Shown: piece after piece, positions 1-64,000 of the stretch
Position numbering within the stretch: position 1 is the stretch's first letter
Layout: each line of letters begins with the position of its first letter
Assembly: GCF_027579695.1 (NCBI RefSeq)
Contig: NC_083579.1
Location: 67,218,871-67,282,870, forward strand
DNA length: 64,000 nucleotides
Direction of reading: 5' to 3'
Source of the DNA: Neoarius graeffei
Taxonomy: Eukaryota > Chordata > Actinopteri > Siluriformes > Ariidae
Program-made: the position numbers and the translations under genes
Notes under the pieces: model-generated
Seen by the model: only the letters and a program-made list of their open reading frames with translations
What the model was told of the DNA's origin: nothing
The model's database searches: none

Positions 1-242
1 CGGGTGCTCTGGTTTCCCCCACAGTCCAAAGACATGCAGGTTAGGTTAACTGGTGACTCTAAATTGACTGTAGGTGTGAGTGTGAATGGCTGTCTGTGTC
101 TATGTGTCAGCCCTGTGATGACCTGGCGACTTGTCCAGGGTGTACCCCGCCTTTCGCCCATAGTCAGCTGGGATAGGCTCCAGCTTGCCTGCGACCCTGT
201 AGAAGGATAAAGCGGCTAGAGATAATGAGATGAGATGAGATG
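1..242 (+). mobile_element. V-SINE, 3' two thirds, cut by window edge
   Basis: The copy lacks its tRNA-like head because the window starts inside it. The central block (TCCAAAGACATGCAGG), the region ending in GATAAAGCGGCTAGAG and a (GATGA)n tail are present. It matches the full copies at 28603, 36250 and 39255 closely, so it belongs to the young GATGA-tailed subfamily. Confidence 0.9.
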
Positions 243-1468
243 ATTGCTTGGGTTAAAAATGCCAAGTTATGATGACTGAATTGATTATTCACTTAAATAT
301 GAATATTATGATACATTTTGGGTATTTGATATGGTGAAATAGGACACAATGGAAAAATCAAGAACACACCGGAAAGATGAGAATAACGGCGGTGGTAAAA
401 GAACAGCGACTGTACCAGCTGAAGGTCGCGCGGGTCTCTGCTGCGGTGCACAAGCAACGGGACATCACTACCGCACCGGACGGAGCGCGGGGCGGGAGCG
501 GGGCAAAATGACTGGCCGTAGATTCTATCAAAAGTTCGATCTAAATTGACCATGGTTGCAAAATATTGGCCAAAAATACACAAACACTACGAAATATGAA
601 AGAAAGATGAAAAAGAAATATTCTATTGTCTTATTCTGCAAAACTAAAACAAAATAAAACTGTCAAAACTCACCTTTTCAGCGATAACGTCCGAACAGAT
701 CACTCGCGTAACAGAAAGACCGCAAATGGAAGTACGATCAACTTCTAACTGTTGGAGTAGAAAATTCCATTCTACACATGCAAATTGTTAATGTGTGTCC
801 TTCCCCGCACACAAATAACACGCTACGGTAAAAAATAGACCACAACTCATTTTACAGCTCAGAAATTCATACAAGACCAGCTACCATCGTAACACATTCT
901 GTAAGAAACATATTCTATACCTAACTTTCAGCTTTCGTTTTAAAAAACAAAATCGCAGATTTATAACTACATTTTTATATGACGTAGTGATTTTAAGTTA
1001 CTACTTTTGGTGACGTAGTGACCTTGACCCTGAGGCTTTCCGTTTAGATCAAAACACACAATCTTATTGGTTTTGGGTTTGCGGAAAATGGAGTTACAAC
1101 GGTGATCAAATATTTTGCATGATGTTTTATTACGGTTATGATTATTCTGTGAGCGCACCAACCCTTAGGTGTATAAAGTTACAACTTAAAATACAATTAG
1201 TGATAACTGTAGACCTTTCAGTGGACTACAACCTTTTTAAGGGAATGCCATGTAGTCAACCATTTATCATGTCCCAGATCGAGCTGCCCTTTTCCCACAA
1301 ATTTGCAGAATTTTTGCCAAATTCTGAATAGAGTATTCACATCAAACATTTAGTTTTAACTGTATTATTTCTTTCATCATTTTATTTCAAATTAAAACCA
1401 TCACTATTCAAAACTGTGAGTATATTTAGTGGGGTACCCCCACAATACCCAGTTTCTGAGACAGACCC
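243..1468. other. unassigned DNA, no gene recognised
   Basis: No coding segment or known repeat could be supported. A GC-richer patch lies at about 360-510 and the rest is AT-rich. Open frames here are short and lack recognisable domains. Confidence 0.5.

Positions 1469-1506
<38 letters not shown>
1469..1506. repeat. (TA)n(TG)n microsatellite
   Basis: An alternating TA run passes directly into a TG run. Confidence 0.95.
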
Positions 1507-1589
1507 CCATTTTCCAGCTCGTCCTTGAGAAATTCTTGTGTTGCCCAAATTCTTTCAGGTTTAATTCTTAAGCCATCACCTCGTTTATA

Positions 1590-2170
1590 ATTCACCTAGA
1601 GAAGAAAACATCTCCTCCTTCATGTCCTGCAGCCTGGAGGACGTGTTGCAGCCTGCTGCGTCTCTCTCTCTCTCTCTCTCATCACGAAGGGCAGCTCCGT
1701 TACACACATCCTATATCCAATAATGACCATCACGGCGGCGTGCATTAAAACGCAAACGTGTACCAAATGTACTTACACTGTTCTGCTTTCGTGGACATGC
1801 TGCACGCTCGGTGAGAATCACAGAGGAGTCACAGAGGAGATGTGATTTAACCCTGCAGTGTTTGCGGTCTTTCCCCCCTCAGTGAGGAAAAAGTGAGCGG
1901 AGCCCCCCTTGCGCTCCAGCTCACGCAGGTTATACCACTATTCCCACAGCAGCTCCAAACCACATTCAGGAACCGAAATAAACTTCAATAGTCCCTCTTT
2001 CTCAGATGCACTCTGTGGTTTCCTCGCATCTCCTTCTCTCTGAGACTGCCTGAATGTTTACTTCGTATTCCTGGTATTCACAGGAACAAATCAACAATAG
2101 GTAGGCTGGTCGACACGACTCACCTTTGGACTGCGAATGGACTATTCCGTGTCGAACATATTCCATTGAT
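1590..2170 (-). other. CpG-containing block, possible first exon of an unknown gene
   Basis: This block is richer in CpG than its surroundings. On the minus strand, near 1795-1770, a start codon opens a reading frame of about seven codons that meets a consensus-like donor (GTAAGT). That is the layout of a short first coding exon in a promoter region. No downstream exon was recognised on the minus strand before the window edge, and no protein family can be named from seven residues. It could equally be a transposon fragment or chance. Confidence 0.2.
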
Positions 2171-2231
2171 GATATTAATTTCTGGCGACCAGGACACTGT
2201 TAGAGGGGGATGTCATGACTTCAAGATTTTT

Positions 2232-2273
2232 TATAATAATAATAATAATAATAATTATTATTATTATTATTAT
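2232..2273. repeat. (TAA)n to (TTA)n microsatellite
   Basis: A run of TAA triplets switches to TTA triplets, so the tract is self-complementary. It abuts the left edge of the composite tandem array. Confidence 0.9.
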
Positions 2274-5200
2274 TAATTAAATGATGCATTTTTGAAACTG
2301 CTCTTTGCTTCTCATAATATAGGTTGTTGGGTGAGCTCATGGTGCAACAGTTGGTTTGTTGCAAATTACTACAAGCTGGAGAATAGCTCGAGTCCTAGTA
2401 TAGCTATTGTATTGTCCATCCATTATCTGTAGCTGGTTATCCTGTCCTACAGGGTCGCAGGCAAGCTAACCTATCCCAGCTGACTATAGGTGAGAGGCGG
2501 GGTACACCCTGGACAAGTCGCCAGATCATCGCAGGGCTGACACATAGACACAGACAGCATTTTTTAACATACTTACTGGGAGACCAAATGGTCTTTGGAC
2601 TGTGGTGGAAACACAGGGAGAACATGCAAACTCCACACAGAAAGGCCCTCGCCGGCTGCTGGGCTCGAACCCAGGACCTTCTTGCTGTGAGGTGATGCTA
2701 ACCGCTACACCACCGTGCCGGCCCAATCTGAATACAGTATTTATTTAATGTAACTACAAGATCATGATGCACGGTGGTGTAGTGGTTAGCACTGTCGCCT
2801 CACAGCAAGAAGGTCCTGGGTTTGAGCCCAGCAGCCGGCGAGGGCCTTTCTGTGTGGAGTTTGCATGTTCTGCCTGTGTTTCCACAGTCCAAAGATATGC
2901 AGGTTAGGTTAATTGGTGGCTCTAAATTGACCGTAGGTCTGAATGTGAGTGTGAATGGTTGTTTGTCTCCGTGTCAGCCCTGCGATAACCTGGCGACTTG
3001 TCCAGGGTGTACCCCGCCTCTCGCCCATAGTCAGCTGGGATAGGGTCCAGCTTGCCTGCGACCCTGTAGAACAGGATAAAGCGGCTAGAGATAATGAGAT
3101 GAGATTAATTAAATGATGCATTTTTGAAACTGCTCTTTGCTTCTCATAATATAGGTTGTAGGGTGAGCTCATGGTGCAACAGTTGGTTTGTTGCAAATTA
3201 CTACAAGCTGGAGAATAGCTCGAGTCCTAGTATAGCTATTGTATTGTCCATCCATTATCTGTAGCTGGTTATCCTGTCCTACAGGGTAGCAGGCAAGCTA
3301 ACCTATCCCAGCTGACTATAGGTGAGAGGCGGGGTACACCCTGGACAAGTCACCAGATCATCGCAGGGCTGACACATAGACACAGACAGCATTTTTTAAC
3401 ATACTTACTGGGAGACCAAATGGTCTTTGGACTGTGGTGGAAACACAGGGAGAACATGCAAACTCCACACAGAAAGGCCCTCGCCGGCTGCTGGGCTCGA
3501 ACCCAGGACCTTCTTGCTGTGAGGTGATGCTAACTGCTACACCATCGTGCCGGCCCAATCTGAATACAGTATTTATTTAATGTAACTACAAGACCATGAT
3601 GCACGGTGGTGTAGTGGTTAGCACTGTCGCCTCACAGCAAGAAGGTCCTGGGTTTGAGCCCAGCAGCTGGCGAGGGCCTTTCTATGTGGAGTTTGCATGT
3701 TCTCCCTGTGTTTCCACAGTCCAAAGATATGCAGGTTAGGTTAATTGGTGGCTCTAAATTGACCGTAGGTCTGAATGTGAGTGTGAATGGTTGTTTGTCT
3801 CCGTGTCAGCCCTGCGATAACCTGGCGACTTGTCCAGGGTGTACCCCGCCTCTCGCCCATAGTCAGCTGGGATAGGGTCCAGCTTGCCTGCGACCCTGTA
3901 GAACAGGATAAAGCGGCTAGAGATAATGAGATGAGATTAATTAAATGATGCATTTTTGAAACTGCTCTTTGCTTCTCATAATATAGGTTGTAGGGTGAGC
4001 TCATGGTGCAACAGTTGGTTTGTTGCAAATTACTACAAGCTGGAGAATAGCTCGAGTCCTAGTATAGCTATTGTATTGTCCATCCATTATCTGTAGCTGG
4101 TTATCCTGTCCTACAGGGTAGCAGGCAAGCTAACCTATCCCAGCTGACTATAGGTGAGAGGCGGGGTACACCCTGGACAAGTCACCAGATCATCGCAGGG
4201 CTGACACATAGACACAGACAGCATTTTTTAACATACTTACTGGGAGACCAAATGGTCTTTGGACTGTGGTGGAAACACAGGGAGAACATGCAAACTCCAC
4301 ACAGAAAGGCCCTCGCCGGCTGCTGGGCTCGAACCCAGGACCTTCTTGCTGTGAGGTGATGCTAACTGCTACACCATCGTGCCGGCCCAATCTGAATACA
4401 GTATTTATTTAATGTAACTACAAGACCATGATGCACGGTGGTGTAGTGGTTAGCACTGTCGCCTCACAGCAAGAAGGTCCTGGGTTTGAGCCCAGCAGCT
4501 GGCGAGGGCCTTTCTATGTGGAGTTTGCATGTTCTCCCTGTGTTTCCACAGTCCAAAGATATGCAGGTTAGGTTAATTGGTGGCTCTAAATTGACCGTAG
4601 GTCTGAATGTGAGTGTGAATGGTTGTTTGTCTCCGTGTCAGCCCTGCGATAACCTGGCGACTTGTCCAGAGTGTACCCCGCCTCTCACCCATAGTCAGCT
4701 GGGATAGGGTCCAGCTTGCCTGCGACCCTGTAGAACAGGATAAAGCGGCTAGAGATAATGAGATGAGATTAATTAAATGATGCATTTTTGAAACTGCTCT
4801 TTGCTTCTCATAATATAGGTTGTAGGGTGAGCTCATGGTGCAACAGTTGGTTTGTTGCAAATTACTACAAGCTGGAGAATAGCTCAAGTCCTAGTATAGC
4901 TATTGTATTGTCCATCCATTATCTGTAGACGGTTATCCTGTCCTACAGGGTCGCAGGCAAGCTAACCTATCCCACCTGACTATAGGCGAGAGGCGGGGTA
5001 CACCCTGGACAAGTCGCCAGATCATCGCAGGGCTGACACATAGACACAGACAACCATTCACGCTCACATTCACACCTACGGTCAATTTAGAGCCATAAAT
5101 TAGCCTAACCTGCATGCCTTTGGACTGTGGGGGAAACGGGAGCACCGGAGGAAACCCACACGGGCACATTATCATGCAAACTCCAGGCAGAAAGGGCCTC

Positions 5201-6137
5201 GCCAGCCACTGGGCTCGAACCCAGGACCTTCTTGCTGTGAGGTGATGCTAACTGCTACACCACCGTGCCGGCCCAATCTGAATACAGTATTTATTTAATG
5301 TAACTACAAGACCATGATGCACGGTGGTGTAGTGGTTAGCACTGTCGCCTCACAGCAAGAAGGTCCTGGGTTTGAGCCCAGCAGCCGGCGAGGGCCTTTC
5401 TGTGTGGAGTTTGCATGTTCTCCCTGTGTTTCCACAGTCCAAAGATATGCAGGTTAGGTTAATTGGTGGCTCTAAATTGACCGTAGGTCTGAATGTGAGT
5501 ATGAATGGCTGTTTGTCTCTGTGTCAGCTCTGCGATAACCTGGCGACTTGTCCAGGGTGTACCCCGCCTCTCACCCATAGTCAGCTGGGATAGGGTCCAG
5601 CTTGCCTGCGACCCTGTAGAACAGGATAAAGCGGCTAGAGATAATGAGATGAGATGAGATTTTTGAAACTGCTCTTTGCTTCTCATAATATAGGTTGTAG
5701 GGTGAGCTCATGGTGCAACAGTTGGTTTGTTGCAAATTACTACAAGCTGGAGAATAGCTCGAGTCCTGGTATAGCTATTGTATTGTCCATCCATTATCTG
5801 TAGCCGGTTATCCTGTCCTACAGGGTCACAGGCAAGCTAACCTATCCCAGCTGACTATAGGCGAGAGGCAGGGTACACCCTGGACAAGTCGCCAGATCAT
5901 CGCAGGGCTGACACATAGACACAGACAACCATTCATGCTCACTTTAGAGCCATAAATTAGCCTAACCTGCATGCCTTTGGGGGAAACCGGAGCAAACCCA
6001 CGTGGACACGTTATCATGCAAATTCCACGCAGAAAGGGCCTCGCCAGCCACTGGGCTCAAACCCAGGACCTTCTTGCTGTGAGGCGAAAGTGCTAACCAC
6101 TACACCACCCTGCCGGCCCAATCTGAATATAGTATTT

Positions 6138-6514
6138 CTCATCTCATCTCATTATCTGTAGCCGCTTTATCCTGTTCTACAGGGTTGCAGGCAAGCTGGA
6201 GCTTATCCCAGCTGACTACGGGCGAAAGGCGGGGTACACCCTGGACAAGTCGCCAGGTCATCACAGGGCTGACACATAGACACAGGCAACCATTCACACT
6301 CACATTCACACCTACGGTCAATTTAGAGTCACCAGTTAACCTAACCTGCATGTCTTTGGACTGTGGGGGAAACCAGAGCACCCGGAGGAAACCCACGTGG
6401 ACACGGGGAGAACATGCAAACTCCACACAGAAAGGCCCTCGCCGGCCACGGGGCTCGAACCCAGACCTTCTTGCTGTGAGGCGACAGCGCTAACCACTAC
6501 ATCACCGTGCCACC
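6138..6514 (-). mobile_element. V-SINE inserted in array unit 5
   Basis: A full-length GATGA-tailed copy on the minus strand. It is flanked by 15 bp target duplications at 6123-6137 and 6515-6529 (CTGAATAYAGTATTT, one mismatch). The duplicated target is the spacer found uninterrupted in the other units, which proves a later retrotransposition into the array. Confidence 0.92.
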
Positions 6515-6902
6515 CTGAATACAGTATTTATTTAATGTAACTACAAGACCATGATGCACGGTGGTGTAGTGGTTAGCACTGTCGCCTCACAGCAAGAAGG
6601 TCCTGGGCTTGAGCCCAGCAGCCGGCGAGGGCTTTTCTGTGTGGAGTTTGCATGTTCTCCCTGTGTTTCCACCACAGTCCAAAGATATGCAGGTTAGGTT
6701 AATTGGTGGCTCTAAATTGACCGTAGGTGTGAATGTGAGAGTGAATGGTTGTTTGTCTCCGTGTCAGCCCTGCGATAACCTGGCGACTTGTCCAGGGTGT
6801 ACCCCGCCTCTCACCCATAGTCAGCTGGGATAGGGTCCAGCTTGCTTGCGACTCTGTTGAACAGGATAAGCAGCTACAGATAATGGATGGATGGATGGCT
6901 TT

Positions 6903-7071
6903 TGGGTGGCATGGTGATGTCGTGGTTAGCACTGTCACCTCACAGCAAGAAGGTCCTGGGTTCGCGGCCAGCAAGGGCCTTTCTGTGTGGAGTTCGCATG
7001 TTCTTCCCGTGTCTGCGTGGGTTTCCTCCAGGTGCTCTGGCTTCCACCATAGTCCAAAGACATGCAAAGAA

Positions 7072-7073
<2 letters not shown>
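6903..7073 (+). mobile_element. V-SINE, 3' truncated into TA repeat
   Basis: The tRNA-like head and central block run up to the TCCAAAGACATGCA motif, then the copy stops and a TA microsatellite begins. It sits directly behind the GGAT tail of the preceding plus-strand SINE. Confidence 0.85.
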
Positions 7074-7129
<56 letters not shown>

Positions 7130-7135
7130 TATATA
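7074..7135. repeat. (TA)n microsatellite
   Basis: About 60 bp of TA dinucleotides, followed by a T run. Confidence 0.95.
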
Positions 7136-7302
7136 TTTTTTTTTTTTTTAATGAAATGACGCATGGTTGAAACTGCTCTTTGCTTCTCATAATATAGGTT
7201 GTAAGGTGAGCTCAAGGTGCAACAGTTGGTTTATTGCAAATTACTACCAGCTGGAGAATAGCTCAAGTCCTAATATAGCTATTGCATTGTGATATATTTA
7301 AA

Positions 7303-7757
7303 TAATATTGGCTGGCATAGTGGTGTAATGATTAGCACTGTTGCCTCACAGCAAGAAGGTCCTGGGTTCGAGCCCAGTAGCCGGCGAGGGCCTTTCTGTG
7401 TGGAGTTTGCATGTTCTCCCCGTGTTTATGTGGGTTTCCACCACAGTCCAAAGACATGCAGGATAAGTTAATCGTTGGCTCTAAATTGACTCTGAATGTG
7501 AATGATTGTTTGTCTCTGTGTCAGCCCTGCGATAATCTGGCGACTTGTCCAGGATGTACCCCGCCTCTCACCCATAGTCAGCCAGCTTGCCCGTGACCAT
7601 GTAGAACAGGATAAAGCGGCTACAGATAATGGATGGATGGCTTTTTTCGTGGTGTATCAGACATACTCAATTCAGCTAGCAAGGTATTAAATTCATCAAT
7701 ATATCATGCTAGCTGAATGGAATATATCTGACATACCACAAAAAAAGCCAGCCATTA
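7303..7757. mobile_element. palindromic MITE, copy 1, split by a SINE
   Basis: The ends AATATTGGCTGG (left) and the complementary right end near 7750 bracket two long complementary arms, 7641-7690 and 7705-7755 (GGCTTTTTTCGTGG... with CAGCTAGC). A second copy lies at 30320-30495. The SINE at 7316-7640 lies within the left terminus. The superfamily is not known to me, and AT-rich AATATT-like flanks recur at both copies. Confidence 0.7.
7316..7640 (+). mobile_element. V-SINE with GGAT tail
   Basis: The head GTGTAATGATTAGCACTG, B-box GGTTCGAGCC, central block and a (GGAT)n tail are present. It interrupts the palindromic MITE near its left end. Confidence 0.88.
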
Positions 7758-7774
7758 TTATTTATTTTTTTTCC

Positions 7775-8383
7775 ATTTCCAGTTGAGAGTACGTCGTGCG
7801 CATTTTGGCTGCCGCTTCTCACCAGAGCTTTTCATTTTTCTTTTCTTTTCCTTTTTTGTGTTTGTGTAGTTTGATGGGTTTTTTTTGTTTGAGTGTTTTG
7901 TCCGTCAGTTGTGGCGTAGCTCCAGACCCAGTTTTGGTGTCAATTCCCTTCAGGCCTTGGTGCACCGTTGGTGATGCCTGTGCACTTTGTTATGGACTGC
8001 AGTGAGCTCGTTGCTCTTTTTAACTTCAGGGTTGTCTAGCACTCTGTGCGGCAGTGCTTTTGTGCTTGGCGCGGTGTTCCGAGCAATGTTGCCCAGTGGC
8101 ATCACAGTGGCTATGCAGGTGGTTTGGGACATACCAGTGCTCTGTGTGGCGGTGCTTCTGTGCTCGTTTTGTGGATCCATGGTGTGGTGTTCCGAGTGAT
8201 GTTGCCTGGCAGTGTCGCAGTAGCTGTGCAGGCGGTGTGGTATTTATCTTCGTGCGCCTGGTGGGACTGTGTTAGCGACGCCATTAGAATTACATCCTGA
8301 CCCTCTTTTGGTGGACTTTGTTTTTCTTCCCTCAATTGTAAATTGACCTTGGGTGTGAGAAAGGCGTTATATAAGTTGAACTG
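7775..8383 (+). mobile_element. possible LINE or SINE 3' end
   Basis: The segment ends in GAAAGGCGTTATATAAG followed by an ATT microsatellite. That resembles the 3' ends of CR1/L2-clade retroelements in fish. An imperfect direct duplication of about 95 bp is visible (about 8046-8125 against 8143-8240). No reverse transcriptase coding is readable, so the call rests on the tail alone. Confidence 0.35.

Positions 8384-8442
<59 letters not shown>
8384..8442. repeat. (ATT)n microsatellite
   Basis: Nearly pure ATT triplets that follow the retroelement-like 3' tail. Confidence 0.95.
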
Positions 8443-8443
<1 letters not shown>

Positions 8444-8815
8444 CATACACATTTGATTGAACAATTATAGATTTTACAAAAAGTTAAAAGTTGGTTACTT
8501 ACCAATATCCAATGCTGATTCCCTGCGCATGCACAGCAGAAAACTTTCTCACTGAATACTCGCATCAGCTCCGACGTGTGACATCATGTTGTCTTGACAA
8601 CCATGTAATATTGTAAACCATATTCAACGCTCATTCTCCATTGGGTAGAGTGATGTCATACATGTAGGATAAGCAATATGCGAACAATACTGCATGCTAT
8701 CAAACCAAATGAATGAAACACGCTAGAAGGGAATAGAATACATGTTTTTATTCCATGGAAAAAGTGTCCTGTATGCATAATAATGTACTGTAATACATGA
8801 GTATTATACAGTACC
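8443..8815 (-). repeat. dispersed block, copy 1 (reverse complement of 28555-29935)
   Basis: Read on the minus strand, this stretch matches the segments around 28560-28602, 28970-29003 and 29613-29785. Those are separated in the other copy by a SINE and a MITE. Shared landmarks are GGACACTTTTT, TTTGGTTTGATAGCATGCA and GTTGAATATGGTTTAC. The match weakens near 8570, then an AATGTGTATGTA motif recurs next to an AAT microsatellite in both. Copy 1 lacks the insertions and therefore acts as the empty site for them. Confidence 0.85.
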
Positions 8816-9154
8816 TAGTGGTAGTTACATTATTAGAACCATGGATAGAGTCATATTCTGATTTTTTAAAATATAATTTTAACTAAGGTTACACTCAAAA
8901 ATAAAAGTATCTGTAATAAAAGTAATAACTGCTTTTTCTTGATGCAGATGGACACTCAAAGGTAGAATGTGTATATAGTTTGCCTTTAAATCTTCATTCT
9001 AAGGTCAAATTGTATGCCTTGAATCATTTTTAAAAGTATGCTGTACTGTATTAATGTTTCCATGTAAGATATAGCGACATTCTAACTGTACCTTCTCAGC
9101 GTCAAGGAAATGTGGGCTACAGTTTGGTACCTTTATGTCTGAGAGTATACAAAT
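8816..9154. other. unassigned AT-rich DNA
   Basis: No gene or repeat recognised. Confidence 0.5.
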
Positions 9155-10165
9155 ACACCGATCAGCCATAACATTAAAGCCACTGAGAGGTGGAGTGAAT
9201 TACACTGATTAGCTCATTACAATTGCACCTGTCAGTGGGTGAGATATATTAGACAGCAAGAGAACAGTCAGTCCTTGAAGTTGATGTGTTGGAAGCAGGA
9301 AAAATGGGCAAGTGTAAGGATCTGAGTGACTTTGACAAGGGCCAAATTGTGATGGCTAGATGACTGGGTCTGAGCATCTCCAAAATGACACATCTTGTGG
9401 GGTGTTCTCAGTATGCAGTGGTTAGTACCTACTAAAAGTGGTCCAAGGAAGGACAACCGGTGAACCGATGATAGGGTCATAAGTGTCAAAGGCTCATTGG
9501 TTCGCATGGGGCATGAAGGCTAGCCCATATGGTCCAATCCCACAGAAGAGCTACTGCAGAACAAACTACTGAAAAAGTTAACGCTGACACTTTTCTGTTT
9601 TAGCCAGCATTAACGTTTCAGCAGTTTGGTCTTGTCAAAGTCACTCAGATCCTGACACTTGCCCATTTTTCCTGCTTCCAACACATCAACTTCAAGAACT
9701 GACTGTTCTCTTGCTGCTTGATATATCTCACCCCTTGACAGGTGCCATTGCAATCCATCCATTATCCATAACCACTTATCCTGTCCAGGGTTGTAGGCAA
9801 GCTGGAGCATATCCCAGCTGACTATGGGCAAGAGGCAGGGTACACCCTGGACAAGTCGCCAGGTCATCGCATAGAGACAAACAACCATTCACACCCACAT
9901 CCCCACCTCTGGCAATTTAGAGCCACCAATTAATCTAACCTACATGTCTTTGGACTGTGGGGGAAAACGGAGCACCTGGAGGAAACCCACACAGACACGG
10001 GGAGAACATGCAAACTCCACACAGAAAGGCCACTGGGCTTGAACCCAGAACTTTCTTTCTGTGAGGCGACAGTGCTAACCACTACGCCATCTGCCACTGT
10101 AATGAGATAATAAATGTTATTCATTGTTCATTTCATCTCTCAGTGGTCATAATGTTATAGCTGAT
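9155..10165. mobile_element. fold-back Tc1-like remnant
   Basis: The left arm starts with a Tc1-like terminus (ACACCGATCAGCCATAAC). It then carries the beginning of a transposase reading frame at 9304 ([13 protein letters not shown], helix-turn-helix region) down to about 9590. From about 9600 to 10165 the same 5' part is present again in reverse complement, ending near GTTATAGCTGAT. The two arms therefore face each other and the catalytic half of the transposase is missing. The right arm is interrupted by a SINE at 9755. It is a non-functional derivative of a Tc1 family common in fish. Confidence 0.8.
9755..10091 (-). mobile_element. V-SINE inside fold-back Tc1
   Basis: A GGAT-tailed copy on the minus strand. 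Target duplications of 12 bp lie at 9743-9754 and 10092-10103 (TGCCAYTGYAAT, two transitions apart), which indicates an old insertion. Confidence 0.85.
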
Positions 10166-10193
10166 ATATATTCACCACTCGAAGATAAACTTC

Positions 10194-10752
10194 ATATCTT
10201 CGTGTGACACATCGTCATGGGGAAAAGAAAGAAAAGAAAGCACACTCTCCTTTAATTCTATGTTTTTATTTATCAGTGCCTAAATAACAATTGTGGTCAT
10301 GCCTGGTATCCTTTCTTCTTGGCATGATGCATACATTCCTGAGTGGTCCAAAACACCATACTGCTAAAAGATATCCTTTACACATCTTGATGATGACTTA
10401 GTCTTCTGCATTTCTGTAGTAATACCATCCATCCATCCATTATCTGTAGTCGCTTATCCTGTACAGGGTCGTAGGCAAGCTGGAGCCTATCCTCGCTGAC
10501 TATGGGCACCTGATTGATAATTATTCTCTTAATAATTTTTGAATTAGGAAGGGCATACTTATTTTTTCCCATCTGGTCTTGGAATGTTGGTTTACTTTTG
10601 GGACAAAAAATGAGTATATTGTGGAATGTTTTTGTCACCTGAGGTTATTTGTTTGTGGACGGAAGTTGGTGAGGACCACACAATTGTTATTTAGGCCCTA
10701 ATAAAAACATAGAATTGAAGGAGGGTGTACTTTCTTTTCACCATGACTACAT
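10194..10752. mobile_element. inverted-repeat DNA element without coding
   Basis: The left end (about 10194-10280) and the right end (about 10670-10752) are complementary over roughly 70 bp. Shared motifs are GAAAAGAAAG, ATTCTATGTTTTTAT and CTAAATAACAATTG. No transposase is left inside. A truncated SINE sits at 10427-10508. The termini resemble degenerate Tc1-type ends, but the family is an inference. Confidence 0.65.
10427..10508 (-). mobile_element. V-SINE 3' fragment
   Basis: Only the (CCAT)n tail and the adjacent TTATCCTGTACAGGGTCGTA-like region remain. Confidence 0.75.
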
Positions 10753-10860
10753 ATTTGCATTTCCTTTACGCTTTAATAAGTGTGGCAATCACATGATGCA
10801 ATAGTCAGTAAACAACTGCAGAACCGTATCATTTAGATTTTGTCACATGACAAGTTGCAT

Positions 10861-10866
10861 TTTATT
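10861..10866 (-). promoter_or_regulatory. poly(A) signal of cox8
   Basis: On the minus strand the hexamer AATAAA lies about 60 bases past the cox8 stop codon at 10928. That is a normal spacing for a compact 3' UTR. Confidence 0.7.
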
Positions 10867-10927
10867 TCAGTAAACAAAAAAGCTCTGTGATGTGGCAAAG
10901 GGTGAGTGATGTAAGTGGTCCATAAGG

Positions 10928-12942
10928 TCAGACTTGTGAAGGTGGTGTTTGCCGGTATACTGGGATGTGGTACATGATCCAGCCAGCAGGGACCAGGAGA
11001 CCAAGTGCAAAGATGGACATGGTAAACACTGTCTGCTGTGGAGATACAAGTTGGAAATAAGAGTTTAAACACTTTTCACATTTTGCTAGATGTGATATAT
11101 CTCCTGTTTTTCAGCACTAAAACCTATGAAGTTATTTGAGATGTATATACAGTAAACTGAAAAGTATACCCCGAGGTAAATATTCTAACAATAATTAACA
11201 CAAATAATCAATGTCTTTTGTAATGAAAATAAGTGTCATTCCATTTAGAATACAACACCATTATGTGTTCATATGTTTTATGGAAAACTTATGAACAGAG
11301 AAGCTTACTTGCATTTTCACACCCATTTCACTACTATCAAAGAAAACCAAGGCACGTTTGCAAAATCACGACAAGCAAGTTTAATTTTCAGTTCCTCATA
11401 TCATAGACCTCAAATCACTAAAAATTAATGGGCAATTTCAATGTTAATTGTGCCAAAAAATTGCAGCAGTAAATAACAATTAAAGCTTCAACCAAATAAT
11501 TTATTTATTTTTTTACTTGTGATTGAGAGAGAGGAAAAATACCAAAAGAGATAGTAATAGCCAGAGGTAGAGCAACTGCTAAATCGTAAACAGAAAATAA
11601 AGAAACTAAGGTTGAGACTGAAAAACCACCACAAAATGTTGTCTGTCAAGCATTAAAAATAGAGTTTACATCTTGCGAGCGGAAACCACAAGTCATTAGG
11701 GTTGTGTGTGATGCAGGGTGAGTGGTGTGTGGTTCCTATTACTGCAGATCACAGAACTGGGTCCCAGTGTCAGCTCCTCGCCACTCTAAATATGAATCAT
11801 TAATTGCCTCCATGCAAATGGAGAAGAATTGCAAAGAATTGTCCGCGTGGGTTTCCTCCGGGTGCTCCGGTTTCCCCCACAGTCCAAAGACATGCAGGTT
11901 AGGCTAACTGGTGACTCTAAATTGACCGTAGGTGTGAATGTGAGTGTGAATGGTTGTCTGTGTCTATGTGTCAGCCCTGTGATGACCTGGCGACTTGTCC
12001 AGGGTGTACCCCGCCTTTCGCCCGTAGTCAGCTGGGATAGGCTCCAGCTTGCCTGCGACCCTGTAGAAGGATAAAGCGGCTAGAGATAATGAGATGAGAT
12101 GAGACTTGTCTTACTGTAACTTTTTTTTTTTTTAAAGTAAGGATCTTACATTTGCAGTGATAAACACCAAACATTATAGACATTAGGTGTGAGACAGATA
12201 GTGGACATTGCTGAATATTCTAAGGGACTTGTTTAATAATATTGATTAATACTGCTGTTTTAATTATGTACAATTCATAACTACTGCCAAATAAAGCAAG
12301 ATGTTATAACCTCTGCTAATGATATACTGAGAGAACTATAGCATAAGTCCTGTAGTATTGCTACAGAGGTGGTGAGAAATAAAACTTGCATAAATACATA
12401 ACAACCAAAGAGAATATACACAACACTGAAAGTATATAATTCTTATATAATATAGCCTGAGTAATGAACTCTTATAAATGTCATTCAATAATGTAGGCTA
12501 CACTTAGAATAAATGTAAAAACCCTAATGTAGTATTTGGTTTGTCTCTTTGGGAAAACTATTAAATGTTATATATAGAACTTTTCCTAGGAAAGAGAGTC
12601 CTTTAAGAAGTGAAGAATTCTAAACAAAAAGCTTCTTTGAGAAACTTTTTAAAAAGAATCTTAAGTTATTTAGCCATTATAATATATCTACTGCAATGTT
12701 CATATCTCTATTGTCAATTTGTCCTGTTCTTGTAAGCTTGAATAAGATATCAGCAAGTGGAATAAAAGATTCTTAACTTTAACCATACAAAAATGTGGAA
12801 ACATGGCAATGATAATACAAATATTTACCCCAGGTCCAATCTTTTCCTTAGGTGGCTTGCAGTAAATATTTGATCTGTGATCTTGTTTGGCAAGCTTCAT
12901 TCGCACCACAGCTCTGACATGTCCTCGTAGGCCTGAAAACAT
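10928..12942 (-). CDS. cox8: cytochrome c oxidase subunit 8 (two exons)
   Basis: Exon 1 is 12942-12829 (38 codons), followed by donor GTAAAT. Exon 2 is 11035-10928 (35 codons plus stop TGA), with acceptor CAG. The joined 73-residue product matches the length of COX8 precursors (about 70). Residues 1-24 are basic and lack acidic residues before D21, as in a mitochondrial presequence. NIYCKPPKEKIG corresponds to the mature N-terminus. TMSIFALGLLVPAGWIMYHI is the single membrane helix, with the family motif PAGW, and a short basic tail follows. COX8 is a small nuclear-encoded inner-membrane subunit on the surface of respiratory complex IV. The YHI after PAGW looks more like the 8B (heart/muscle) isoform than 8A, but the paralogue is not settled. 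The acceptor is a tandem CAGCAG, so Gln39 may be optional. The 1793 bp intron carries a SINE fragment. The start has no better in-frame alternative upstream. Confidence 0.85.
11847..12104 (+). mobile_element. V-SINE, 5' truncated, in cox8 intron
   Basis: It begins at the GCGTGGGTTTCCTCCGGG part of the central block and runs to a (GATGA)n tail. It is antisense to cox8. The sequence is close to the consensus of the young copies. Confidence 0.9.
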
Positions 12943-13629
12943 TCTGAATGAGAATTCTATGGAGTAATGTGTGCACCCAAGAAAATCCTGAATGATTTAT
13001 GTGTGTGAACCACAAGAGTGACTTGGAAAATGCACATCCTGTTTAGAAACCAGAAAATCAGTCTTTATCCTGGTATCAGGGAGGAGTCTTCACTTCTGGG
13101 CTGTGGTCATGATCCAAAACACTGTCTCAACAGGAAAGTTGCAAAAAGATTTTCTTTCAGACTTATATATTACATTTGAAAAGACATCACATAAATTAAT
13201 TTACATATGTATTGTTATAAAATCTAAGGAGACAGCCTGGGTTAGCTGGGCCAGCACATGAGGGTTAAACACAAGGGTTCGTCTGAGTTTGCAGAACAAC
13301 AAAATAATGCCCATCATGTAGCAACAGCTGGATTTTGTGTCCCTCAAGAGGAAGCCAGAAGTCATTAAGTTACCAGAACAGATGGCTCTTTGGAAGTGTA
13401 TAAACACTGGACACTGCAAACATATAAATAAAAACACAATGGTTAGTTATGCGTTATGGAACAGTTTTCTATAATGCATTATGGAAAGAGATGACACATG
13501 CTCTCTGACTAAAACATCCCTGGGAATAATACATTGAATGCTGATTTTAGTCTAGGCCGACTGTGAATTAATTCTTTAAGATTGTCATTGATCATAAAGC
13601 AAAAATGAACTGATCAACGCACAAGGAAC
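12943..13629 (-). promoter_or_regulatory. cox8 5' flank, no defined promoter element
   Basis: This is the region upstream of the cox8 start. It should hold the 5' UTR and promoter, but I see no clear TATA box, initiator or CpG cluster. A possible small exon-like stretch (acceptor TTTGCAG, about 13422) on the same strand could not be linked to any protein. Confidence 0.3.
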
Positions 13630-14000
13630 TACAGTGGTGCTTGAAAGTTTGTGAACCCTTTAGAAACCTTTTTCTATATTTCTGCATAAATTTGACCTAA
13701 AACATCATCAGATTTTCACACAAGTCCTAAACATAGATAAAGAGAACCCAGTTAAACAAATGAGACAAAAATATTATACTTGGTCATTTATTTATTGAGG
13801 AAAATGATCCAATATTACATATCTGTCAGTGGCAAAAGTATGTGAAACTATAGGATTAGCAGTTAATTTGAAGGTGAAATTAGAGTCAGGTGTTTTCAAT
13901 CAATGGGATGACAATCAGGTGTGAGTGGGCACCCTGTTTTATTTAAAGAACAGGCATCTATCAAAGTCTGATCTTCACAACACATTTGTGGAAGTGTATC

Positions 14001-15172
14001 ATGGCACGAACAAAGGAGATTTCTGAGGACCTCAGAAAAAGCGTTGTTGATGCTCATCAGGCTGGAAAAGGTTACAAAACCATCTCTAAAGAGTTTGGAC
14101 TCCACCAATCCACAGTCATTGTGTACAAATGGAGGAAATTCAACACCATTGTTACCCTCCCCAGGAGTGGTTGACCAACAAAGAACAGTCCAAGAGCAAG
14201 GCGTGTAATAGTCGGCGAGGTCACAAAAGACCCCAGGGTAACTTCTAAGCAACTGAAGGCCTCTCTCACATTGGCTAATGTTAATGTTCCTGAGTCCACC
14301 ATCAGGAGAACACTGAACAACAATAGTGTGCATGGCAGGGTTGCAAGGAGAAAGCCACTGCTCTCCAAAAAGAACATTGCTGTTCTTCTGCAGTTTGCTA
14401 AAGATCACGTGGATAAGCCAGAATGCTATTGGAAAAATGTTTTATGGACGGATGAGACCAAAATAGAACTTTTTGGTTTAAATGAGATGTGTTGGGGTGT
14501 TGTGGCTCAAGTGGGTAAGGCACCATACCATAAATCTGGGGACCCGGGTTTGATTCTGACCTGAGGTCATCTCCTAATCCTGTCTCTCTCTCCTGCTCAT
14601 TTCCTGTCTCTATGCTGTCCTATCCAATAAAGGTGAAAAAAGCCCAAAAAATATCTTTAAATGAGAAGCGTTATGTTTGGAGAAAGAAAACACTGCATTC
14701 TGGCATAAGAACCTTATCCCATCTGTGAAACATGGGATAAGGCCTGTTTTGCTGCATCTGGGCCAGAACGGCTTGCCATCATTGATGGAACAATGATTTC
14801 TGAATTATATCAGCGAATTCTAAAGGAAAATGTCAGGACATCTGTCCATGAACTGAATCTCAAGAGAAGGTGGGTCATGCAGCAAGACAACGACCCTAAG
14901 CACACAAGTCGTTCTACCAAAGAATGGTTAAAGAAGAATAAAGTGAATGTTTTAGAATGGCCAAGTCAAAGTCCTGACCTCAATCGAAATGTTGTGGAAG
15001 GACCTGAAGCGAGCAGTTCATGTGAGGAAACCCACCAACATCCCAGAATTGAAGCTGTTCTGTATGGAGGAATGGGCTAAAATTCCTCCAAGCCGCTGTG
15101 CAGGACTGATCAATAGTTACTGGAAACGTTTAGTTGCAGTTATTGCTGCACAAGGGGGTCGCACCAGAAACT
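14001..15172 (+). pseudogene. Tc1-like transposase, family A, broken
   Basis: Translation starts MARTKEISEDLRK with the paired-like helix-turn-helix of Tc1 transposases. It continues through ANVNVPESTIRRTL to the first catalytic aspartate in [12 protein letters not shown]. Damage visible: a TGA codon after LPRSG near 14172, a 169 bp SINE at 14487, an internal deletion near 14735 that removes the segment after KHG, and a frameshift just before the catalytic glutamate (after SPDLN, near 14985). The second aspartate is recognisable in QQDNDPKHTSRS. The enzyme would normally cut and paste the element at TA sites. This copy cannot encode it. Confidence 0.9.
14487..14655 (+). mobile_element. short tRNA-derived SINE of a second family
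   Basis: A tRNA-like head (GTGGCTCAAGTGGGTAAGGC, then GGGTTTGATTCTGACC) is followed by a C/T-rich body and an AATAAAGGTGAAAAAAGCCC end. Target duplications TTTAAATGAG lie at 14477-14486 and 14656-14665. It is unrelated to the V-SINE body and splits the Tc1 transposase frame. Confidence 0.85.
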
Positions 15173-15397
15173 GAAAGCAAAGGTTCACATACTTTTGCCA
15201 CTCACAGAATATGTAATATTGGATCATTTTCCTCAATAAATAAATGACCAAGTATAATATTTTTGTCTCATTTGTTTAACTGGGTTCTCTTTATCTACTT
15301 TTAGGACTTGTGTGAAAATCTGATGATGTTTTAAGTCATATTTATGCAGAAATGTAGAAAATTCTAAAGGGTTCACAAATTTTCAAGCACCACTGTA

Positions 15398-16454
15398 TAT
15401 ATTTGTAGTACATATGGTTATTTATGCTTGAAGCAAATGAGACAGCAGCCTACAAACGCCCCCATCTGTCTGACTGTATTATTGTATTGTTATATGTCAA
15501 GACATCAGGTTCTTTGCAGCAGTCTTAAAAGGGTTTTCCAATAAAGTAAAACACACTAACATTAATTTAAGCTACTTAGGTCTACTAATTAGTATGCAGA
15601 TATTTTTACTTGTGCTATTAGGTATTCGTGTACTGTATTCATATCATTTTAGAGATTGTTTTTTATATTTACCTTGTGTTATGCTGCTACTACAAGAAAT
15701 AAATAATTAATTAATTACCATTATGTTCATATTGAATTTTAGAAAAGTGTGGTTATGAATTTGGAAATATTCAAGTATTAAAAATATTGTTGTGTAAATG
15801 TTACTGCTGTAAGAAATTCATTATAGAATGTTGCCCAGGCCAACATCTTAATATGTAGTAAATTGTACTTCGTCTTTTGTGTTTTGATAATATTAAAACA
15901 TGCTGATGATGAATTTGGAGAATATTTTTGGGGAACTCCTGTTGTTGAAATGTGATTTACTGATGGTTTTAAAGATGTAGGCTAACTGAGGGTGAAACTA
16001 AAGGCCTAAACCTTTATCAGTTCAGTAATATACCAGAAGGTGGTCTGAACTGTATTGGAAGAAGAAGAAGAAGAAGAAGAAGAAGAAGAAGAAGAAGAAA
16101 CCAGTGAAAATATGTATCCCACATTTCCAAACATGCCATTAAAAATGGTTTTTCCTTCACATGTAAACATTTTTCCTTCACATGGAGATAGTGAACACCT
16201 TGAGGATTTCTAAAATGTATTCTGAATGTGTTGAGGTATTTTGTTCTATTTATGGAAAACACTTAGGTAAGTTGGGAATTTAAAAAAAAAAGTCCCAATA
16301 GATATGAATTCACTCCATAACATGATAAAATAATATGGTTTTGTGCCTTCCACTAAGCTACTAATAAATATTAGGTATTTAAACAATCTTTGAGATAATT
16401 AAATAGCTAATTCTTGTATGTTTAAAAGAATAACAACTTAATTGGCCTTAACTA
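15398..16454. other. unassigned AT-rich DNA with (GAA)n
   Basis: No gene recognised. A GAA microsatellite runs from about 16060 to 16099. Confidence 0.6.
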
Positions 16455-16665
16455 TTCTTTGGTGGTGCAGTCGTTAGTACTGTTGCCTCACAGCAAGAAG
16501 GTTCTGGGGTTGAGCCCAGTAGCGGACTGGGGCCTTCTGTGTGGAGTTTATGTGTTCTCTGTGTGCCTGTATGGGTTTCCTCTGGGTGCTCCAGTTTCCT
16601 CCCGCAGTCCAAAAGCATGTGGATTAGGTTGATTGGCTATTCTAAATAACCCATAGGTGTGTATG
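16455..16665 (+). mobile_element. old, 3' truncated V-SINE
   Basis: The head and central block are recognisable (GTTAGTACTGTTGCCTCACA, CAGTCCAAAAGCATG) but diverged. The copy stops after the CCCATAGGTGTG region. Confidence 0.75.
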
Positions 16666-18099
16666 TGTACCTGCCAACAGATGAGGGTTTGGGTCCCTCT
16701 GGTGTGCTGTAATCATCAAAAGAATTCATGAAAGCTAGCTGATGGCAACAGACAAGTAACCTTTATTTGTTCAGGGTGGCATGCTATGAAGAGGATGGCA
16801 GAGTGGTGTAGTGGTTAGCACTGTTGCCTCACAGCAAGAAGGTTCTGGGTTTGAGCCCAGCGGCCGACGAGGGCCTTTCTGTGTGGAGTTTGCATGTTCT
16901 CCCTGCGGGTGTTCCAGTTGTCCCCACAGTCCAAAGACATGCAGGTTAGGCTAATTGGTGGCTCTAAATTGACCATAGGAGTGAGTGTAAATGGTTGTCT
17001 GTCTCTATGTGTCAGCCCTGTGATGAACTGGTGACTTGTCCAGGGTGTGCCCCACTCTCGCCCATAGTCAGCTGGGATAGGTTCCAGCTTGCCCGCGACC
17101 CTGCACTGGATAAGTGGTTATGGATAATGGATGAATGGATGGACGATATGAAGATTATCCTTTTTAAAGAAAAAATAACAAACAGAAGTTTGTTATGTGT
17201 GTTATAATTCCACTGAATCCCAAATGAGGGTGGTATGCTGGTGTAGTGGTTAGCACTGTCACCTCACAGCAAGAAGGTCCTGGGTTCAAGCCCAGCACCC
17301 GGTGAGGGCCTTTCTGTGTGGAGTTTGCATGTTCTCCCCATGTTTGTGTAGGTTTCCTCTGGGTGCTCCAGTTTCCCCCACCATCCAAAGACATGCAGGT
17401 TAGGCTAACTGGGGGCTCTAAATTGACCATATGTGAATGTAAGTGTGAATGGTTGTTTGTCTCTCTGTCATCCCTGCAATGACCTGGCGACTTGTCCAGT
17501 GTGTACCCTGCCTCTCGCCCATAGTCAGCTGGGATAGGTTCCAGCTTGCCTGTGGCCCTGCACTGGATAAGTGGTTACGGATAATGGATGGATGATATGA
17601 AGGTCCCATGGCATGGTGGTTTGTTGATGCTTTAAACGGGCTCGTGGAGGTTTCCGGATGTTATAGATGTTCTCGAAATGAACCCTCGGCACGTAGATAT
17701 AGCCTCCTGGGAGAAAGCCCCATTTCAGCGCTTTTCCCAGTGCGTCGTTTTGCTAATGAGAAGCAGGAGGCGGGGAAGGGTAGAGGGTGGGGGCGGGTCT
17801 TATCATTAATATTCATGACATGTAAACGTATTACCTCTGATTGGCTAACAGCACTGTGACGCTACCTTCAGTGGGTCAGAACAAGTGGATGTGGGTGTCT
17901 TACTATGGCAAGAGAGAAGGAACAAACCGCGAAGGGAAAAATACCGCGCGCTGACGTCATTAAGGTGCGACGCAAGGAAATAAAATAAATTCAACAAATG
18001 TTGGGGTTTTTACTGAACAAACAAACAAATAAAATGAACGAGTGACTTAAAAAAAAGAATGTGGGTGTCTTTGTAAAAACTGTTTTGATTGGCTATTAT

Positions 18100-18406
18100 A
18101 ACAGAGCATGCTGCATGCTTTTTGGTTTTGTAGCGCAGAGTACGTGGCTAACTGCAGGAAGCGGTTAGCTGCACAGCTAATGTAGCCATTGCAAGGCTAA
18201 CGTGGCACCGATTTTAAAACACGGCAAAACATAAGCTCATAAGTTACAGTCAATTTCCAGACTAAACTCAGTTTAACAGAGCATGCTGCATGCTTTTTGG
18301 TTTTGTAGCGCAGAGTACCTGGCTAACTGCAGGAAGCGGTTAGCTGCACAGCTAATGTAGCCACTGCAAGGCTAACGTGGCACCGATTTTAAAACACGGC
18401 AAAACA
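18100..18406. repeat. ~130 bp direct duplication inside THAP element
   Basis: 18100-18231 and 18275-18406 are nearly identical (ACAGAGCATGCTGCATGC ... TTTTAAAACACGGCAAAACA), offset by 175 bp. They lie in what would be the intron after the THAP exon. Confidence 0.9.
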
Positions 18407-18427
18407 ACTTAACAGTTATACACTTAC

Positions 18428-18727
18428 TTGTTCGGTGTTTGTGGCTGATGCGGCAGGGATGCTTGGTACGGACCCAGGCTTCAGTGACAGTTGATGTGCA
18501 AAACCTGCCCTGTACTGTCCCAAGTTGTGGAAACATTCCTCAGGAAAATGCTTCCGACAAATATACACCGTCTTAGGTAGACTCGACGGCGTATTATTGA
18601 AGTAAATAAAATTAAGCCACTGCGTCTTCAGGGGCTCTCCCATTGGCAGTAAAAACAGACTCTTTTCTGTGTTGTCACATCCATGTACAGCGCAATTTCC
18701 ATGTTTCGCTCGCTTAGGTGATGCCAT
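18428..18727 (-). CDS. THAP zinc-finger first exon of a transposon protein (partial)
   Basis: Exactly 100 codons run from ATG at 18727 to a strong donor GTAAGTG (18427-18421). The C2CH zinc-binding pattern is C12-x4-C17 ... C57-x2-H60. The THAP hallmarks P28, W37 and F61 are present, and a GSVPSI motif near residues 86-91 parallels the AVPTI box. THAP domains bind DNA sequence-specifically, and in P-like and Kolobok transposases they contact element ends. The frame is undamaged, and the CDS continues only by splicing. I could not find a matching downstream exon before the left TIR, so the encoded product is probably truncated. Derivation from a host THAP gene is less likely, because the exon lies between perfect TIRs. 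Confidence 0.8.
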
Positions 18728-19845
18728 GTTGTGTCCTCTATGGTCTCCTCACTACAACTGGGCGGGCAATTCATACAGTGGGTGGGAATCCAGAGGGGGG
18801 GCGTGGGGATCATCTCCCTTGCTGACGTAGTAAAGGGAAGAGTTTATCAACACGCCGTTTTGACGCGCCATTCTCAAATGTTGGGCATAGTTTGGTTTAC
18901 ACATTATGAAATTTCTAGCCACTGGGGTGACTTAAGAAGGTCAGAGGAACTCATTTTAACGTTAAAAAACCTCAGAAAGTGAAAATTTCATGCCATGGGA
19001 CCTTTAAAGAAAAAATAACTAATGGAAGTCTGTTATTCCACTGAATCCCAAATGAGGGTCGTACGCTGGTGTAGTGGTTAGCACTGTCACCTTACAGCAA
19101 GAAGGTCCTGGGTTTGAGCCCAGTGGCTGACAAGGGCCTTTCTGTGTGGAGTTTGCATGTTCTCCTTGTGTCTGCATGGGTTTCCTCTGGGTGCTCCGGT
19201 TTCCCCCACATGCAAGTTAGGTTAACTGGTGGCTCTAAATTGACCATAGGTGTGAATGTAAATGGTTGTCTGTCTCTATGTGTCAGCCCTGCGATGACCT
19301 GGTGACTTGTCCAGGGTGTACCCCGCCTCTTGCCCATAGTCAGCTGGGATAGGTTCCAGCTTGCCCGTGACCCTGCACTGGATAAGTGATTATGGATAAT
19401 GGATGGATGATATAAAGATTATCCTTTTTAAAGAAAGTCTGTCATATGTGTTATAATTCCACTGAATCCCAAATGAGGGTGGTACACTGGTGTAGTGGTT
19501 CACACTGTCACCTCACAGCAAGAAGGTCCTGGGTTCGAGCCCAGCAGGCCTTTCTGTGTGGAGTTTGCATGTTCTCCCCGTATCTGCTTGGGTTTCCTCT
19601 GGGTGCTCTGGTTTCCCCCACATGCAGGTTAGCCTAACTGGTGGCTCTAAATTGACCGTAGGTGTGAATGTGAGCGTGAATGGTTGTTTGTCTTTATACA
19701 TCAGCCCTGCAATGACCTGGCGACTTGTCCAGGGTGCACCCCGCTTCTCGCCCATAGTCAGCTGGGATAGGTTCCAGCTTGCCTGTGAACAGGATAAGCA
19801 GCTACAAATAATGGATGGATGGATGGATCCCAAATGACAGACTTC

Positions 19846-20569
19846 TCTCAATATAAATGCACAATGTACTGTAAGGTGTATAATAATGGTATCTACATGC
19901 TTTCTAGTGCACTGTATGTCCAGTAGGGAGCCATTCTGGATTTGTGCGTTTTCATTTTGTCAATGAGGGTCTGTGCGTTACTTCCGTTCACCGCTAGGTG
20001 GAGACAGAACACATATAAACAGAGCTCCATTGAAAGATTGCTGAAATGCAGCTCAGTAATGTAACGTCATATTCACTACCGCAGGCCACAACAACACAGA
20101 GCTGGCAGAAAGAGAGAGAGAGAGAGAGTTTCCTTTGAAGGAAAAAAAACCCTACTTCCACATCAGTGTGTTTACTTTGGGCAGGCACAGAAGAAAAGTC
20201 AGGGTTTTAGTAATTTCTAGATTGATATCCGGGTGGTGAAGAAGACGTGAAGTGCTTTTGTGTTTGTTGAAAGGAATCTCTAAACTTAATAAGCGGCAGA
20301 GAGACAGAAGGAGAGAAGGTTGCAGCCCCACAGTCCTGGAAGAAATATGATTCAGCGATGAAAAGGTAAAGGTTTGTGCTTTTGGTTGGCATGTGTTGCA
20401 GAACTTTCAGTCTGAACTCATTTTCTGTGCTTTTCTCCCTCCGGTTATACAGCGGGGACTCTCGGTGTGCACGGAGGATTAAAATCGCTTCATTGGCGGA
20501 TTTGTTCCTGTGTTTTGTTTATTTATTTATTGCATATCCTGTAGTGTCATTTTGTCGCTGGGTTTCATG
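19846..20569. other. unassigned DNA with (GA)n
   Basis: No gene recognised. A short GA run lies at about 20110-20128. Scattered CpG increases towards the right. Confidence 0.5.
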
Positions 20570-20900
20570 TGAATCGTGTGCACTTGAAGGCGGTTCTGAA
20601 TGAGTCGGGTGCAGCGGAGAGGATGCGTTCGGTTCGGCTCCAAACATTGTGTAACCGGAGCTCGGGTGTAGAAAGCGCTCGTGCAGACAAAGCCATCCGG
20701 TTTGCTGTCCTCTATTCTCCTGAGATCCAGCATGCTCGGTGTGCGCGCGCAGAGGCTCATCCTGCAGGAGGCTGTTTCTATCACCGATTTCGAACTGCTC
20801 ATCTTTCTTCTTTACGTCTGATAAGACTCCAGAGCGTCCGAAAGCTTTGCACTATGTGCAGCTGACACCGAGCGAACAGCATCCTGTTTCACATGCAGGT
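20570..20900 (+). promoter_or_regulatory. CpG-rich block, candidate promoter or first exon
   Basis: CpG density is visibly higher here than anywhere nearby (for example GGTGTGCGCGCGCAG at 20740). On the plus strand the block ends in a possible donor CAG/GTAGCC near 20899. Open frames are short and no protein family is recognised, so any exon here would be mostly 5' UTR. The candidate coding exon at 27613 is on the same strand, but a link is speculative. Confidence 0.3.
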
Positions 20901-20911
20901 AGCCAAGCAGA

Positions 20912-21110
20912 TAGGTGTGTGTGTGTGTGTGTGGTTAACATGGGCTGATTAACTAGTGTGTGAATATAGGGTGTTATGTGACTAGACAGGGGAAGCTGGT
21001 TTCATTTTCTTCTTACTGAATGATTTTTTTTTTGTATATCCAAACACACATTTGTACATCTTCTTCAAAAAATGGTTGCATTATTTAAAATTTCATATGG
21101 AATGGAAGTT
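20912..21110 (+). repeat. segment duplicated at 37968-38160
   Basis: A TG run, TGGTTAACATGGG, GTGTGAATATAGGGT and a CTTCTTA-containing stretch appear in the same order at both sites, diverged but collinear. The right end is the first minisatellite-like monomer. Confidence 0.75.
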
Positions 21111-23185
21111 GGGGAAATAAATTGTTTTTGCAACCTGAACAAAAAAAATGGTTGCATTATTTAAATTTTAAATAACTTCCATTCCATATGAAATTTTACA
21201 TAATGCAACTTTTTTTTTTTGTCAGGTTGCAGAAACCATTTATTTCCCTAACTTCTATTCCATATGAAATTTTAAATAATGCAACCTTTTTTTTTTGTCA
21301 GGTTGCAGAAACCATTTATTTCCCTAACTTTAATTCCATATGAAATTTTAAATAATGCGGGCAGCATGGTGGTGTAGTGGTTAGCGCTGTCGCCTCACAG
21401 CAAGAAGGTCCTGGGTTCGAGCCCTGGGGCCGGCGAGGGCCTTTCTGTGTGGAGTTTGCATGTTCTCCTCGTGTCCGCGTGGGTTTCCTCCGGGTGCTCC
21501 GGTTTCCCCCACAGTCCAAAGACATGCAGGTTAGGTTAACTGGTGACTCTAAATTGACCGTAGGTGTGAATGGTTGTCTGTGTGTCAGCCCTGTGATGAC
21601 CTGGCGACTTGTCCAGGGTGTACCCCGCCTTTCGCCCGTAGTCAGCTGGGATAGGCTCCAGCTTGCCTACGACCCTGTAGAAGGATAAAGCGGCTAGAGA
21701 TAATGAGATGAGATGAGATTTTAAATAATGCAACCATTTTTTTTTTGTCAGGTTGCAGAAACAATTTATTTCCCTAACTTTAATTCCATATGAAATTTTA
21801 AATAATGCAACCATTTTTTTTGGTCAGGTTGCAGAAACAGTTTATTTCCTTAACTTCCATTCCATATGAAATTTTAAAGAATGCAACCTTTTTTTGGGGG
21901 GGGGGTCAGGTTGCAGAAAATTTATTTCCCCAACTTCCATTCCATATGAAATTTTAAATAATGCAACCTTTTTTTTTTTTTTTTGGTCAGGTGGCAGAAA
22001 CTATTTATTTATTTGAAAAAATAATAAATTTGTTTATTTGAAAGAAAAGAAAAAAGGTTGCATTATTTAAAATTTCATATGGAATGGAAGTTAGGAAAAT
22101 AAATTTTCTGCAACCTGACCCCCAAAAAAAGGTTGTATTTTTAACATTTCGTATGGAATGGAAGTTAGGGAAATATTGTTTCTGCAACCTGACCAAAAAA
22201 AAAAAAAAAAGGTTGGATTATGTAAAATTTCGTATGGAATGGAAGTTGGGGAAATAAATTGCTTCTGCCACTTGACAAAAAAAAAGTTGCATTTTTTTTT
22301 TTTTTTAACATTTCATATGGAATGGAAGTTAGGGAAATACATTTTCTGCAACCTGACACACACACACACACACAAAAAGAAAAAAGGTTGCATTATTTAA
22401 AATTTCATATGGAATGGAAGTTGGGGAAATAAATTGCTTCTGCCACTTGACCCAAAAAAAAAGGTTGCATTTTTTTTTAACATTTCATATGGAATGGAAG
22501 TTGGGGAAATTTTCAGCAACCTGACACCCACCCACCCCAAAAAAAGATAAAAGGTTGCATTATTTAAAATGTCATATGGAATGGAAGTTGGGGAAAAAAT
22601 TGTTTCTGCCACTTGACCAAAAAAAAAGGTTGCTTTTTTTTTTTTTTTTTTTTTTTTAAATTTCATATGGAATGGAAGTTAGGAAAATACATTTTCTGCA
22701 ACCTGACCCAAAGAAAAAAGGTTGCATTATTTAAAATTTCATATGGAATGGAAGTTGGGGAAATTGTTTCTGCAAACTGACAAAAAAAAATGGTTGCATT
22801 ATTTACATTTTAAATAACTTCCATTCCATATGAAATTTTAAATAATGCAACCTTTTTTTCTTTTCTTTTTTTTTTTTCTTTTGGGTCAGGTTGCAGAAAC
22901 AATTTATTTCCCTAATTTAAAATTTCATATGGAATGGAAGTTAGGGAAATACATTTTCTGTAACCTGACCCAAAAGGAAAAAAAAGAAAAAAAGGTTGCA
23001 TTATTTAAAATTTCATATGGAATGGAAATTAGGGAAATAAATTTTCTGCAACCTGACCCAAAAAAAAAGGTTGCATTATTTAAAATTTCATATGCAATGG
23101 AAATTAAGGAAATAAATCGTTTCTGCCACCTGACCAAAAAAAATGGTTGCATTATTTAACATTTCATATTGAATGGAAGTTAGAG
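21060..23185. repeat. ~78 bp minisatellite with repeated orientation switches
   Basis: The monomer is roughly GGTTGCATTATTTAAAATTT, then CATATGGAATGGAAGTT, then GGGAAATAAATTGTTTCTGC, then AACCTGACC and an A run. It starts with GGTTGCA and ends with its complement TGCAACC. Plus-oriented monomers fill about 21060-21165, 22050-22815 and 22915-23185. Minus-oriented ones fill about 21165-22000 and 22815-22910. There are about 25 copies, variable mainly in the A/T run. One further plus monomer continues at 24929-24977, beyond a later insertion. Confidence 0.9.
21359..21717 (+). mobile_element. V-SINE inside the minisatellite
   Basis: A complete young copy with 14 bp target duplications ATTTTAAATAATGC at 21345-21358 and 21718-21731. 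Both duplications lie within one minisatellite monomer. Confidence 0.93.
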
Positions 23186-23375
23186 CAGCCTTTCTGGAGT
23201 GCCATCAAAAATTATATATTCTAACGTTAAGAAAAATAAAATGAATTAAAATTCCAAAAAAACGATAGTTACACTAATGCAGATCATCGCCGCCTCATGC
23301 ATCATCAAAATTTGTCTCACGGCCCCCTTTCCCATGTCATCATCACTGCCGGGGTCAGCATGACTGTGTATATGA

Positions 23376-24848
23376 GTGCATCTCAAAAAATTAGAATATT
23401 GTGAAAAAGTTCAATGTTTTCCATCAGTTATTTAAGAAAGTGAAAATGTTATACATTATAGACTCATTACACATAAACTAAAATGTTTCAAGCATTTTTC
23501 TATTTTAATTTTAATCAGTATGGCATACAGTACAAAAACAAAAAAAACCCATCTCAAAATATTAGAATACTTCATTTCGAGTTTGAGTAAAACAGTATGA
23601 GCACAGTGTATCTCTCGGTCTAGTTCAGTACACACAACCACAATCATGGGGAAGACTGCTGACTTGACTGTTGTCCAGAAGATGATCACTGATGCCCTTC
23701 ACAAGGAGGGTAAGCCACAAAAGGTCATTGCTGAAAAGGGTGGCTGGAAAAGGTGCACAAGCAACAGAGATGGCCGCAGTCTTGAGAGGATTGCCAAGAA
23801 AAGTTGATTTAAGAACTTGGGAGAGCTTCACAAGGAGTGGACTGAGGCTGGTGTCAGTGTATCAAGACCCATCACGAACAGACATCTTCAAGAAAGGGGA
23901 TACAACTTTCACATTCCTAATATCAAGCTACTCCTGAGCCAGAGACAATGTCAGAAGTGTCTTATCTGGGCTAAGGAGAGAAAGAAATGGACTGTTGCTC
24001 AGTGGTCCAAAGTCCTCTTTTCAGATGAAAGTACATTTTGCATTTAATTTGGAAATCACGGTTCTAGAGTCTGGAGAAAGAGTGGAGAGGCACAGAATCC
24101 AAGGTGTTTGAAGCCCAGTGTGAAGTTTCCACAGTCTGTGATGATTTGGGGTGCCATGTCATCTGCTGGTGTTGGTCCACTGTATTTTATCAAGTCCAAA
24201 GTCAACACAGCCATCTACCAGGAGATTTTAGAGCACTTCATGCTTCCATCTGCTGACGAGCTTTTTGGAGATGCTGATTTCCTTTTCCAGCAGGACTTGG
24301 CACCTACCCACAGTGCCAAAACTACTACCAAATGGTTTGCTGACCATGATATTACCGTGTTTGATTGGCCAGCCAACTTGCCTGACCTGAACCCCATAGA
24401 GAATCTAGAGTCAAGAGGAAGATGAAACACTCAACCCAAAAATACAGATACGCTGAAGGCCACTATCAAAACAACCTGGGCTTCAATAACACCTCAGCAG
24501 TGCCACAGACTGATCACCTCCATGCCACACTGCATTGATACAGTAATTCATGGTAAAGGAGCCCCAACCAAGTATTGAGTGTATAAATGGACATACTTTT
24601 CAGAAGTTGGACATTTCTGTATTGTAAATCCTTTTTTTAATTGATCTTGGGGAATATTCTAATAATTTGAGATACTGGATTTTTGTTTATGAGCTATAAG
24701 CCATAATTATCAAAATTAAAACAAAAAAGGCTTTAAATATTTCACTTTACATGTAATGAATATAGAATATATGAAAGTTTACCTTTTTGAATTAAATTAT
24801 GAAAAAAAAAGGAACTTTTTCATGGTATTCTAACTTTTTGAGATGCAC
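23376..24848 (+). mobile_element. Tc1-like transposon, family B
   Basis: The short ends GTGCATCTCAAAAA and their complement bracket the element. TA is clear on the right (24849-24850) and mutated to GA on the left. It carries a degraded transposase and sits within the hAT-like remnant. Confidence 0.87.
23647..24578 (+). pseudogene. Tc1-like transposase, family B, broken
   Basis: The frame opens MGKTADLTVVQKMITDALHK, a Tc1-type N-terminal DNA-binding region. The first catalytic aspartate lies in LFSDES, the second in FQQDLAPTHSAK, and the glutamate in [15 protein letters not shown], which gives the DD34E layout. Damage includes frameshifts near 23735 and 23800, a TAA in the segment after STFCI (24047), and a frameshift near 24415 after the glutamate. 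The enzyme would excise and insert the element at TA sites. This copy is dead. Confidence 0.87.
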
Positions 24849-24977
24849 TAGTATTTTATATGGGGTTGCCTTGAGAATTTGCATACTTCTGAAGGGTGCC
24901 ATGACTGAAAAAAGGTTGAGAAACACTGAGTTAGGGAAATAAATTGTTTCTGCAACCTGACCAAAAAAAAAAAAAAA

Positions 24978-25328
24978 GTTACATAGTATGTCCTCATAAT
25001 GAGAGTATTTTTTTAAAATATATAATTATGACTTGGCATCCTAAACTTTTTTTACTCTTTCATAATCATAAAGTTTTCTCGAAATGATCACTGGGATCAT
25101 AACTTATTATGATCAGATCAGATACCAAGTCATTATGAGATTGTCATACTTCTGAACAGTTTGCAGAATTACTTCTGCCAGCTTTGTTGGAGGAGGTTGT
25201 TTTCGCCTCTGTTTGTCTGTTCCCATTATAACTCAAAAAGTAGTGAACATATTTTGATGAAATTTTAAGGCAAGGTGGGACAAAGAACAATTAATTAGAT
25301 TTTGATGCAGATATGGATGTGGAGCCAG

Positions 25329-25359
<31 letters not shown>

Positions 25360-25443
25360 GTGTGTGCGCGCGTGTGTCTATTCTGATGTGTGGCTTGGCA
25401 GAGGTATGCACTCTATCAAGTGCCCTTCGAGTTATGAGAAGTA
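24978..25443. other. unassigned DNA with (TTTA)n
   Basis: No gene recognised. A TTTA microsatellite runs from about 25319 to 25357. Confidence 0.6.
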
Positions 25444-26993
25444 CAACCCCAATTCCAAAAAAGTTGGGACAAAGTACAAATTGTAAATAAAAATGGAATG
25501 CAATAATTTACAAATCTCAAACTGATTTTGTATTCACAATTGAACATGGACAACATATCAAATGTCGAAAGTGAGACATTTTGAAATTTCATGCCAAATA
25601 TTGGCTCATTTGAAATTTCATGACAGCAACACATCTCCAAAAAGTTGGGACAGGGGCAATAAGAGGCTGGAAAAGTTAAAGGTACAAAAAAGGAACAGCT
25701 GGAGAACCAAATTGCAACTCATTAGGTCAATTGGCAATAGGTGTGGCAGCGGCTCTGAGAAGTAAAGATGGGAAGAGGATCACCAATCCCCCGAATTCTG
25801 CGCCGACAAATAGTGGAGCAATATCAGGAGTTCGACAGTGTAAAATTGCAAAGAGTTTGAACATATCATCATCTACAGTGCATAATATCATAAGATTCAG
25901 AGAATCTGGAAGAATCTCTGTGCGTAAGGGTCAAGGTCGGAAAACCATACTGGGTGCCCGTGATCTTCGGGCCCTTAGATGGCACTGCATCACATACAGG
26001 CATGCTCCTGTATTGGAAATCACAAAATGGGCTCAGGAATATTTCCAGAGAACATTATCTGTGAACACAATTCACCGTGCCATCTGCCGTTGCCAGCTAA
26101 AACTCTATAGTTCAAAGAAGAAGCCGTATCTAAACATGATCCAGAAGCGCAGACGTCTTCTTTGGGCCAAGGCTCATTTAAAATGGACTGTGGTAAAGTG
26201 GAAAACTGTTCTGTGGTCAGACGAATCAAAATTTGAAGTTCTTTATGGAAATCAGGGACGCCGTGTCATGCGGACTAAAGAGGAGAAGGACGACCCAAGT
26301 TATCAGCGCTCAGTTCAGAAGCCTGCATCTCTGATGGTATGGGGTTGCATTAGTGCATGTGGCATTGGCAGCTTGCACATCTGGAAAGACACCATCAATG
26401 CTGAAAGGTATATCCAGGTTCTAGAGCAACATATGCTCCCATCCAGACGACGTCTCTTTCAGGGAAGACCTTGCATTTTCCAACATGACAATGCCAAACC
26501 ACATACTGCATCAATTACAGCATCATGGCTGCGTAGAAGAAGGGTCCGGGGTACTGAACTGGCCAGCCTGCAGTCCAGATCTTTCACCCATAGAAAACAT
26601 TTGGCGCATCATAAAACGGAAGATACGACAAAAAAGACCTAAGACAGTTGAGCAACTAGAATCCTACATTAGATAAGAATGGGTTAACATTCCTATCCCT
26701 AAACTTGAGCAACTTGTCTCCTCAGTCCCCAGACGTTTACAGACTGTTGTAAAGAGAAAAGGGGATGTCTCACAGTGGTAAACATGGCCTTGTCCCAACT
26801 TTTTTGAGATGTGTTGTCATGAAATTTAAAATCACCTAATTTTTCTCTTTAAATGATACATTTTCTCAGTTTAAACATTTGTCATCTATGTTCTATTCTG
26901 AATAAAATATGGAATTTTGAATCTTCCACATCATTGCATTCCGTTTTTATTTACAATTTGTACTTTGTCCCAACTTTTTTGGAATCGGGGTTG
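25444..26993 (+). mobile_element. Tc1-like transposon, family C, copy 1
   Basis: The termini CAACCCCAATTCCAAAAAAG and their complement bracket the element. TA duplications lie at 25442-25443 and 26994-26995. The same family occurs on the minus strand at 57789-59385. Confidence 0.93.
25768..26781 (+). pseudogene. Tc1-like transposase, family C, two frameshifts
   Basis: It starts [20 protein letters not shown] 4 bp loss near 25828, relative to the copy at 59031-58008, shifts the frame. The long central frame then runs to about 26550, where one extra G shifts it again. The catalytic residues are all visible: D in LWSDESKF, D in [11 protein letters not shown], and E in [12 protein letters not shown] (after the second shift). 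The reading frame is otherwise well kept over about 270 codons, so the copy is fairly young. It encodes no full-length enzyme. Confidence 0.9.
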
Positions 26994-26995
26994 TA

Positions 26996-27362
26996 TCTCA
27001 TTATGGTGTATTAAGTCATAATTATGAGAAACCTTTTCATTATTATGGTGGCAGAAAAGGGCCTCTTTCGAGCATCGTGGTTCTTGGTGTGTGGGGTGTT
27101 TTTTAAGCACGCTGACAGTAAATAAATGTTATTACTCATGTCCCAGAATGGAAAGCAATGCTGCTACTGTGCTACTATGAAGAAGTTCTGGGTGTAAAAA
27201 TAGAGGTGACTGATACAGTGCCACTTTAGATCCTCATGGGAGTCTGCCAAAAAGTTTGGTAATAGCTCTACTTGCCTAAGCCTGATTACGTCTGTTGAAG
27301 GTTTGTAAGATGGGGAATTGTATGTATGCCTCTTTCCACATGCTAGTTTTTAGCTCTGCCTG

Positions 27363-27364
<2 letters not shown>
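26996..27364. other. unassigned DNA
   Basis: No gene or repeat recognised between the Tc1 and the TC microsatellite. Confidence 0.5.

Positions 27365-27413
<49 letters not shown>
27365..27413. repeat. (TC)n microsatellite
   Basis: An uninterrupted TC run of about 48 bp. Confidence 0.95.
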
Positions 27414-27417
<4 letters not shown>

Positions 27418-27436
27418 CTCTGTATCTGTCTCTCAG

Positions 27437-27642
27437 ACTCTACAGGGACTCCCCTGCTTCCCCAAAGGCGACTGTGAATTAAGCATGATCTCTCAGTTCC
27501 TTCAGACGAGCTCTGCTCCTGAAGTTTCCTTGATTTTGAATCCGTTGCTTAAGGCTCCAAGGGATAATCTAACAAAATGTCACAATAGCTGCAATGCTCT
27601 CTTGTGCATCTAAATGAACCCCTCTGTGCAGGAAGAAATTGA
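27437..27642 (+). other. candidate host exon with short coding end
   Basis: The sequence follows a pyrimidine-rich tract and CTCTCAG, and ends at a strong donor, GTAAGTG, at 27643. Ten codons before the donor, an ATG in fair context opens MNPSVQEEIE. An upstream ATG opens a separate 43-codon frame (from 27485) that stops before it. The layout fits a 5' UTR exon that ends with the first codons of a protein. I recognise neither frame, and no next exon was identified. It could be a chance acceptor and donor pair. Confidence 0.3.
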
Positions 27643-28554
27643 AGTAAGTGTTCTCCAGTTTCATTCTCTGGGAAATTACTTTTGTAGGCATCTAATTATT
27701 TCAGTTAAGAAACAGTCAGATCTATCTAGTGTTGTCCTACCTTTGATTCAAGTAGGCGGATAAAAGCCGTGTAAATTACAGCCTTCTATGTAATTTCAGT
27801 GTTGTATTTCTGACTCATTCATTTCTGCTGTAGTGCTTCTGCTTCCTTGGGGAGACCATTTACCTTCATTCAGGGTTGGTTTGTAATGTAGACGGATCGA
27901 TGGTGCCAGTAAATGTAGCCCCATATTTATTGTTCTATGTGCTCATGTGCAAAGTCAGGATCTAAATCTTTGCAGTTTTTTTTGCATATTCAAAATGTGA
28001 GCATTCTTGCTTCCTTTAAGATTTCTTAAGGCTAAATGCACCAACTAAGTGTGGTGGTGCTTTGTCAGATTTTAATTTGTCTCAAGTATTTACCTCTGTC
28101 TATTGCTGTATTTAAAAACTGGGACTGCATGATCATTAAGATAAAGGAGAACCTTCTCACTCTCCAATGGTGGGAATGCAGTGTCTTGATAAAGCACTCC
28201 ATTCGAAATAAGTCCTGATGTTGCATTTCTGTTTCATGGTTAATTACTTCTTTTATGGTCGTTTTGCATAATTTTGATGCATATTCATCAGTCGGATTAG
28301 TTAGAGCAACATTTCAGTGCACCAGGTTTCAAACTTATTGTCTGTTCAGCACAGTGTTTGTGACTGCTGTCCAAGTGATGCAGAAAATAAGAGACTTCTT
28401 CACATTTGTCAAACGTAAGGACCTTAAACAGCTACATGCTCCATGGAATGGGAGAGCATTTAAATGAGCAGCATGAACATGTCTCAAAATGCTGTTTGCT
28501 GTGTAGTGACTATCGTATGGAATAATTATATTGGAGCATTTCAGAACATATATT
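27643..28554. other. unassigned DNA
   Basis: No gene or repeat recognised. Confidence 0.5.
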
Positions 28555-28602
28555 TTGTTTATTTGTGGTATTACAGTAATTTATTATTATAGGACACTTT
28601 TT

Positions 28603-28969
28603 GGCGGCACGGTGGTGTAGTGGTTAGCGCTGTCGCCTCACAGCAAGATGGTCCGGGTTCGAGCCCCGTGGCCGGCGAGGGCCTTTCTGTGCGGAGTTTG
28701 CATGTTCTCCCCGTGTCCGCGTGGGTTTCCTCCGGGTGCTCCGGTTTCCCCCACAGTCCAAAGACATGCAGGTTAGGTTAACTGGTGACTCTAAATTGAC
28801 CGTAGGTGTGAATGTGAGTGTGAATGGTTGTCTGTGTCAGCCCTGTGATGACCTGGCGACTTGTCCAGGGTGTACCCCGCCTTTCGCCCGTAGTCAGCTG
28901 GGATAGGCTCCAGCTTGCCTGCGACCCTGTAGAACAAGATAAAGTGGCTACAGATAATGAGATGAGATG
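28603..28969 (+). mobile_element. V-SINE in dispersed block
   Basis: A full copy with target duplications AGGACACTTTT at 28591-28601 and 28970-28980. Copy 1 of the block has a single uninterrupted GGACACTTTTT at this place. Confidence 0.93.
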
Positions 28970-29003
28970 AGGACACTTTTCTCGATGGAATAAAAACCAT
29001 GTA

Positions 29004-29612
29004 CAGGTAGTCGTCGATTTACGACTGCGTTTGGTTACGACTGACCGGTCGTAAACCGATCTGGTCGTAAGTCGGCCTATGTTAAATGAACGTAAATATA
29101 TTGTGATGTGTAATGATATTGTAATCATCTTAAAGTCTTATTTTATCAACATTTTCTTATTTCATTACCTTGGCTCATTATTTGGTTTAAGTCAAACACT
29201 GCGTACAGTACAATTCGTTTAATATGTGCAAAACAAAAAATACGAAATACAGGTGTGAAAAATGGAAAACATTTTAGTTTGAAACATACCAAAATACAAA
29301 TGTAAAACATAGTAAAATACAAACTTTAGTGACCGCTGGCATCACTGGTGCTTGGCTGTGGGTCGTCTACGTCGTCATCAGCTGTTGCAGCGCTCGGGTT
29401 GGCGGGAGGATTTGCTCGTTTCATAAACCAGGAGCTGGGGCGGAAACTGTATGACTGAGTGCACGAGGGAGCGCGAGAGAGACTGAGCATGTGCCTGGAG
29501 CTGGGGCGGAAACTGTCGCACGCTCAGCTGGGAAACACTTGCCAGTCATAACCAGACGGTTGTAAAGTCAATCGGTCGTAAGTCGCATAGGTCGTAAGTC
29601 GACGACTACCTG
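29004..29612. mobile_element. pogo/Tigger-like MITE (609 bp)
   Basis: The termini CAGGTAGTCGTCGA and their complement bracket the element, with extra subterminal GGTCGTAAGTCG motifs. TA duplications lie at 29002-29003 and 29613-29614. Copy 1 of the host block shows the single TA (8739-8740), so this is a verified filled/empty pair. No coding is left. The TIR style suggests pogo/Tigger, by inference. Confidence 0.85.
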
Positions 29613-29829
29613 TATTCTGTTCCCTTCTAGTGGGTTTCATTTGGTTTGATAGCATGCAATATTGTTAGCATATCGCTTATCCTATGTGTATTACATAACT
29701 CTACCTAATAGAGAATGAGTGTTGAATATGGTTTACGACATTGCATGGTTGTCAAGACAGCATGACGTCGCACGTAGAAGACATAAAACTGCCACGCTAG
29801 TGAGGGACTGTGACAATTTGTAAACAAAC

Positions 29830-29907
29830 ATGGCTGCCGGGTTTGCTTCGTTGAATACGGAAGATTTTGAGAGAATTTTGAAAGAGAAAGATGCGTTGAA
29901 CATCTGA
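29830..29907 (+). pseudogene. short exon-like ORF, possibly Crypton/DUF3504-type N-terminus
   Basis: It reads MAAGFASLNTEDFERILKEK then DALNI and a TGA. The ED..RIL.EKD.LN pattern resembles the N-terminal start of DUF3504 (Crypton-type) proteins that abound in fish genomes. The frame stops where the family would continue with a KKAT-like motif. The identification rests on about 25 residues and may be wrong. Confidence 0.3.
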
Positions 29908-29941
29908 AAGGAATGTGTATGTACAGTATTATAATAATAAT

Positions 29942-30297
29942 CTCATCTCATCTCTAGCCGCTTTATCCTTCTACAGGGTCGCAGGCAAGCTGGAGCCTAT
30001 CCCAGCTGACTACGGGCGAAAGGCGGGGTACACCCTGGACAAGTCGCCAGGTCATTACAGGGCTGACACATAGACACAGACAACCATTCACGCTCACGGT
30101 CAATTTAGAGTCACCAGTTAACCTAACCTGCATGTCTTTGGACTGTGGGGGAAACCGGAGCACCCGGAGGAAACCCACACGGACATGGGGAGAACATGCA
30201 AACTCCACACAGAAAGGCCCTCGCTGGCCCTGGGGCTTGAACCCAGGACCTTCTTGCTGTGAGGCGACAGTGCTAACCACTACACCACCGTGCCGCC
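29942..30297 (-). mobile_element. V-SINE inserted in an AAT microsatellite
   Basis: A full copy with duplications TATAATAATAAT at 29930-29941 and 30298-30309. The target is itself a microsatellite, so the duplication length is approximate. Confidence 0.9.
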
Positions 30298-30319
30298 TAT
30301 AATAATAATAATAATAATA

Positions 30320-30495
30320 ATATTGGTTGGCTTTTTTCATGGTATATCAGATATAGTCCATTCAGCTAGCATGATATTGAATTTGTCTTCAAAATCTCTA
30401 CTCGTCTTCTACGTTTACTCGTCTTTGACTCATTCAGTATCATGCTAGCTGAATGGAATACATCTGATGTACCACTCAACGGCAGCCAATATTAT
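30320..30495. mobile_element. palindromic MITE, copy 2
   Basis: Uninterrupted copy. The left arm GGTTGGCTTTTTTCATGG with CAGCTAGCATGATA and the right arm with TATCATGCTAGCTGAATG are complementary, joined by a loop of about 60 bp. AATATT flanks lie on both sides. It matches 7641-7757. Confidence 0.8.
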
Positions 30496-31005
30496 TTAAT
30501 TATTGACACTGGCCATAAGTTATGGCGTTACTGGGTTATTTATCAGCCATGAACAGAAATGGACCCAGTTTTCCAAAGCTGTCATAAAGTTAAGATCATT
30601 TTAAAGGAAAAATCCATCCTGAATGACTTGATTTTAATTTTTATAATTAGCATGTTGTGTGATCTGTAGTGAGATTAATTTTGTAATACATTCTTTCAAC
30701 ATGTTGGTCCAACCCCCCCCCCCCCAAAAAAAAATTTTCCTACATTCCCCACAATGTTATTACCATTACCTGATAATAGTGGTACCTGTGGGATGCAGCA
30801 GCACTTTAGTCTTTCAGGCTGTCCTTCAAGAGAGTCTGCTTTCATGCTGCCCTGCTGTCCTTGATCAACACAATCATGCTGGTCAACTTGTAGGTCACTC
30901 AGCACTGTTGTTGTACAGCTGCAATGCATTTGGGAACTTTCTTGTTTTCTCTGCTGTGTTGGGGTCTCTATTACTTTGTTGGATTTCTCAATATGATGTT
31001 GAATG
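30496..31005. other. unassigned DNA with poly-C/A run
   Basis: No gene recognised. A C then A homopolymer run lies at about 30714-30734. Confidence 0.5.
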
Positions 31006-32050
31006 GGTGGTGTAGTGGTTAGCGCTGTCGCCTCACAGCAAGAAGGTCCGGGTTCGAGCCCCGTGGCCGGTGAGGGCCTTTCTGTGCGAAGTTTGCATGT
31101 TCTCCCCGTGTCCGCGTGGGTTTCCTCCGGGTGCTCCGGTTTCCCCCACAGTCCAAAGACATGCAGGTTAGGTTAACTGGTGACTCTAAATTGACCGTAG
31201 GTGTGAGTGTGAATGGTTGTCTGTGTCTCTGCCCATGTTTACATTAGACCGTATCAGCGGATCGTCAGATTAACGTTTTTAAAACGATTAGTGTGCACAC
31301 AGCAACACCAATACACGATTTGCGTGCACACAGCAATACCAATACACGGATACGCTCGGCTCCGCAGGCATCCTGCGCTCCAAATCACTCCGCCCTGAAC
31401 AGCGAGTGCCCTCTGGAGGGTGCGCACTCCGGCCTTGCGCAGCTCACAGAGTGCGCGAGTGAAGTGAACAAGCTGTGATTCGGGGCTGAGCCGCTGTGTG
31501 TGATATCCCAGCGCACATCACTTACCACTTGCAAGTGGAAGGATGGCAAGCCTAAAGACAATCATAACTACACAATGGGCAGCATTTGCAGTATTTTCAT
31601 ACTTTTATACTCTTTAATGAAAGGTGATACAAGGCGGAAGTCCGCGCCATTTTTCAGCAGTCGTGTCACATGACCAACGCCAGCGAATCAGGAAGGTGGA
31701 TGTCACAGTGACGTTGTCCAATGAGACGCCAGCTAGAGCTCAGCACAGCGTATCCGCGTATTCTCAATGTTTACACAGCACCGGAGCTGACACGATCTGG
31801 ATTGAATACGTGGACGCTGGCGGATTCCCGTTTCCCAGCGTTTCCAGGCAGTTTAATGTAAACGGACAGTGCATCCGCGAAGAAAACGAGACAGATACGG
31901 TCTAATGTAAACGTAGCCTATGTGTCAGCCCTGTGATGACCTGGCGACTTGTCCAGGGTGTACCCCGCCTTTCGCCCGTAGTCAGCTGGGATAGGCTCCA
32001 GCTTGCCTGCGACCCTGTAGAACAGGATAAAGCAGCTAGAGATAATGAGA
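31006..32050 (+). mobile_element. V-SINE split by a MITE
   Basis: The SINE head and centre are at 31006-31228 and its end is at 31919-32050. Target duplications TGATGTTGAATG (30994-31005) and TGACGTTGAATG (32051-32062) confirm that the two parts are one insertion. Confidence 0.92.
31229..31918. mobile_element. 690 bp inverted-repeat element inside a SINE
   Basis: The ends share TTTACATTAGACCGTATC in inverted orientation (31238-31255 and about 31895-31912). The interior is CpG-richer than the surroundings and holds a duplicated 30 bp stretch at about 31290-31350. No transposase is visible. Target duplication is unclear, because the SINE consensus resumes almost without added bases. Confidence 0.8.
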
Positions 32051-32062
32051 TGACGTTGAATG

Positions 32063-34930
32063 TCGCTAGAAAATGGTGAGTGAGGCGGGGGAAAAAAGTC
32101 TTGCTCTTTTGTTCTTAGACGCTAAGGAAGAAAACTAACCGTCACCCTTTAATGAGCTATTAAATTGAATGATTTTTGTGCTGCAATGCCTTTGGTGAAA
32201 CACTGTCGTTAAAATGAGCGCGCTTCTCTTGCATGAATATGTAGGTTGATGATGTATCTAAAATTCTTGTGGACAGTGACTGTATGCTGTCACGCACTCT
32301 GGCTTTGTGCAGAGCTTTCTAACAGCAGTCCACCAGCTCCCGGTACATTTTTAATTGTATCCTCACGAGTTCACACACGTTCAGTGTTGCATGTCTGAGG
32401 TTTTTGTGCCTGTAAGTAATTGATTGGCTCTTTATCTTGCCCTGTTGTTTAACCACTTACTCATATCACTCCACAATGAACATTTTTTTTCTGCTTTTTT
32501 GAATCTGTGATTCGTCATGCTTTTGTCCCACAGGTTTCAACAGTGTGTGGTTTGTGTAGTTTCCACCATCTGACCCTGTGTGGGCTAAACAGGAGTGCAG
32601 TACACACAGGCTGCCATTGTTTAGCCTTTCTGTCTGAATGAGAAGTGTTGACGTTGCTGTATGTTGGGCTTCAGCCTCAGGGAAACCTATAGCTGTCTGT
32701 TACCTATTAGGTGGTACGTGCAGCAGACCTGTCGAATCAGCAGTCTTTGCTGAGGGAGAAAAAAATGGATATGGGCAACAAAATCTCATGAAGTACACTT
32801 TTTCAGAACTTGGAGTATTTTCATAGATTTGTACCTTTTTTTTATTTATTTATTTTTAAATCCAGATGGCATATAATGTGGGGGAATATAGCTATCGTTC
32901 TGTCTGTCCATCTGTCTGTCTGTAAACATTTTTAGTTTCTGGAGGATAACTCAAACTATAAGACCACCACACACGCACGCACGCGCGCACATCCTGACAG
33001 TTATGTTAAGTGACCTTGAGGAGTTGTGCCTTTTTGACATTTTTGGCATTTGTGAATTTATTTATTTATTTTTTTATTTTTTCTCTCATATTTCCATGGC
33101 AACCAATTCAACTTGGGAAAACTTGGAGTGGGGTTTCATATGGCGGGCGGGTATGTCATCTCCTGAGGACTCTTGTTTTTAAATGTGCTTCATTGTAAGT
33201 AATTTAATCATTTCCTTTTATAACCGTAAGTTACTAAAGCAATATAATGCAACAGTACTAATAATACTAGGATTATCATTATTGAACATGTTTAAAGGCT
33301 CTGACTGCAAAGTTGAATTCTGGGCAAAATGTTCTATTTCTATTGCTGTTGGAGTTTCGAGATGTTTCGCTGCTGTACACGCTGTGTATCCTATGTGTAA
33401 ATGTTTTGCCGAGATAAAAAGCGTCCTGCATTGTACGATTCCAAAAGTTGCCGAAGCGAGCGAGCAGCAATATCGCGTGACAACCATGGGGCGTGTTTGA
33501 GCTACTTTTAACCAAAACAAGTCAGTGTGGGCAAACATGGCGGATTCTGCTGTCCTGCCTGCTAAAAGCCAGCGGAAAAGAAAAGGAAAGCCTGCCTAGT
33601 GAGTGCAACTGCAAGATGACGTCATTTTTCTGTAAAGATAACTAAATCATTCTAGCTAGTGCTTAGTTATCTTGGCCTTAGAATGCATGGGCTCGACTCT
33701 ACAGTAGCGAGTATGGAGTTGTACACCTTGTGTTTTGATCTTGCAGAGAAAGAAATAACACAAGCAGTAACAGAGAAAAGATGCATTCATCTTTTGTTTC
33801 ACAGATCTATTCATGGATGTCAACCACAAACTGCATACCTGTGACTCAAAACTCTCCAAGGTTGATGCAGAGTCACGATGCTTTCCACACGTCACCATCT
33901 TGGTGTGACCCAGTTCCATAATTATGCTAAGTAGTTCAAGTTCCTTGCATTTTGGCTTTCTGTGGGGCCATACTGTTTACCTCGGGAGGTAGGATATTCA
34001 GTCCTAAAACGGAAAAAAGCGGTCCTCAGCACATCAAAATGATCATCTCATCTGCACTGCATGATATTGTTCTTGCGAGACAGAGGAAAATGCCATGTAC
34101 AAGAAAAAAATTTGCAGTCAGTGCCTTTTAAGGTTTCTGAATTAGGTTTCTAAATTAGTCAGGGTGTATGGAGTACTAGTTTCAATAAAAACATTTACTG
34201 TGGAATTTTTAGTAATTAATTTAGTTTAGAATGACGAGAGACCGAGGGGTGTACTTCTACCATCTGTTGGCAGATGCAGTGGTTGAAGCTAATGGGGGGG
34301 GGTGCATGTGTGGATGAGGGTGACTGATGTGAAGCACACCTCAGTGGCCCACATCTGCCATACAGATTGAGCAGAACCAGTGATAAACCTATCTTGAGCC
34401 AGATGTTTGTGTGCATGCTCTGATGCTTCCTTCAGCTTGTTGGCTTGTCTTGGCAGCTCTGGCACGTAACCTGGCAGTGGCATGCTCACACTGATTGGCA
34501 TGAGATGGGAACAAGGAAAGCTCATTCACACTTCAGGACTCCAGAAAGCAGGGCATGTACATTTTTACTGATCACCCCGAATGAGGTCCTACTGCTTTGG
34601 AACTACCTCAGAGTGCTTGCACGAATGCATTTATTTGATTTTGAATTGAATCCCAGTGCCTTATCTCCCCCAGCGATCACACTCTGGTATGGATCAAAAC
34701 TAAACCGATCCAAGAGTGTCTGAGTGAGTTGGTCTCGGTCTAGTTCTGTATGAACTTGAGTGTGGTTTGATTGCAATGGGGGAGCCATTCAATACCCGCA
34801 CATGAACCAAACATGCTATGTATTTTGGGCTGCAGTCAGACTGCAGAAATGTGATGTATTCATGGACTGACAGACAAAAAGAGAAAATAAATCTGGATGC
34901 CAAACACGATTTAAGAGTTTCTATGCTATT

Positions 34931-34934
<4 letters not shown>
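32063..34934. other. unassigned DNA
   Basis: No gene supported. A short ORF with a good start context at 33537 (MADSAVLPAKSQRKRKGKPA, then stop) looks like a transposon or gene first exon but has no recognised family. Imperfect GTCTG repeats occur at about 32900-32925. Confidence 0.4.

Positions 34935-35002
<68 letters not shown>
34935..35002. repeat. (TG)n(GA)n microsatellite
   Basis: About 55 bp of TG followed by a short GA run. Confidence 0.95.
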
Positions 35003-35003
<1 letters not shown>

Positions 35004-36235
35004 AACCCCTTTGGTTCTGTCCAATTGAGCATGTGAGAACAGCATTCACCCTCAAGTGCAGACCAACATATTCAGCCCAAGGCCATTTGATAAAAAGAGT
35101 CTCTGTGAGAAATTGGATGAACTCTGATTTTCCTTGGTGCATGATCCAATGACATGGTATATGATCCAATAAAGGTTCAAATACAAAGTGGCTTTTGCTC
35201 AAGACGGCTTTTTTTTTTTTTGCAGACCGTTTCTATGGCTAAATGCAGACATTATCAGTCTGCACACAGTGTTGGAGGTCATAGGTTATATCTGGCATGT
35301 TACATCGGTTATTCGATCCACATTCACTGGATATGCACAGTCGCATGCTCTGATTGGCTACTCTACTACTAGGATATCCTCTCATATACCGTGAGTAGAG
35401 AAGAAACAAAATGGCAGAGCAGATCAAGTCAGATATATCACTTTATCAAGTAAAAGAAACAAATAGCTAAAAATAGTTCCCCCCCCAATATCTCCTGTTC
35501 CACACGCCAGTCAACTCAGTGGTGATGATGCACCTTTTAAGTTGGTTTGCCAACCGCTAAAAAACCCTAAAGAAGAAGAAAATGGCGGAGCCTGTTACTG
35601 ATCCAACCGAGGGTGAGATAAAAACTTTACTGAAACACACAACCTCAAAAAAGCAACAAAATATGGAATTAAAGTATTTGATGGTAAGAATTTTTTTTCT
35701 CTTTCCAAGAATTATAGCGTTTTTCACAAATTGCTACTGTAAATTTGCTGGTTTGTTTCATTCTAAGCGGGAGTGATTTTGTCTGACGTTTGGTATACAG
35801 TTTTTATTTATCGAATTTGCAAAAAAAATAAAAATGCATCTCTCAGAATTCAGTGAATGTGCATAGAATAAGTTATTCCACTCAGTCTCGTAGTACTTGG
35901 TGCTACGTGCCTCACTGGCTGTCGGTTCATGTCAGACTTGATTTTGTGGAATAACTGTTAATTGTAAAGTGGCTACATGGAGCTCACAATCTACCTTAAT
36001 CCAATTTTACTGGTGGAATTTTGCTTTACTGCACTGAATCTGCTCACCCTCAGGAGAGAGCAGTATCACAGTGCTTTGCCTCAATAAAGAACGGCATTTG
36101 CAGTTTGAGCTATTCCTATCCTCAGTGGAGAACAGTACCAGAATTTCTCATCCTCCACAGGAAGGAGTGTCAACACTTTGAGCAATTGTCACCATTCTTC
36201 ATTGGGGATATCACGACTATTTATTTATGTCTGGT
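35003..36235. other. unassigned DNA around the Crypton-like stub
   Basis: Apart from the stub at 35582, no gene is recognised. Weakly complementary stretches (about 35318-35338 and 35850-35875, CACATTCACTG against CAGTGAATGTG) might be ends of one element. Confidence 0.3.
35582..35683 (+). pseudogene. exon-like stub, Crypton/DUF3504-type N-terminus
   Basis: ATG in good context opens MAEPVTDPTEGEIKTLLKHT. In a shifted frame the next codons read KKATKYGIKVFD, and a donor GTAAGA follows at 35684. The GEIKTLL ... KKATKYGIKVF layout matches the N-terminal pattern of DUF3504/Crypton-related fish proteins. The shift in the A-rich run near 35650 breaks it. The following exon was not found. The assignment is by pattern memory only. 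Confidence 0.35.
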
Positions 36236-36249
36236 ATTATATGGCGGGG

Positions 36250-36605
36250 GGCGGCACGGTGGTGTAGTGGTTAGCGCTGTCGCCTCACAGCAAGAAAGTC
36301 TGGGTTCGAGCCCCGTGGCCGGCGAGGGCCCTTCTGTGCGGAGTTTGCATGTTGTCCGCGTGGGTTTCCTCCGGGTGCTCCGGTTTCCCCCACAGTCCAA
36401 AGACATGCAGGTTAGGTTAACTGGGGACTCTAAATTGACCGTAGGTGTGAATGCGAGTGTGAATGGTTGTCTGTGTCGGCCCTGTGATGACCTGGTGACT
36501 TGTCCAGGGTGTACCCCGCCTTTCGCCCATAGTCAGCTGGGATAGGCTCCAGCTTGCCTGTGACCCTGTAGGACAGGATAAAGTGGCTAGAGATAATGAG
36601 ATGAG
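36250..36605 (+). mobile_element. V-SINE, full length
   Basis: Target duplications ATTATATGGCRGGG lie at 36236-36249 and 36606-36619. The GATGA-type tail is short. Confidence 0.92.
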
Positions 36606-36619
36606 ATTATATGGCAGGG

Positions 36620-39244
36620 TGCATGATCAGAATGAGTTAGGACATTCTCTTTTTGTGAAAGAAAATGCCAGGATATAAGGAAGTAGAATGGAAGGCTACA
36701 TTTGTAACCTTGGTTCTTTTGGCTATATAGAGGTCCACCAGGCCTCCTGGATTGATGGGGGTGTTTGATCACGAGAACTTTGCTGTTGGGACTCAAAAAA
36801 GGAACAAGTGCATACCAGTACTGTTCCAATTTTGCATGCCTCACTGAACAAAGTTTTTCAAACACCTGTGATGCATTGGGTTTTTTTTTTTTCCCCATAA
36901 ATAGGTTTAGGCTTATGATTTCGTTTGATTCATTACCCTCAGGCTTGTAATTAAATGATGATTGAAAGCTAAATGCTTCTTATTATCATAAGTTAATGGA
37001 CCTCATTGTCATCACACTGCTTCAAGTAATTGTTTAAAACGTGGCAGTTTTAGATTTGTTATAGCAATGTGCAAAAGTGAGTGAAATCTTAGTTTGAAGC
37101 TCTACTATTAGTCACATCTTTATGGTAGCCTTTTTTGATTTTAGGAAGTGTTTCATACTAAATTACTCATGACCCGCTGAGTCGGTGGGAAGTCAAAATC
37201 CTACATATCTTGTGTAAACAAGGCAATCATGATTTGAATGAAGGATATTGTTAGAATGATTGGTTTGAATGGTGTGGTGATCATGTTTGTTTGTTTGTTT
37301 GTTTGTTTTTGGGGGGGGCACTAGTTCAGAGTTTTTTTGGGGGGGGTCTGAGAAACACTATGCCATTCAGGATTGGTTTAATCCATTGTTCTTTGGTTAT
37401 CTTAAAGTGTTTTGAATCTTTATTACATTGGAGAGAGGTTAGGTTGGGGGGGAAGGGGGTTGGTGATGGTCCATGGGATTGCACCCGAACAAGGCTCAGT
37501 CTGTAGCCTGGTCCTGTCCCCTCTCATTAGAGTCACATTGTGCAGCCTCAGTGGCCATCACAACACACTTCCAACCCCACCGCCATTTCCAAACTTCCAA
37601 CCAATTCCGATTACAGTAACTGTATTCAGTGCATAGATTGGTAGACTGCAGCATTGCATGTGGTTTCTTTTTTAAGTTTTCTGTTTGGATCCTTTTATCT
37701 TTTGTTCTTGTGTATTAAGTGTCTGTTTTCTTTTATCGTAGCATGTAGCCATCATGCCAGAGTATTGAGTAGTCAGTGTCATATACATGGTGGATTAATG
37801 CTGAACAGAGACTGAGTGCTGGGTAAAAGCTTGTTTCACTTTACTGAGCAATTGAATGGCTGTGCGACTGAAGATTCATCTGTGTGTGCACAGGAAAATT
37901 ATTAGCCTACATGAGAATGAAGAACTAACATAAATACCACTCTGAACTAAATCCGATCTCCAGAACTGTGTGTGTGTGTGGTTAACATGGGTTTGTGTAG
38001 TGTGAATATAGGGTATCGTGAGTAAACAGGAGCAGCTGGTCTCGTTTTCTTCTTTCTTAATGAGGTCCTTGTGTGTACACACACACACACACACACACTT
38101 GTCTATCTTCTCAAAATTGGTTACATAATTTAAAAATTCACATGGAGTTAAATTATGAAATGTGCACTTTAAGCTGAAAAAGATGAGGTAAATCTGTCCA
38201 ACGCAGTCAGTGGTGGACAAATCCTAAATAATTAGCTATCCTACTGAACAAGTAAGATTTATTGTGCCGCCCAGTCTGATGTTTTTGTTGCCTGGAAACC
38301 TACAGTAATTGATGAGGATAAAAATGGTAGCTAGCATAATGTAGTTACATATGGTCAGCTAGTTGGGTAGTTAAGGGCATTATTGCAAACCAAGAGAAAA
38401 GAATGAGTATGAATTCCTGGGAGAGGACGACTCTGTAGCCAGTTCTTGTCCTCTCCTGATAAAGGTTTTTGTGTAGCATTTTGTCTTCAATAACAAACTC
38501 ACCATGTTGGTGAGTGTTTTGTCTCTGAGCTGCAGTGTTCTTTCACTGTACTGTTTTATATTGATAGCATACATGTTTATACTGTATATTATAGATTACT
38601 GTTATAGATATTTTTGTGTAATATGTTGAATATAATATCTATCTATAATATATTTTGATTATTTACTACTTATTTACTGAGTGTGAGGTCTTTACAGGAC
38701 AATATCAGACTGAGGTCTTGACAGTATGGACCTGGTCCATACAAAAAGACAGGTCTGGTACTTTTCCTGTAATAACCGAGCAAGCGACGTTAATGAGGTT
38801 ATATGTTTGTGGGGGTTTTTTGTTTTGGTTTTTTTTTTTATTTCTAAGCTTAAAACAGATGGTCATTATAATGAGGCGTGGCGCTGCTTTCAGTCACATC
38901 ATATTTGTAAAATAGTTGAGTCCCGCATGCGGAATAAACAGCTAGCGGTTTCAAAACTGAATTTTTGTTGGTGGTTTCTGAATGCTCTTTGTTGCTCATT
39001 TGTTAAATAACTTGGGGACTCCTCTTATTTGTTTTGTGTTTCGGCTGTTTTTGATTCCTTTTTGACTTCTAATTAATCGTTTGTTTGTTTTTTGCGACAT
39101 TTAAAGCTGGCATCTTGGAAAGAAAGTCCGTAATCGCCCACGGGCATTACAGGAAAATGCTGCCTACCAAGGAGCCAATCAGAGCGCATGATTTTACCGG
39201 AAGTAGCTTGTGCAATATAATAAAGAGAGATATTTTATATAATA
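36620..39244. other. unassigned DNA with small repeats
   Basis: No gene recognised. (TTTG)n lies at about 37285-37307 and a CA run at about 38078-38098. The stretch 37968-38160 is a diverged copy of 20912-21110. Confidence 0.5.
37968..38160 (+). repeat. segment duplicated from or with 20912-21110
   Basis: Same order of landmarks: TG run, TGGTTAACATGGG, GTGTGAATATAGGGT, a TTCTTCTTTC stretch, then GGTTACATAATTTAAAAATT. The last part corresponds to a single minisatellite monomer start, without amplification. Confidence 0.75.
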
Positions 39245-39254
39245 GATATTTTAG

Positions 39255-39630
39255 GGGCGGCACGGTGGTGTAGTGGTTAGCGCTGTCGCCTCACAGCAAG
39301 AAGGTCCTGGGTTCGAGCCCCGTGGCCGGCAAGGGCCTTTCTGTGTGGAGTTTGCATGTTCTCCCCGTGTCCGTGTGGGTTTCCTCCGGGTGCTCCGGTT
39401 TCCTCCACAGTCCAAAGACATGCAGGTTAGGTTAACTGGTGACTCTAAATTGACCGTAGGTGTGAATGTGAGTGTGAATGGTTGTCTGTGTCTATGTGTC
39501 AGCCCTGTGATGACCTGGCGACTTGTCCAGGGTGTACCCTGCCTTTCACCCATAGTCAGCTGGGATAGGCTCCAGCTTGCCTGCGACCCTGTAGAAGGAT
39601 AAAGCGGCTACAGATAATGAGATGAGATGA
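39255..39630 (+). mobile_element. V-SINE, full length (best reference copy)
   Basis: All parts are present in order. The tRNA-like head has an A-box-like GTGTAGTGGTTAG and a B-box GGTTCGAGCC, and would supply an internal pol III promoter. A conserved central V-domain follows (GTTTGCATGTTCTCCCC, TCCAAAGACATGCAGG). The LINE-like 3' part ends GATAAAGCGGCTACAG, and the tail is (GATGA)n. Target duplications GATATTTTAG lie at 39245-39254 and 39631-39640. The layout is that of DANA/Mermaid-type V-SINEs. Confidence 0.95.
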
Positions 39631-39683
39631 GATATTTTAGGCATATTATCCATAACACAGGGTGTGTGTATGTGTATATATAT

Positions 39684-39967
39684 TGTGGCAGCGGGGGCGT
39701 GGTCAAGCGTCGGTCTGTGACCGGAGGGTGGAGTCAGGGAAGGTAAGTGGCAGAATCACTGCACCTGATGTTGGTTAATCTGTGTTTGTATGTCTTCCCC
39801 AGTGACCGCGCCCTATATGAGGAGAGAGAGAGCAGAGAAAGGAAGCTCTCTCCCCAACCAGACGACTGGTGTGTGCGCGTGCATGACTAGAGTTGACAAC
39901 ATCTGAAAAGACTAAGAGTTTGTGGAACTTAATTCTGGCCTGCCGTCTTTCTGTGCTTCACCCACTT

Positions 39968-39974
<7 letters not shown>
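39684..39974 (+). mobile_element. possible solo LTR or retroelement fragment
   Basis: It begins TGTGGCAGCGGGGGCG and contains a GC-rich stretch with a GAGA run, unlike its AT-rich neighbours. It ends at a TA microsatellite. I see no matching second copy or primer-binding site in the window, so the LTR call is tentative. Confidence 0.25.

Positions 39975-40037
<63 letters not shown>
39975..40037. repeat. (TA)n microsatellite
   Basis: About 60 bp of TA directly before a minus-strand SINE tail. Confidence 0.95.
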
Positions 40038-40041
<4 letters not shown>

Positions 40042-40396
40042 ATCTCTAGCCGCTTTATCCTTCTACAGGGTCGCAGGCAAGCTGGAGCCTATCCCAGCTG
40101 ACTACAGGTGAAAGGCGGGGTACACCCTGGACAAGTCGCCAGGTCATCACAGGGCTGACACATGGACACAGACAACCATTCACATTCACACCTACGGTCA
40201 ATTTAGAGTCACCAGTTAACCTAACCTGCATGTCTTTGGACTGTGGGGGAAACCGGAGCACCCGGAGGAAACCCACGCGGACACAGGGAGAACATGCAAA
40301 CTCCACACAGAAAGGCCCTTGCCGGCCATGGGGCTCGAACCCGGACCTTCTTGCTGTGAGGCGACAGCGCTAACCACTACACGACTGTGCCGCCCT
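40038..40396 (-). mobile_element. V-SINE between TA repeat and Tc1
   Basis: A full minus-strand copy. Its head abuts the left end of the Tc1 at 40397, which may explain why that Tc1 lacks a clean left terminus. Confidence 0.9.
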
Positions 40397-40599
40397 AATT
40401 GGTAAATTCCTCGGTAAAATAAGTATTTGCTCACCTACAAACAAGCAAGATTTCTGGCTCTCACAGACCTGTAACTACTTCTTTAAGAGGCTCCCCTGTC
40501 CTCCACTCGTTACCTGTATTAATGGCACCTGTTTGAACTCGTTATCAGTATAAAAGACACCTGTCCATAACCTCAAACAGTCACACTCCAAACTCCACT

Positions 40600-42000
40600 A
40601 TGGCCAAGACCAAAGAGCTGTCAAAGGACACCAGAAACAAAATTGTAGACCTGCACCAGGCTGGGAAGACTGAATCTGCAATAGGTAAGCAGCTTCATCT
40701 CATCTCATTATCTGTAGCCGCTTTATCCTGTTCTACAGGGTCACAGGCAAGCTGGAGCCTATCCCAACTGACTACGGGCGAAAGGCGGGGTACACCCTGG
40801 ACAAGTCGCCAGGTCGTCACAGGGCTGACACATAGACACAGACAACCATTCACACTCACACCTACGGTCAATTTAGAGCCACCAGTTAACCTAACCTGCA
40901 TGTCTTTGGACTGTGGGGGAAACTGGAGCACCCGGAGGAAACCCACGCGGACATGGGGAGAACATGCAAACTCCGCACAGAAAGGCCCTCGCCGGCCACG
41001 GGGCTCGAACCTGGACCTTCTTGCTGTGAGGCGACAGCACTAACCACTGCACCACCATGCCACCCAGGTAAGCAGCTTAGTGTGAAGAAATAAACTGTGG
41101 GAACAATTATTAGAAAATGGAAGACATACAAGACCACTGATAATCTCCCTCGATCTGGGGCTCCATTGCAAGAGCTCACCCCGTGGGGTCAAAATGATAA
41201 GAATGGTGAGCAAAAATCCCAGAACCACATGGGGGGACCTAGTGAATGACCTGCAGAGAGCTGGGACCAAAGTAACAAAGGCTACCATCAGTAACACACT
41301 ACGCCGCCAGGGACTCAAATCCTGCAGTGCCAGACGTGTCCCCCTGCTTAAGCCAGTACATGTCCAGGCCCGTCTGAAGTTTGCTAGAGAGCATTTGGAT
41401 GATCCAGAAGAGGATTGGGAGAATGTTGTATGGTCAGATGAAACCAAAATAGAACTTTTTGGTAAAAACTCAACTTGTCGTGTTTGGAGGAGAAAGAATG
41501 CTGAGTTGCATCCAAAGAACACCATACCTACTGTGAAGTATGGGGGTGGAAACATCATGCTTTGGGGCTGTTTTTCTGCAAAGGGACCAGGACGACTGAG
41601 CCGTGTAAAGGAAAGAATGAATGGGGCCATGTATCGTGAGATTTTGAGTGAAAACCTCCTTCCATCAGCAAGGGCATTGAAGATGAACCGTGGCTGGGTC
41701 TTTCAGCATGACGATCCCAAACACACAGCCCGGGCAACGAAGGAGTGGCTTCGTAAGAAGCATTTCAAGGTCCTGGAGTGGCCAAGCCAGTCTCCAGATC
41801 TCAACCCCATAGAAAATCTTTGGAGGGAGTTGAAAGTCCGTGTTGCCCAGCGACAGCCCCAAAACATCACTGCTCTAGAGGAGATCTGCATGGAGGACTG
41901 GGCCAAAATACCAGCAACAGTGTGTGAAAACCTTGGGAAGACTTACAGAAACCGTTTGACCTCTGTCATTGCCAACAAAGGGTATATAACAAAGTATTGA
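40600..42000 (+). pseudogene. Tc1-like transposase, family G, split by SINE
   Basis: The frame starts MAKTKELSKDTRNKIVDLHQ (helix-turn-helix). It is cut by a SINE after AIGKQL at 40696 and resumes at 41079 with a TAA (VKK-stop) and a frameshift before 41194. From 41194 to 42000 it is open for 268 codons. The second helix-turn-helix half ([11 protein letters not shown]), D in [13 protein letters not shown] in [10 protein letters not shown] (one residue shorter than usual) and E in [11 protein letters not shown] are present. The catalytic half is thus well preserved while the DNA-binding half is destroyed. Confidence 0.9.
40696..41065 (-). mobile_element. V-SINE inside Tc1 family G
   Basis: Target duplications AGGTAAGCAGCTT lie at 40683-40695 and 41066-41078, within the transposase N-terminal coding region. 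Confidence 0.94.
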
Positions 42001-42214
42001 GATGAACTTTTGTTATTGACCAAATACTTATTTTCCACCATAATTTGCAAATAAATTCTTTAAAAATCAGACAATGTGACTTTCTGGATTTTTTTTTTTC
42101 CTTATTTTGTCTCTCATAGTTGAAGTGTACCTATGATGAAAATTACAGGCCTCTCATCTTTTTAAGTGGGAGAACTTGCACAATTGGTGACTGACTGACT
42201 AAATACTTTTTTGC

Positions 42215-42216
<2 letters not shown>

Positions 42217-42254
<38 letters not shown>
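42217..42254. repeat. (TG)n microsatellite
   Basis: TG run at the right edge of the Tc1. Confidence 0.95.
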
Positions 42255-42256
<2 letters not shown>

Positions 42257-43145
42257 CAATATTATTTGAGCCTTGCAAGGGTCTTTATTTTCTTAATGTT
42301 TTCACATGCCTGTGTTCCTGAATATTAGTCATCCATGCACGTTAATTAAGGAGCCTAGTAAGTCATCAGACAGATCAAACCACAGCTAAAGTGTATAATG
42401 CGTCAGACAGCAGAATTTGGAATGAATAGCTTGTGCTGTAGTTACATGAGGAGTGAAGGATGAGTTGCACCACTGTGAAGCGCACTAATTCTAAACATGT
42501 ATACCAAATGAAAACTTGTTTTCCAAACCTCAACAGGGACTATTTATTTTCATTCTTTTGTCCACTGCACAACTAATAAATAAAATTAAAAAAAGCCCCC
42601 AACATGAAATCTGCTTGTACATCCCTGCGTAATAACCATGTGCTTTTGTTTTACCACCTTCTGAAATCAGTATGATTTTTGAATTGGATTACCTTGACAT
42701 TTTCTTATTTTAATGACACAATTTCTCAAAACCATTTAACCTGTTTTAGGCACTCTCAGTTTTATTGCTTGCTTTATCTATCTCTCAGTCTCTCTTAAAA
42801 TATTAATGGCCTAATTGAGCACCGGATTAGAACGGTGTTACTTACAAGGAAAATGACTGACTGTAACCTTTTATAGGCTAATGGCTAAATGCTCTTGTTT
42901 AATGCTGCAAGGCAAAAAAAGAAACAGCCACATGTATTTTTTTTTTTTTTTTTTTTTTTTATTCAGAGGATTAGTTTAGTAATGTAAGATCTAAAAGGGA
43001 AGAGAGATCTAAAAAGGAGAAATCAAACACAATCAAATGATTTTTGTGTTATCTGAAGGAAGTTGCAGTTTTAGTTGATGGATGATTAGATTGTCATAGT
43101 TCACTTCCAGAGAAAAATTCTACAGGTTAAGCTGTTAACATTCAT
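42255..43145. other. unassigned AT-rich DNA
   Basis: No gene recognised. A T run lies at about 42938-42960. Confidence 0.5.
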
Positions 43146-43312
43146 GGGGATGTCATGGCCTAAAGGTTAGCTTTGGAATCAAAAGGTCACCAGTTCGATT
43201 CTGTGGACCAGCAGGAATGGCTGAAGTGCCCTTGAACAAGGCACCTAACCCCCAGGCTGCTCTGGGTGTGTTATGTCGCTCTGGATAAGAGCGTCTGCTA
43301 AATACCATTCAT
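43146..43312 (+). mobile_element. tRNA-derived SINE, third family
   Basis: A tRNA-like head (GGCCTAAAGGTTAGC, CAGTTCGATTC) precedes the CCAGCAGGAATGGCTGAAG body and the GGATAAGAGCGTCTGCTAAA end that is common in fish SINEs. Short direct repeats CATTCATG flank it. Confidence 0.8.
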
Positions 43313-43916
43313 GTAATGGTAACTGCTATAGACCACTTGCACTGTTGCACAGACTGTCACTTTGATAGTATTACTGTACATTTAAACAACTGTACATGTG
43401 TTCAGTATTGCTAACTGTACATACAGCCCTACTGTATAGTCCTTATTTTTAGCAACCATACTGTCCATCACTGTATCGACCCTTTGCACTGACGTCACAC
43501 TTGCGTTAGCAACCGTTGCCACCCTTGTCCTGGGGGACAAGCGAACTTTGTTTACATACTGAAGACAAGCAATATTGAACATGTCAGACAGTTGTAGTTC
43601 AAAGAAAGCTCCAGCTAAAAAAAAAAAGCTTTACTACTGGGCTACTTGGACAATCTAAGTAAGAAGGAAGCAAAGGATAGATGTATGTGGAAATTTAGTT
43701 TTAGTGATTGATTCCGAACAGTAAAGAAGGAGGATATAAAAATAAAAAAAAATAAAAAATACAATAATCAAAACCTCTTCATAAACAAACAGAATAGCGT
43801 AGCCACAAGGCAGTAACATAATAATGTTCAGAAAGGATTAGGTAGAAGTAAATAACTTATCAAATCCTAACCCTCTATACCACCACTAATCAAACGTCAC
43901 TTTCCGCCATAATAAA
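43313..43916 (+). other. unassigned DNA with an exon-like stub at 43581
   Basis: ATG at 43581 opens MSDSCSSKKAPAKKKK. After an 11-A run, a shifted frame reads GYLDNLSKKEAKDRCMW. The LDNLSKK part resembles the module in the 61165-61630 ORF, but the similarity is short. No gene is claimed. Confidence 0.25.
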
Positions 43917-43917
43917 C

Positions 43918-44002
<85 letters not shown>
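43917..44002. repeat. (TG)n(TA)n microsatellite at 3' end of retrotransposon
   Basis: A short TG run then about 70 bp of TA. The retrotransposon 3' end joins it directly at about 44003. Confidence 0.95.
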
Positions 44003-44007
<5 letters not shown>

Positions 44008-44064
44008 CTCCTTCTCACCCCCGGCGGGGGGGTGGTATCCATGTCATCCTCAAGCTCGGGTCCT

Positions 44065-47000
44065 CTACCAGAGGCCTGGGAGTTTGAGGGTTCTGCGCAG
44101 TATCTTCGATGTTCCTAGGACTGCGCTCTTCTGGACTGAGGCTTCAGATGTCGTTCCTGGGATTTGCTGGAGCCACTCTCCCAGTTTGGGGGTTACTGCC
44201 CCAAGTGCCCCCACTACCACGGGGACCACGCAACCCTTGACCTTCCACATCCATTCCAGCTGCTCTTTCAACCCTTGATACTTCTCAAGTTTCTCATGTT
44301 CCTTCTTCCTGATGTTGGCGTCAGCTGGGATCGCCACATCTATCACCACCACCCTCTTCTGCTCTTTGTCCACCACCACTATGTCCGGTTGGTTAGCCAG
44401 GATCTGTTTGTCAGTCTGGAAGCTGAAGTCCCACAGAATCTTGGCCCTGTTGTTCTCAGCCACCTTCTGTGGTATGGCCCATTGGGACTTGGGTATTTCT
44501 ATTCCATATTGGTTGCAGATGTTCCTGTATACTATCCCAGCCACTTGGTTGTGCCTCTCCATGTACGCTGATCCAGCTAGCATCTTACACCCTGCTACTA
44601 TGTGCTGGACTGTTTCAGGGGCTTCTTTGCACAGTCTGCATCTTGGGTCTGATCTACTCTGGTAGATCCTGGCCTCTATGGCTCTTGTGCTTATGGCCTG
44701 TTCTTGTGCTGCCATGATTAGTGCCTCTGTGCTGTCTGTCAGTCCTGCATTATCCAGCCACTGGTAGGATTTCTTGATATCAGCCACTTCCTCTATCTGA
44801 CGGTGGTACATGCCATGTAGGGGTTTGTCTCTCCAGGTTGTCTGTTCCTCCTCCTCCTCTGCACTCTCATCAGGGTTCTGCTGCCTGAGACATTCACTTA
44901 GCAGTTCATCCTTTGGGGCCATCTTTCTGATGTATTCTCGGATTTTCGATGTTTCATCCTGGACCGTGGTCTTGACGCTCACTAGCCCTCGGCCTCCCTC
45001 TTTCCGCTTAGTGTATAGTCTCAGGGTGCTGGACTTGGGGTGGAACCCTCCATGCATGGTGAGGAGCTTTCTAGTCTTGATATCTGTGGCTTCTATCTCC
45101 TCCTTTGGCCAGTTTATGATACCAGCGGGGTATCTGATGACTGGTAGTGCGTACATGTTGATGGCTCGGACCTTGTTTTTACCATTCAGCTGACTTTTCA
45201 GGACCTGCCTTACTCTCTGGAGGTATTTGGCTGTGGTTGACTTCCTTGTGGCCTCTTCATGGTTTCCATTAGCCTGTGGGATGCCAAGGTACTTGTAGCT
45301 GTCTTGGATATCACCTATGTTGCCCTCTGGTAGGTCAATCCCTTCAGTCCGGATCATCTTGCCTCTCTTTGAGACCATCCGGCCACACTTGTCCAATCCG
45401 AATGACATCCCTATGTCATCGCTGTAGATCCGGGTGGTGTGGATCAGCGAGTCTATTTCTTGCTCATTCCTGGCATACAGCTTGATGTCATCCATGTAGA
45501 GCAGGTGGCTGATTGTTGCCCCACTACGGAATCGGTACCCGTAGCCACTCTTCGTGATGATCTGACTGAGGGGGTTCAGGCCTATGCAGAACAGCAGTGG
45601 TGATAGCGCATCTCCTTGGTATATGCCGCACTTGATGTTGACTTGGGCAATGGGTTTTGAGTTGGCCTCTAGGGTTGTCTTCCACATTTCCATTGAGTTC
45701 TGTATGAAGGTCCTTAGGTTCCTGTTGATCTTATACAGTTCCAGACATTCCAGTATCCATGTGTGTGGCATTGAGTCATAGGCTTTCTTGTAGTCAATCC
45801 AGGCAGTGCACAGGTTGGTCTGTCTCTTCTTACAGTCTCGGGCGACTGTTCTATCGGCCAGTAGCTGGTGCTTGGCTCCTCTGGTGTTACTGCCAATTCC
45901 TTTCTGTGCCTCGCTCATGTATTGAGCCACATGCTTACTCATTTTTGCCGCAATGATGCCTGACAGGGCCTTCCATGTTGTGCAGAGACAGGTAATTGGC
46001 CGGTAGTTGGATGGGATGGGTCCCTTCTGGGGGTCCTTCATGATTAGGACTGTCCTGCCTTGGGTTAGCCATTCTGGGTGGGTTCCATCCCTCAGCAGCT
46101 GGTTCATCTGTGCTGCTAGGCGTTCATGGAGTGCAGTTAGCTTCTTCAGCCAGTACGTATGGATCATATCGGGGCCTGGTGCTGTCCAGCTCTTCATCTT
46201 TGACACTCTTTCTTGGACGTCTGCCATTGAGATGGTTACTGGTTCTTGTTCTGGGAGGTTGCTGTGGTCCGCTCTTAGGTCCACTAACCATTGGGCATCG
46301 GTGTTGTGTGATGCCTTTCTTTCCCATATGTCTTTCCAGTATTTTTCCACCTCAGCTCTTGGTGGGTCTGACCGGTTGTTGTTCCCCTGCCATTGAGAGT
46401 ACACCTTGGCTGGTTCAGTGGAGAACAGCTTGTTTATTCTCCTGGCCTCTCCTTCCTTGGTGTATCTCCTCAACCGGGTGGCCAGAGCTGTTAGTCGCTG
46501 TTTGGCAGTTTCGAGTGCCTCTGGTATGGAGAGTGAGTTGTACTTCCTGGGCGCCCCTTTATTCACCATGTTCCCTTTCTGTAGTTCAGCTAGCTGGCTA
46601 ACTTCTCTCCTTGCTGCCTTTATCTTGGCCTCTAATCGTCTCTTCCATGGTGGATACTGTTTATGTCCCGAGCCCACCTTGTGTCCAAGCATCTCCATGA
46701 TTACTGTTCTGTGTATCAGCTTGTTGGTCTCAGTGATGGTTCTTGTGGAGATTGTCTTCAGAGCAGCATTCACATCTACTAGTAGATCTTCTGAAGGTAC
46801 TTGGCAACTCAGCTTCGGTATTCGTCGGGGGCTCCAGGTTTCCAGTTGGGTCACGATCTTCCTTCTCAGGTCAGCAGCTCTTGTGCTGAGGCTGTTAGCT
46901 GTTGGGGCTTGGTATCCAATCTCTGGTTGTGGGGATGATGACATCTCCCCGCTGACCTGTCTTCCTGGCTCCCCCTTGCCGTAGCATCGTTGTTGTATTT

Positions 47001-47343
47001 CATTAATCTCTAGTTGTGATAGCAGATTTCGATTATGGATGTTGGAACACTGGGCTAATAGCTGTTTCTTTGTTAGCCTTGATTGTGGGTTTCGAAGTAT
47101 CCAATGGTCCCACATTCTCTGCATGTATCCCCTCTCTCTGGGATTGCTTGTATAGTAGCATTCCAGCAAATCCGTATTTTCTGTCCTCGTCCATCGATGT
47201 CTTGTTCCAGTAGCCCATTTCTCATCAGTTTGCCCTGGTTCCCTAGCAACTGACGCAGACCTTGTTGACCCGGGCGACGTCTGAGCCGGTATGACTCTAT
47301 CAGTTATGTTTTCACTCATTCCTGAGGTAGGCTGATATATCAT
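44065..47343 (-). CDS. reverse transcriptase with Myb-like and restriction-like endonuclease domains
   Basis: This is a single 1092-residue ORF without stops. Residues of about 45-115 look like a Myb/trihelix DNA-binding domain (RHRWTRTENTDLLECYY ... LTKKQLLAQ). The reverse transcriptase spans roughly 390-700: PGPDMIHTYW, NYRPITCL, WIDYKKAYDS, GIYQGDALSPLLF, and the catalytic YMDD at 616-619. A CCHC knuckle follows at 902-919 (CRLC ... H ... C). A restriction-like endonuclease carries PD at 986-987 and the second acidic residue D1002 in VVVIDVAIPAD. This is the single-ORF architecture of R2/R4-type elements, where the endonuclease nicks the target and the RT primes from the nick. The closest clade is inferred as R4/Rex6-like. 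The start at 47343 is the first ATG after the tRNA-like head, and an ATG at residue 9 is an alternative. Confidence 0.9.
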   Translation of the reverse strand: MIYQPTSGMSENITDRVIPAQTSPGSTRSASVAREPGQTDEKWATGTRHRWTRTENTDLLECYYTSNPRERGYMQRMWDHWILRNPQSRLTKKQLLAQCSNIHNRNLLSQLEINEIQQRCYGKGEPGRQVSGEMSSSPQPEIGYQAPTANSLSTRAADLRRKIVTQLETWSPRRIPKLSCQVPSEDLLVDVNAALKTISTRTITETNKLIHRTVIMEMLGHKVGSGHKQYPPWKRRLEAKIKAARREVSQLAELQKGNMVNKGAPRKYNSLSIPEALETAKQRLTALATRLRRYTKEGEARRINKLFSTEPAKVYSQWQGNNNRSDPPRAEVEKYWKDIWERKASHNTDAQWLVDLRADHSNLPEQEPVTISMADVQERVSKMKSWTAPGPDMIHTYWLKKLTALHERLAAQMNQLLRDGTHPEWLTQGRTVLIMKDPQKGPIPSNYRPITCLCTTWKALSGIIAAKMSKHVAQYMSEAQKGIGSNTRGAKHQLLADRTVARDCKKRQTNLCTAWIDYKKAYDSMPHTWILECLELYKINRNLRTFIQNSMEMWKTTLEANSKPIAQVNIKCGIYQGDALSPLLFCIGLNPLSQIITKSGYGYRFRSGATISHLLYMDDIKLYARNEQEIDSLIHTTRIYSDDIGMSFGLDKCGRMVSKRGKMIRTEGIDLPEGNIGDIQDSYKYLGIPQANGNHEEATRKSTTAKYLQRVRQVLKSQLNGKNKVRAINMYALPVIRYPAGIINWPKEEIEATDIKTRKLLTMHGGFHPKSSTLRLYTKRKEGGRGLVSVKTTVQDETSKIREYIRKMAPKDELLSECLRQQNPDESAEEEEEQTTWRDKPLHGMYHRQIEEVADIKKSYQWLDNAGLTDSTEALIMAAQEQAISTRAIEARIYQSRSDPRCRLCKEAPETVQHIVAGCKMLAGSAYMERHNQVAGIVYRNICNQYGIEIPKSQWAIPQKVAENNRAKILWDFSFQTDKQILANQPDIVVVDKEQKRVVVIDVAIPADANIRKKEHEKLEKYQGLKEQLEWMWKVKGCVVPVVVGALGAVTPKLGEWLQQIPGTTSEASVQKSAVLGTSKILRRTLKLPGLW

Positions 47344-47382
47344 GAGGGGTTTTGCCTAAGGACCCTTACTGGATGATGTTTT

Positions 47383-47452
47383 GCCCCGACCGGGATTCGA
47401 ACCCCGATCTCCTGCGTCGTAGTCAGTGAGCATTACCACTGTACTATCCAGC
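47383..47452 (-). other. tRNA-like head of the RLE retrotransposon
   Basis: On the minus strand an A-box-like TAGTACAGTGGTAATGCTC and a perfect B-box GGTTCGAATCC stand about 30 bases apart, with an anticodon-arm-like segment between. The acceptor stem does not pair well, so this is not a functional tRNA. It most likely supplies an internal pol III-type promoter or a SINE-derived 5' end. It ends 40 bp before the ORF. Confidence 0.7.
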
Positions 47453-47465
47453 TGATATATATATA

Positions 47466-48410
47466 AAATATTAGTCGCGTTATTATCACGTTAACTTGAC
47501 TCAATTTTAATGGCGATAATTTTTTTATCGCGAGATTAACGCTCTGTGACATGATGTAGGTTTTTCATAAGCTTTTGAAACTGCCAGGAACTTGGAACAG
47601 AGACTTTGCTTAGAAAAACGATAGCAGCTAGACTGTAATGCCCCGCACAGCCAGAGTCCTCTGCCCTCCCCCCAAAGAACCAGCGCGGGCAGGGCGCGCT
47701 CGCCCTGCGCCTCGGGACGAAGAGCCACGGTGCTCGGCTTAGGTTTCGTTTTCCCATCGGCGGCTCCAGCCCGACTTTGCAGTGGCTGTGACAAGACGTG
47801 TTATGCTCTGCAATAAAAAAAAAACATAGTTCGAACACTGGTTGTACCAATGCCGATATTTTCGGGGGGGCGGTCCCTTTTTTTCCCTTCGGGGGGTGTG
47901 TGCTTGCGCTTGTGCTTGTCTCAGAGCACGGATCTCCATCGCGTGCTCTGAGACAAGCGCGCGCTCCACCGCGGATCTCCATCGCGCAGATCTCCACTGT
48001 TGGCACACTTCCTTTCTACTAGTTTGTGTCCCCAACCTGGCAGCAGCAGTCGTTGTCATATCGGTTTATTTTATCTTTGATGTAAACACAACACTTCGGA
48101 TATGCAAATGCCTCCCGTTACACACGATTGCTATGTCAATAAACATCATTTTGCCAATATTTTAGAGACCATCCAACACTTCCCAAATCATGTTTTCAAG
48201 GGATCTCATGTCTGTTTCAGGGGATCTCGGATCCCCCGAGTACCCCCGTAGTTCGAACGGTGAGCAAGCCCATTCACTTTTTTATGCTGATAAGAGAATT
48301 ACAATGGTTTTTCATGTGACAAAAATGTGCGATTAAATTGCGATTAATCGCGAGTTAACTATGACAGTCGCGACATTAATCGCGATTAAATATTTTAATC
48401 GCTTGACAGC

Positions 48411-48412
<2 letters not shown>
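47466..48412. mobile_element. GCGATTAA-type inverted-repeat element
   Basis: The left end AAAATATTAGTCGCG with CACGTTAACTTGAC and the right end (complement AAAATATTTAATCGCG with ATAGTTAACTCG) are related inverted repeats. The interior is CpG-rich, with no transposase. A perfect 13 bp hairpin arm pair lies at 47918-47930 and 47942-47954 (GTCTCAGAGCACG). TA tracts abut both ends. Confidence 0.7.

Positions 48413-48414
<2 letters not shown>

Positions 48415-48477
<63 letters not shown>
48415..48477. repeat. (AT)n microsatellite
   Basis: About 60 bp of AT after the GCGATTAA element. Confidence 0.95.
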
Positions 48478-48481
<4 letters not shown>

Positions 48482-48689
48482 CACACAAGCAACAAACAAA
48501 AAAAGAAAACATACCAACATGGTATAATATCGATCAAATCATATATACAGATACTTATGCATATATACACACATACAATACATATATACAGTACATACAT
48601 ATACACATACCTATAACTATACACAAAATACAAGACCAGTCACAGACTTGCTCTCAATTTCATCATCACCTATATAGTCTGCCTGTCCT

Positions 48690-49070
48690 GTCCTCTCATC
48701 TCATCTCATTATCTCCAGCCGCTTTATCCTGTTCTACAGGGTCGCAGGCAAGCTGGAGCCTATCCCAGCTGACTACAGGCGAAAGGCGGGGTACACCCTG
48801 GACAAGTCGCCAGGTCATCACAGGGCTGACACATAGACACAGACAACCATTCACACTCACATCCACACCTACGGTCAATTTAGTCACCAGTTAACCTAAC
48901 CTGCATGTCTTTGGACCGTGGGGGAAACTGGAGCACCTGGAGGAAACCCACGCGGACATGGGGAGAACATGCAAACTCCGCACAGAAAGGCCCTTGCCGG
49001 CCACGGGGCTCGAACCCGGACATTCTTGCTGTGAGGCGACAGCGCTAACCACTACACCACCGTGCCACCC
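48690..49070 (-). mobile_element. V-SINE in LINE 3' region
   Basis: Target duplications TCTGCCTGTCCT lie at 48678-48689 and 49071-49082. Confidence 0.92.
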
Positions 49071-49327
49071 TCTGCCTGTCCTCATTCTCATATATTTTTA
49101 GTAACATGTTTTTATATAATTTTTTAAACAGTTTTATGTTGGTGCTATTTTTGAGCTCATTATCCAGACCATTCCACAATTGCAGCCCACAGACTGTTAT
49201 GCACATACTTTTCAGAGTTGTTCTAACTTTTACTCTCTTAAAATTTATTTCCCCTCTCAGGTTATACCCACCCTGCGTTTACATAAACATATTTTGTACC
49301 TCACCCAGAAGAAGGTTATGTCTTGCT

Positions 49328-51090
49328 TTATACATAATTTGTGCAGTCTTGTTTAACCAGATCAGTGAATTTCAGAGTGTGTGCTTTTACGAATAATGCG
49401 TTTGTATGCTCAAGATATCCCGTATTATTGAAGATTCTTATTGCTCTTTTTTTGTAATGTGCATAACGGCTGTAGGTTAGATTTGTAGGTATTACCCCAT
49501 ATCTCCACACAGTAGCTCAGATATGGAAGTATGAGTGCATTATACAGAGTATGTAGTGATTTATAGTCCAGAATGTGTCTTGGTTTCCCCAAAATTGCAG
49601 TAATCTTTGCTATTTTTGCTTTAACATGATTTAATATGTGGTTTCCAGCAGATTTTATGATCAACAATCACACCCAGAAATTTTATTTCATAAACTGTTT
49701 CTATGGTTATGTTGTCAATTTTCAATTCAACTTGAGGGTTCGACTTATATTTTCCAAATAACATAATCTTTGTTTTACTCAAATTCAATGACAATTTGTT
49801 TACATTAAACCACCTTTTTAATTTATTAATTTCGGTTGCGATTGTCTCCATAAGCTGCTGTACATTGTCCCCGGCTCAAAAGATGTTTGTATCATCGGCA
49901 AATAAAATGCATTTCATTATACATGATACATTACATAAGTTATTAATATACAATATAAACAGTTTAGAACCTAAGACAGACCCTAGTGGTACTCCACATG
50001 TTATGGGCAAATAATCAGACGTGTGATCTTCAATTTTTACAAATTGCTGCCTGTTGCTTAAGTAGCTCCTCACCCAGTCCAAACCCACCCCTCTGATACC
50101 ATACTTCTCTAATTTGTTGAATAGAATGTCGTGATTTATTGTGTCAAATGCTTTCTTTAGATCTATGAAAATTCCCATAACATGTTTTTTATTGTCTATA
50201 CCATTTGTGATTTTCTCGATAAGTTCCATTAATGCCAGGGTTGTTGATCTGTCTTTCCGGAATCCGTATTGACTGTCAGCTAAAAGTTTGTGTTTTTCAA
50301 TAAAGTTATCTAGTTTTGCTGTAAACAGTTTTTCGAGGATCTTGGAGAACTGAGAGAGTAAAGAAACTGGCCTGTAATTTGTGTAATGGTGTCTATCCCC
50401 ACATTGATATAAAGGTATAACTTTAGCTATTTTCATGTTGTTTGGAAATTTACCAGATTGAAAAGACATATTACATATGTGAGTAAATGGTTCTGCAATT
50501 TCTTCAATAACTTTTTTTTTTTTTACTAAACTTGTATCATTCCAGTCAGTGGAGGTTTTGTTTTCACTTCTCCTTACAATGTCTATGACCTCTTTTATAC
50601 CAACTGCACCAGTGAATATAGATTTAGGATTTCTCTCCCATCGAGCAGCCTCCGCCCCTCCAGGTGTGTCTGTATCCGGAATCTTTTCTGCCAGATCTGG
50701 TCCCACATTTAGAAAGAATCTATTAAAACCATTTACCACTTCTTCCATATTATTTATTGATCTGTCATTCTGAATATAATGATCAGGGTAGCTTGTGTTT
50801 TTGTTTTTAGCTCCATTCCTAATAATACTATTCAGAACATTCCATAGCCCCTTCATGTTATTTTTATTACTATCTAATTTATTATAATATTCCTTCGTAC
50901 ATGTCCTCATAATGCTGGTTAATTTATTCTTGTATTTTTTTATTTAATTTCTGCCTCTAAGGTTCTTTTTTTTTTTATGAATTGTCTATACAGCGTAATT
51001 ATTATTATTATTTTTTTTAAATACACAGGCATTTTTTAATCCTTTGGTGATCCATGTTTTAGTGGCTTTGATCCGTACAAAATTCCTCGA
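49328..51090 (-). pseudogene. LINE reverse transcriptase remnant
   Basis: The frame is readable from about 51080 (WITKGLKNAC) through the 344-codon stretch 50910-49876. RT motifs in order are IAKVIPLYQCGD, NYRPVSLLSQFSK, QYGFRKDRST, GIFIDLKKAFDTINH, ITCGVPLGSVLG and the active-site FADD. A TGA follows TNIF near 49873. The same frame continues to about 49621 (NKLSLNLSKTKIM, FLGVIVD), and frameshifts then lead to LPYLSYCVEIWG and the C-terminal end near 49328. The order fits CR1/L2/jockey-type LINEs. At least one stop and two shifts make it non-functional. Confidence 0.85.
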
Positions 51091-51470
51091 AAAAATTGGA
51101 ATGACGATATAGATTTGTGGCCTAGTGTTACCTACATAGATGGTGGAATATATCTTCTCACTGCATTTTCTGTTTTAGTAAAAAATAAATGAACTTAACA
51201 TTTTGCTGGAAGAGAAGAGCAGGGAGGATTGAGAATTGAGTGGGTGTGGTTTGTTTAAACCCAATACTAAAACTTATGTCCTAGCAACCACCAGAAAGAT
51301 GTGTACAAAGCCCAAAAAATTCCTACCTACCCAGGCATAAACAATCCAGGATTTATCTTGTGTCCTGATCCCCAGATCTTTAACCCAGCCACATATTAAA
51401 AAGTTGTACACCTCCATGCTCTTCCAGGTTTTCATCTGTTTGTGTAGAACGATGTCTGCAGCACCAGTTA
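51091..51470. other. unassigned DNA
   Basis: No gene recognised. It may hold more decayed LINE sequence. Confidence 0.4.
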
Positions 51471-51690
51471 CAGTGGTGCTTGAAAGTTTGTGAACCCTTT
51501 AGAATTTTCTATATTTCTGCATAAATATGACCTAAAACATCATCAGATTTTCACACAAGTCCTAAAAGTAGATAAAGAGAACCCAGTTAAACAAATGAGA
51601 CAAAAAAATTATACTTGGTCATTTATTTATTGGGGAAATTGATCCAATATTACATATCTGTGAGTGGCAAAAGTATGTGAACCTTTGCTT

Positions 51691-53153
51691 TCAGTATCTG
51701 GTGTGACCCCCTTGTGCAGCAATAACTGCAACTAAACATTTCCGGTAACTGTTGATCAGTGCTGCACACCGGCTTGGAGGAATTTTAGCCCGTTCCTCCG
51801 TACAGAACAGCTTCAACTCTGGGATGTTGATGGGTTTCCTCGCATGAACTGCTCGTTTCAGGTCCTTCCACAACATTTCGATTGGATTAAGGTCAGGACT
51901 TTGACTTGGCCATTCCAAAACATTTAACTTTATTCTTCTTTAACCATTCTTTGGTAGAACGACTTGTGTGCTTAGGGTCGTTGTCTTGCTGCATGACCCA
52001 CCTTCTCTTGAGATTCAGTTCATGGACAGATGTCCTGACGTTTTTCCTTTAGAATTCACTGGGATAATTCAGAATTCATTGTTCCATCAAAGATGGCAAG
52101 CCATCCTAGCCTAGATGCAGCAAAACAGGCTCAAACCATGATACTATCACCACCATGTTTCACAGATGGGATAATGTTCTTATGCTGGAATGCAGTGTTT
52201 TCCTTTTTCCAAACATAACGCTTCTCATTTAAACCAAAAAGTTCTATTTTGGTTTCATCTCATCTCATTATCTCTAGCCGCTTTATCCTGTTCTACAGGG
52301 TCGCAGGCAAGCTGGAGCCTATCCCAGCTGACTACGGGCGAAAGGCGGGCGAAAGGCGAAACTACAGCGAAACTACGGGCGAAAGGCGGTGTCCAGGGTA
52401 CACCCTGGACAAGTCGCCAGGTCATCACAGGGCTGACACATAGACACACACAACCATTCACACTCACACCTACGGTCAATTTAGAGTCACCAGTTAACCT
52501 AACCTGCATGTCTTTGGACTGTGGGGGAAACCGGAGCACCCGGAGGAAACCCACACGGACACGGGGAGAACATGCAAACTCCGCACAGAAAGGCCCTCGC
52601 CGGCCACGGGGCTCGAACCCGGACCTTCTTGCTGTGAGGCGACAGCGCTAACCACTACACCACAGTGCCACCCTATTTTGGTTTCATCCATCCACAAAAC
52701 GTTTTTCCAATAGCATTCTGGCTTGTCCATGTGATATTTAGCAAACTGCAGACAAGCAGCAATGTTCTTTTTGGAGAGCAGTGGCTTTCTCCTTGCAACC
52801 CTGCCATGCACACCACTGTTGTTCAGTGTTCTCCTGATGGTGGACTCATGAACATTAACATTAGCCAATGTGAGAGAGGCCTTCAGTTGCTTAAAAGTTA
52901 CCCTGGGGTCCTTTGTGACCTCGCCGACTATTACACATCTTGCTCTTGGACTGATCTTTGTTACCCTCCCCAGGAGTGGTCGACCAACTATGGTCTTGAA
53001 TTTCCTCCATTTGTACACAATCTGTCTGACTGGATTGGTGGAGTCCAAACTTTTTTAGAGATGGCTTTGTCACTTTTTCCAGCCTGATGAGCATCAACAG
53101 CACTTTTTTTTTTTTTTCTGAGGTCTTCAGAAATCTCCTTTTGTTCATGCCAT
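51691..53153 (-). pseudogene. Tc1-like transposase, family A, broken copy 2
   Basis: The start at 53153 is followed by a TGA at codon 3. The helix-turn-helix region, ANVNVHESTIRRTL and the segment up to LWMDETKI are readable. A SINE then interrupts just after the first catalytic aspartate. The glutamate region reads [19 protein letters not shown] and is intact, ending at AAQGGHTRY and stop. Frameshifts occur near 53090 and 52960 and around 52050. Compared with copy 1, the internal deletion after KHG is absent here. Confidence 0.88.
52260..52672 (-). mobile_element. V-SINE in Tc1 family A, with internal expansion
   Basis: Target duplications CTATTTTGGTTTCATC lie at 52244-52259 and 52673-52688. 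About 50 extra bases of repeated CGAAAGGCG and GAAACTACGGG motifs at 52335-52400 make it longer than other copies. Confidence 0.93.
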
Positions 53154-53507
53154 GATACACTCACACAAACGTGTTGTGAAGATCAGACTTTGATAGATCC
53201 CTGTTTCTTTAAATAAAACAGGGTGCCCACTCACACCTGATTGTCATCCCATTGATTGAAAACACCTGACTCCAATTTCACTGCTAATCCTAGAGGTTCA
53301 CATATTTTTGCCACTCATAGATATGTAATATTGGATCATTTTCCTCAATAAATAAATGACCAAGTATAATATTTTTGTCTCATTTGTTTAACTGGGCTCT
53401 CTTTATCTACTTTTAGGACTTGTGTGGAAATCTGTTTGTTTTAGGTCATATTTATGCAGAAATATAGAGAATTCTAAAGGGTTCACAAACTTTCAAGCAC
53501 CACTGTA

Positions 53508-54228
53508 GTTTGAGATGTCGGGGAACTCAATGCATGGATAACTTTTTTTCAAATCAAAGGAAAAGTCCTTCTTTACTCACATGTAAGGCTCTATCCCATT
53601 GCAAAGATCAACTTTCTGATGGTATCTTGACCATGCATTGGCTTCTAAACTGCGAAAATAATCGGAGATGGTTTCATGAGCTTTATATGTGCTGGCAGCC
53701 AAATCGCTTTGTCTGGCCACTTCATTCACTGGAAGTAAACTCGCAAGCAAAAGTCACGTGACAACCTGTATTCTGTTCCTGGTTAACCACTTGCAAAAAA
53801 TGACTGACTGACTGACAAACCTTTTAACTCCGTGGATTGTCAGTGGAAAAAAATTAATGGCAAGATGGTGGGCGCACATTGTGACTGTATGGTAGGCCTT
53901 GGAGAGAGCTGTTCTCACATGGCATCATTGTTGTGGGCTATCAAAACTGGAGTGAAAAAGGGGTTCGCTGACAGTTACAGATAAAAAGGTGAACTGGGTT
54001 CTTCCTAGTGCTGTTGTGGTTTTAGTTATTTGATTTGATTTTGATTTATTTTTCTCCCCTCTGTTTGAACGATTGGAGCAACCAAAAATGGACCATATTT
54101 AAAATGGATTAAGCCTTGCTTACAGGAAAGACTGTGTGTGGTTGTCCCCCAGGAGAAATTCACATGATGCGTGACGTCACACACAAGGGGTCTATATACT
54201 GTAATGTATAGCATTATGCTGCAGTACT
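53508..54228. other. unassigned DNA
   Basis: No gene supported. An 84-codon open frame (53510-53761) shows no recognisable domain. Confidence 0.4.
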
Positions 54229-54230
54229 TA

Positions 54231-55665
54231 CAGTTGTGCTCATAAGTTTACATACCCTGGCAGAATTTTTGCTTTCTTGGCCGTTTTTCAGAGAATATGA
54301 ATGATAACACAAACTTTTTTTCTCCACTCATGGTTAGTGGTTGGGTGAAGCCATTTATTGATAAACAACTGTGTTTTCTATTTTTAAATCATAATGACAA
54401 CAAAAAACATCCAAATGACCCTGATCAAAAGTTTACATACCCCAGTTTTTAATATCGTGTATTGCCCCCTCTAACATCAATGACAGCCTGAAGTCTTTTG
54501 TGGTAGTTGTGGATGAGGCTCTTTTATTTTCTCAGATGGTAAAACTGCCCATTCTTCTTGGCAAAAAGCCTCCAGTTCCTGTAAATTCCTGGGCTGTCTT
54601 GCATGAACTGCGCGCTTGAGATCTCCCCAGAGTGGCTCAATGATCTTGAGGTCAGGAGACTGAGATGGCCACTCCAGAACCTTCACTTTGTTCTGCTGTA
54701 GCCAATGACAGGTCGACTTGGCCTTGTTTTGGATCGTTGTCATGTTGGAACGTCCAAGTACGTCCCATGCGCAGCTTCTGGGCTGATGAGTGCAAATTTG
54801 CCTCCAGTATTTGCTGATAACATGCTGCATTCATCTTTCCTTCAACTTTGACCAAGTTTCCTGTGCCTTTGTAGCTCACACATCCCCAAAACATCAGCGA
54901 TCCACCTCCGTGCTTTACAGTAGGAATGGTGTTCCTTTCATCATAGGCCTTGTTGACACCTCTCCAAATGTAACATTTATGGTTGTGGCCAAAAAGTTCA
55001 ATTTTGGTCTCATCACTCCAAATTACCTTGTTCCAGAAGTTTTGAGGCTTGTCTCTGTGCTGTTTGGTGTAAATTTTTGTTGGTCTACCTGACCGTGGTT
55101 TGGTTTTAACAGAGCCCCTGATTTTCCATTTGTTAATCACAGTTTGAACGCTGCTGACTGGCATTATCAATTCCGTGGATATCTTTTTGTATCCCTTTCC
55201 TGTTTTATACAGTTCAACTACCTTTTCCCGTAGATCCGTTGACAATTCTTTTGCTTTTCCCATGACTCAGAATCCAGAAACGTCAGTGGCTGGATGAAAG
55301 ATGCAGGAGTCTGTCTGGATCCCAGAAACTCACTCAGCTTTTATGCACACACACTGATTACAAGCAAACAGATCACAGGTGAGGACGTTACCTTTAGTAG
55401 CCATTCAAACCCATTTGTGTCAACTTCTGTGCATGTTATCAGGCCAAAATCACCAGGGTATGTGAACTTTTGATCAGGGTCATTTGGGTAGTTTCTGTTG
55501 TTGTCATGATTTAAAAAGAGAAAACAGTCGTTTGACCATAAATGGTTTCACCCAACCACTAAGCATGAGTGGAAAAGATGTTTTTGTGTTATCATTCATA
55601 TTCTCTGAAAAATTGTCAAAGAATCATAGATTCTGCCAGGGTATGTAAACTTATGAGCACAACTG
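54231..55665 (-). mobile_element. Tc1-like transposon, family D
   Basis: The termini CAGTTGTGCTCATAAGTTTA and their complement bracket the element. TA duplications lie at 54229-54230 and 55666-55667. Long inverted repeats include a second, inner repeat near GGGTCATTTGG. Confidence 0.94.
54477..55263 (-). pseudogene. Tc1-like transposase, family D, internally deleted
   Basis: It begins MGKAKELSTDLREKVVELYK. The first helix-turn-helix and SGRPTKI are present, but the next 60 or so residues, the second DNA-binding half, are missing. The text jumps to KQHRDKPQNFWNKVIWSDET with the first catalytic aspartate. The frame stays open to FQHDNDPK (second aspartate), where a shift near 54725 occurs. The remainder ([17 protein letters not shown], with the glutamate) is in the other frame. 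It cannot encode an active enzyme. Confidence 0.88.
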
Positions 55666-55667
55666 TA

Positions 55668-56504
55668 CTTCTGGCACTTATCTGTAAATAATACTATATT
55701 TTGCACTTCTGGTTGGATACTAACTGCATTTCATTGGCTTCGTACCTGTACTCTGCACAATAACAGTTGAATCTAATCTATAGATACTTGTAGTAAGTAT
55801 GTGAGCATATACATAATACAGAAGAAAGACTACTGGCATTTCACACGCTGCAGAAAGGGGTGGAGGAGAGGGATGCTTCAGTGCTGCTGCAGCAGCAAAG
55901 AAGGCGACGTGCTCATCTTGATAAACATGACCATTTACAAGAAACTGAAGTATTTACACGTGTACAACAGCATGTACAGGATTACAAAATTAGCTGTATG
56001 ATTTTAGTTTTTTAAGTGATGGTAGTCAGAATAATAGTACAACCAAGGGAGCAGTAATCAGTGCAGTGTGACTTGGTATCGTTCTGACAGTAGGGGGTCT
56101 CTGCATCCCTGACAGTAGGATGATGCGTTATAGAGCTTAATTGCTGTTGCTGGTCAAGACGTAACACTTCTTGTCCTGACAGCGCAGGCAGAGTCGGTGT
56201 CAGAACAAATCTAATTGGAGAGTATTAAGTCCCATAGGCTAGGAAAGACTGTCGTTTTAAATAATACTCGCTGAAGTAAAATTGTTCTCGCGTCTTCCCT
56301 TTCTCTTACTCAGACATTAGACTGTGTGTACTGTACCACAACAGCACAGAATTGCTCCATGTGATTAAAATAACCATTTTTATTAATCACAAGTGGGAAA
56401 TTCCAATGTTACAATGATGCATTATACAGTTTCACTCAGAATTTTACATATTCATCATGGATATGAACGTCATGGCAATACTGGGCTTGTGGTTAATTTT
56501 TATT
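55668..56504 (+). other. unassigned DNA with a candidate exon
   Basis: No known repeat is recognised here, apart from the candidate exon at 55822-56015. Confidence 0.4.
55822..56015 (+). CDS. candidate last exon of an unknown host gene
   Basis: A splice-acceptor-like ATAATACAG precedes an open frame (phase with two extra bases) that reads ERLLAFHTLQKGVEERDA, then LLQQQRRRRAHLDKHDHL, and ends at TAA. The composition (Gln, Arg, Leu, Glu) and spacing suggest an alpha-helical or coiled-coil end. A second open frame overlaps on the same strand (55801-56001), so coding status is uncertain. I do not recognise the protein. It lies outside the Tc1 elements on either side. Confidence 0.3.
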
Positions 56505-56528
56505 CCCCCCCCCCCCCCCCCCCCCCCC
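56505..56528. repeat. poly-C run
   Basis: About 24 consecutive C. Confidence 0.95.
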
Positions 56529-56662
56529 TCATTGAACTGTTCTTTTTCTGGGGCAGAATGATTGTACAACATGCATCTTGATTAGAAGAAAAACAAGAAT
56601 TTGGTACACAAGGTGTAACTTTATTTAGGTTTTTCTGAAATCTTTACAAGATCATGAATATA

Positions 56663-57186
56663 CAGTACTAGTCAAAAATTGACACTGACTCGTTCATAGG
56701 TTTTTCTGTAGTTTGACTATTTTCTCCATTTGTAGAACAATACTGAAGACATCAAACCTATGAAATAATGTGTGGAATTATATGGTCAACAAAGGTATGG
56801 GTGTGGTGTGGCTTCTATTTATTAAAATACAACATTTTAGGTTTTTTTAGATTCTTCAAACTAGCCACCGTTTACCTTGACGCTTTGCATGCTATTGGCG
56901 TTATCTTAACCAGCTTCATGAGGTAGTCACCTGGAATGCTTTTCAATTAACAGGTGCCTCATAAGTTTAATTACTGCAATTTCTTGCCTCCTTAATGCAT
57001 TTGAGATCAAATGGTAAATACAGTAAATAGTCCTATTCCCCAACTGTAGCAATCCATATTATGTAAAGAGAAACGACATCTATCATTACTTTAAGACATG
57101 AAGTGTGGGGGTTTTTTTCTTTTAAATTAATAAAAATAAAGAACCCATTGAATTAGGTGTGTCCAAACTTAACTGGTATAGTACAG
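56663..57186. mobile_element. Tc1-derived MITE, family F
   Basis: The left end CAGTACTAGTCAAAAATTG and the right end (complement TACTATACCAGTTAAG) are diverged inverted repeats with a non-coding interior. Confidence 0.7.
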
Positions 57187-57788
57187 ACACCCACATGGAT
57201 TATTAATTCAGTGGTGCTGAAAGTTCCAAAATGTCTTTAACTCTGTTTGGAAGAGTAAAGATGAGGCACTCAACCCCAAGAACAACACTGTACCAACTGT
57301 GAAGCAATGGTTAAACAAAGTGGATGGAATAATGAAGGAAGACTACTTCAGAATTATTCACCGTAACTTCAAAACCTCAGCTAGACATAACTTAAACACA
57401 ATTGGATATTCCAACAGGACATTGACCCCAAACGCACATCAAAACTGTTTGTAGAATGGATAAAGAAGGCTAACGTTAAGCTTTTGCAATGGCCTTCCCA
57501 AAGTCCTGACCTCAACCCTATCAAAAATATGTGGCCTGTGCTTAAGTCAGGTTCATGCCAGGAAACCAACAAATTTAATTGGACTCTTCTAATGCTGCAA
57601 AGAAGAGTGATCAAATATCCAACTAGAATTCTGCCCGAGGTTTGTTGATTGCTACCAAAAGCAGCTGGTCAAGGTGAAAATTGTGAAGGGACATTGAACC
57701 AAGTATTAGGTATGCTGTAATGTGTATTTTTGACCAAAAATAAATTAACTTGTGTAATTCTTGGGTTTTTTTTTCTGTTCACGTTATA
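57187..57788 (+). pseudogene. Tc1-like transposase fragment, family F
   Basis: Only pieces of the catalytic half remain: NPKNNTVPTVKQW near 57280, [17 protein letters not shown] near 57425, and [16 protein letters not shown] near 57490. At the position of the catalytic glutamate the codon reads Lys (PIKN). Stops and frame changes are frequent. It is bounded on the right by the Tc1 at 57789. Confidence 0.75.
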
Positions 57789-59385
57789 CAACCCCGATTC
57801 CAAAAAAGTTGGGACAAAGTACAAATTGTAAATAAAAATGGAATGCAATGATGTGGAAGTTTCAAAATTCCATATTTTATTCAGAATAGAACATAGATGA
57901 CCATATCAAATGTTTAAATTGAGAAAATGTATCATTTAAAGAGAAAAATTAGGTGATTTTTAAATTTCATGACAACACATCTCAAAAAAGTTGGGACAAG
58001 GCCATGTTTACCACTGTGAGACATCCCCTTTTCTCTTTACAACAGTCTGTAAACGTCTGGGGACTGAGGAGACAAGTTGCTCAAATTTAGGGATAGGAAT
58101 GTTAACCCATTCTTTTCTAATGTAGGATTCTAGTTGCTCAACTGTCTTAGGTCTTTTTTTTTTTTTTTGGTCATATCTTCCGTTTTATGATGCGCCAAAT
58201 ATTTTCTATGGGTGAAAGATCTGGACTGCAGGCTGGCCAGTTCAGTACCCGGACCCTTCTTCTACGCAGCCATGATGCTGTAATTGATGCAGTATGTGGT
58301 TTGGCATTGTCATGTTGGAAAATGCAAGGTCTTCCCTGAAAGAGACGACGTCTGGATGGGAGCATATGTTGCTCTAGAACCTGGATATACCTTTCAGCAT
58401 TGATGGTTTCTTTCCAAATGTGTAAGCTGCCAATGCCACATGCACTAATGCAACCCCATACCATCAGAGATGCAGGCTTCTGAACTGAGCACTGATAACA
58501 ACTCGGGTTGTCCTCCTCTTTAGTCCGAATGACACGGCGTCCCTGATTTCCATAAAGAACTTAAAATTTTGATTCGTCTGACCACAGAACAGTTTTCCAC
58601 TTTGCCACAGTCCATTTTAAATGAGCCTTGGCCCAGAGAAGACGTCTGCGCTTCTGGATCATGTTTAGGTACAGCTTCTTTGAACTATAGAGTTTTAGCT
58701 GGCAACGGCGGATGGCACGGTGAATTGTGTTCACAGATAATGTTCTCTGGAAATATTCCTGAGCCCATTTTGTGATTTCCAATACAGAAGCATGCCTGTA
58801 TGTGATGCAGTGCCGTCTAAGGGCCTGAAGATCACGGGCACCCAGTATGGTTTTCCGGCCTTGACCCTTACGCACAGAGATTCTTCCAGATTCTCTGATT
58901 CTTTTGATGATATTATGCACTGTAGATGATGTGTTCCAACTCTTTGCAATTTTACACTGTTGAACTCCTTTCTGATATTGCTCCACTATTTGTCGGTGCA
59001 GAATTAGGGGGATTGGTGATCCTCTTCCCATCTTTACCTCCGAGAGCCACTGCCACTCCAAGATGCTCTTTTTATACCCAGTCTTGTTAATGACCTATTG
59101 CCAGTTGACCTAATGAGTTGCAATTTGGTCCTCCAGCTGTACCTTTTAACTTTTCCAGCCTCTTATTGCCCCTCTCCCAACTTTTTTGAGATGTGTTGCG
59201 GTCATGAAATTTCAAATGAGCCAATATTTGGCATGAAATTTCAAAATGTCTCCCTTTTTGACATTTGATATGTTGTCTATGTTCTATTGTGAATATAATA
59301 TCAGTTTTTGAGATTTGTAAATTATTGCATTCTGTTTTTATTTACAATTTGTACTTTTGTCCCAACTTTTTTGGAATCGGGGTTG
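57789..59385 (-). mobile_element. Tc1-like transposon, family C, copy 2
   Basis: Termini CAACCCCGATTCCAAAAAAG; TA duplications at 57787-57788 and 59386-59387. Same family as 25444-26993. Confidence 0.93.
58008..59031 (-). pseudogene. Tc1-like transposase, family C, copy 2
   Basis: Starts [20 protein letters not shown] at 59031. The frame is open for about 156 codons through [14 protein letters not shown] to LWSDESKF, where TAA replaces the next codon (58563-58561). It then continues near-intact through [14 protein letters not shown] and [11 protein letters not shown] to [12 protein letters not shown]. Disruption at the T run near 58155-58170 shifts the C-terminus. Its lesions differ from those of the sister copy at 25768, so the two decayed independently. 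Confidence 0.9.
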
Positions 59386-59387
59386 TA

Positions 59388-59719
59388 TGTTGGACAATCA
59401 TTCTTCCCCAGACAAAGAACAGTTCAAAGAAATCCTTGAAAGCCTGATGTTGCTGTGACCATGTCCATAATGAGTGGACCTCTGACCGCAACTGTATCTC
59501 TCCCCACTCCAGCTCCACTATTCCTATTGATTTTCATAAAATCCTAAGCAGCCATATCATTGTCAGTGTAGCCATGTTTCAGCTTGCAGCCATATTCTGA
59601 ACTACCAATGGTTTCTGAATACCAAAGGCACTTCCAAATAACTGGCTGCCCTCACTTCCTCTCACTGTCACTGCTGAAGGCCCAGAAGCCCGGTGGAAAT
59701 TTTTTTTTTTTGGTCTTTC
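59388..59719. other. unassigned DNA
   Basis: No gene recognised. Confidence 0.4.
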
Positions 59720-60575
59720 TTTAAAATCTCCTGCTGGCCAAAAGGCCTGACACGAGATTGTCGTGGCAATTTCCATCTGTCCTGGAAAGGGTGCTCACCT
59801 TCTGAAATCAACTCCTCCCTCTCAATTTTTGGAGGAATTTCACAAAACTTGGCAGGATTCTTTGTCCGTACTATGCATATTGTAATTTCATTAAATTCGG
59901 TCGTATTTTACCAGTTACAGCCCTTGATTAGCAAAATTATAATTTGACAATTTCATGAGTGTATTTTCCTTCTGAAATCAATTCATCTCAATTTTTGGAT
60001 TAATTTCTCGAAGCTTGGCAAAAGGCCTTGTTATATGACTGTAATACACACATTGCGATTTAATTTCGTTTGTGAAAATTTTACCAGAGTTTTGACCCTT
60101 GATTAAATAACTTGTACTTTGACAATTTCATGAGGGTGTACGTTCTTCTGAAATCAACTCCTCTCACAATTTGTGGAGGAATTTCACCAAACTTGGCAAA
60201 AGGCTTTGTTATGACAGTTACATGCATATTGAAATTTCATTTAATTTAGATACATTTTTACCAGAGCTATGCCCTTGATTAACAACAAACTTGTAGTTTG
60301 GCAATTTCATCAAGGTGTGCTTGCTTTCTGAAATCAACTTCTCTCAATTTTTATTATCACCCGCTAGCCGAAAGGCCCGAAGGGGGATTATGCTGTGGCG
60401 ATGTCTGTCCGTCCCAGGAAGGGTGCTCACCTTCTGAAATCAACTCCTCACAATTTTTGGAGGAATTTCATGAAACTTGACAGGATTCTTTGTGTTATGT
60501 CGGTAATACGCATATTGCAATTTTGTTCAATTCGGTCGCATTTTACCAGAGTTATGGCACAGTTGCCAGTGAGGG
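59720..60575 (+). repeat. ~180 bp tandem repeat with ~630 bp higher-order period
   Basis: The core CTTCTGAAATCAACTCCTC followed by GGAGGAATTTCAC and AACTTGGCA recurs at about 59797, 59969, 60149, 60327 and 60430. A distinct start segment (CTGGCCAAAAGGCC at 59733, CTAGCCGAAAGGCC at 60363) appears twice, about 630 bp apart. The units are diverged. Confidence 0.8.
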
Positions 60576-61092
60576 ATCTTATGCTCTCAGAGCACTCTTG
60601 TTTCTGTTTAAAGCCAAGTAATTCACTGGATATTATTGTGGCCATTACATTTTATCAACCACAGATGTCTGTAGTCACAGCAAATTCAACCATAGCCTAA
60701 GAAGCTCCACACAAAAAAAGTTGAGGTTTTTCAACATTTTTATGGAGGAAGGAAAAAAATTGTATAAATCCCCCCCCCCCAATTCTAGAAGCAGCAGTTC
60801 TAATAACTTTCCACTGTTTGCAATTTTTACAATTGTTTATTGTTAACATTTCAAAAGTTAAAAGGACCTTGCAACAAGGATAAAAGTTCCTGTTATCACT
60901 TACATTTATACTGGAGCAGCTATAAGCAATCATTTGCTTGTGCAAGACCTTCGTTAGGAGTGGTGGGATACTGAAGCAGTGGGACAGGTGGGTTAGTTAA
61001 CTTTTCAGCATGCAAGGCTCACTTTGGCAAGTGCGTATGCACACGAACACAGTGTGCAGGGAAGCTCCCTTCCACTCTGCTTCCTCCCACCA
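60576..61092. other. unassigned DNA
   Basis: No gene recognised. A C run lies near 60770-60779. Confidence 0.5.
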
Positions 61093-61164
61093 TATAGAGG
61101 TTTTCGACCCACGTGACCGTTGCCATGTCAACAAGTAGACGGCGCCGTTTTGACGGTCACAAAT

Positions 61165-61630
61165 ATGGCAACTACCGGTAGCGATACACATGTTGATCAT
61201 GACGAAGTCTCATTGTCGAGTATTTTATCCGGCCTAGATGACGCGAGTAAGAAGCGATATCACCAGAAAATCAATGATGCTGGTGTACGTGATCCGTACA
61301 CATTACCAGGCTATCTTTTTCTGGCTTTGCAGCGCGGGTGATCTTCCTGACCTGCAGTCAGGCGTGTGGGAAATACCAGGGAAAAAACATAAAAGAAAAA
61401 GGAGCGAGATGCAGAAAACACCTTCACTATCCAGCGATGTAGGGCATTTACAGGGCAAGCAGAGGGAGAGGTATTTGCAAAAATTGAGGTTAGCAGGCTT
61501 AGAGAACGACGTTTACCTGCTTCCACCAGAATTGTTCACTGACGTACGGAAGTACACGAAGCCCTCGTCTTTACCTGACTTCGGCTCACATGATCTGTAT
61601 ACCCATGTCGTTAAAAACCAGGCTGGGTAA
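61165..61630 (+). pseudogene. transposon-associated ORF with a duplicated ~33-residue module
   Basis: From ATG at 61165 the frame reads MATTGSDTHVDHDEVSLSSI and on through SGLDDASKKRYHQKINDAG to a stop at 61339. A shifted frame (61335-61630) continues with KKHKRKRSEMQK, SLSSDVGHLQGKQRERYLQK and a stop at 61628. The two parts share the pattern SLSS, then RY-x2-K[IL], AG[VL], then Y-x-LP, so they look like two copies of one small module. The change of frame at about 61335 is either a 1-2 bp lesion or an unrecognised intron. SLSSIL-GLD starts resemble the N-termini of SWIM/YqaJ-type fish proteins, from memory only. No catalytic domain is present. Confidence 0.45.
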
Positions 61631-61872
61631 CATGCCTACATCAGCGGGTCGTCCCTGGAGCCAGTGGTCGCCATCTTATTACAGCTAAGGTTTGTTCACA
61701 TTTTCATTTACTTTCGGTCCTCAGGATAAACAAAATGTTATTAAATGTCATTGAAATAACTTCTTAGTCTGTTGAGACATGGCCCGTTATAAATTTGCTG
61801 TTACCAGGCAATGACCAAGAATTGTATTGTTAGGGTCGGTGTAGTTGTAGCAGTGCACTAGCAGCTAGCTGT

Positions 61873-62224
61873 TAGCACTAGCTAATGTCAACAACAGTAG
61901 CTAGTATGTTACTGTAGCAATGTTTACGTTCAGTCATTTGGATGACTGTTAAAACCTTTCAGTCTCAAGTTTTTCCTTTACTGTATTTACTAGTTTACTG
62001 AGCTAGCGCACTCGGGCAGGCTGGGAGCTAGTGCGCTCGCTCCCAGCCTGCCCGAGCTAGCGCGCTCGCTCCCAGCCTGCCTGAGCGCTCTAGCTCAGTA
62101 AACTAGTAAATACAGTAAAGGAAAAACTTGAGACTGAAAGGTTTTAACAGTCATCCAAATGACTGAACGTAAACATTGCTACAGTAACATGCCAGCTACT
62201 ATGTTGTTGACATTAACTAGCTTG
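61873..62224. repeat. ~350 bp near-perfect palindrome
   Basis: The left arm (61873 to about 62035) and right arm (about 62045-62224) are complementary: AATGTCAACAACA, GTAGCAATGTTTACGTTCAG, TTTACTGTATTTACTAGT. The centre has extra GC-rich inverted copies of GCTCCCAGCCTGCC. The transcript or single strand could fold into a long hairpin. Confidence 0.92.
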
Positions 62225-62572
62225 ACCTTCAAAATGGCGGACACCGGGGCGTCACGTGACCTGTGACGTCACGTCGAAATCCTCTATAAGCCCTCAGCTG
62301 TCACTGCAAGACACACACCATTAATATGACCGTGTGATCACTTTGCCATTCACCATTCGCCTTGCCCTCCATTCAGAAACTGGCGCTCAACCACACCCCC
62401 GCTGTCACAGTTTGTTTGGGGTGTTTTACATTAATAAGGCAAAAAAAAAAAACCTACAGCTTGCCATTACTTAGAAACCAGATGGCACAAACTCCTCTGT
62501 CCTAAAAACTGGATTCGTTCATATTAGTAGTGGACAAACGTGTACTACTTATCTAATCTTGCACTACATATA

Positions 62573-64000
62573 CAGTGGCATGCAAAAGTTTGGGCACCTG
62601 TACTGAAAATGTCTGTTACTGTGAATAGTTAAGTGAGCAGAAATGAACTGATCACCAAAAGGCATAAAGGTAAAGACGATACATTTCTTTTCAGTGTTTT
62701 CTGCAAGATTTGTGTATTATTTTTGTTTTGTACAATTGGAGAGTGAAAAAAAGAAAAGGAACACCATGCGAAAGTTTGGGCACCCCAATACATTTGAGTT
62801 TTCAGGTAACTTTTTTACCAAGGTTCCAGACCTTAATTAGTTTATTGAGCTGTGGCGTGTTCAAATTCTTCATTAGGAAAGGTCAGATGATGCAGATTTC
62901 AAAGCTGTATAAATTCTCTGACTCCTCAAACTTGTCCCTAAAATCAACAGCCATGGGCTCCTCTAAGCAACTCCCTCGCATTCTGAATAATAAAATAATT
63001 GATGCTCACAAAGCAGGAGAAGGCTACAAGAACGTAGCAAAGTGTTTTCAGGTAGCTGTTTCCTCAGATTGTAATGTTATTAAGAAATGGCAGTTAACAG
63101 AAACAGTGGAGATCAAGGTGAGGTCTGGAAGATGAAGAAAACTTTCTGAAAGAACTGCTCGTTGGATTGCTAGAAAGGCAAATAAAACCCCCTGTTTGAC
63201 TGCAAAAGACCTTCAGAAAGATTTAGCAGACCCTGGAGTGGTGGTGCACTGCTCTACTATGCAGCGACACCTGAACAAATATGACCTTCATGGTGAGTCA
63301 TCAGAAGAAAACCTTTCCTGCATCCTAGCCACAAAATTCAACGTCTGAAGTTTGCAAATGAACATCTAAATAAGCCTGATGCGTTTTGGAAACAAGTCCT
63401 GTGGACTGATGAAATCAAAATAGAACTTTTTGGCCACAATGTGCAAAGGTATGTTTGGAGAAAAAAGGGTGCCAAATTCCAGGAAAATAACACTTGTCCA
63501 ACTCTGAAGCATGGGTGTGGATCGATCATGCTTTGGGGTTGTGTTGCAGCCAGTGGCACAGGGCGCATTTCATTGGTCGAGGGAAGCATGGATTCGAATA
63601 AATACCAGCAAATTCTGGAAGCAAACATCACACCATCTGTAAAAAAGTTGAAGTTAAAAAGAGGATTGGTCCTACAATAAGACGATGATCCAAAACACAC
63701 CTCAAAATCTACAATGGAATACCTCAAGAGGCCCAAGCTGAAGGTTTTGCCCTGGCCCTCACAGTCCCTGACCTAAACATCATTTGAAAATCTGTGGATA
63801 GACCTCAAAAGAGCAGTGCATGTAAGACAGCCCAAGAAACTTGAAGAACTGGAAGCCTTTTGCAAGGACGAATGTATGAAAATCCCCCAGGGAAGAACTG
63901 AAAGATTATTAGCTGGCTACAAAGTGTTTACAAGCTGTGCTATTTGTCAAAGGGGGTGTTACTAGGTACTAACCATGCAGGGTGCCCAAACTTTTGCTTT
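62573..64000 (+). mobile_element. Tc1-like transposon, family E, right end beyond window
   Basis: The left terminus CAGTGGCATGCAAAAGTTTG follows a TA at 62571-62572. The window ends within the complementary right terminus (CCCAAACTTTTGC), so only a few bases are missing. Confidence 0.92.
62953..63967 (+). pseudogene. Tc1-like transposase, family E, broken
   Basis: It starts MGSSKQLPRILNNKIIDAHK. A TGA follows VRSGR at 63133. A frameshift near 63297 leads into FANEHLNKPDAFWKQ. The first aspartate lies in LWTDEIKIELFG. The frame is then open through HGCGSIMLWGC to LVLQ and a TAA at 63678, next to the second aspartate (DDDPKHTS). The glutamate site is damaged (SLT, stop, then FENLW). The copy is dead. 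Confidence 0.88.

Follow-up and report, generated by a model that had tools for sequence, protein, structure and literature searches.

The R2 group of LINEs with a restriction-like endonuclease (RLE), namely R2, R4/Dong/Rex6, NeSL and Hero, have a single ORF with a reverse transcriptase (RT), a CCHC knuckle and a PD...D motif, as does the LINE described here, whose protein has those of R2 as its closest solved relatives. LINEs are taken as RNA polymerase II (pol II) elements, or as co-transcribed with rDNA, and pol III is taken as a maker of short non-coding RNA. Microsatellite targets are known in the R2 group, with Dong targeting a TAA microsatellite (primer with TAA repeats; PMC3774820) and Togen targeting (TG)n (PMC4640811); the target of our LINE is TA. 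R4 and Dong are described as having a self-cleaving ribozyme (PMC3774820) where our LINE has a tRNA-type head, and our LINE further differs from the R2 group in a body free of T-runs that ends in a T-run. All early-branching LINEs are said to have an N-terminal zinc finger/Myb (PMC5678591). The tRNA-derived SINEs (SINE2) likewise have their A and B boxes just a few bases in from the 5' end, and a T-run closes them, but our element is 3.46 kb and is predicted to encode its own RT and endonuclease; its intact frame of 1092 codons excludes it from that short, non-coding class. Helenus, Ajax and Cassandra (TRIMp3) are likewise retroelements that carry pol III promoter sequence of a tRNA- or 5S-like type; unlike our LINE, they are short non-autonomous LTR elements (311-1263 bp, 421-434 bp and 565-860 bp, respectively; PMC10886601).

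We analysed a 64-kb window, that is, the whole stretch of DNA, which holds this single copy of the LINE (Table 1). The only stop codon of its ORF is the terminal one, and the start may be either of two ATG codons, at 47343 or at 47319 (aa 9). The ORF protein matched Pfam RVT_1 (E=3.5e-26), and its top PDB matches were R2 retrotransposon proteins (E=4.5e-33); the element is thus an R2-like LINE with a non-LTR-type RT. Downstream of the RT, where R2-group RLE LINEs have their knuckle, lies a putative CCHC knuckle recognized by its motif (CRLC...H...C from aa 902), followed by PDIVV at 986 and VVVIDVAIP at 998. Pfam zf-RVT matched at E=0.0017, under its cut-off, and since the knuckle and endonuclease stretches of the R2 alignment are each weak alone (i-Evalues 0.84 and 17), both calls rest on motif order. 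An earlier note on this DNA had described a lesion-free frame keeping a Myb-like domain, YMDD, CCHC and PD...D; the intact frame stands and the last three are present as motifs, while for the Myb-like domain the whole ORF protein gave no Pfam match up to E=1 and aa 1-130 gave no PDB match up to E=10. The fold of the 3' UTR (-16.2 kcal/mol) was no better than that of shuffles (z -0.27). One protein scan each of viral contigs and of genome contigs found no relatives.

Table 1. Features of the LINE and its target tract (window positions)
Feature	Position	Strand	Basis or remark
Whole LINE (E1-E3462, 3462 nt)	44003..47464	-	Copy-derived boundaries
A box TAGTACAGTGG, 9-10 nt from 5' end	47436..47446	-	Consensus match; genome-wide pairs
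B box GGTTCGAATCC	47393..47403	-	Consensus match; genome-wide pairs
Single ORF, 1092 codons	44065..47343	-	ORF translation; start possibly 47319
RT catalytic YMDD, aa 616-619	45487..45498	-	Motif
CCHC knuckle, aa 902-919	44587..44640	-	Motif; zf-RVT below cut-off
PD...D restriction-like endonuclease motif, aa 986-1022	44278..44388	-	Motif; weak R2 alignment
Short 3' UTR with hairpin CCACCCC/GGGGGUG	44007..44064	-	Fold
Terminal TTTT	44003..44006	-	Sole T-run of at least 4 in element; one further T at 44002
(TA)36 target tract, 3' side	43931..44002	.	Repeat scan of window

The true 5' end is probably the TCAG/ATCAG at 47455-47456, judging from two copies with non-TA 5' flanks (L097 and L102) that begin at ATCAGCTGGA, and the AT run preceding it may be target sequence. 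A short TA tract lies on the 5' side (about 47455-47465). Target-site duplications are unreadable inside (TA)n. In other copies a TA-rich flank adjoined 26 of the 30 3' ends and 13 of the 17 5' ends (background, about 2%), which bears out the previously suggested preference for insertion into (TA)n.

The consensus strings of the pol III boxes are TRGYNNARNGG for the A box and GWTCRANNC for the B box. The leader of the LINE has one A box (TAGTACAGTGG) and one B box (GTTCGAATC), each fitting its consensus; when the 145-nt leader was shuffled 20,000 times with its dinucleotides preserved, such a pair arose at a frequency of 0.0001, and the same scan found 15 further A-B pairs in the window, many of them within a tRNA-headed repeat. 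The two boxes stand at promoter spacing, as in a type-2 pol III gene. The module is tRNA-like and is not a tRNA: ARAGORN found 0 tRNAs, the Rfam tRNA model scored 17.8 bits (cut-off 29, E=0.29), and 8 further head loci gave no tRNA covariance match up to E=5, which rules out a true tRNA gene. The cmscan match spans model positions 6-65 only, with the T-arm and D-arm partly preserved. An upstream ORF begins within the head; this counts against a pol III reading, as does the negative tRNA result at the 8 further head loci. We found no Rfam match to an HDV-like ribozyme at the 5' end, although R2-type ribozymes may escape Rfam models.

The A-B box pair has 728 exact occurrences genome-wide (control, 0), and a degenerate motif around YMDD has 1447 exact matches (control, 0). 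All 17 of the head variants read among the 728 run on into the LINE body, which follows each of them for about 170 bases or more, and the RT motif lies downstream of 40 of 50 heads on one contig (C1). The head therefore belongs to the LINE, as the earlier note had proposed. Some copies start elsewhere, as truncated LINEs are expected to: among 20 copies picked by their 3' end, the head was at the expected place in 5 (4 found by script, and L012 on visual inspection) and missing from that place in 13, the other 2 being masked. The copies are very young, near-identical and high in number.

T-runs are scarce on the coding strand. Within the 3462 bases only the terminal TTTT reaches a length of 4, with one TTT and 40 TT elsewhere, and no other T-run of at least 4 occurs across 62 loci (99,061 bases). 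At 3' ends, 28 of 30 had a T-run of at least 4, in a sample biased by having been chosen with a query containing TTTT; with that bias in the 3' sample, the family appears to combine a terminal T-run with none inside, as a type-2 pol III gene would. The element is 16% T and 34% A, and relative to composition TT is found 40 times against 89 expected and TTT once against 14. The observed/expected ratio for TT is 0.45, against 0.91-1.23 in four neighbouring transposable element frames; the ratio for TA is 0.80, so the TT scarcity is no general U-dinucleotide effect. When the protein was recoded 3000 times with the codon usage of the neighbours, runs of four T (T4) averaged 4.1 (some recodings having 0; observed 0) and runs of three (T3) averaged 20 and never fell below 7 (observed 1). 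Phenylalanine is encoded by TTC 8 times and by TTT 0 times, and NTT and NTC codons differ overall (Fisher P=0.003). Shuffling the element's own codons gave a significant deficit for TT (P=0.002) and not for TTT (P=0.07), and a mean T4 of 0.2. Because the element is T-poor (about 2 T4 expected by composition, 0.2 in own-codon shuffles), the T4 count alone is weak evidence. A-runs are also low in the own-codon test, less so than T-runs, which counts against a pol III reading. Mutations creating a T4 numbered 0 of 248 private and 0 of 27 shared, too few for statistical power. The T-run desert and the terminal T-run, both overlooked in the earlier note, make more of the head than an oddity and lead to the pol III hypothesis.

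An older sister family, 73-79% identical, carries related boxes and repeats the T-run pattern. Its copies hold 2 T4 in 10,269 element bases (10.3 kb), where about 8 are predicted from their own T content; their T-richer flanks hold 152 in 17,278 bases. Expressed as rates, the sister has 0.19 T4/kb and 1.56 T3/kb, against 0.75-1.6 and 4.4-7.4 under simulated drift. Pieces of the sister head are homologous to the LINE head, one having 10/11 of the A box, and the sister head module was found at 16 genomic sites (control, 0). Several observations on the sister count against a pol III reading: its runs of four A are low too, less so than its T-runs (4.97/kb against a simulated 7.1-9.4); a T4 lies near the 3' end in 3 of 7 cases, an inconsistent record; its B region departs from the consensus by one base; none of the copies read has both boxes; and the 5' region of one copy (S3) has no recognizable head. 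Only 1 of 13 stretches fetched held a sister 5' end (L123).

From these sequence patterns we lean towards the interpretation that an autonomous R2-like LINE has turned into a type-2 pol III gene. TFIIIC would bind the A and B boxes within the first 72 bases of the element, and pol III would initiate 9-10 nt ahead of the A box. The RNA and the element would then share their 5' end, and each full-length copy would take its promoter along when it enters another TA tract. Pol III would cross 3.4 kb of a body purged of T-runs and stop at the T-run forming the 3' end of the element. The uncapped, U-tailed RNA would then be translated, and the protein would nick (TA)n DNA and reverse transcribe the RNA from its 3' end. 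We regard as evenly balanced the broader proposition that in nature this autonomous, protein-coding retrotransposon uses a single 3.4-kb pol III transcript both as genomic RNA and as mRNA, an arrangement kept viable because T-runs have been purged from the frame over the long term in two or more related families.

A possible objection is that transcription of the LINE depends on pol II or on a flanking promoter, pol II being the polymerase described for non-LTR retrotransposons (PMC10886601, a point against the pol III reading), with a captured SINE-type head kept by inertia or for another role (RNA binding, translation or 5' end marking), and with T scarce simply because the sense strand is A-rich and T-poor as in other LINEs. 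The base composition and own-codon shuffles, which leave few T4 to be expected, agree with this, as do the low A-runs of both families and the T4 often missing from sister 3' ends. It does not readily account for the TT and TTT deficits beyond composition, set against the TT ratios of the neighbouring frames, for the fixed distance of the boxes from the 5' end, or for the recurrence of related boxes in the sister, and we consider it doubtful while giving it appreciable weight. Alternatively, the head may yield pol III RNAs that are mainly short, or that serve only as RT template, with the protein made from separate pol II transcripts. The upstream ORF, which would hinder scanning, fits such a division, as does the description of pol III products as short (PMC10498592), a point that also counts against our pol III reading; but if the products were short, the lack of T-runs over the whole ORF, beyond its first few hundred bases, would go unexplained, and we judge this arrangement unlikely.

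It is less likely still that the head acts as a signal for RNA processing, with RNase P or Z recognizing the tRNA-like fold and cutting a read-through transcript there, in place of the self-cleaving ribozyme of R2, R4 and Dong. The R4 and Dong ribozymes are described as cutting at the element 5' end (PMC3774820), no HDV-like Rfam match was found here, and part of the T-arm and D-arm is kept; however, the acceptor stem is unpaired by inspection, the cmscan match has a limited span, the element begins 2-3 nt before the expected RNase P cut position, and the T-run pattern would be left unexplained. Finally, the head could be a separate SINE inserted upstream, given its tRNA-type boxes and the direct repeat ATATATCAGC found on both sides of it in the copy in the window. 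We consider this scarcely credible and rule it out for the copies read: the LINE follows every head read, and in three homologous sister heads the sequence that aligns with the second ATATATCAGC, where the ORF starts, is not a repeat. The case named in advance as fatal to the head's membership in the LINE, an independent SINE insertion flanked by a target duplication of its own, was thus not found.

Among the titles and abstract openings listed, a scope that leaves out subscription papers and Repbase Reports and leaves absence unproven, no pol III LINE and no such head is reported. The young, near-identical copies make the pol III claim testable by ordinary means. If it is true, pol III can naturally produce an mRNA longer than 3 kb, and pol III termination leaves a readable mark in codon usage. 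It would also explain how the LINE keeps its promoter independent of its target site, and would connect LINEs directly with SINEs in evolutionary terms.

The earlier note had assigned a tRNA-like head, with an A box and a B box, to an intact LINE (E; E-numbers are positions within it, 5' to 3'), and other genomic copies bear this out. The exact A-B box pair occurs at 728 genome sites (reversed control pattern, 0), and all 17 sites examined, picked for unusual spacer sequence, continue into LINE sequence to at least about E297. Searching with 465 bases that span the head and the beginning of the ORF yielded 1386 first-look candidates. The 40 matches that were scored, a sample biased toward good matches, each start within query bases 1-4, 37 of them at the first or second base, and reach the query end. 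Contig C1 has 50 heads, of which 40 are followed on the same strand by an exact YMDD motif, 0.9-2.5 kb and mostly ~1.9 kb downstream; a head lies upstream at that spacing for 40 of the 97 YMDD matches there. Among 20 copies picked by their 3' end, the head was at the expected place in 5 (1 judged by eye), masked in 2 and absent there in 13. Taken together, the samples indicate that full-length copies of the LINE begin with the head, and that many others have been truncated or rearranged, as is typical of LINEs. The window is C11:67218871-67282870 in a 2.34-Gb genome whose repeats suggest a ray-finned fish. Several of the window's 16 A-B pairs fall within a ~370-base repeat that looks like an ordinary fish SINE.

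Features of E and other repeats in the window
Feature	Position	Strand	Remarks
E	47464→44003	minus	3462 bases
AT repeat of E	E1-10
A box	first base E19		TAGTACAGTGG
B box	first base E62		GGTTCGAATCC
ORF of E	E122-3400
3' UTR of E	final 62 nt		includes terminal TTTT at E3459-3462
LINE RT frame	49876-50910	minus	second, incomplete, T-run rich; served as control
~370-base repeat	28603-28971, 36250-36607, 39255-39631, 40042-40396, 40695-41065, 48694-49071, others		tRNA-like start; many copies in window
Tandem-like array	2272-6137		shift ~832 bases, ~94% identical

The ORF is intact, as had been claimed, and its RT best matches R2 proteins. For the proposed knuckle and endonuclease the motifs are present but separate alignments of both regions are weak, while the proposed Myb-like domain found no support in domain- and structure-database searches. 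The start codon may be either E122 or E146: of the copies from an older sister family, L123 has no ATG at the place of E122, and L136-L138 have one there, but behind a 2-nt alignment gap. A 25-codon uORF (47356-47433, minus strand) begins inside the head, in the frame of the main ORF, and stops before it.

The TA preference suggested by the earlier note is real but not absolute. Calling a flank TA-rich if three or more TA or AT units fall in 30 nt, we found 26 of 30 3' ends (E among them) TA-rich past the T-run and 13 of 17 copies retrieved through the boxes alone TA-rich upstream of the head, against 1.9% and 2.4% in the remainder of the window; the exceptions are L010, L028, L035 and L036 on the 3' side and L097, L100, L102 and L104 on the 5' side. 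L097 and L102, with their non-TA flanks, begin at ATCAGCTGGA, which puts the first base of the element 9-10 nt upstream of the A box. SINE RNAs begin at close to that distance from their own A box. Among rearranged copies, L035 passes straight from its first head bases (CAGCTGGATAGT) to E2805, a junction of the kind that a template jump or an internal deletion would leave; L015 (C3:93983055) and L019 (C3:93985034), one truncated at E1882 and the other at E2855, lie in opposite orientation with their 5' ends face to face ~90 bases apart.

E has 558 T, and before its end 40 TT and one TTT; its sole T4 (run of four T) is its terminus. It has 10 A-runs of at least four bases. Across 62 loci (99,061 bases, after removal of five duplicate loci and matches under 300 nt, with the one-copy or overlapping pairs L023/L067, L034/L068 and L015/L019 still included) there is no T4 besides the terminal one, and in 11,073 aligned bases from seventeen older copies that bear the head, T4 occurs twice and A4 36 times. 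Observed/expected TT is 0.45 in E (TA 0.80, CG 0.33), 1.04 in the LINE fragment ~3 kb away, which has 6 T4 and 27 TTT in 1035 nt, and 0.91-1.23 in three Tc1 frames. The Phe codon TTT is used in 0 of 8 cases, and third-position T is rarer when the second base is T (16:76, against 113:229 for the other bases, P=0.003) and when the next codon opens with T (P=0.04). When E's own codons are shuffled, its T4 count is not exceptional (mean 0.2), its TTT count is no more than suggestive (P=0.07) and its A-runs are low as well; the signal therefore lies in the depletion of TT and TTT together with sparing use of T, rather than in T4 alone. Among 3' copies, 28 of 30 finish in a T-run of 4 or more, a fraction inflated by the TTTT in the query used for picking; run lengths range from 2 to 22.

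The YMDD search also matched the sister family, of which three copies were examined at length and four more partly (L117 and L119, which duplicate S3 and L118, were excluded). The parts aligned by BLAST, 10,269 bases with 73-79% identity to E, contain 51 A4 and 2 T4, against ~8 T4 predicted from T content alone, a count somewhat biased in that the alignment may prefer E-like stretches; the T-richer flanks (17,278 bases) hold 152 T4 and 146 A4. When E was drifted in simulation under the observed mutation spectrum until it had diverged by 19-23.5%, T4/kb reached 0.75-1.6 vs 0.19 in the sister copies, T3/kb 4.4-7.4 vs 1.56 and TT 0.82-0.98 vs 0.52. Because all three fall under simulated drift, low T-runs are probably maintained in the sister family too. 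A4 likewise falls under simulation (4.97 vs 7.1-9.4), a weaker effect that pol III leaves unexplained.

Sister 5' ends retain parts of a head. L123, 67% identical to E across E92-1341 and aligned by BLAST from E92, matches E's head by eye along the T-arm and the anticodon side. In L136 an A box survives (TGGCTCAGTTG, 10/11 to consensus) and the B region is lost. L137, L138 and L123 keep the T-arm (GGTTTGCACCCC, GGTTCATGCCCC, GGTTCACGCCCC), their A side being cut or eroded, and all three arms could be derived by CpG decay from GGTTCGCGCCCC, one base off the B consensus. No recognisable head was seen in the 5' region of S3. The 37-nt sister module with the A box occurs at 16 sites (control 0). 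At 5 of these, a site of the tail motif (51 sites, control 12) follows 53-72 nt further along the same strand. Sister 3' ends mostly read GTGGGG, after which comes DNA rich in TA or made of TCTA repeats. Since T4 lies close to the end in 3 of 7 of them, only E's family shows a putative built-in terminator. Past the end of S1 (L112) the tract is (TCTA)n, not (TA)n. At L123, a reversed E-family 5' part adjoins the sister element, from which it is separated by TA and TG tracts.

Going by its title, Gunnery and Mathews 1995 reported that pol III can make functional mRNA. The pol III stop is given as oligo(dT) on the non-template strand, with La binding the oligo(U) end, in PMC10498592; PMC10886601 has non-LTR retrotransposons using pol II and retroelement length limited by pol III. 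In R2-group relatives the 5' end is defined by a ribozyme, according to PMC3774820, whereas E carries the tRNA-like head there; Rfam models found no ribozyme match in E. The earlier note's observation is confirmed, and is stronger than that note knew. Pol III would transcribe the whole element, from the 5' boxes to the 3' T-run; on sequence evidence this is the best-supported reading of E. It would be the simplest single cause for 5' boxes, a 3' T-run and none between in an element that moves by having its RNA copied.
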